A DNA stretch of 28,538 nucleotides. Origin: a virus. Below, piece after piece: positions 1 through 28,538 of the stretch (positions are counted from its first letter, which is position 1; each line of letters starts with the position of its first letter). The notes beneath the pieces were generated by a model that was not told the origin of the DNA, searched no databases, and worked only from the letters and a program-made list of their open reading frames with translations. The DNA is taken from IMG/VR virus record IMGVR_UViG_3300042288_000478, positions 1 to 28,538 of that record. One strand, 5' to 3'. The position numbers and the translations under genes are program-made.

Positions 1-72
1 AGGGAAGCAGCGGCGAGTGCACTCAACGAGCTAAGACAGGGAAACCAGTCTCGCCCGATTGGACTTCGTTAA
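1..72 (+). CDS. 3' end of an upstream virion-assembly gene (partial)
   Basis: Frame 1 is open from the window edge and gives 23 residues, rich in Ala, Asn, Gln and Arg and ending in RPIGLR, before a TAA. It lies 29 bases upstream of the capsid gene on the same strand. In short-tailed phages the gene before the capsid gene is often the scaffolding protein, and a polar Ala-rich C-terminus fits that, but too little is visible to assign a function. The open frame could also be chance. Confidence 0.45.
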   Translation, partial: REAAASALNELRQGNQSRPIGLR

Positions 73-101
73 TTAGGTCTGTTTCTTAAAAGGAACCTAT
101 C

Positions 102-1103
102 ATGCCTATTGGTGGCGGTATTATCCCGACAGCAGGCACCAGTCAGTACAATGAACTGACCTACGTTACCCGTAGGGCTTTCATCCCGAAACTGGTTGTC
201 CAGCTTTATAACTCAACTCCCCTGCTTGCCGCATTGCTTGCAAACTCGCAGACTGCCTCTGGCGGTGTGTCGTCTGTAACCGTGCCCGTTCAGGGTTCCC
301 AGTTTGTCAACGCACAATGGTCGGACTACAGCGGTTCGTTTGCACAGCCTAGCGTCATGCAGGGTGCTTACAACGCTGAATTCAACCTTAAGTTGATGAT
401 CGCTCCAGTTCCTTTCCTCGGTATGGAAGGTGCTGTACAGCAAGACTACGCTGTGATTCCTTTGATTGAGGCTCGCATGAACGATGCGACCAACGTCATG
501 ATGGATGCCATGGCAACAGCGCTGTACAACAACACCAGCAACGCACAGCAATTCACTGGATTGCCCATTGCTGTTGATTCGGCAGGCACCTATGGTGGAC
601 TTAGCCGTTCGACATACACATGGTGGGGTTCCAAAGAGTATGCCGCAGGTAGCGTTAACCCAACGCGTCAAAACATCCTCCAGTACATCTCTGGAACGGT
701 GAAAAACGGTGCTGAGGTGCCTTCCTTTGGTGTTTGCGGCTTTGGCACTTGGACATTGTTGGCACAAGACTTTGTAGGCCAAGAAACCTACATGATCACC
801 CCTGGCAGCAACTTTGCTAGCGGTGAAGAAGGCCCAACGTCCGGTTTCCGTGCGCTCATGGTTGCAGGTGTCCCGATTTATCCTGATCCCTATTGCCCAG
901 AAGGCACTTTGTACTTGCTGAACTCAAACTATCTCAGCATGTACATCCACGATCAGGCTGAGTTTGCGTTTACCGGCTTTGAGTCCACGCTGCCTAACTG
1001 GCAGATTGGTTATGTTGGCGCAGTGTTGACCATTGCTGAAATGGTGAGCACCAAGCCCAAGAGCATGACCAAAGTGACCGGCCTTAACTCACTCACGCTG
1101 TAA
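102..1103 (+). CDS. Major capsid protein
   Basis: This 333-residue protein is the probable shell subunit of the virion. The start is the ATG at 102, preceded by AAAAGGAA at a good distance. Its length is close to the T7 capsid protein (about 345 aa). The N-terminal part (about residues 20-60) has the helix-then-strand character of capsid proteins (FIPKLVVQLYNSTPLLAALL), followed by a beta-rich region and a long helical stretch (EARMNDATNVMMDAMATALYNN, about 123-144). Position supports the call: it follows an upstream assembly gene and precedes small virion genes, the adaptor and the nozzle. I recognise the general type (a phage major capsid protein, probably HK97 fold) rather than a specific named relative. 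No catalytic motifs are expected or seen. Confidence 0.85.
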   Translation: MPIGGGIIPTAGTSQYNELTYVTRRAFIPKLVVQLYNSTPLLAALLANSQTASGGVSSVTVPVQGSQFVNAQWSDYSGSFAQPSVMQGAYNAEFNLKLMIAPVPFLGMEGAVQQDYAVIPLIEARMNDATNVMMDAMATALYNNTSNAQQFTGLPIAVDSAGTYGGLSRSTYTWWGSKEYAAGSVNPTRQNILQYISGTVKNGAEVPSFGVCGFGTWTLLAQDFVGQETYMITPGSNFASGEEGPTSGFRALMVAGVPIYPDPYCPEGTLYLLNSNYLSMYIHDQAEFAFTGFESTLPNWQIGYVGAVLTIAEMVSTKPKSMTKVTGLNSLTL

Positions 1104-1113
1104 GGAGTCGATC

Positions 1114-1437
1114 ATGGCATTGGCACTTAATAAAATCATCGTTAGTGGCTTAAGCAGTGATGCTGACGGCGCTTATTTTGACTATGGTACTCAGGCAGTT
1201 GCAGCAGGTACCGATGTCACCATTCCAGCAGGTCTGTATTTGCTCTATCCAGTTGCAAACCTATCGGTGCAAGCCTATAACGGCACATCGTGGGCGACGC
1301 TGATTGCAGCCAATACAGGAGCAACCATCGTTTCTGATGGTCAAAACCTGAAATGGGTTAGCGCATCAGGCACCGTAACCGCTCTGTACCTCACGGTTAA
1401 CGGCGGTCAGGCTGCTTCTGGCACCTACAACTCGTAA
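1114..1437 (+). CDS. Small virion protein, possible capsid decoration
   Basis: A 107-residue protein with its own AAGGAG site 8 bases before the ATG, starting 10 bases after the capsid gene. It is almost entirely predicted beta strand, rich in Ala, Gly, Thr and Val with few charges, and has no cysteine. Small beta-rich proteins encoded directly after the capsid gene are often head decoration or stabilising proteins, so that is the best guess. No family-specific motif was recognised. Its composition also resembles the small beta-rich protein encoded at 22743-23084. Confidence 0.6.
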   Translation: MALALNKIIVSGLSSDADGAYFDYGTQAVAAGTDVTIPAGLYLLYPVANLSVQAYNGTSWATLIAANTGATIVSDGQNLKWVSASGTVTALYLTVNGGQAASGTYNS

Positions 1438-1449
1438 TTGGAGTAAAGC

Positions 1450-1869
1450 ATGGATGCAAACAAAGTCGGTAGTCTATTGCCGCAGCAGTTTGGAGGCATC
1501 CTGCTTGGGAAGTTGATCGGCGCGAATATGAATTCCACCGCCGATCAACAAATCACCATGTTTAGCAACCCGTCGAAGTTTATTCTTCGGCGCATCGTGG
1601 TGACGAATGCTTCAATCTCTTTGACCACGGCTGCTGGCGGCGTTTATACCGCTGCTAGCAAAGGTGGTACAGCGGTTGTTGCAGCGGCCCAGGCTTACTC
1701 CTCGCTTACAACGTCAGCGCTTTTCCTTGATCTCACGCTTAGTACGACAAGCAGTGCAAGTACTACGGTGAAATCAAGCATACCCAACTTATACTTATCG
1801 CTCACCACCGCTCAAGGTGCTGCAGCAACAGCGGATGTATATGTTTACGGGGACATTTTAGAAGCATGA
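1450..1869 (+). CDS. Small beta-rich virion protein of unknown function
   Basis: A 139-residue protein with GGAGTAAAGC before the ATG. The N-terminus (LLPQQFGGILLGKLIGANM) may be an amphipathic helix. The rest is Ser/Thr/Ala-rich beta sequence ending in DVYVYGDILEA. It lies between the capsid and adaptor genes and its stop overlaps the next start (ATGA), so it is probably translationally coupled to the head-completion genes. A head decoration or head-fibre role is possible, but nothing in the sequence proves it. Confidence 0.6.
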   Translation: MDANKVGSLLPQQFGGILLGKLIGANMNSTADQQITMFSNPSKFILRRIVVTNASISLTTAAGGVYTAASKGGTAVVAAAQAYSSLTTSALFLDLTLSTTSSASTTVKSSIPNLYLSLTTAQGAAATADVYVYGDILEA

Positions 1870-2210
1870 TCTTTGTTACAAACAAAGGCTCTCAGCCACT
1901 GGTCGCCAAGTACGTCGATCAGTGGTTTGAGTTTCCGCCAGGCAAAAGCGTACAAATCGAACCTCATGTTGCGCGGCATATCTTTGGGTATGGCGACGAC
2001 AATAAGTATCAATACTTGGTGCGTTTAGGTTGGATGAAGATGAACACCGACCACGATAAAGCGATGGCTCGCCTTGCTGAGTTCACCTTTACGGACGCTC
2101 CAGTAAAACCCGACCAACAATCAGCCGTGTTGGTGGAACGAGTAGCCCCTCCCGCTCCGCGTGGGCGAGCTGGGGTCAAAGTCCAGCCCCAGACAAGCGA
2201 TGAGGCATAA
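1866..2210 (+). CDS. Hypothetical head-region protein
   Basis: A 114-residue protein whose ATG overlaps the previous stop (ATGA at 1866). Residues 1-60 form a compact domain containing FEFPPGKSVQIEPHVARHIFGYG, a pattern I have seen in small phage proteins near head-tail genes. Residues 75-114 are Pro/Arg-rich and probably disordered. The stop at 2208-2210 directly abuts the adaptor ATG. No enzymatic motif is visible. A role in head completion is inferred only from position. Confidence 0.6.
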   Translation: MIFVTNKGSQPLVAKYVDQWFEFPPGKSVQIEPHVARHIFGYGDDNKYQYLVRLGWMKMNTDHDKAMARLAEFTFTDAPVKPDQQSAVLVERVAPPAPRGRAGVKVQPQTSDEA

Positions 2211-2852
2211 ATGGCAACCTACTCAGGGTATATCGCAGAAGTTAGAAGACTGCTGCATGATGCTGCTGGCAACTTCTGGACAGATACCGAGCTAACCGAC
2301 TACATCAATGGTGCTCGGCATCGAGTTGTCCGTGACACCGGTTGTCTGCGCAATATCCTGACGGGTGCTACCACCACTTCGGTTGAAACACTCAACATCT
2401 CGACACTGACACTGCCCTCATGGGCAGAGCAGATTCTCGACATCCTCAATATCAACCTGTACTGGGGTAATACGCGCATACCACTGCGATACATGTCATG
2501 GACACAGTTCAACGCTGAGTTGCGGTTTTGGCAGAACTACACAGGTAGGCCTATAGCTTTTACACGTTACGGGCAGAATGAAATTTACTTTGGCCCAGTA
2601 CCTGATCAAGTCTATGTCATCGAGGTTGATACCATCCTTTTGCCTGTGCCGCTGACATCGGATTCGCAGACTGAGGTGATCTTAGAGCCTTACACCTCGC
2701 CTGTAGCGTTTTATGCGGCTTACAAAGCCAAATACAAAGAGCAATCTTACGGTGAAGCAGAAATCTTCAATGCCGAGTACAAGAAACAGTTGCTGGCAGC
2801 GATTAATTCGAGCTTCACGCGTCGCTTACCAACGCCTTACTCGGTTCAATAA
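2211..2852 (+). CDS. Head-tail adaptor (tail tubular protein A-like)
   Basis: This 213-residue protein is the candidate connector between the portal and the tail nozzle. The N-terminus has the usual adaptor layout: a helix (YSGYIAEVRRLLHD), then FWTDTELTDYINGARHRVVRDTG, which is a well-known opening in phage adaptor proteins related to T7 gp11 and P22 gp4. A beta-rich middle containing RPIAFTRYGQNEIYFGPVP follows, and the C-terminus is helical and Tyr/Lys-rich. The length fits the family (about 165-215 aa). GATGAGG lies before the ATG, which abuts the previous stop. The nozzle gene starts 2 bases downstream, so the two are probably co-translated. Confidence 0.75.
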   Translation: MATYSGYIAEVRRLLHDAAGNFWTDTELTDYINGARHRVVRDTGCLRNILTGATTTSVETLNISTLTLPSWAEQILDILNINLYWGNTRIPLRYMSWTQFNAELRFWQNYTGRPIAFTRYGQNEIYFGPVPDQVYVIEVDTILLPVPLTSDSQTEVILEPYTSPVAFYAAYKAKYKEQSYGEAEIFNAEYKKQLLAAINSSFTRRLPTPYSVQ

Positions 2853-2854
2853 TC

Positions 2855-4780
2855 ATGGCCGCAGTTGAGCAAAAGAAGTCCTACCACGTTACCAAGGATT
2901 TCAAAGGGCTTAACACCAAAGCCAATCGCACGGCTATTCAGGAAAATGAGTTTGCCTGGATAGAGAATGTGATGCCTATTGGGTACTCGAACCTGAAGGT
3001 CATACCTAAAGAAAAGCGCGTTACTTACAGCAGTACAAATTTCAGTTGGGGCGGCACGGTGCATTACATGGCACCAGCCAATATTGGCGGTGTCGCTTAC
3101 ATGTTTGCGTTCTTCACCAATGGAGGTGCGCAGTATGTCAGCTTGGAAACCCCTACCGCACCGATCACTCTGGCTGCATCGGGAACCTTCAGCGGTACAA
3201 GAACACAGATCAGTCAATGGAAGAATGAGCGAGTGCTCATCATTGACACAACTTATGGATACGCTACGTTCGACGGGACGAATCTCGTTCGGGTCGGTTC
3301 GGTCGGCACCGTTACGATCACGGCAGCGGGTTCAGGATACACATCAGCACCCATCGTAACTTTCTCTGCGCCTAATCAAACAGGCGGCATACAAGCGACG
3401 GCTACAGCAACGGTTACTGCTAACGCAGTGACGGCTATTACCATTGGTGAACATGGAACGGGTTACACCTCGGCTCCTACGGTCTACATTGGCACATCAG
3501 GCGCGGTAGCTTGGGCGTCAACCACGGCATACCAGGCTGGAAGGTTGCTTTCTTCGGGTGGCAATTACTATTACGTCACAGTCGGTGGCACGACGTCGAG
3601 CACAGCACCAAGTCATACAAGCGGCTCTGCTGCCAATGGCACTTGTACACTACTTTATGTAGCCGATCCTAATGGCGCTGGTAGCAGTGCAACCGCTACG
3701 GCTGATGCAATCAACCAGCCTGGCACTTGCATACAGTCTTTTTCTGGTCGCGTATGGATTGCTGATGGTAGAACCATTTACTATACAGCGGCAGATAGCT
3801 ATAACGACTTTACAAGCATTTCTGCTGGCAACATTACGTTGGTTGATGGCACTCTGTACGGTGACATCACGCAGATCATCGCCGCTAACAACTTCCTTTA
3901 TATCTTTGGCGAATCGTCAATCAACGTCTTTTCTGATGTTCGCGTCAATACGCTTGGCGAAACGCTCTTTACCAATACCAATATCAGCGCTTCCATTGGT
4001 ACAGAGCTGTTCTTAGGCGTTTTTGCATACTTTCGTAGCATCCTATTCATCAATCGGTACGGGGTGTACGCCTTGGTTGGCGCTACAACGACCAAGATTA
4101 GCGATGCACTTGACGGCATCTTCCCTAATATTGACTTTAGTTCGGCCGTAACGGGTTGCCAGACACTGATCTACAACATTCTAGTGTCTGCATGGAATGT
4201 CAGATACAACGACAACGGCACTTACCGGCGTGTGCAACTGGTCTTTTTTGATCGCAAGTGGTTTATTAGCTATCAAGGCAACCTCACGCACATCAACTCG
4301 TCACCAGTCAATGGTTTGATCAATGCTTATGGTGTTGAATCAGGCGGTGCGTTCTTCAGAATGTACGAAGACCAGACGGCAAACATTTCAACAGAGGTTG
4401 TCACAGCGCTTTGGGACTTAAAAGACCCAATTAGAGACAAGCAAGCGCTTAAACTCGGTGTTGAAGCAACATTTCCTGTTACGGTTGCTGGTTCATTGAA
4501 TATTTCGATTGATAGTGAGTCTCGCGCATCAACATCCATTGCGCTTGGCAATGCAGTTGCGTGGCAAAACAATTCGTTTAGTAACATTGCATGGACAAAC
4601 AATGCTGGAAGCACCTTGCAATGGATTTCGTCTGGTTACCAGTTGACCGAAGGGTACAAACTGCTCAAGTACGATGCCCAAATGTATGGCAAATACCTTG
4701 GCATGACGGTAACATCCACGGCACCAGCATTTACCTTCAACGGCTTCCAGCTTGAACATGAACTAAGAGCGAGGTTCTGA
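2855..4780 (+). CDS. Tail nozzle / phage stabilisation protein with inserted modules
   Basis: A 641-residue protein placed directly after the adaptor, where T7 gp12 and P22 gp10-type nozzles lie. The N-terminus (DFKGLNTKANRTAIQENEFAWIENVMP, about 16-42) is typical of this group. Repeated aromatic strands such as NFLYIFGESSINVFSDV and AYFRSILFINRYGVYAL suggest the nozzle beta-propeller. Two modules interrupt it at about residues 151-213 (twin GSGYTSAP-type repeats) and 217-268 (AWASTTAYQAG to GTCTLLYV, a small beta module of the kind seen in carbohydrate-binding proteins). The propeller resumes at about residue 285. The stop overlaps the next ATG. The nozzle call rests on context and the N-terminal motif. 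Glycan binding by the insertions is inferred. Confidence 0.7.
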   Translation: MAAVEQKKSYHVTKDFKGLNTKANRTAIQENEFAWIENVMPIGYSNLKVIPKEKRVTYSSTNFSWGGTVHYMAPANIGGVAYMFAFFTNGGAQYVSLETPTAPITLAASGTFSGTRTQISQWKNERVLIIDTTYGYATFDGTNLVRVGSVGTVTITAAGSGYTSAPIVTFSAPNQTGGIQATATATVTANAVTAITIGEHGTGYTSAPTVYIGTSGAVAWASTTAYQAGRLLSSGGNYYYVTVGGTTSSTAPSHTSGSAANGTCTLLYVADPNGAGSSATATADAINQPGTCIQSFSGRVWIADGRTIYYTAADSYNDFTSISAGNITLVDGTLYGDITQIIAANNFLYIFGESSINVFSDVRVNTLGETLFTNTNISASIGTELFLGVFAYFRSILFINRYGVYALVGATTTKISDALDGIFPNIDFSSAVTGCQTLIYNILVSAWNVRYNDNGTYRRVQLVFFDRKWFISYQGNLTHINSSPVNGLINAYGVESGGAFFRMYEDQTANISTEVVTALWDLKDPIRDKQALKLGVEATFPVTVAGSLNISIDSESRASTSIALGNAVAWQNNSFSNIAWTNNAGSTLQWISSGYQLTEGYKLLKYDAQMYGKYLGMTVTSTAPAFTFNGFQLEHELRARF

Positions 4781-7356
4781 TGGCAAAGCCAGTAACAATT
4801 CCGAATACATTTGCCACCGCAACGACATCCATCCCGCTTGCTAACCTGGATGCTGATTTTTCTACGGTTGCAACAGCGCTTAATGACGCATCAACTTACA
4901 GCAACTATGCTTTAGATTCAGGCACAACTAATGCCTATGTTGTTTCGCTCTCTGGGCTGTCAACAACATACCAGGCTGGTCTTGCGATTCAGTTTCAGGC
5001 AACGAGTGCTAACACCGGGCCTTGCACCTTAAACGTTAATGGTCAGGGTGCAAAGAACATCATCTACCCAGATGGCAGCACCTTGTCTGCTAATGCCATT
5101 GTCGTTGGTGCAATTTGCTCGCTCATGTATGACGGCTCTAGCTTTCAGTTGCTGTCTGTTAAGAATGCAGCAGGGGGTGGTGGCGGTGGAGGTAGCGTTT
5201 CCTCTGTTGCTATGTCAGTACCTGCATTCTTGTCGGTGTCTGGTTCACCGATCACAACTTCTGGCACCTTAGCGGTAAGTTATTCGGGCACACCGTTACC
5301 AATTGCTAATGGTGGTACTGGTGCAACCACGGCGGCTGGCATTCGCGTCACGATTGGTGCAGGCGATGTAAACGGCCCTGCGGCATCGGTTGATGATGAG
5401 ATCGCGCTTTACTCAAGCACCACTGGTAAAGTCATCAAACGTGCGACAACGACAGGCATCTTAAAAGCAACTTCCGGTGTATTGTCGGCTGCTACTGGAG
5501 GCACTGATTATCTTGTTCCTGGCGGCGCACTTGGCACACCATCTTCTGGCGATCTATCAAACTGTACTAACCTTCCTTCTGGAAGTATTACCGGACTCGG
5601 TACTGGCGTACTTACTGCCTTGCAAACCGCTATTGGAGCAAGCGGTGCTTTTGTTCCTACAGGAGGTACAGGTGCCACCGGAACATGGAATATTGATGTT
5701 CTTGGTAATGCAGGCACTGTAACTAACGGCGTCTATACGACAGGCAGTTATGCAAATCCTGCATGGATTACATCGATTGCTGCAACCAAGATCACTGGCA
5801 CATTGCCTATTGCTAATGGTGGTACGGGTCAAAGCGACAAGACATCTGCGTTTGATGCGCTAGCGCCAAATACAACCAAGGGTGACATGATTGTCTACAC
5901 AGGGACGGACAATGTTCGTTTACCTGTTGGCACAGACGGTCAAATACTGGTTGCCGATTCAAGCGCGACTGAAGGTGTGAAGTGGTTCACTTCTTCAGGT
6001 GCTGGGACAGTTACATCAGTTGGAATATCTCCGCCAGCATTCTTAACGGCAGGTTCTCCAGTTACCAGTTCTGGAAATATAACTCTTAGCTATTCCGGCA
6101 CTGCGATTCCTATTACTTCTGGCGGGACGGGTCTTACAGCGTTAGGAACTGCTGGTCAAGTCTTGCAAGTTAATTCGGGAGGAACTGCTCTTGAGTATGG
6201 CTCTCCTGTTGGAGTCGGTGATGTTGTAGGGCCAGCATCTTCAGTCAACGCTCAGATTGCTTTATACAGCGGCACGACTGGTAAGCTAATTCAGGCAGCA
6301 ACAACCACAGGCATGGTTAAAGCGACAAGCGGTGTTATTGCCGCTGCTGTCGCTGGAACTGATTACGTTGCGCCGGGTGGTGCGCTTGGTACACCTTCTT
6401 CAGGCACGTTAACCAACACAACAGGTTTACCAATTTCAACCGGTGTTGCTGGCCTTGGAACTGGTATTGCAACTGCCTTAGGGCAATCCGTAGGCACTGC
6501 TGGTGCACCGGTTTTATTTAATGGCGCATTAGGCACACCATCAAGCGGTACGTTAACCAATGCTACGGGCTTGCCAATCAACACTGGCGTATCTGGTTTA
6601 GGTACGGGTGTCGCAACGGCACTAGCGTTGACTGCTGGTACAACGGGTGGCGTCGTTACTTATGATGGCGATGCTGGTACACCATCGGCGCTAAACCTTA
6701 CTAACGCAACTGGCCTTCCGTTATCGACAGGCATTACAGGAACGTTAGGTGTTGCGAACGGTGGTACAGGGTTAACTGCTATAGGTACGGCTAATCAGTA
6801 CCTCAAGGTTAATAGCGGCGGCAGTGCGCTTGAGTTTGCAACGCTGACGGCAGGTGATGTTACTGGCCCTGCAAGTTCTACTGACAATGCGATTGTTAGA
6901 TTTGATTCAACAACCGGCAAGGTCATTCAAAACTCTACGGCAACGATTACAGATATTGGGCAGGCTAGTTTTGTTGGCTATGCTCAGGTAACTGCTAATA
7001 CAGGCGCAGGAACGTCAGGGTACTTAGAGCTGCAATCAAATGATGCAGGGTCGGGTACTAAGACGCTTCGTTTTCAGCCTAGCAATGCAGCAACAACGTC
7101 AACACAGACTTACACCTTCCCAACTGATTATGGTTCTGGTGGGCAATTCCTAAGCACGGATGGCTCAGGTAATTTGTCATGGGCATCGGGTGGAGGTGGT
7201 GGGTCGGGTGGCCCTGTTCTTGAGTCTCAAATAACCATCAGTCAGAATTACACGATTACAAGTAATACGAATGGGCTGTCAGTATCGCCTGTCACAGTAT
7301 CTACAGGCTATTCAGTAACCGTTGGTACAGGCCAAGCCTGGATGATTTTAGGATAA
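4780..7356 (+). CDS. Repeat-built tail fibre protein
   Basis: An 858-residue fibre candidate whose ATG overlaps the nozzle stop (TGATG). Residues 1-130 are a globular, probably virion-attached domain. A run of seven glycines (about 132-138) follows. The shaft then contains units of the form GALGTPSSGTLTNATGLP followed by GLGTGVATAL, in at least four diverged copies, interleaved with ANGGTG turns and GxVxGPASS blocks. Such glycine-rich repeats are common in fibre proteins of uncultured tailed phages and form trimeric beta shafts. A second Gly-rich hinge (about 806-815) precedes a short C-terminal tip ending in GQAWMILG. No intramolecular chaperone or enzymatic motif was recognised. Confidence 0.75.
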   Translation: MAKPVTIPNTFATATTSIPLANLDADFSTVATALNDASTYSNYALDSGTTNAYVVSLSGLSTTYQAGLAIQFQATSANTGPCTLNVNGQGAKNIIYPDGSTLSANAIVVGAICSLMYDGSSFQLLSVKNAAGGGGGGGSVSSVAMSVPAFLSVSGSPITTSGTLAVSYSGTPLPIANGGTGATTAAGIRVTIGAGDVNGPAASVDDEIALYSSTTGKVIKRATTTGILKATSGVLSAATGGTDYLVPGGALGTPSSGDLSNCTNLPSGSITGLGTGVLTALQTAIGASGAFVPTGGTGATGTWNIDVLGNAGTVTNGVYTTGSYANPAWITSIAATKITGTLPIANGGTGQSDKTSAFDALAPNTTKGDMIVYTGTDNVRLPVGTDGQILVADSSATEGVKWFTSSGAGTVTSVGISPPAFLTAGSPVTSSGNITLSYSGTAIPITSGGTGLTALGTAGQVLQVNSGGTALEYGSPVGVGDVVGPASSVNAQIALYSGTTGKLIQAATTTGMVKATSGVIAAAVAGTDYVAPGGALGTPSSGTLTNTTGLPISTGVAGLGTGIATALGQSVGTAGAPVLFNGALGTPSSGTLTNATGLPINTGVSGLGTGVATALALTAGTTGGVVTYDGDAGTPSALNLTNATGLPLSTGITGTLGVANGGTGLTAIGTANQYLKVNSGGSALEFATLTAGDVTGPASSTDNAIVRFDSTTGKVIQNSTATITDIGQASFVGYAQVTANTGAGTSGYLELQSNDAGSGTKTLRFQPSNAATTSTQTYTFPTDYGSGGQFLSTDGSGNLSWASGGGGGSGGPVLESQITISQNYTITSNTNGLSVSPVTVSTGYSVTVGTGQAWMILG

Positions 7357-7361
7357 GGAAT

Positions 7362-8081
7362 ATGAGTAAGATCAAACTTCAAGGCAACGCCAGCGGGACG
7401 GGAACGACGACATTCCAGTCTGCCAACACATCATCTAACACGACGTTTACGCTACCAGGTACAGATGGTACTAACGGGCAAGCACTGACAACGGATGGCG
7501 CTGGAACGCTAGCCTTTTCGTCTGTTGGGTCAGGTACGGTAACCACGGTATCAGTCGTATCGGCCAATGGCCTAGCGGGAAGTGTAGCCAACGCGACATC
7601 AACGCCCGCGATCACCTTATCGACCTCCATCACAGGAGTCTTGAAAGGTAACGGCACAGCGATCTCAGCGGCGACAGCAGGGACGGATTACGTTGCTCCT
7701 AGTGGCGCATTAGGCACGCCAAGTTCTGGAACCCTCTCATCTTGTACGGTGGATGGTACTAACAAGGTCGGTTATATCGGCGCTCCACAAAGCACGAATA
7801 CGACTGTGGCGGCAAGCGATGCAGGAAAGCACATTTACTTTACTGGCGGCTCTACAGCAACGCTTACGGTAAATACCAATGCGACGACAGCTATCGACAT
7901 CGGTACTACGATTCTTGTCGTTAACAACAATTCTGGAAACCTGACGATTTCCGGTGCTGGCGTTACATTCCAGTTAGCCAACGGAGCAACCGGCAACAGG
8001 ACAGTGGCGACAAAAGGCATGGCTACCTTGCTGAAGGTTGCTACAGATACATGGTACGTTTCTGGCGCGGGAGTAACCTAA
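7362..8081 (+). CDS. Second tail fibre protein sharing the fibre repeat
   Basis: A 239-residue protein starting 5 bases after the first fibre gene, with AAGGAAT before the ATG. It opens with LQGNASGTGTTTFQSANTSS and TFTLPGTDG, a start common to phage fibre proteins, and contains one copy of SGALGTPSSGTLSSCT, the shaft repeat of the preceding gene. The C-terminal part (about 137-239) is a beta-rich domain of alternating hydrophobic and Thr/Asn residues. It may be the distal half of a two-gene fibre or a paralogue. The stop abuts the ATG of the LamG gene. Confidence 0.65.
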   Translation: MSKIKLQGNASGTGTTTFQSANTSSNTTFTLPGTDGTNGQALTTDGAGTLAFSSVGSGTVTTVSVVSANGLAGSVANATSTPAITLSTSITGVLKGNGTAISAATAGTDYVAPSGALGTPSSGTLSSCTVDGTNKVGYIGAPQSTNTTVAASDAGKHIYFTGGSTATLTVNTNATTAIDIGTTILVVNNNSGNLTISGAGVTFQLANGATGNRTVATKGMATLLKVATDTWYVSGAGVT

Positions 8082-10367
8082 ATGGCTGGCGCATTATCGG
8101 CAATGATTGCCGCAATATTTTCTGGTGGGGTTACATCAGACCCATTTTTTGAATACACCACGCTATTGCTTCCCGGCAACGGTACGAATGGCGCACAGAA
8201 CAATCTATTCTTAGACGGCGGTACAGCTGGCGATGCGGTGTTTACGGCAAGCATTAGCGGAACCACAATGACGGTTAGTGCTGTAACGTCAGGAACGATT
8301 TACGTTGGGTGCTTGATTACTGGCACAGGTGTAACAGCTAACACAACCATTACTGCACAAACAGGCGGCACAACCGGTGGTGCAGGAACCTACACAGTTA
8401 GCCAGTCTCAAACGGTCTCTAGCACAACCATCACATCCGATGGCTTCCCCATCACCCGCAACGGCAACACGACACAGGGTACGTTTAGCCCGTTCTCACA
8501 GACGGGGTGGGGGAATTATTTTGATGGTGATGGGGATTATTTGAGTTTGGCGAATAACGCAGCCTTTGATTTTGGGTCTGATGATTTTACTATTGATTGT
8601 TGGTTTTATTTAACAGGCGATGCTTCCGCAAATAACGACGGTATCAGGCCAGCAAATGTGTTAAACACCTTTCCAAGCTCTACCGCTTTAAGTACGGATT
8701 ATAGTCTTACTATTTCAGGAAATACCACAACAACAGGGACTGCGATTAGTTTCAACAGACGGGCAAGTGGAACTGCTACGACGTTAGCTTATACAGCAAC
8801 CATAACAAAAAATGTTTGGCATTATGTATGCGTTGTTCGCAGTGGATCAACGCTTACAATATATTACGATGGATCGCAGGTAGCACAAAATACTAGTTTT
8901 ACAGGTAATGTTGATACCGGAGGTAACACATTCAAAATAGGGGCAACCGCTTGGTTTCCAGGTGGGTTAAATTACGGTCAGTATTTTCCAGGTTATATAT
9001 CAGGATTAAAAGTTGTAAAAGGTGTTGCAAATACACCATCAGGAGTTCCTACCTCGCCGCCAACACAATCTACAGGTACATCGCTTTTGACTTGTCAATC
9101 CAACCGCTTCATCGACAACAGCGCATCTCCAAAAACAATCACAGTCAATGGCTCTCCCTCCGTACAAGCCTTCTCCCCATTCAACCCCACTGCATCGTGG
9201 TCTGCTGCGACTAATGGTGGGTCAGGGTATTTTGATGGGAGTGGGGATTATTTGACAGTAGTGGATAGTACAAGTTTTGACTTACCAAGCGATTACACAA
9301 TTGAGCTATGGTTTTATCCAAATGTCACAGGCGGCCTTCAACGACTGTTTATGATTGGGGATTACAGAGCCACATACAATGGTATTGATCTCTATGTCAA
9401 CGCAAGCAATCAAGTCGTATTCTACTCAAATGGCGCTTCAATTATTACTGGTGGAACTGTAACTAATTTTCAGTGGAACCATGTAGCTTTAGTTAGGAAC
9501 GGAAGCGGCGCAAATAATACTACGTTGTATATAAATGGAACGTCCGTAGGCCAAGCAACAAATACGACATCATTTACAGGGGTAGCCGCTAATGGTGTAA
9601 GCATTGGTCTTGAGTATTCTGGAGCAGGAACGTCAACTACTACGGCAACATATGTATCCGATGCTCGTTTGGTCAAAGGCACTGCTGTATACACCGGCAA
9701 CTTCACCCCACCAACCGCACCACTCACCGCCATCACCAACACATCCCTACTACTCAACTTCACCAACGCCGGTATCTACGATGCTACAAGTAAGAATGAC
9801 TTGGAGACGGTGGGTAATGCTCAGATAAGTACGGCACAGAGCAAGTGGGGTGGGAGTAGTATGTCGTTTGATGGGACTGGAGATTATGTAACCAGTTACA
9901 ACGCTAATGCGTTATTTAGAATTGGCAATATATACACGATTGAACTTTGGTTTTACACAACAACTATAGCTGCTGGTGCGGCCGGATTAATTTGTTTGGC
10001 AATTGGGGCATCAACTAATTCTGGTATTAATATATATAGATCTGGATCAGAAATTATTTGCAACGATGGCGCAACGGGAGGGACTGGGCCGAGTTCCGGG
10101 TCATCCGCTATTACAGCAAACACTTGGGCTCATTTGGCTGTTGTTTCTGATGGCAGCACCACAAAAATGTATATTGACGGAGTGTTAAAAGGCACTTATT
10201 CAGGGACAACGGCTTCGTCAGCAGCGTTAACTTACGTAACCGTTGGTGCGAATGGGGATAAAAGCTCTGTATTAAACGGTTACATCCAAGATGCCCGTAT
10301 AACCAAAGGCATTGCTCGTTATACAACCAACTTCACGCCACCAACAGCAGCCTTCCCAACCCTATAG
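8082..10367 (+). CDS. Multi-domain LamG (concanavalin A-like) adhesin, likely receptor-binding tail protein
   Basis: A 761-residue protein with three laminin-G/concanavalin-like domains at about residues 145-310, 378-560 and 587-750. Each opens with the same signature ([31 protein letters not shown]) and continues with [18 protein letters not shown] or [11 protein letters not shown]-x-H/Y segment and [17 protein letters not shown] strands follow in each. Between domains lie stereotyped linkers ([20 protein letters not shown]). LamG domains usually bind glycans, so a role in host-surface recognition is likely. An extra beta module sits in the first linker at about residues 48-119. The start at 8082 has GGGAG upstream and abuts the previous stop. 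Confidence 0.75.
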
Positions 10368-10376
10368 AGGTAGACC

Positions 10377-10688
10377 ATGCAATACTGGACAAAGAACGGG
10401 TCTATCCCAAGCACTGAAACAGACGGTACTGAAGGCTGGCAACAGGCTCCAGCACCACCGGCAGAGGTTCCTGCTGACAAAGAACTTGTATGGCTAAACT
10501 GGGAATGGCTAATTCGTGACCCTAAGCCACAAGACAGAGCAGGATGGCAGTGGAACTGGCAGCACGAAGGCAAGATGTGGGTAGAGAGTCCGTGGGGCAT
10601 TGCGGAGCCTGTGGTTGAGCCGCTTGCCACTATTGAATCGTTTGCTACGGATCAGATCGTGAATCTAACAACATCGCAGGTGATGTAA
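10377..10688 (+). CDS. Tryptophan-rich small protein in the fibre cluster
   Basis: A 103-residue protein with GAGG before its ATG. It contains about ten tryptophans, concentrated in VWLNWEWL (residues about 38-45) and GWQWNWQHEGKMWVESPWG (about 57-75). It lies between two adhesin genes, and its stop overlaps the next ATG (TAATG). Small proteins beside fibre genes are often fibre-assembly chaperones or minor tip proteins. The composition would also suit a sugar-binding peptide. I do not recognise the family, so function is unassigned. Confidence 0.55.
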   Translation: MQYWTKNGSIPSTETDGTEGWQQAPAPPAEVPADKELVWLNWEWLIRDPKPQDRAGWQWNWQHEGKMWVESPWGIAEPVVEPLATIESFATDQIVNLTTSQVM

Positions 10689-11254
10689 TGGCTAACACCA
10701 TCAACGCCACATCAGGCGTAGGCATAGTCTCTACGGCAGACAATACCAATGAACTCATCCTGCAAACCAATGGTACGAATGCACTGAGCATTGATAGTAG
10801 CCAGAACGTATCGTTTGCACAGACGCTTGCTCTTGGCGTATCGAATACGCTTATGGAACTTACGTTATCTGCCGCAGCAGAGACGGTAACGATTGCAGCA
10901 ACAGCGGCCACGGGTACGGTTAACTTTGACGTATCGACGCAGTCCATCCTGTACTACACAAGCAATGCCTCTGCTAACTGGACGCTGAATATCCGTGGGT
11001 CTAGTTCAGTGACGCTCAATAGCATCATGGCTACAGGCCAGAGCGTGACGGTGACTCACCTGGTTACGCAAGGTGGTACGGCTTACTACAACTCTGCGCT
11101 TACGGTAGACGGTAGTAGCGTTACGCCTAAGTGGTCAGGTGGTTCTGCGCCTAGTGCTGGCAATACCAATAGCGTAGACGTTTACACCTACACGCTCATC
11201 AAGACGGGTAGCGGTTCGTTTACAGTTTTTGCAAGCCAAACACGGTACGCATAA
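10688..11254 (+). CDS. Fibre-like beta-structured tail protein
   Basis: A 188-residue protein beginning MANTINATSGVGIVSTADN and continuing with LQTNGTNALSIDSSQNVSF, a phrase that recurs in phage tail-fibre sequences. The middle (FDVSTQSILYYTSNASANWTLNIRGSSS) and C-terminus (YTLIKTGSGSFTVFASQTRYA) are beta-rich and match the general layout of fibre tip domains. Its ATG overlaps the previous stop and its own stop overlaps the next ATG (TAATG on both sides), so it is part of one coupled adhesion cassette. A tip or receptor-binding role is inferred. Confidence 0.6.
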   Translation: MANTINATSGVGIVSTADNTNELILQTNGTNALSIDSSQNVSFAQTLALGVSNTLMELTLSAAAETVTIAATAATGTVNFDVSTQSILYYTSNASANWTLNIRGSSSVTLNSIMATGQSVTVTHLVTQGGTAYYNSALTVDGSSVTPKWSGGSAPSAGNTNSVDVYTYTLIKTGSGSFTVFASQTRYA

Positions 11255-11967
11255 TGCCCATCCTGTCTGCATTCGGTGCTGCAAGGACAATACCTGGGGC
11301 AAGCGGTGTTGTTGAGGGTGAGAACTCATATGACTTTAACGGATCGTCTTACTTTTCTTACCCCATATCATCATCATTTGCTATAGGTTCAACAGATTTT
11401 AGTATTGAATGTTTTGTATATTTAGATTCATATCCGGCCAGTAAATCGCCTGTTTTGGATTTCGGTTATGGCACTGGGAGTAGCTCTGGATCAACTTTTC
11501 AGTTTTATATTGATTCTGCTGGTCGTCCAGTTGCTATACGCAATAATTACCCAACTTCTCCAAGTTCTAGTGCTGTAACTTCATCAGTATCAGTATCATT
11601 AAGTACATGGACTTACATAGCGGTTTCTCGTTCATCTGGCACTACACGTCTTTTTGTTGGATCAAGTCAGACCGGATCAACGTTGCTTATCACATCTATT
11701 TTTAGCGGAACAAGAGTCCCAAGAGTAGGGAGCGGTTCATCGCAAACAACCGTTTTCCTTGATGGCAAGATCAGCAACTTACGGTTTAATCTTGGCTCAT
11801 CGTTTTCAAGCGCCACAGTGCCTACAAGTCCATTGACCGCACAAGCAACAACCAAGATGCTTACATGCCAGTCATCAACTGTAAAAGACAATAGCGTGGC
11901 TAATAGTGGTGGCCCGTGGACGGTGACTAACTCTGGCGTTATTGTTTCCGGGTCTAGTCCGTTTTAG
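11254..11967 (+). CDS. Single-domain LamG protein
   Basis: A 237-residue protein whose N-terminus (ILSAFGAARTIPG) leads into one LamG/concanavalin-like domain at about residues 28-190. Visible landmarks are YDFNGSSYFSY, FAIGSTDFSIECFVYLD, LSTWTYIAVSRSSGTTRLFV and the closing strand ISNLRFNLG. The tail (PTSPLTAQATTKMLTCQSSTVKDNS) is the same linker type as in the three-domain protein at 8082-10367. It is probably a further adhesin, or an alternative receptor-binding subunit of the same tail. The start overlaps the previous stop (TAATG). Confidence 0.65.
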   Translation: MPILSAFGAARTIPGASGVVEGENSYDFNGSSYFSYPISSSFAIGSTDFSIECFVYLDSYPASKSPVLDFGYGTGSSSGSTFQFYIDSAGRPVAIRNNYPTSPSSSAVTSSVSVSLSTWTYIAVSRSSGTTRLFVGSSQTGSTLLITSIFSGTRVPRVGSGSSQTTVFLDGKISNLRFNLGSSFSSATVPTSPLTAQATTKMLTCQSSTVKDNSVANSGGPWTVTNSGVIVSGSSPF

Positions 11968-11969
11968 CC

Positions 11970-12308
11970 ATGAATTTAGACAATCTTTCTAATGTCGTTT
12001 TTGGTGACGCAGACGGCTTGCGAGAGATGATCTTTGAGAACGCACAGCAACATCGTACGTTCTACATTCAATTGCTTGATCAAGACATTGTGATACCTCA
12101 GTATCCGTTAGCAGATGCTGATCTTGATGATCTTGATGACTGGCTCTGGTCGCACTACCAAGAGCATGAAGTGCTTGCTAACAGGCTCAGTCTTGAGAAT
12201 CCGTTTGACTTGTTTGATACCGATTGGAACCAAGAAGATGATTTCTATGAATGGTTGCAAGGTCATCTAAGCGTTCATCAATCAATCATCAATCGATTGG
12301 GGTTATGA
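11970..12308 (+). CDS. Acidic hypothetical protein
   Basis: A 112-residue, strongly acidic, helical protein containing LADADLDDLDDWLWSHYQEHEVL and a second, similar helix (EDDFYEWLQGHLSVHQSIINRLGL). The two segments look like an internal duplication of a helix with a W-LxxH core, each ending in NRL. It sits 2 bases after the LamG gene and 1 base before the giant virion gene, so it is probably made with late proteins. No known domain was recognised. A chaperone for the neighbouring large protein is possible but unsupported. Confidence 0.55.
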   Translation: MNLDNLSNVVFGDADGLREMIFENAQQHRTFYIQLLDQDIVIPQYPLADADLDDLDDWLWSHYQEHEVLANRLSLENPFDLFDTDWNQEDDFYEWLQGHLSVHQSIINRLGL

Positions 12309-12309
12309 C

Positions 12310-15300
12310 ATGGCACTACCAGGCGAATTACCTGACGGTTGGTTTAACTTCAGTCCAGAAGCTAAGTCACAGTGGCTTACGTCTGAAGGGGTAACGCCTG
12401 ATGATTTATTGCGTGTTGGTGTTAGCCAGGCTGACATCACTTACATGCAGCAAAACTATGGCTATGATCCCAGCCAAGCCTATGCCATTGAACAGCAGCG
12501 CATTGAGCAAGAACTCATGCGGCAAATGGATTTGGATCGTGCAGAGCAGCAACGTGCAATTGAGCAACAACGTAGAGAAGCAGAGATAGAGCGTTTGATT
12601 GCCGAGCAACAAGAAAGAGAACGGGCAGCAGAACAAGAACGTATTGCCGAGCAGCAAGCAAGAGAGCAAGCGGCAGAACAAGAACGTATTGCACAAGAGC
12701 AATCGCGTATTGCAGAACAACAGGCTGTAGAGCAGGCGGCAAGAGATGAGGCTGCGCGGCTTGCTGCTCAGCCGCCAGCAGTTTCTCCTGCAAATCAATT
12801 GCAACAAGCAGTTCAAAATGCTGCTTATACGGTTGTTGGTGAGCAAGGCAATGATATTGCTTACAACGACATTACGATTAACGGCAAGACTTACGCCGTT
12901 ATCAATCCAACAACTATTGTTCGCAAGGCTGATGATCAGTCAGGCATGACAGGAAAGATGACTCGATATGAGTATCTTGATCCTGATACAGCCCAGCCAA
13001 TTTTAGATGTCCAAGTTGATGGTGGCGCGTTTCAAGCCATCATGCCTTTATTGGTAACTGTTGGTACAGCGGCGTTTCCTGGTCTTGCTCAGGTTATTGG
13101 CACCGCGTTAGGCGCAACAGGCGCGACTGCTACAGCGATTGGTGGTGCTGTTATACAAGCGGCAACAAGTGTTGCGGCTGGCGCAGACCCTGCTACAGCC
13201 ATTAGAAACGCGGCCATCGGCGCTGGTGTTGGTCAGTTGACAAGTGGTCTAACTGGTAATTCACTTGTAGATAGTGTTGTTCGCTCTGGAGCTACTGCTG
13301 CCCTTACAGGTGGCGATGTTGGTAACGCCATCATCAATTCAGTGATTGCTAACGGTGCGCAGCAAACACTATCAGGAGCTTCGTTGACTGGCGATACGGC
13401 ACTTGATAGCGGTTTAGTTTCTGCGGCAACAAGTGTTGCTCAGGCGCTGGCTACAGGTGGTGATGTTACTCAGTCAGCGATACAAGGTTTTATTGGTGGC
13501 TCGACTGCAGCAATCAATAAAGGAGAGACGCCTACGCAAGTTGCTGGAACACAAACAACTGTTGGTGGCGGCGCAGCGACTGATACCTTAACGCCTGGGG
13601 TTACAACGGGCGGTCTAGGTACCACGCCTGATGTCGGTATGGATACGACTAGCGGCGCTACGCAAGACGATGTGCTTGGCATTGTGGCGCAAGAACAGGC
13701 GGCTAATCAGGCTCAGTCAACTAACCAGGCAATGCAGGGTGCGCAGCAAATTACAGCGGCAGAGGCTGCGGCTAGAGAACTGTACCCGCTAACTGAGCGT
13801 TATCAAGGCCCGAACGGAACTATTTATCTAAGAGACATCAATACCGGAAAGATCACGCAACTGTTGCCAACGGGTGAAGCAAGCACGATTGCAGGCGGTG
13901 GTGTGTTTCTTGATCAGCCTAATGTTATTGGCGCGGTTGAAGCATTGCCTGCTAATGCTGTATACCAAGGCATTCTCTATGCTGGCGATCCTAATCTTAT
14001 TGGTAAGCAGTTAACAGCTAACGATCTTGCAAGCCTGAGTATCAGCACGGAACGTGATACCAATGTATTGCCAGTAGGCAATCTTGTGGTGACGCAAAAC
14101 GCTGATGGCACCATAACGCAACGAGATAAAGCAACGGGTGATACAGCCACCATTGATGCTAGTGGCAACATTGTTAGCCAGACTAAGAGTGTTTACACCA
14201 GGGCTAATGAAGTAGCCGGCGGTTTGACCGGCACAGCACAGGCTGGCCTTGGAGAGTTGGGTGCGGCTATTTCTGCAACCGCCCAGCAGTTAGGCGTCGA
14301 CTCGCAAGGTGCTATAGATCGATTCAAAGCTATTCAAACGTCTGGCGAGCTTATGCGGCCAGAGGCGGTGAATCAACAGTCGCAAGCATTTGTTGACGAG
14401 ATTTACCGTGTTGCAAGCAACCCCAATTCAACGACAGAACAGATCGCTAGAGCTATTGCTAGCGCTACGCTTAACAATCCTGCTGGCGCTGCGGCCATAC
14501 TTGGTTCTGAGCTTATTCAAGAACTTCCTAGTTTGTTATTGCCTGGCGGCAAAGTAGCGCAGTTCCTTGGCTCAATGGCATTAAACGCTGCCGAATCTGC
14601 TGGCGCTCAAGCCTTGCAAAAGATTGACGAACTCAAGGCAACCAATCCTAATGCAACGCCACAAGAACTTGCTCGCATGGCAAGGCAAGATGCTGGTGTC
14701 GCGGGTGCCGTCACTGCTGCTATTGGTTTGATACCAGGCGCAAACAATGTTGTTGCAAGGACATTGTTAGAGCCAGCAACTGAAGCCTTAGAAGAAGGTT
14801 TAATCGAATACATTACGACCGGCGATGCTAATGCCGCTAAAGGTAAAGCGGTGCTTGGCGCTGTTATTGGCGGCAAGACTGCAACCGCTATTAACACTGG
14901 CGAAGAGTTAGCAACAGCCGCACAAAATAACCTTGGCGTACAAGTTCCTGGTGGTGTAGCCGCTACCCCAGGCGCATCGCTTACAGTAACCGGAACAAGG
15001 CTTCCAACTGATACAACGGGAACAATTCTTAACCCTGGTGTTGATTTGACGCCTGGAAACCTTGGTACATTGCCAACCACTGGTGTTGACATACCGACTT
15101 TTGATGTTGCATCCGGTGCAGCAAATACAGGCGTTGTCGTTGCTGTTGATGTGAACAGCAATCAAGCATCTGTTATTGATAGCACAGGTGCATTAACCAT
15201 TATTCCTGCTAATGGTTTGACGCCTGGTCAAACGACTGTGTTACCTACTGCGCCAACAGTAACAACACCAACTGCGCCGGTTGTTACTGGAGTTACACCT

Positions 15301-16641
15301 GTAGTGACGGGTGGTGTGACGACCAATAATGGCGGGGTGATTACAGATACTCAGGGTAGCGGCACGGTTGTAACTGATGCTGGCACTCAAGCTGCAAATG
15401 AAGTGGCATCGATTGCTGCGCAGACTGGCTTACCTAAGTTTGTAGTTGCTAACCGCCTAAATGCCGGAGAAACAGCAGCAGAAATTATTGCCAATCCAAG
15501 GCCGGTGGTTGCAACTGGCGGAGGAACAAGCGTTGTAACTGGCGATGGTGGAGTAGCTGTTGACCAAGGCGGTGGGCAAGCGGTTGTAACTGGTGGTGAT
15601 ACGCAAGCCATTGACGAGGTTTCTTCAATTGCTGCGCAAACAGGTTTACCTAAATTCATTGTTGCAAATCGTTTGAATGCTGGCGAGACTGCTGCGCAAA
15701 TTATTGCAAACCCAAGACCTACTGTAGCTCCTACTGGCCCTGTTGTTAGTACCGGTGGAACTGGTGCGGTTGTAGATACTGGCGCAACGATTACTGGTGT
15801 CGTTCTGCAAGACAATGGTGATGGAACATCACTTGTGCTAACGCAAGATGGCGGGGCTACCAATGTGCCATCAGTCGATACAAGAGGAACTGTATTAACG
15901 CCAGGAGCCAGCGTAACCGTTGATACGACTAACAACACGGCTACATCGGCAACAACGGCTGCAGATACAAGTACAGCGGTTACGTCCGGGACTGATACGT
16001 CCACACAAACTGGTACACAAACGCAAACAGGTACACAGACTGCAACTGATACTGCAACGCAAGTTCAGCCCGAAACGGTTACGCAGACTCAGCCAGAAAC
16101 TCAGACTCAAACGCAACCAGAGACTGTCACACAGACTCAGCCAGAGACCGTAACGCAAGTAACGCCTCAACCAGAGGTAACCACGCAACCAGAGATTACG
16201 CCTCAGCCTACGCCTCAGATAAATACGGAAGAACCTGAGCCTACGCAGCCAGAAGACTTAATCTCTCCGCCTCCTGAACCTACGGTCACAGAACCTACGC
16301 CTGAAGACCAATTACTGCAGCAGATCATCAAAGAGTTAGAGAAGCCAACCGTACCTGAAACGCCAGAGCCTCCACCTATTGAACCGCCTCCATTTACGCC
16401 GCCAGAGTCGGTTGTAGAGACGCCTCCAGTTACAGTAGAACAGCGGTTAACAGTAAGTCCTAGAACTGTAAGACCAACAGTAATGCCTGGAAGCAGGGTT
16501 GAGGAAACGGCACAGATACTTCCGCTTAGACCAGGCTTGTCAGAAGGTGGTACTGGTGGTATAGAGGGTACGCCTGAAGAAGAACAACAGCCTGTCTGGA
16601 ATGTTAGATCGTTGAAATTACGTCGATTGTTAGGAATCTAA
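12310..16641 (+). CDS. Giant internal virion / ejection protein candidate
   Basis: This 1443-residue protein is the largest in the window. In order it has a short globular start, a charged Gln/Glu/Arg coiled coil (about 60-155) and a small domain (TVVGEQGNDIAYNDITINGK, about 173). Long Ala/Gly/Val-rich hydrophobic stretches follow (about 235-390 and 637-865, possibly membrane-active). Two copies of a 38-residue unit built around AAQTGLPKFVVANRLNAGET lie at about 1027-1065 and 1099-1137. A Thr/Gln/Pro/Glu low-complexity region (about 1230-1390) precedes a basic tail ending RSLKLRRLLGI. In short-tailed phages, large proteins of this type after the tail genes are often the internal proteins ejected with the DNA. 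That role is inferred from size, composition and position. Confidence 0.55.
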   Translation: MALPGELPDGWFNFSPEAKSQWLTSEGVTPDDLLRVGVSQADITYMQQNYGYDPSQAYAIEQQRIEQELMRQMDLDRAEQQRAIEQQRREAEIERLIAEQQERERAAEQERIAEQQAREQAAEQERIAQEQSRIAEQQAVEQAARDEAARLAAQPPAVSPANQLQQAVQNAAYTVVGEQGNDIAYNDITINGKTYAVINPTTIVRKADDQSGMTGKMTRYEYLDPDTAQPILDVQVDGGAFQAIMPLLVTVGTAAFPGLAQVIGTALGATGATATAIGGAVIQAATSVAAGADPATAIRNAAIGAGVGQLTSGLTGNSLVDSVVRSGATAALTGGDVGNAIINSVIANGAQQTLSGASLTGDTALDSGLVSAATSVAQALATGGDVTQSAIQGFIGGSTAAINKGETPTQVAGTQTTVGGGAATDTLTPGVTTGGLGTTPDVGMDTTSGATQDDVLGIVAQEQAANQAQSTNQAMQGAQQITAAEAAARELYPLTERYQGPNGTIYLRDINTGKITQLLPTGEASTIAGGGVFLDQPNVIGAVEALPANAVYQGILYAGDPNLIGKQLTANDLASLSISTERDTNVLPVGNLVVTQNADGTITQRDKATGDTATIDASGNIVSQTKSVYTRANEVAGGLTGTAQAGLGELGAAISATAQQLGVDSQGAIDRFKAIQTSGELMRPEAVNQQSQAFVDEIYRVASNPNSTTEQIARAIASATLNNPAGAAAILGSELIQELPSLLLPGGKVAQFLGSMALNAAESAGAQALQKIDELKATNPNATPQELARMARQDAGVAGAVTAAIGLIPGANNVVARTLLEPATEALEEGLIEYITTGDANAAKGKAVLGAVIGGKTATAINTGEELATAAQNNLGVQVPGGVAATPGASLTVTGTRLPTDTTGTILNPGVDLTPGNLGTLPTTGVDIPTFDVASGAANTGVVVAVDVNSNQASVIDSTGALTIIPANGLTPGQTTVLPTAPTVTTPTAPVVTGVTPVVTGGVTTNNGGVITDTQGSGTVVTDAGTQAANEVASIAAQTGLPKFVVANRLNAGETAAEIIANPRPVVATGGGTSVVTGDGGVAVDQGGGQAVVTGGDTQAIDEVSSIAAQTGLPKFIVANRLNAGETAAQIIANPRPTVAPTGPVVSTGGTGAVVDTGATITGVVLQDNGDGTSLVLTQDGGATNVPSVDTRGTVLTPGASVTVDTTNNTATSATTAADTSTAVTSGTDTSTQTGTQTQTGTQTATDTATQVQPETVTQTQPETQTQTQPETVTQTQPETVTQVTPQPEVTTQPEITPQPTPQINTEEPEPTQPEDLISPPPEPTVTEPTPEDQLLQQIIKELEKPTVPETPEPPPIEPPPFTPPESVVETPPVTVEQRLTVSPRTVRPTVMPGSRVEETAQILPLRPGLSEGGTGGIEGTPEEEQQPVWNVRSLKLRRLLGI
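15390..15724 (+). repeat. Tandem-like duplicated protein unit within the giant virion gene
   Basis: Two in-frame copies, at about 15390-15510 and 15606-15724, encode near-identical peptides that include IAAQTGLPKFVVANRLNAGE and end in IANPRP. The DNA differs at many third positions (for example cttacctaagtttgta versus tttacctaaattcatt), so the duplication is old and kept at protein level. Between them is a Gly/Val/Thr-rich spacer. Confidence 0.8.
15985..16215 (+). repeat. Degenerate TQ/PET repeat tract
   Basis: Short degenerate DNA repeats of the type CAGACTCAGCCAGAGAC encode alternating TQTGTQTQ and TQPETVTQ units near the C-terminus of the giant virion protein. The tract is in frame and passes into a Pro/Glu-rich stretch, so it probably encodes a flexible, disordered linker. 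Such tracts can change length by slippage. Confidence 0.7.
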
Positions 16642-16643
16642 TC

Positions 16644-17666
16644 ATGGCTAAACAACTTGCCGCACTTCTCGGTGGTGGCCTCGATCTCAAAGCCTTAGCA
16701 GAGATGCTACGCAGGCAGGGCCGTGGACAAGATACTATCTTGGCGCACATCACCCCGCAAGAGGCTGCACTACTAAAGTCTAGAGGTGGTGCTGGAACCA
16801 TGAATCCTGCAACGGGATTGCCTGAGTTTGAAGATGGTGGATTTCTTGGCGGCTATGAAGACATGGCTCCTGCTGAACAGCAAGGACTTGATAACCAAGT
16901 CTTTTCGCCAGAAACTGTATCTCAACCCATTGATATGAGTAACGCATTTATTTACTCAGCGCCTGCCGATACGATGGAGCCAGCGCAAACTCAACCACAG
17001 TTTGAGCCAGCAATGACTAGATCGTTTACGCCTCAGTTGCCACAAATGCCTAATGAGTTTGTTGGGCCGCAGCAGGTTCGAGACTTCAAACAAGAAGCAA
17101 TAGATCAAGGTGCAGCGCCTGGGCGTAGCTTTGAAGACATGCTCAAGACTGGCGCAAAACAAGTGCTAGGCACAAGAGAAGGGTTGGCTGGACTTGGCAC
17201 TGCTGCCGCATTGTTTCAGGCTAGGCAAGCGGGGCAACAAGCTCGCAGAATGCAGCAAGAGTTATCTCAGATAGGCGCACCTAATCGCGCACTTGGTCAG
17301 GAAATGATTGCTCGCGGTCAGCGTGGTGAGTTGACTCCAGTGCAAATGCAGCAAATGGCGGCGCTTGATGCAAGGCAAAAGCAACAGCTTGCACAACGAG
17401 GCTTGACTAGCGGTACTGCGCAGCAGCAACAACAAGCGCGTATGCAAGAGATGCAACAGCGTGGTGCTCAAGACTTGATTGACCAAGGCATCAAGATTGC
17501 TGGCATTGGTGATCAGTACCAGGCTGCCGCTATTCGTGCTGGCTACGCTGCTGATCAAGCAACGCGTGACATGCTGAACACGACATTGACCAATCTATAC
17601 CGCACCATCTACGGCAATGTAGCAACGCCGGAAACAACTTCTAAGACGCCGCCACCGAGAGGTTAA
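16644..17666 (+). CDS. Internal virion protein candidate with ILAHITPQEAALL motif
   Basis: A 340-residue protein, 2 bases after the giant gene, with TTAGGAAT before the ATG. Residues about 28-62 read QDTILAHITPQEAALLKSRG then GAGTMNPATGLPEFEDGG, a motif I recognise from large structural proteins of many short-tailed phages. The C-terminal half (about 185-300) is a Gln/Arg/Ala-rich coiled coil with many QQ pairs. Position among three other large helical proteins suggests an ejection or internal-core component. The exact role is unknown. Confidence 0.55.
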   Translation: MAKQLAALLGGGLDLKALAEMLRRQGRGQDTILAHITPQEAALLKSRGGAGTMNPATGLPEFEDGGFLGGYEDMAPAEQQGLDNQVFSPETVSQPIDMSNAFIYSAPADTMEPAQTQPQFEPAMTRSFTPQLPQMPNEFVGPQQVRDFKQEAIDQGAAPGRSFEDMLKTGAKQVLGTREGLAGLGTAAALFQARQAGQQARRMQQELSQIGAPNRALGQEMIARGQRGELTPVQMQQMAALDARQKQQLAQRGLTSGTAQQQQQARMQEMQQRGAQDLIDQGIKIAGIGDQYQAAAIRAGYAADQATRDMLNTTLTNLYRTIYGNVATPETTSKTPPPRG

Positions 17667-17668
17667 TC

Positions 17669-19120
17669 ATGGCACTGCAAGACGCACTTGGTACGACTGG
17701 CGACCCAATCTCACGGGCTATGGGCGCCGTTTATGGCCGAAAGCCTGCCGAGGCTCAGACGCCAGAGCAAGGTATGCAAAGCAGAATAGCGCGTGGCACG
17801 ATTGCTGAAGAGCAACTTCCTGGATTAATGGAGGCTCAACGTGCAGAAGCTGAAACATCGCAAGCGGACATTGCTGCAAAGCGCACGGGAATGGCTACGC
17901 GTGGCAAAGAGATCGGTGATGTTTTCGCTGCAAAAGAACGAGAACTTGTCGAGTCACCTGAGTATCGTCAAAAAGAGATTCCAGCATTTGAGCCAAGTTC
18001 TGCAAACCTGGAAGACATCCGAAACGTACTTGGCCTTAGCATTGTTGCTGGCTTCCTTACTGGTGGTGCTAGCAAGCGGTCAGGGATGGCTGCTATGGCA
18101 GCTCTTAACGGTGCTGTAGAAGGATTTAGGCAAGGCAGGCAAGACGTTTACAAGCGTGAACTCGATGTCTTCACAAAAAATGTAGAGGCTATTAAGGAAA
18201 ACAATCGACAAACGCTTGATCGATTTAATAGGGCTATGAACCTATTGCAGACAGATCGCAAAGCCGCTGAAGGCGAGTTAAAGATACTGGAGGCGGAAAC
18301 TCAAAACAGTGTTGCTGCTGCCGCTATGCGTCAAGGCATGTACAAGCAGGCTAGCGAAGCACTTAACAAAGCAGTAGAAGGCTCTGATCGCGCTACACAG
18401 ACGATGCTTCAACTGAAGCAACAGGCTGAAATGGCAAGAGAGCGTATGCAGTTGCAGCGTGAACTTGCAAATCAATCAAATCAATTGAGACGCGATCTTG
18501 CTGAAATGAAACAGCAACAAGGATCGTTAAAACCTGGCGCTGACGTAACCAAAAAATTTGTTTCTGACAATGTGCTTGTTGCAGACATTAATGATTTGAT
18601 AAAAGATTTGCAAAACCCGGCATTGAAACAAAAAATTCAAAGCACAAGACCGCTTGAATGGGCGGCAGAACAAAGTCAGATTCTTAACCAAGCGGTTCAA
18701 ACAGAACGTGATCCTGATGTCCGTCAGTTCATGACAAAAATCATTAGGATGCGAAATAAGTATTACCTTGATCAATCAGGTAAAGCCGTGACTGGCGCTG
18801 AAGCGTTGCGTAACTATGGTGCAGTGCCGCAACCTGGTGATACACCAGAAGTCATTGATGAAAAAATGAAGATCATGTCTAAAGGTGTGCAAGACACGAT
18901 CAATGTATACCGGCAGATGTTTACTGGATTGCCAGCAATACAGGTACAACCTGGTATGAATACAGGCGTTGCTGCCGGTGAAAAAATAAACCCATATGCA
19001 ACTGCTACGCCTACAATTGTCCAACAGCCTGCGCAAGCAGGGCCGCAAGAAGGGCAGAAGTCAACGTCTAAATCTGGCAAACCAATCGTGTTTCGTAATG
19101 GGAATTGGGAGTACGAATAA
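17669..19120 (+). CDS. Internal virion protein candidate, coiled coil
   Basis: A 483-residue protein with GAGAGG before its ATG, 2 bases after the previous gene. Residues about 118-147 (NVLGLSIVAGFLTGGASKRS and following) form a hydrophobic Gly/Ala segment. A long coiled coil (about 160-300) rich in Gln, Glu, Lys and Arg follows, then a smaller globular region and a polar tail ending PIVFRNGNWEYE. The hydrophobic-hairpin-plus-coiled-coil layout is common in proteins ejected into the host envelope with phage DNA. No enzymatic motif is seen. Its stop overlaps the next ATG (TAATG at 19118-19122). Confidence 0.55.
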   Translation: MALQDALGTTGDPISRAMGAVYGRKPAEAQTPEQGMQSRIARGTIAEEQLPGLMEAQRAEAETSQADIAAKRTGMATRGKEIGDVFAAKERELVESPEYRQKEIPAFEPSSANLEDIRNVLGLSIVAGFLTGGASKRSGMAAMAALNGAVEGFRQGRQDVYKRELDVFTKNVEAIKENNRQTLDRFNRAMNLLQTDRKAAEGELKILEAETQNSVAAAAMRQGMYKQASEALNKAVEGSDRATQTMLQLKQQAEMARERMQLQRELANQSNQLRRDLAEMKQQQGSLKPGADVTKKFVSDNVLVADINDLIKDLQNPALKQKIQSTRPLEWAAEQSQILNQAVQTERDPDVRQFMTKIIRMRNKYYLDQSGKAVTGAEALRNYGAVPQPGDTPEVIDEKMKIMSKGVQDTINVYRQMFTGLPAIQVQPGMNTGVAAGEKINPYATATPTIVQQPAQAGPQEGQKSTSKSGKPIVFRNGNWEYE

Positions 19121-21795
19121 TGGCTGCTGTGCCTGAAGATGACCTTCCAAATTCATTGCGCGGCACTTCAGTGCCAAAAGATGATTTGCCTGCATCTAGC
19201 GTTCCGTCACTAGAAGAGCCTTCCAAACCTAAACCTCCATCGCTCATGGAGCGTGGTAGGCAAGTTGTTGGCTCTGCATTGACAGGCACGGGTGTTGGTT
19301 TGGTTGCGCCTGAACTTGTAACTGGCGCTGGCATCGCGGCATCAGCATTTCCTCCGACTGCTCCTCTTGGCCCTCCGTTGATTGCTGCTGGTCAAGTAAT
19401 GCGTGGTGGGAGATTGGCTTCAGGATTGATGGGTGGCATTAGCGGCGCTGCTGGTGAGGTAGGCGCCCAAGCTACTGAAGCAATGGGCGGCGGCAAAACA
19501 ACGCAAGAAGCTGTTAGGTTTGGCGCTGAGATTGTTGCGCCAGAATCAGGTCGATTCCTTGGGCGTATGTTAGGCCGAACAGCACCTACTGGTTATGTGC
19601 AAGACGCATCAACTGCTGCGCGCTCTGTGCTTATGCCTAACGGCTCTGCTGAATCAATTGCTAGGCAGGCAGCGGCGCAACGATTGCAAGCCAAGATGCG
19701 CGGCGGTAGAGAAGCTACTGACGTTAGTGCGCAAACCCGCGTGTATGACCAAGCTAGGCAAAACATCATTGCCAAACAGCAGCAACTGCAAGCAGATTTC
19801 CAACGCGCTGAAGGCGATGCCAACTCGGCGGCACAAAGCATCTTGGGCGCAGCAGAGCAGCAAGTAGGGCGTTTGCAAAGCCAGTTTGAAGCAGCCATGA
19901 TCAAACTAGAGGAAGCGCAAAAACAGCAGTCTGGATTGGCGCTGATCAATGCTCGCAACGAAGCAGATCGCATCATGGCTGAGGCTCGCAATCAAGAGCC
20001 TATGTTGCGCCAGGCTGCGCAGAAACGTGCAGATGACATCATCAATCAAGGGCAGAAAGAAGCCGAACGTATTCTTACCGAGGCTAATCAGCGTGTTGCT
20101 AGGTTGCGTGAGGTTGCTAGCCGAGCAAGGCAAACTGGTGAGCAGCGCGTTACGCAGGCTAGAGGTGGTCTTGGTCAAGTGGGTCAACCTGCAAACGTAG
20201 CTGACATTGGATCGGAAGCTAGAAACCTTATTGACACTCGCTTGCAAGGTTTGCGATCTGAGCGTCAAGCGGCAGCAGACGCTAATATGGGTGGCGCATT
20301 TGCAGAGGCTGAAGCTAAAGAAAAGGCTGGCTCTCGTATCAAACAGACTACGGCGTTTAGGTCTGGTGTTGAACTCATCAATGACATCTTGCGCAATCCA
20401 GATACCAAGATGTCTAACGTCAATCTTCCTCAAATACGCGATCAGTTGAATCGAGTAAAGAGCGCTATCACTGGACGTACAGTGGCTGAAGATGGCAGCG
20501 TTGTAGATCGTGAGGTTAGTTTTAGATCACTTGAGTATCTGCGCCGTTTTCTTGGCGACCGTGCAGCCGGACTTCCTGCTGAAGGCTTTGATGCTATTGG
20601 TCAACAGCAGGCTAGTAAGCTCAAAGAAATTGTTGAGAACATACAGCGAGAGTTTGTGCCAGGCTTTGGTAAGGCATTAGATCAGTACAAGGTAGATAGC
20701 CAGCCTATTAGCCAATTCAAAAGTAAGTTTGGCAAGGCGCTTACTGGTCGTGAAGACTTTGATTTCAGTAAGTTCTCAACCTTTGCTTCAGACCTTCCTG
20801 CACAAATCTTTAAGACACGGGATACGGTTGATGAAGCCATTGCACTTGCTGGCGGTAACACACAGCAAATAGAACAACTTGCTAGACAATTTGTTGCTGA
20901 TCAAATTCAGCAAAAGAACGGTAAGCAGATTGCAGACTTTGCTTTTGCAAACCGTGGTTGGCTAGAGCGCTTCCCACAATTGCGTTCAGACATTGATACG
21001 TTTGCTAGCAGTCTAGGAACCGCAGAGTCTGTTGCTAGTCGTAGGCAAAAACTAGCCACTGCTTTGCGTACCGAGATGGGTGGATTGCCTGCAACGGCTC
21101 AAACAAAGGCGGCTGGTGTTCAGACAAAAGCTGCTACCGAAGCAGGTAGGATTGAAAAAGCTGGCGAGAAAGAAGCGACTCAAGCAATGGCTGGCGCAGA
21201 AAAATTAGCCGCGGCCAGATTGCAAGCAGGAGAAACCGAAGCGCAGCGTTTGGCTCGTGAACTCGAAGCGCAGCGCAAAGCTAGTGCAGGCGAGGTTGAG
21301 AGCCAGCGCAAAGCAATCATGAGTGAGGCGGAAAAACGAGCCAAAGCTGTAATGCCTGAAGCGGTTGCCACGCCTGAACAAGCAGTGCAAAGCGTACTTG
21401 GCAGCAAGAACCCAGCCCAAACAATTGAATCAATTCTTACCGGCGCTAAATCTATTGAAGAAACTCGCAGGCTTGCTTCTTACTTAGGTACTGATAGACG
21501 TACTAAGCAAGACTTTTTAAGTGCTCTTGAATTGGCATTGTCTCGCGTCGCCCCAGAAAAACTCAATGATGTGTTTGAGCGCAATGTCATACCGGCGCTC
21601 GAAGGTTCTGCGCTTGTAGGCCCAAGAGAGATTGATCAATTGCGCAGGCAGGTGCAAGTTATCAATCGTGTGGTTGATCCTAATCGCCGTGTTGAGGCGG
21701 CTACTCGCATATTCAGGGCTGTCGCTGCTGGCAGTGCTGGTGGCATTGCAGCGCAACCTGTAGGTTCATTGCTTGGAGGTGGAAATGCCCCTTAA
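19120..21795 (+). CDS. Large internal virion protein candidate
   Basis: An 891-residue protein. The ATG at 19120 overlaps the previous stop and has GGGAG 8 bases upstream, so it is preferred to the in-frame TTG at 19105. The N-terminus carries two copies of VPxDDLP (VPEDDLP, VPKDDLP), a motif found near the ends of phage virion proteins. A Gly/Ala-rich hydrophobic region follows (about 50-150). Long Gln/Glu/Arg/Ala coiled coils span about 207-347 and 640-747, with a more globular part between (including REVSFRSLEYLRRFLGDRAA). The C-terminus is again Gly/Ala-rich. It is probably an ejection or core protein. Confidence 0.55.
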   Translation: MAAVPEDDLPNSLRGTSVPKDDLPASSVPSLEEPSKPKPPSLMERGRQVVGSALTGTGVGLVAPELVTGAGIAASAFPPTAPLGPPLIAAGQVMRGGRLASGLMGGISGAAGEVGAQATEAMGGGKTTQEAVRFGAEIVAPESGRFLGRMLGRTAPTGYVQDASTAARSVLMPNGSAESIARQAAAQRLQAKMRGGREATDVSAQTRVYDQARQNIIAKQQQLQADFQRAEGDANSAAQSILGAAEQQVGRLQSQFEAAMIKLEEAQKQQSGLALINARNEADRIMAEARNQEPMLRQAAQKRADDIINQGQKEAERILTEANQRVARLREVASRARQTGEQRVTQARGGLGQVGQPANVADIGSEARNLIDTRLQGLRSERQAAADANMGGAFAEAEAKEKAGSRIKQTTAFRSGVELINDILRNPDTKMSNVNLPQIRDQLNRVKSAITGRTVAEDGSVVDREVSFRSLEYLRRFLGDRAAGLPAEGFDAIGQQQASKLKEIVENIQREFVPGFGKALDQYKVDSQPISQFKSKFGKALTGREDFDFSKFSTFASDLPAQIFKTRDTVDEAIALAGGNTQQIEQLARQFVADQIQQKNGKQIADFAFANRGWLERFPQLRSDIDTFASSLGTAESVASRRQKLATALRTEMGGLPATAQTKAAGVQTKAATEAGRIEKAGEKEATQAMAGAEKLAAARLQAGETEAQRLARELEAQRKASAGEVESQRKAIMSEAEKRAKAVMPEAVATPEQAVQSVLGSKNPAQTIESILTGAKSIEETRRLASYLGTDRRTKQDFLSALELALSRVAPEKLNDVFERNVIPALEGSALVGPREIDQLRRQVQVINRVVDPNRRVEAATRIFRAVAAGSAGGIAAQPVGSLLGGGNAP

Positions 21796-21967
21796 AAAAG
21801 GTAGTAGTCAAAAGACAATTTCCGGCAACATCGGAGAGATGGTGCGGAAGTTTAAAGAAAGTGGCAAGATTGGCACAAGCCGTCCTGCCAGCAAGAGAGC
21901 TGCAGTCAAGCAGGCTGCGGCCATAGCCTATTCCACAGCGCGTAAAACCAAGAGAGGTATGCGATGA
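21785..21967 (+). CDS. Small basic protein (DUF6496-like)
   Basis: A 60-residue, Lys/Arg-rich protein. The ATG at 21785 is chosen because GGAGGTGG lies just before it; an in-frame TTG at 21773 would add four residues. It overlaps the end of the preceding gene by 11 bases. The layout, GNIGEMVRKFKESGKIG followed by basic residues and KQAAAIAYSTARKTKR, resembles a small phage and bacterial family whose members read GKVMxEFKxGKLxSG...KQAIAIALSEA. The function of that family is not known. The basic charge suggests nucleic-acid or virion-DNA contact. Confidence 0.65.
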   Translation: MPLKKGSSQKTISGNIGEMVRKFKESGKIGTSRPASKRAAVKQAAAIAYSTARKTKRGMR

Positions 21968-22143
21968 ACTACGATGGCATGATGAAGGCAGAGGGTAATA
22001 AAGAAATGAAGCGCCAGGAAGCGCAGGCAGCAGAGGCGGGTCGCAATGAGGTTGCAGGCTCGCTTGCAGCACAACGTGCGTTAGGTCGCCAGCCTATGAA
22101 CAAGATGCCTGAGCGCCAGCCCAAGCGCCGCATGATGCGGTGA
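21964..22143 (+). CDS. Small basic protein, unknown
   Basis: A 59-residue protein whose ATG overlaps the previous stop (ATGA). It is Met/Arg/Lys/Ala-rich, with a helical core (KEMKRQEAQAAEAGRNEVAG) and a very basic tail ending in PKRRMMR. Its stop overlaps the next start (GTGA). The in-phase coupling on both sides supports it as a real gene. Function is unknown. Like its neighbours it may bind DNA inside the virion. Confidence 0.6.
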   Translation: MNYDGMMKAEGNKEMKRQEAQAAEAGRNEVAGSLAAQRALGRQPMNKMPERQPKRRMMR

Positions 22144-22349
22144 AGCGTAAGCAGTCGGGCATAAACCCTGACTTAGAGGCTGCGATAAGCAAACTCTTGG
22201 CTGAAGTCATGGCAGACCCGGAAGCAAGCCTTACCGATAAGTCGAAGATTATTGATCGAGCATTGAAGTTAGAAGCCATACGCCTGAAAGCGAGTGATGC
22301 TGACTGGGGTAGAGGCTTCATGGATGAAGACGAAGATGAAGATAGTTAA
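22140..22349 (+). CDS. Possible small terminase subunit-like protein
   Basis: A 69-residue protein starting at a GTG that overlaps the preceding stop (GTGA). It reads NPDLEAAISKLLAEVMADP, then LTDKSKIIDRALKLEAIRLK, then WGRGF and an acidic tail DEDEDEDS. This order (a helical bundle with KxxxIDRALKLEAIK, a GxGF turn and an acidic end) is one I associate with small packaging-related proteins of short-tailed phages. In T7 the small maturase is likewise encoded beside the lysis genes. The match is from memory and weak, so the packaging role is tentative. Confidence 0.5.
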   Translation: MKRKQSGINPDLEAAISKLLAEVMADPEASLTDKSKIIDRALKLEAIRLKASDADWGRGFMDEDEDEDS

Positions 22350-22389
22350 GGTAGACTAGATAACCTTAATTAACCCCATGAGGCTGAAC

Positions 22390-22638
22390 ATGGATTCGAA
22401 TCTTCTGTTGAAGGTAGTACGCATTAGTTTGAAGTTAGTGGTGGCGAGGGTGTTGACAATCTTGGCGTTGTCGATGACTTTTGCCTTAGCTTGCTGGACA
22501 ATGTGGGGGCCGAGTTATGAGCGGATCGCCGCATTGCTTATCTTTGCCATCACAGTGTTTTTACCATCCTTAATGAAGGAAACAAAGCATGATGACGATG
22601 ACGAAAGTAGTGAGCAAACAGGTGGTGCTAAAGCCTAG
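22390..22638 (+). CDS. Holin-like two-span membrane protein
   Basis: An 82-residue protein. The ATG at 22390 is preferred because GAGG lies 6 bases upstream; the in-frame ATG at 22378 has no ribosome-binding site. It has two hydrophobic spans (about 17-39 and 45-62) separated by a short polar turn (GPSYER), then a charged C-terminus (KETKHDDDDESS). That topology matches class II holins, which open the inner membrane for the lysozyme. It begins the lysis region, upstream of a second membrane protein and the GH24 lysozyme. A non-lytic membrane role is possible. Confidence 0.5.
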   Translation: MDSNLLLKVVRISLKLVVARVLTILALSMTFALACWTMWGPSYERIAALLIFAITVFLPSLMKETKHDDDDESSEQTGGAKA

Positions 22639-22753
22639 CCAAGGCACGACCAAGCAGGTCAACCCTAACTTCCAGCCTAAGTTTACCAATGGTGCGCCAT
22701 GCTATGGCACCATGACTGCAGCGCAGCAATGGGGGAACAAAGGTGGCAAATAA
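22589..22753 (+). CDS. Small hypothetical protein overlapping its neighbour
   Basis: A 54-codon frame starting at ATG 22589 with AAGGAA 8 bases upstream, running to TAA at 22751-22753. It overlaps the holin-like gene by 50 bases in another frame and the next gene by 11. The product is basic and polar (KVVSKQVVLKPSQGTTKQ, then NPNFQPKFTNGAPCYG) and ends AAQQWGNKGGK. The good ribosome-binding site and the fact that it fills the gap between two genes support it. Function is unknown. Confidence 0.5.
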   Translation: MMTMTKVVSKQVVLKPSQGTTKQVNPNFQPKFTNGAPCYGTMTAAQQWGNKGGK

Positions 22754-23084
22754 TATTGCGTTTCTTGCTACTGGCAAGACCTACTTTTTAAGCGTAACGA
22801 CAACATCTGCGAATGTTGCTGTCTACGCTGACACGCCTGCTAACCAGTTTGCGCTTTACAACGATGGCAACCATGAAATCTTTGTAAAGACAGGTGCAAG
22901 TAGCGGAACTACAGCGGTAATACCAACGTCTGGTACTGGTGAGTATGGATTTGTCGTTCCCCCCAACAGTAGAATTGTGATTACCAACGGCCAGGCCAAT
23001 GGAACTAATCCGGTCTACTTTGCTGCCATCGTTGATACGGGTACGCACAACCTGTACATCACACCAGGCGAAGGGATGTCCTAA
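22743..23084 (+). CDS. Small beta-rich virion protein
   Basis: A 113-residue protein starting at GTG 22743, with GGGGGA upstream. It is beta-rich (TYFLSVTTTSANVAVYADTP, FALYNDGNHEIFVKTG, GFVVPPNSRIVITNG) and ends in HNLYITPGEGMS. Such short all-beta proteins occur in phages as capsid decoration or minor tail components. It resembles, in composition only, the 107-residue protein after the capsid gene. Its stop abuts the following ATG. No specific family was recognised. Confidence 0.6.
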   Translation: MANNIAFLATGKTYFLSVTTTSANVAVYADTPANQFALYNDGNHEIFVKTGASSGTTAVIPTSGTGEYGFVVPPNSRIVITNGQANGTNPVYFAAIVDTGTHNLYITPGEGMS

Positions 23085-23258
23085 ATGGAAGTGTCAATGT
23101 CAGTAGTCATACAAGCCCTGATTGGTGCTGCTGCTGGAGCGTTTGGTGCTTATGTGGCTATTCGCTCAGACCTGGCGGAGCTTAAGGCTAAGGTTGAGCA
23201 TTTACACATGACAGCCGATAAAGCGCATACACGCATTGATCAGATTCTGAACAAGTAA
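23085..23258 (+). CDS. Small membrane-anchored coiled-coil protein, possible lysis accessory
   Basis: A 57-residue protein with AAGGGA 8 bases before the ATG. Residues 6-26 (SVVIQALIGAAAGAFGAYVAI) form one transmembrane span. The rest (RSDLAELKAKVEHLHMTADKAHTRIDQILNK) is a coiled-coil helix facing one side of the membrane. One span plus a coiled coil is the layout of XhlA-type and inner-membrane spanin-type lysis proteins. It lies directly before a three-span holin and the lysozyme, and its stop overlaps the next ATG (TAATG). Confidence 0.55.
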   Translation: MEVSMSVVIQALIGAAAGAFGAYVAIRSDLAELKAKVEHLHMTADKAHTRIDQILNK

Positions 23259-23737
23259 TGTTTGACCTGCTTTCAGGTGGTTTGCTTGGCAGCATATTTG
23301 GTGGTTTGTTCCGGCTTGCACCAGAGGTTCTAAAGTTTTTCGATAAAAAGAACGAACGCCAGCATGAGCTGAACATGTTTCAGTTGCAGACCGATCTTGA
23401 GAAGATGCGAGGCACTTTTAAGATGGAGGAAAAGTATGTGGACTACAGTGTTCAGCAACTTGACACCATCAAAGCGGCCTTTGAAGAACAGAGTCAAACG
23501 GCTCAAGCAGCAGGTTGGTTTGTGGCTGGAATCTCTGCCTTGGTACGCCCTGGAATCACCTGGGCGATATTTGGCATGTACGCTGCCGTCAAGGCGGCTT
23601 CGCTTGTTCTTGCGTTTCAAAGCAATGCACCGTGGCATGAAGTAATCGTGAAGTGTTGGGATGAAGATGACTTTGGACTCTTCACCATGATTCTTACGTT
23701 CTGGTTTGTTGGCCGCAGCATAGAGAAGTACAAGTGA
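23258..23737 (+). CDS. Holin of the GTA 3TM type
   Basis: A 159-residue protein with a Gly-rich hydrophobic N-terminus (LLSGGLLGSIFGGLF), a long charged amphipathic helix (about 27-80) and two further hydrophobic spans: RPGITWAIFGMYAAVKAASL, about 97-117, and FTMILTFWFVGRSI, about 141-154. The KKNERQHELNMF and ALVRPGITW segments and the length fit the three-span holins used for release by gene-transfer agents and phages. It precedes the lysozyme with an overlapping GTGA junction. Together they would form the export and muralytic pair. Confidence 0.65.
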   Translation: MFDLLSGGLLGSIFGGLFRLAPEVLKFFDKKNERQHELNMFQLQTDLEKMRGTFKMEEKYVDYSVQQLDTIKAAFEEQSQTAQAAGWFVAGISALVRPGITWAIFGMYAAVKAASLVLAFQSNAPWHEVIVKCWDEDDFGLFTMILTFWFVGRSIEKYK

Positions 23738-24201
23738 ATGAAGCGATTGAGCTCGCCATCAACGTACTCATCAAGCCCTTTGAAGGCTATGCTAAACGCC
23801 TTCCTAACGGCGATTGCTGTGCTTATCCTGACCCCGGTACTGGTGGCGACCCTTGGACTATTGGTTATGGTGCTACTGGTCGTGATATTAGGCAATACAC
23901 TGTCTGGACAAAAGAACAAGCTGAGACTGCCCTTCAGGAACATGTCAGGCACTTCGTTTCCGGGTTGGTAAAACTCTCACCACGGCTTGTTTCCGCAAGC
24001 CCTAGACGTATTGCTGCAGTCATCAGTTGGGCGTATAACTGTGGCTTAGGCAACTACAGAATCTCGACCTTCAAGAAACGTATCGATGCCAATGATTGGG
24101 AAGGTGCAGCAGTGGAGTGTCGCAAGTGGAACAAGGCTGCAGGCAGGGTGCTACCAGGGTTGACTAAGCGTCGAGAAGCTGAAGCATTGATGATGAGGTA
24201 A
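23734..24201 (+). CDS. Endolysin, GH24 lysozyme (T4/P21 type)
   Basis: A 155-residue muramidase that should cleave the beta-1,4 bond between N-acetylmuramic acid and N-acetylglucosamine. Catalytic Glu17 is seen in KPFEGY, followed by AYPDPGTGGDPWTIGYG with Asp33 and Thr42. The WTIGYG signature is diagnostic. Later motifs include SPRRIAAVISWAYNCGLGNY and the C-terminal WNKAAGRVLPGLTKRREAEA, both typical of the family. No signal peptide is present, so export depends on the holins just upstream. The GTG start overlaps the holin stop (GTGA). Two cysteines (28 and 29) sit in the loop between Glu17 and Asp33. Confidence 0.9.
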   Translation: MNEAIELAINVLIKPFEGYAKRLPNGDCCAYPDPGTGGDPWTIGYGATGRDIRQYTVWTKEQAETALQEHVRHFVSGLVKLSPRLVSASPRRIAAVISWAYNCGLGNYRISTFKKRIDANDWEGAAVECRKWNKAAGRVLPGLTKRREAEALMMR

Positions 24202-24203
24202 GC

Positions 24204-24449
24204 ATGGCAAACCCGATTGCAAAGACAACGCGTGGTAAGGGCAGACACTTTCAGTCAGTGGCTGAAGGTGGTGGCATGACAGAAGCCGGTAGGAAGGCTT
24301 ATAACAGGGCTACAGGCTCCAATCTGCAAGCGCCTGCACCTAACCCTTCAACGCCAAGAGAAAAGGCTAGGAAGAAGAGTTTCTGTGCAAGGTCAAGATC
24401 ATGGTCTAGCCCAAGAGGTAAGGCCGCTAGAAGACGTTGGAGGTGTTAG
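24204..24449 (+). CDS. Small basic phage protein with KSFCARS motif
   Basis: An 81-residue, Arg/Lys-rich protein with GATGAGG before its ATG, 2 bases after the lysozyme gene. The run GGGMTEAGRKAYNRATGSNLQAP, then KKSFCARSRS and a C-terminal RRRWRC, is an order I recognise from small proteins scattered through phage genomes, whose function is unknown. The high positive charge and late position suggest DNA contact during packaging or presence inside the virion. Confidence 0.6.
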   Translation: MANPIAKTTRGKGRHFQSVAEGGGMTEAGRKAYNRATGSNLQAPAPNPSTPREKARKKSFCARSRSWSSPRGKAARRRWRC

Positions 24450-24605
24450 ATGAAACCAGGTTTATACGCAAACATTCATGCCAAACGTGCTCGCATTGCA
24501 GCAGGTTCTGGCGAGAGAATGAGAAAGCCAGGTAGTAAAGGCTCCCCCACCGCCAAGAATTTTCGAGAATCGGCAAAGACTGCCAAAAGAAAACCCCGTC
24601 GCTAG
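24450..24605 (+). CDS. Small basic phage protein (GLYANIHAKR type)
   Basis: A 51-residue, highly basic protein. GGAGG lies 6 bases before the ATG, which overlaps the previous stop. It contains GLYANIHAKRARIAAGSGER then MRKPGSKGSPTAKNF and ends KRKPRR. This sequence type recurs in phages and metagenomic contigs, beside lysozyme or terminase genes, with unknown function. Its last codons lie inside the hairpin that terminates the leftward operon. Confidence 0.65.
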   Translation: MKPGLYANIHAKRARIAAGSGERMRKPGSKGSPTAKNFRESAKTAKRKPRR

Positions 24606-24612
24606 GACGGGG
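24586..24612 (-). terminator. Rho-independent terminator of the leftward operon
   Basis: A perfect 7-bp stem, CCCCGTC / GACGGGG (24594-24600 with 24606-24612), with a 5-base loop. On the minus strand it is followed by TTTTCTTTT, the expected U-tract. On the plus strand the following bases are CAAAATCC, so it should not stop rightward transcription efficiently. It lies about 90 bases past the last leftward gene and overlaps the end of the rightward gene at 24450-24605. Confidence 0.75.
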
Positions 24613-24646
24613 CAAAATCCACTTACTCACAGGGGGAGACAACGTG

Positions 24647-24730
24647 ATGAGGTTGTCTGCTCGCTTACCTCAAGCGCTTAACCTACTGGCAGACTCAGCG
24701 GAGTTCACAATTCATTCTGCATCAGTGTGA
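24647..24730 (+). CDS. Possible 27-residue microprotein in the convergent gap
   Basis: An ATG at 24647 with GGGGGAG 8 bases upstream opens a 28-codon frame ending in TGA at 24728-24730. The peptide reads MRLSARLPQALNLLADSAEF, then TIHSASV. Its last 26 bases overlap the 3' end of the leftward nuclease gene. A 7-bp inverted repeat (24637-24643 with 24652-24658) surrounds the start codon. The ribosome-binding site is strong but the frame is short, so this may be chance. Confidence 0.25.
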   Translation: MRLSARLPQALNLLADSAEFTIHSASV

Positions 24731-25046
24731 TCGCATCGTCAAGCCTAAAGATCACTAGACTCTCCTTGCCATCAGCCCTACAGATCACGACAGGCACCTT
24801 CTCGCCCTTTGATGAGACTTTGGCCTGTTCCATCCATTCATAGAGCGCTATCTTCCTACGACGCTTGCATTCGATCATAAACGGCCCTAGATCGATGTCT
24901 GAGCCACCATCTCTTGCTTGCCCTAGTACACGCGTCACCTTGGTTCCTAAACGCTCTGTAAGCGCGTTACAGACCTCACGCTCATAACTAGCACCTCGGT
25001 CTTTACCTAGCTTGCTCAATCGCGTTCTCCTTGTAGGATTTTCCAT
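24705..25046 (-). CDS. PD-(D/E)XK nuclease, Holliday-junction-resolvase-like
   Basis: A 113-residue nuclease candidate. Residues 18-33 (GASYEREVCNALTERL) form the leading helix with an acidic pair (Glu22, Glu24). DGGSDIDLGPFMIECKR contributes Asp50/Asp52 and the Glu59-x-Lys61 pair of the PD-(D/E)XK fold, followed by a helix (YEWMEQAKV) and the strand VPVVICRADG. Size and layout suit small phage resolvases or VRR-type nucleases that process branched DNA. The ATG at 25046 is used here. An in-frame TTG at 25019, overlapping the upstream stop (TTGA) with AAGGAG ahead of it, is a strong alternative. It is the last gene of the leftward recombination operon. Confidence 0.7.
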   Translation of the reverse strand: MENPTRRTRLSKLGKDRGASYEREVCNALTERLGTKVTRVLGQARDGGSDIDLGPFMIECKRRRKIALYEWMEQAKVSSKGEKVPVVICRADGKESLVIFRLDDAITLMQNEL

Positions 25047-25231
25047 GCTTCTTCCCTGACAGAGTTCTCTACGGCATAGCCAAAAGCATCAGGGTCGAGC
25101 AAGGCATGGATGAACATCTCTCTGACTTTGAGTTTGTGATCAGTTCTTGCAAGCATGGTTCGTAACTCTCTGGTAAGCGCATAAAGCGTTTCCATCTTGG
25201 CCTGCATCTCTTCCCTGGTCATCTCACTCAT
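25016..25231 (-). CDS. Small helical hypothetical protein
   Basis: A 71-residue protein, mostly helical and charged, starting at an ATG that overlaps the upstream stop (ATGA). It reads REEMQAKMETLYALTRELRT and later FIHALLDPDAFGYAVENSVR. No known domain was recognised. The coupled position between a winged-helix-like gene and the nuclease suggests it belongs to the DNA-processing operon. Its stop overlaps one possible start of the nuclease gene. Confidence 0.6.
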   Translation of the reverse strand: MSEMTREEMQAKMETLYALTRELRTMLARTDHKLKVREMFIHALLDPDAFGYAVENSVREEAWKILQGERD

Positions 25232-25548
25232 GAAGCACCTACGCTAAACGGATTGTTGAAGAACTTGGGTTCTATCGTAATACGCGTCTTGGTGAACTTG
25301 ATAGGGTTCTTAACAGGTTCTTTCGGTACTGGCTCCCAACTGGCAAAGGTATAGAACCGTTCCGTTACGCGATTAAGCCTCTCTGATCGTTTCTTGATGT
25401 ATCCATCATGAAGCAGTGCTCGAATAACGTACTTGGTTGTCGGAATACCAAGCCTGGTTTGTAGTTGAATCTCCTTGAATGTGGCTTCAGTCTTTCGCTT
25501 GGAAAGATACTTAAGCACCTTCATGTGGGATTCTGTCAGTTTTGTCAT
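25228..25548 (-). CDS. Winged-helix-like DNA-binding protein
   Basis: A 106-residue protein. The ATG at 25548 is preferred: it overlaps the upstream stop (ATGA) and has GGGAGG 8 bases ahead, while an in-frame start at 25578 would only add residues inside the upstream gene. Residues about 5-55 (SHMKVLKYLSKRKTEATFKE, then QLQTRLGIPTTKYVIRALLHDGYIKK) show the helix, helix, recognition helix and wing of a winged-helix domain. The rest is basic and Pro-rich. It may regulate the operon or help DNA replication. No effector domain is seen. Confidence 0.6.
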   Translation of the reverse strand: MTKLTESHMKVLKYLSKRKTEATFKEIQLQTRLGIPTTKYVIRALLHDGYIKKRSERLNRVTERFYTFASWEPVPKEPVKNPIKFTKTRITIEPKFFNNPFSVGAS

Positions 25549-25754
25549 GCCATGTCCTCCCGCAATGCAGCGTCCCATACCTTGTCATTAGCGCCTTTAA
25601 TGACTTCTGTGGTGGTGAATCGATGCAAGCAAGCGACACAGCGTCGCCTGCGTGTCACCCAAGAGTTCGCGGGTTTCTTACCACCATACCTGCGAGTCTC
25701 TAGGATGATCGTATCGTTGTGCTCACCACGTTCGGCGCACTTAGGACATAACAT
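25545..25754 (-). CDS. NrdR-type zinc-ribbon protein without ATP-cone
   Basis: A 69-residue protein whose start overlaps the upstream stop (TGATG). Four cysteines, Cys3-x2-Cys6 and Cys39-x2-Cys42, form a zinc ribbon. The second half, RRRRCVACLHRFTTTEVI, closely matches the N-terminal ribbon of the ribonucleotide-reductase repressor NrdR (RRR-x-C-x-x-C-x-x-RFTT). The ATP-cone that follows in NrdR is absent. A stand-alone ribbon can bind DNA or protein. Whether it targets host nrd promoters is unknown. Confidence 0.65.
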   Translation of the reverse strand: MLCPKCAERGEHNDTIILETRRYGGKKPANSWVTRRRRCVACLHRFTTTEVIKGANDKVWDAALREDMA

Positions 25755-26014
25755 CAGAACGGAACACTGTCATCGTCTTGATAGCTCACCTCACGGCCTT
25801 GCTTTGCAGGCTGACCTGGTACGAAGTTATTGACCCTGATCGAGATCAGATCGCCATAAGCACTACGCTTTGTCCATGCTGACAGTTTGATCACATCACC
25901 AGGCTTGTAAGCCTGATCGCAGGTGAAACTGCCTGACCAGTCTGGCGCTTTGTCAGACTTCTTCTCTTTAACGGTGAAAAGTACGCCACTGCCTTGCTGT
26001 TGTTCGTAAGCCAT
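25754..26014 (-). CDS. Small single-stranded-DNA-binding-like protein
   Basis: An 86-residue protein beginning at an ATG that overlaps the upstream stop (TAATG) with GAGGAAA upstream. The body (LFTVKEKKSDKAPDWSGSFT, then PGDVIKLSAWTKRSAYGDLISIRV) is beta-rich, as in a small OB fold. The C-terminus is DDDSVPF, nearly the DDDIPF tip with which bacterial SSB recruits partner proteins. It sits beside the annealing protein and exonuclease, so coating ssDNA during recombination fits. The OB-fold assignment is inferred from pattern and tip only. Confidence 0.6.
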   Translation of the reverse strand: MAYEQQQGSGVLFTVKEKKSDKAPDWSGSFTCDQAYKPGDVIKLSAWTKRSAYGDLISIRVNNFVPGQPAKQGREVSYQDDDSVPF

Positions 26015-26208
26015 TATTTCCTCACTAGTTGATATTCGGCAAAGGATTTGCCATTACGGTTAATTGTGTGTGTCACGATGGTGTGACCTTGCTTTCTTAG
26101 TTCTTCGACTCTGGCTGCAAGTCTTGTTGAACCAATCTCTGCATAGGCTTGCAGTTGCGTGAGCGTTCCTTGTTGCAAACGCTCAAGCACTGCCTGCGTC
26201 TGCGTCAA
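26014..26208 (-). CDS. Small helix-turn-helix protein
   Basis: A 64-residue protein. No in-frame ATG is available near the N-terminus, so the start is the TTG at 26208, which overlaps the upstream stop (TTGA) with GGAGGAAGAGG ahead. The sequence QAVLERLQQGTLTQLQAYAE followed by IGSTRLAARVEELRKQGHTI is a compact HTH with a recognition helix (RLAARVEELRKQG), as in the phage HTH_39-type family. It is a possible regulator or replication accessory of the operon. Confidence 0.65.
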   Translation of the reverse strand: MTQTQAVLERLQQGTLTQLQAYAEIGSTRLAARVEELRKQGHTIVTHTINRNGKSFAEYQLVRK

Positions 26209-27053
26209 TCGAACACTACCTCTTCCTCCGCCTCCAGAGTCACTACCTTTTTTGCGACAAAACCCTCGACCGCATGATCGTGACAGCGCTTCTTGAATGC
26301 AATGGCTGCAACCCCGCCAAAGTTATCGATGGTTTCGTGGTTGACCCGAAAGAGTGACGCCAATTTGGCGTTCTTCTCCTCGGTTGTCATCTTCTTGCTG
26401 TCAGCGATCTTGCCGATCAAACCAAAGAAGTTATCCTGCCACTGCATTTCATCCTGGTGAGAGCTGTAAACCTTGCTCTTATCGCCTTCAGGGACTAATA
26501 CCTTGTACTTACCTTCAATGACCTCAGCAAGCGGCTGCAGAGCCTGTACAGGCGGCATATCAACCTTCTGATATTGATTAGTCGGGATAGTGTCGAGTTC
26601 AGTTTCATCAAGCATCCCCAGTCCACAATGAGCAAGTACAGTCCTGCGTATGGCTTTGGTTGTAGCCTTCATCAAAGCATTGGCTAGCTTTTCACCAGAA
26701 AGACCTGAGATGTCAACTGCTCCCTGATTTTCAGAGCTTCGTCCATCTTTGCCAGTGCATCGGACAGATACAAGATACACATTCTCAACTCGCTCCCTGT
26801 TAGTGATCGCAGTGGACAGTCCATGCAGATTGCTGAGTTGCTGTGTGGCCCCAGCATTCGCATACAAGACCTTCTTTCCTGACAAGACAAGAAGATCGAA
26901 CGGCTTCGCTGAAGGATCGAGGCCGACTTGCTGGCATCGGTAGTTGTAGTATCCGGTGAGTTGCTCTTCCTTGAGTCCACTCAAATCTCCTCTAAGCACA
27001 ATGGAATCGATGATCGATTGATCAAGTTTTGTTGGATCGACTAGATTGCTCAT
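26205..27053 (-). CDS. Probable single-strand annealing protein (RecT/Redbeta-like)
   Basis: A 282-residue protein. The centre (YYNYRCQQVGLDPSAKPFDLL, then GKKVLYANAGATQQLSNLHG and ALMKATTKAIRRTVLAHCGLGMLDETE, about 35-153) follows the outline of RecT/Redbeta-type annealases: a helix with a xxGLDPxxK motif, a beta hairpin, and a KAxxKAxRR helix ending in a Gly-rich turn. The acidic C-terminus (EAEEEVVFD) may contact partners. It lies directly after a lambda-type exonuclease gene (ATGA overlap), the classic exonuclease plus annealase pair. The sequence is divergent, so the family call is moderate. It would anneal 3' tails to complementary strands. Confidence 0.6.
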   Translation of the reverse strand: MSNLVDPTKLDQSIIDSIVLRGDLSGLKEEQLTGYYNYRCQQVGLDPSAKPFDLLVLSGKKVLYANAGATQQLSNLHGLSTAITNRERVENVYLVSVRCTGKDGRSSENQGAVDISGLSGEKLANALMKATTKAIRRTVLAHCGLGMLDETELDTIPTNQYQKVDMPPVQALQPLAEVIEGKYKVLVPEGDKSKVYSSHQDEMQWQDNFFGLIGKIADSKKMTTEEKNAKLASLFRVNHETIDNFGGVAAIAFKKRCHDHAVEGFVAKKVVTLEAEEEVVFD

Positions 27054-27940
27054 TTGACTAAAAACCTCCGTGAGCCAGGTTGTTCAATAACGTAACGCTC
27101 ATAAACTTCGGGCATCTCTGCTTGCAATAGCTTTGGATCAAAACGCTTAGAACCCTTAGCACTGTTCCATGTTGCAAGCACCTTGCCGTCAAAGGTGATG
27201 AGTGAGCCTGCTTCTTTCATCTGCCCTTGAATAAAGCCTTGTAGCTTCTCTTCAGCCTCCTCGAACTGCTTGATCTGCGTCTTGATCGCTTTCAGTTGCT
27301 GGCAGGCTTGTTCTAGTTGAGCATTAGCTAGAACCCCAGCCGATGTGGATACGGGGAAGAGTTTCCTCGCTGCATCCACCGTAGTCGCGCTTGGAGGCTG
27401 CTTGGCCTGTATTGAGCCCCATAGCTCAGCTTCCAGTTGTATGAGCGCGTCTTTTTCAGCGTCTGATACTTCTTTGTTGATGAGTACCAGTTCTTGTCCC
27501 CCAAAGAGAATCGCAAGTACGATACGCTGTACCCGATGTACCGTAGCTTCATGAACACATTGCGCTGAGTCGGCCGCAGGCATAAGTGCAGTGTCTGCAT
27601 CATATTGATTCCTCTTCGATTGGTTGTAGTTCTTCACCTCGACCAGTGTCGTTCCATCAGCAGAGATGAAGTCAAAGTGGCTAGCCATCCAGGTATGCTC
27701 AGGGTGATACAACTCATAATCCGCTTCTTTGAGTTCCATCTGCAAGCGAGCACTAGCTTCTCTGCCAATGACATCCTGCAGCTTCAGCCCCCATTGCACT
27801 GCTTCTATGTGGCTAATGTCTTCCCGCTCTGTCTGGCCTATCTTTTCCAGGTAAACATCAGCAGCACGGCCATCAACAATCTTGCGAGCGTCGGTGGCCC
27901 AGATAGCCTTCCTACGTGACTCAGTGTCAAAGCTAGTCAT
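27050..27940 (-). CDS. YqaJ/lambda-type exonuclease
   Basis: A 296-residue 5'-3' dsDNA exonuclease candidate of the PD-(D/E)XK fold. Residues 47-66 (AVQWGLKLQDVIGREASARL) are the family helix with catalytic Glu61. ASHFDFISADGTTLVEVKNY supplies Asp90 and the Glu101-x-Lys103 pair. QCVHEATVHRVQRIVLAILF (about 127-146) is the typical His/Gln helix after the active site. A coiled coil (about 210-245) and a C-terminal domain follow. Length is close to lambda Exo (226 aa) plus an extension. GGAGG precedes the ATG, which overlaps the upstream stop. Its product tails would feed the downstream annealase. Confidence 0.75.
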   Translation of the reverse strand: MTSFDTESRRKAIWATDARKIVDGRAADVYLEKIGQTEREDISHIEAVQWGLKLQDVIGREASARLQMELKEADYELYHPEHTWMASHFDFISADGTTLVEVKNYNQSKRNQYDADTALMPAADSAQCVHEATVHRVQRIVLAILFGGQELVLINKEVSDAEKDALIQLEAELWGSIQAKQPPSATTVDAARKLFPVSTSAGVLANAQLEQACQQLKAIKTQIKQFEEAEEKLQGFIQGQMKEAGSLITFDGKVLATWNSAKGSKRFDPKLLQAEMPEVYERYVIEQPGSRRFLVK

Positions 27941-28185
27941 GCTGCCTCCTCATCAAAGCAAGTGCTAATGTCTTTGCGAGCATCACGGGTCTTAATGTGG
28001 TTGAGCATGTGCTTCAGTTCTTCAACTTCACCGATCAAGCGTTCAATGACCTTGACCTGATACTCAGACATAAAGTCCCAATCACTTGCAAGTACTCGAT
28101 GAATGTTGGCGCAACCTTCAATGATGTGAACGGTCTTAAGCCTGATGTCATACAGATCGGACTCGATTAACTTCAAATGTTTCAT
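27937..28185 (-). CDS. Small helical protein, first gene of the leftward operon
   Basis: An 82-residue protein. The ATG at 28185 has AAAGGGG 6 bases upstream and is preferred to the in-frame GTG at 28212. The product is almost entirely helical (KLIESDLYDIRLKTVHIIEG, then EYQVKVIERLIGEVEELKHM) with an acidic C-terminus ending in DEEAA. No domain was recognised. It is the promoter-proximal gene before the exonuclease and overlaps it (ATGA), so an early accessory or regulatory role is possible. Confidence 0.6.
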   Translation of the reverse strand: MKHLKLIESDLYDIRLKTVHIIEGCANIHRVLASDWDFMSEYQVKVIERLIGEVEELKHMLNHIKTRDARKDISTCFDEEAA

Positions 28186-28217
28186 GATTACCCCTTTGGT
28201 TAAGTACAACACTGGTG

Positions 28218-28223
28218 ATTATA
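28218..28223 (-). promoter_or_regulatory. -10 box of the leftward operon promoter
   Basis: On the minus strand these six bases read TATAAT, a perfect sigma-70 -10 hexamer, about 33 bases before the first leftward start codon. The region 17 bases upstream is A/T-rich (TATATA) and lacks a clear TTGACA, so the promoter may be weak at -35 or need an activator. Confidence 0.5.
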
Positions 28224-28225
28224 CA

Positions 28226-28301
28226 CACTAGGAACATATGTATATAGCTAGTAATCTACCGTTCGTCGGGTAACTTGCCAAACGATATAGTCACTAGGTA
28301 C
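28226..28301. promoter_or_regulatory. Direct repeat CACTAGGWAC at the divergent promoters (candidate operator)
   Basis: CACTAGGAAC occurs at 28226-28235 and CACTAGGTAC at 28292-28301, nine of ten bases identical. The first lies in the -10/-35 spacer of the leftward promoter. The second overlaps the -10 box of the rightward candidate. The palindrome ACATATGT (28234-28241) is adjacent to the first copy. A shared regulator is a plausible reading. Two short copies could also be chance. Confidence 0.35.
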
Positions 28302-28304
28302 TAT
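28275..28304 (+). promoter_or_regulatory. Candidate rightward sigma-70 promoter
   Basis: TTGCCA (28275-28280; five of six matches to the -35 consensus), an 18-base spacer and TACTAT (28299-28304; four of six) predict a start near 28311. That start falls 6 bases before the first arm of the structured RNA candidate. Confidence 0.35.
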
Positions 28305-28310
28305 TCGCCT

Positions 28311-28419
28311 GTTGTCGTCGAAGTCAACAATCTGAAGGCCACTTACTCATGCTTCTACCCTTGACTTACCCCCAAGGGACTTCGACTAGGAGCAGCAGTA
28401 AGTGGCTTTTGTGTTTTTG
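28311..28419 (+). ncRNA. Candidate structured small RNA or leader with pseudoknot and terminator
   Basis: Three complementary pairs are nested out of order. Arm A, GTCGAAGTC (28317-28325), pairs with GACTTCGAC (28378-28386). Arm B, GCCACTTACT (28338-28347), pairs with AGTAAGTGGC (28397-28406), extendable outward by G-T, A-T, A-T to 13 bp. Arm C, CCCTTG (28358-28363), pairs with CAAGGG (28373-28378). A and B together form a pseudoknot around C. B is followed by TTTTGTGTTTTT, as in an intrinsic terminator. With the promoter at 28275-28304 this gives a transcript of about 105 nt. It could instead be a regulatory leader of a gene beyond the window. No known RNA family was recognised. Confidence 0.4.
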
Positions 28420-28427
28420 ACACTGGA

Positions 28428-28500
28428 TTGCAGACCAAAGTTAGCTGCAAGCAAGTGGGACTCAGAACCCAGCCAAGAAGCGACAACTCGGCATGAGTTG
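28428..28500. repeat. Two short inverted repeats at the right edge
   Basis: TTGCAG (28428-28433) pairs with CTGCAA (28445-28450) across 11 bases, and CAACTC (28484-28489) pairs with GAGTTG (28495-28500) across 5 bases. Neither has a T-tract. They lie in the otherwise unassigned right-hand 120 bases, where one frame on each strand is open to the edge but neither gives a recognisable protein. Confidence 0.4.
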
Positions 28501-28538
28501 GGCGGGCTTACCAGCGTCAACGGCGACTCTTGCTTAAA

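Follow-up and report, generated by a model that had tools for sequence, protein, structure and literature searches.

A pseudoknotted RNA, preceded by a promoter and ending like a terminator, as the probable front module of a mobile noncoding cassette in aquatic phages

We analyzed a 28,538-nucleotide stretch of viral DNA (IMG/VR record IMGVR_UViG_3300042288_000478, positions 1 to 28,538; here, the window). A structured element, RNA1, lies ~230 nt from the contig end and adjoins a set of leftward recombination genes that includes a YqaJ-type exonuclease, a RusA-like/PDDEXK nuclease, and others. Upstream of the leftward operon is a block (ACACTAGGAACATA..., positions 28224 to 28271) that is kept even where the class of RNA1 differs and is probably the leftward promoter/operator. 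Further inside the window, positions 25545 to 25754 (minus strand) encode a 69-aa protein that matches the NrdR-like zinc-ribbon N-terminal domain; the remainder of NrdR is absent.

An earlier note on this DNA had described three arm pairs at positions 28311 to 28419 in the order A-B-C-C'-A'-B', flanked by a promoter-like sequence and a T-tract. We located all three (A/A', B/B', and C/C') in the window sequence exactly as described, including the single base, G28378, that is common to A' and C'. From 28311 to 28418, the window strand reads P0 5' strand (GTTG), A, P0 3' strand, B, D, C hairpin, A', D', B', and T-tract (Table 1). Helices D and P0 are additional to the three arm pairs, and the element is larger than first reported. 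D extends B past a 2x2 internal loop (CA/GC), giving a B + D stem of ~18 bp with the C hairpin on top. The pseudoknot in the window is a pairing between the loop of the P0 hairpin, which is A, and a bulge of the terminator stem, which is A'; the ninth base of A, C28325, competes with P0. In other classes of RNA1, P0 is TCTGT/GCAGA (block parse of 73 cores; see below). The shuffled-sequence folding check that the earlier note had suggested gave a minimum free energy of -43.4 kcal/mol for the window RNA, compared to -25.1 +/- 3.7 kcal/mol for shuffled sequences (z, -5.0), with the pseudoknot not counted.

Table 1. Features of RNA1 and its surroundings in the window
Feature	Position	Strand	Sequence and remarks
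Sigma-70-like promoter	28275-28304	+	TTGCCA 28275-28280, 18-nt spacer, TACTAT 28299-28304; 9/12
P0 hairpin	28311-28314 / 28325-28328	+	GTTG/CAAC; loop presents A strand; 100% paired, one-sided changes only (56-sequence alignment)
A, pseudoknot helix 5' strand	28317-28325	+	GTCGAAGTC; pairs with A' 28378-28386, 9 bp
B, terminator stem 5' strand	28338-28347	+	GCCACTTACT; pairs with B' 28397-28406, 10 bp, 13 with AAG/CTT
D, 5' strand	28350-28357	+	TGCTTCTA; pairs with 28387-28394, 8 bp, one G-T
C hairpin CCCTTG/CAAGGG	28358-28378	+	Loop ACTTACCCC; stem 28358-28363/28373-28378, 6 bp, covaries
A', pseudoknot helix 3' strand	28378-28386	+	GACTTCGAC; bulge between C' and D'
D'	28387-28394	+	TAGGAGCA
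B'	28397-28406	+	AGTAAGTGGC
T-tract	28407-28418	+	TTTTGTGTTTTT; completes intrinsic-terminator-like end; T6 in relatives
RNA2 type a, 5' part	28419-28538	+	Contig end interrupts

To assess the fold by comparison, ~150 relatives (designated by L numbers where needed) were examined overall. They were gathered by independent routes: a recombination protein, exact B' patterns, the core of a second RNA (RNA2; see below), and a capsid protein. Two comparison sets were used, 73 distinct cores parsed in blocks and 56 sequences aligned with plain MAFFT. On the MAFFT alignment, 91.9% of cells were paired in the proposed structure, and the covariation score was 0.374, compared to 0.163 for shuffled alignments and 0.05 to 0.14 with slid partners. 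In the same alignment, A/A' was paired in 96.4%, with changes on both sides in 4 of 6 pairs, and the B + D helix changed on both sides in 12 of 18 pairs. The crossing helices of this H-type pseudoknot, A and B + D, thus each show compensatory changes. The earlier note had staked the pseudoknot on such changes in the A and B arms; they are strong in the relatives, the opposite of the outcome that it had named beforehand as refuting.

The 73 cores contain 27 distinct A/A' sequence pairs and 66 distinct C hairpins (middles). When the A/A' partners of these cores were re-dealt, pairing was found in 10 of 73 on average (maximum, 23); the block parse itself selects for pairing, and the fair figures are this control and those from the MAFFT alignment. 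Because B' patterns were used to retrieve most sequences, the set captures too little of the variation in B; no such selection applied to A. One position in D takes six standard pair types among the relatives. G-T pairs occur in B and D of the 73 cores, which identifies the plus strand as the RNA strand.

As an independent test, a covariance model of RNA1 (R1) was built without the A pairs and run on 100 loci that had been fetched by the RNA2 motif alone; among the matches listed, 77 loci had an R1 match ahead of the RNA2 core and in the same orientation. The distance to the RNA2 core was 89 nt at the median, and two more matches lay at 486 nt. Of the 68 distinct R1 hits, 55 satisfied a strict descriptor of the complete architecture with A/A'. 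Visual inspection of the other 13 showed an A/A' of at least 6 bp in 12, the exception being the truncated L253. Even more divergent pseudoknotted terminators are visible by eye at several loci lacking an R1 match. Used by itself, the descriptor found the architecture upstream of RNA2 in 77 of 118 loci, among the matches listed, compared to 0 of 118 reversed sequences. We conclude from the covariation and this independent test that RNA1 is a genuine pseudoknotted RNA.

The order of the pairing strands is identical to that of HDV-like (theta-type) self-cleaving ribozymes (P1-P2-P3-P3'-P1'-P2'), and theta ribozymes are known to occur in phages (PMC10879173). By definition, HDV-like ribozymes carry P4 and J4/2, with the catalytic cytosine, between P1' and P2' (PMC10879173). 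In the parsed cores of RNA1, however, A' abuts D' with 0 nt between them, which leaves no room for P4 or for a J4/2 with a catalytic C. RNA1 also differs in that its A strand lies inside the P0 loop, in its T-tract end, and in not lying as a rule beside tRNAs, and it has no match in Rfam. That RNA1 is such a ribozyme is extremely improbable.

The promoter-like sequence that the earlier note had seen 6 bases upstream proved to have a conserved placement. In the window, TACTAT ends at 28304, 6 bases ahead of P0. A promoter score of at least 8/12 was reached by 86% of the 73 relatives and by 7.7% of shuffled sequences, and among relatives with such a score, the -10 box always ends 6 to 7 nt before P0. 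Given this constant distance, the transcript should begin at P0, and the 5' end of the window RNA1 is likely 28311, the first base of P0. The sigma-70-like promoter is also the one feature that would point to action early in infection, as the earlier note had proposed. In L093 and L153, a second promoter (TTGACA/TATAAT) lies ~250 to 400 nt past RNA1 and is followed by another structured-looking noncoding stretch and then the capsid gene.

TTTTTT directly follows the stem in 70 of the 73 relatives, a set biased for the T-tract since the fetch patterns required at least T4 or T6. In the set fetched by RNA2 first, which is free of that bias, a run of at least 5 T was present in 63 of 68 independent relatives. 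RNA1 thus has the stable stem and adjoining U-run of an intrinsic terminator, and we think that the two probably work as one. A simple terminator scan, in which loops were limited to 3 to 8 nt, did not list the RNA1 stem. Both sequence and comparison bear out the earlier description of a small structured RNA with its own promoter and a terminator-like end. Like an intrinsic (Rho-independent) terminator or a leader attenuator, RNA1 places a stable stem and T6 between a promoter and an expressed-looking element; unlike either, its stem is very long and is pseudoknotted to a 5' hairpin loop.

The T-tract is absent from two lineages, L211/L306 and L305/L246, which have kept both the pseudoknot and RNA2. 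Their full pseudoknots lie at 2701 to 2807 of L211 (minus strand), 4149 to 4255 of L306 (plus strand), 3219 to 3308 of L305, and 2276 to 2375 of L246; in L211/L306, a lengthened B stem (CTAGTTGACC.../...GGTCACTAG) stands in place of the T-tract. Retention of the fold after loss of the T-tract indicates that the knot does more than stop polymerase; termination cannot be the sole role of RNA1. The put RNA of phage HK022 lets polymerase pass later terminators. As a structured RNA with which a phage transcript begins, RNA1 would resemble put antiterminators; it would differ from them in itself ending in a terminator.

Directly after the T-tract, nearly every copy of RNA1 is followed by a second structured RNA. 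RNA2 is a noncoding stretch of ~250 to 350 nt that is highly diverse and falls into at least five classes. It was seen directly downstream of RNA1 in L012, L016, L131, L168, and others. Positions 28413 to 28538 of the window are 98.4% identical to L062, where Rfam family RF02932 (Betaproteobacteria-1) overlaps this segment and runs on downstream with a score of 80.2 bits (gathering threshold, 49.4); the window, in which RNA2 is interrupted at 28538, has no Rfam match. RF02932 was found in L062, L044, L115, L116, and L168, in each case on the same strand, just past the RNA1 T-tract and inside RNA2. The family therefore belongs to RNA2 and not to RNA1. The other RNA2 classes examined gave no Rfam match; the class with the core CTAGGGGGCAGTTCCCGAA is represented by at least 120 stretches in IMG/VR. 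RNAalifold gave -104.7 kcal/mol for the plus strand of RNA2 and -94.4 kcal/mol for the minus strand. The stability of single RNA2 sequences is modest (z, about -0.9, with a lower z than the minus strand in 21 of 27), and the fold of RNA2 itself is less firmly shown. ARAGORN found no tRNA or tmRNA in RNA2 at 12 loci.

Judging from sequence, we saw no separate promoter for RNA2. The RNA1 terminator therefore occupies the position of an attenuator, between a promoter and a downstream element that appears to have none of its own. In this respect, the "conditional terminator" of the earlier note is supported by position, with a second structured RNA behind; the conserved anti-terminator fold that would complete it was not found in the relatives. 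The alternative pairing that had been pointed out, of B' (GTAAGT) with the C loop, is unconserved, a 6-bp Watson-Crick run between the two being present in just 6 of 73 cores, and A/A' and B/B' use separate bases. A further difference from a leader attenuator is that what follows RNA1 is, in most cases, a second noncoding RNA.

Class I RNA1 is combined with RNA2 types a to e, and class II with b, c, and unassigned types. The classes of the two RNAs thus reassort freely, indicating that no specific contact between them is conserved. These data bear on a second reading, in which RNA1 is the 5' domain of a single ~400-nt noncoding RNA. In that case, the U-tract would serve as a linker or be cut by an RNase E-type enzyme and would not be a terminator, and the pseudoknot would have a protective or positioning role. 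RNA2 is almost always behind RNA1 with no promoter of its own seen, and the two lineages that lack the T-tract retain both modules, as a single RNA would predict. However, free reassortment of the classes argues against it, and a T-run placed right after a stable stem (T6 in 70/73, at least T5 in 63/68) has the look of a selected terminator. We consider a single RNA unlikely; it keeps appreciable weight because the knot has a role beyond stopping polymerase.

In L145, an HNH-type endonuclease gene comes directly after RNA1 (374 to 470) and no RNA2 is evident; RNA2 is therefore not obligatory. This case, together with a promoter and terminator of its own and a compact stable fold, would suit an independent trans-acting small RNA, either antisense or a protein sponge, in which adjacency to RNA2 reflects only the co-mobility of two noncoding RNAs. 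An "antisense-type" regulator had been among the proposals of the earlier note. It gained no support here: no conserved unpaired seed was apparent, since A in the P0 loop pairs and covaries with A' within the same molecule and the C loop is unconserved and varies widely. The one candidate target examined, the first leftward gene (91 aa), has a GGGGTAA ribosome-binding site to which the C loop (CTTACCCC) could be antisense. This site is not conserved with the loop, many relatives with the same loop having AGGAG sites, and we rejected the candidate. An independent trans-acting role for RNA1 appears improbable.

We identified a single copy of the cassette per contig in each of 20 contigs searched. 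In relatives, it lies between scaffold and capsid genes or near terminase, replication, or recombination genes. Among members of one capsid family, scaffold and capsid genes are mostly 571 to 774 nt apart with RNA1 and mostly 180 to 260 nt apart without it, indicating that a block of ~400 to 450 nt has been gained or lost ahead of the capsid gene. Phage morons consist of a promoter, a gene, and a terminator inserted between core genes. The cassette likewise has its own promoter and terminator, occupies many genome positions, and is present or absent at a syntenic site; unlike a moron, it encodes RNA rather than protein, and its terminator precedes its second half. From these sequence features, we read the cassette as a noncoding phage "moron." Its single copy, sigma-70 promoter, and large structured RNA, with G-rich runs in RNA2 type b, could also be those of a replication-origin primer RNA of the ColE1 RNA II type. 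However, in five genomes that were long or complete, GC skew showed no turning point that coincided consistently with the cassette, and close relatives differ in its presence at the same site; we regard an origin primer as very unlikely.

Carriers of the cassette include many uncultured freshwater and marine phages. In named collections, sequence searches gave one phage record, MW202484. No cassette was found in plasmids, which gave 21-base matches only, and a scan of bacterial genomes gave one match that lacked the upstream fold and was judged to be chance. An exact 18-base match in L081, where the fold is absent, was likewise dismissed as chance. A close named relative of the window's phage, MW202825, whose capsid (84.6%) is the most similar among named genomes, has the RNA1 architecture in entirely different letters with RNA2 behind; this copy was missed by the model and found by the descriptor. 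MW202753, with a capsid almost as close, has no convincing copy of the cassette. In MW202484.1 (L324), the annotated hypothetical protein UOF77725.1 (33533 to 33892) overlaps RNA1 and RNA2 and is probably a spurious gene call. Six consecutive tRNA genes lie near the cassette in L131 (2346 to 2864, minus strand).

The reading that we favor, with moderate confidence, builds on what the comparison of sequences showed: the fold, the position of the promoter, the T-tract, the linkage to RNA2, modular reassortment, and gain or loss of the block. RNA1 would be a ~100-nt knotted RNA with a sigma-70-type promoter and a probable intrinsic terminator, serving as the front module of a mobile cassette in which RNA2 is made by read-through. 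Host-type polymerase would start rightward at P0. The P0 loop would present A, and once C and A' had emerged, A/A' would close. Pairing of D' and B' would then complete the long stem, and a compact, stable RNA, its two ends buried, would be freed at the U-tract. Any polymerase passing the stop would make RNA2, which would thus depend on read-through. We infer that termination takes place, either partially or under control, and that RNA1 and RNA2 both accumulate; the sequence of folding steps, how efficient the stop is, and any signal altering it are conjectural parts of this scheme.

It is possible, and we suggest it tentatively, that the mobile cassette of RNA1 and diverse, large, structured RNA2 is an undescribed, widespread system with a mechanism new to phage RNAs, one that many uncultured aquatic phages carry but that hardly appears in records of named phages. 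A search of part of the open-access journal literature returned nothing relevant on RNA1 or RF02932, and a prior description is possible. Reading phage genomes for their proteins makes it easy to overlook a noncoding cassette, even a recurrent one, as the annotation of MW202484 illustrates. With defined ends, a promoter, and compensatory pairs, the cassette is directly testable in a plasmid assay. If RNA1 and RNA2 do act jointly by a new mechanism, this would be categorically new. A single-copy RNA locus that moves among late, replication, and recombination regions, keeps its fold despite changes in nearly all of its letters, and is tied to a second structured RNA points to an RNA function under selection in many aquatic phages.
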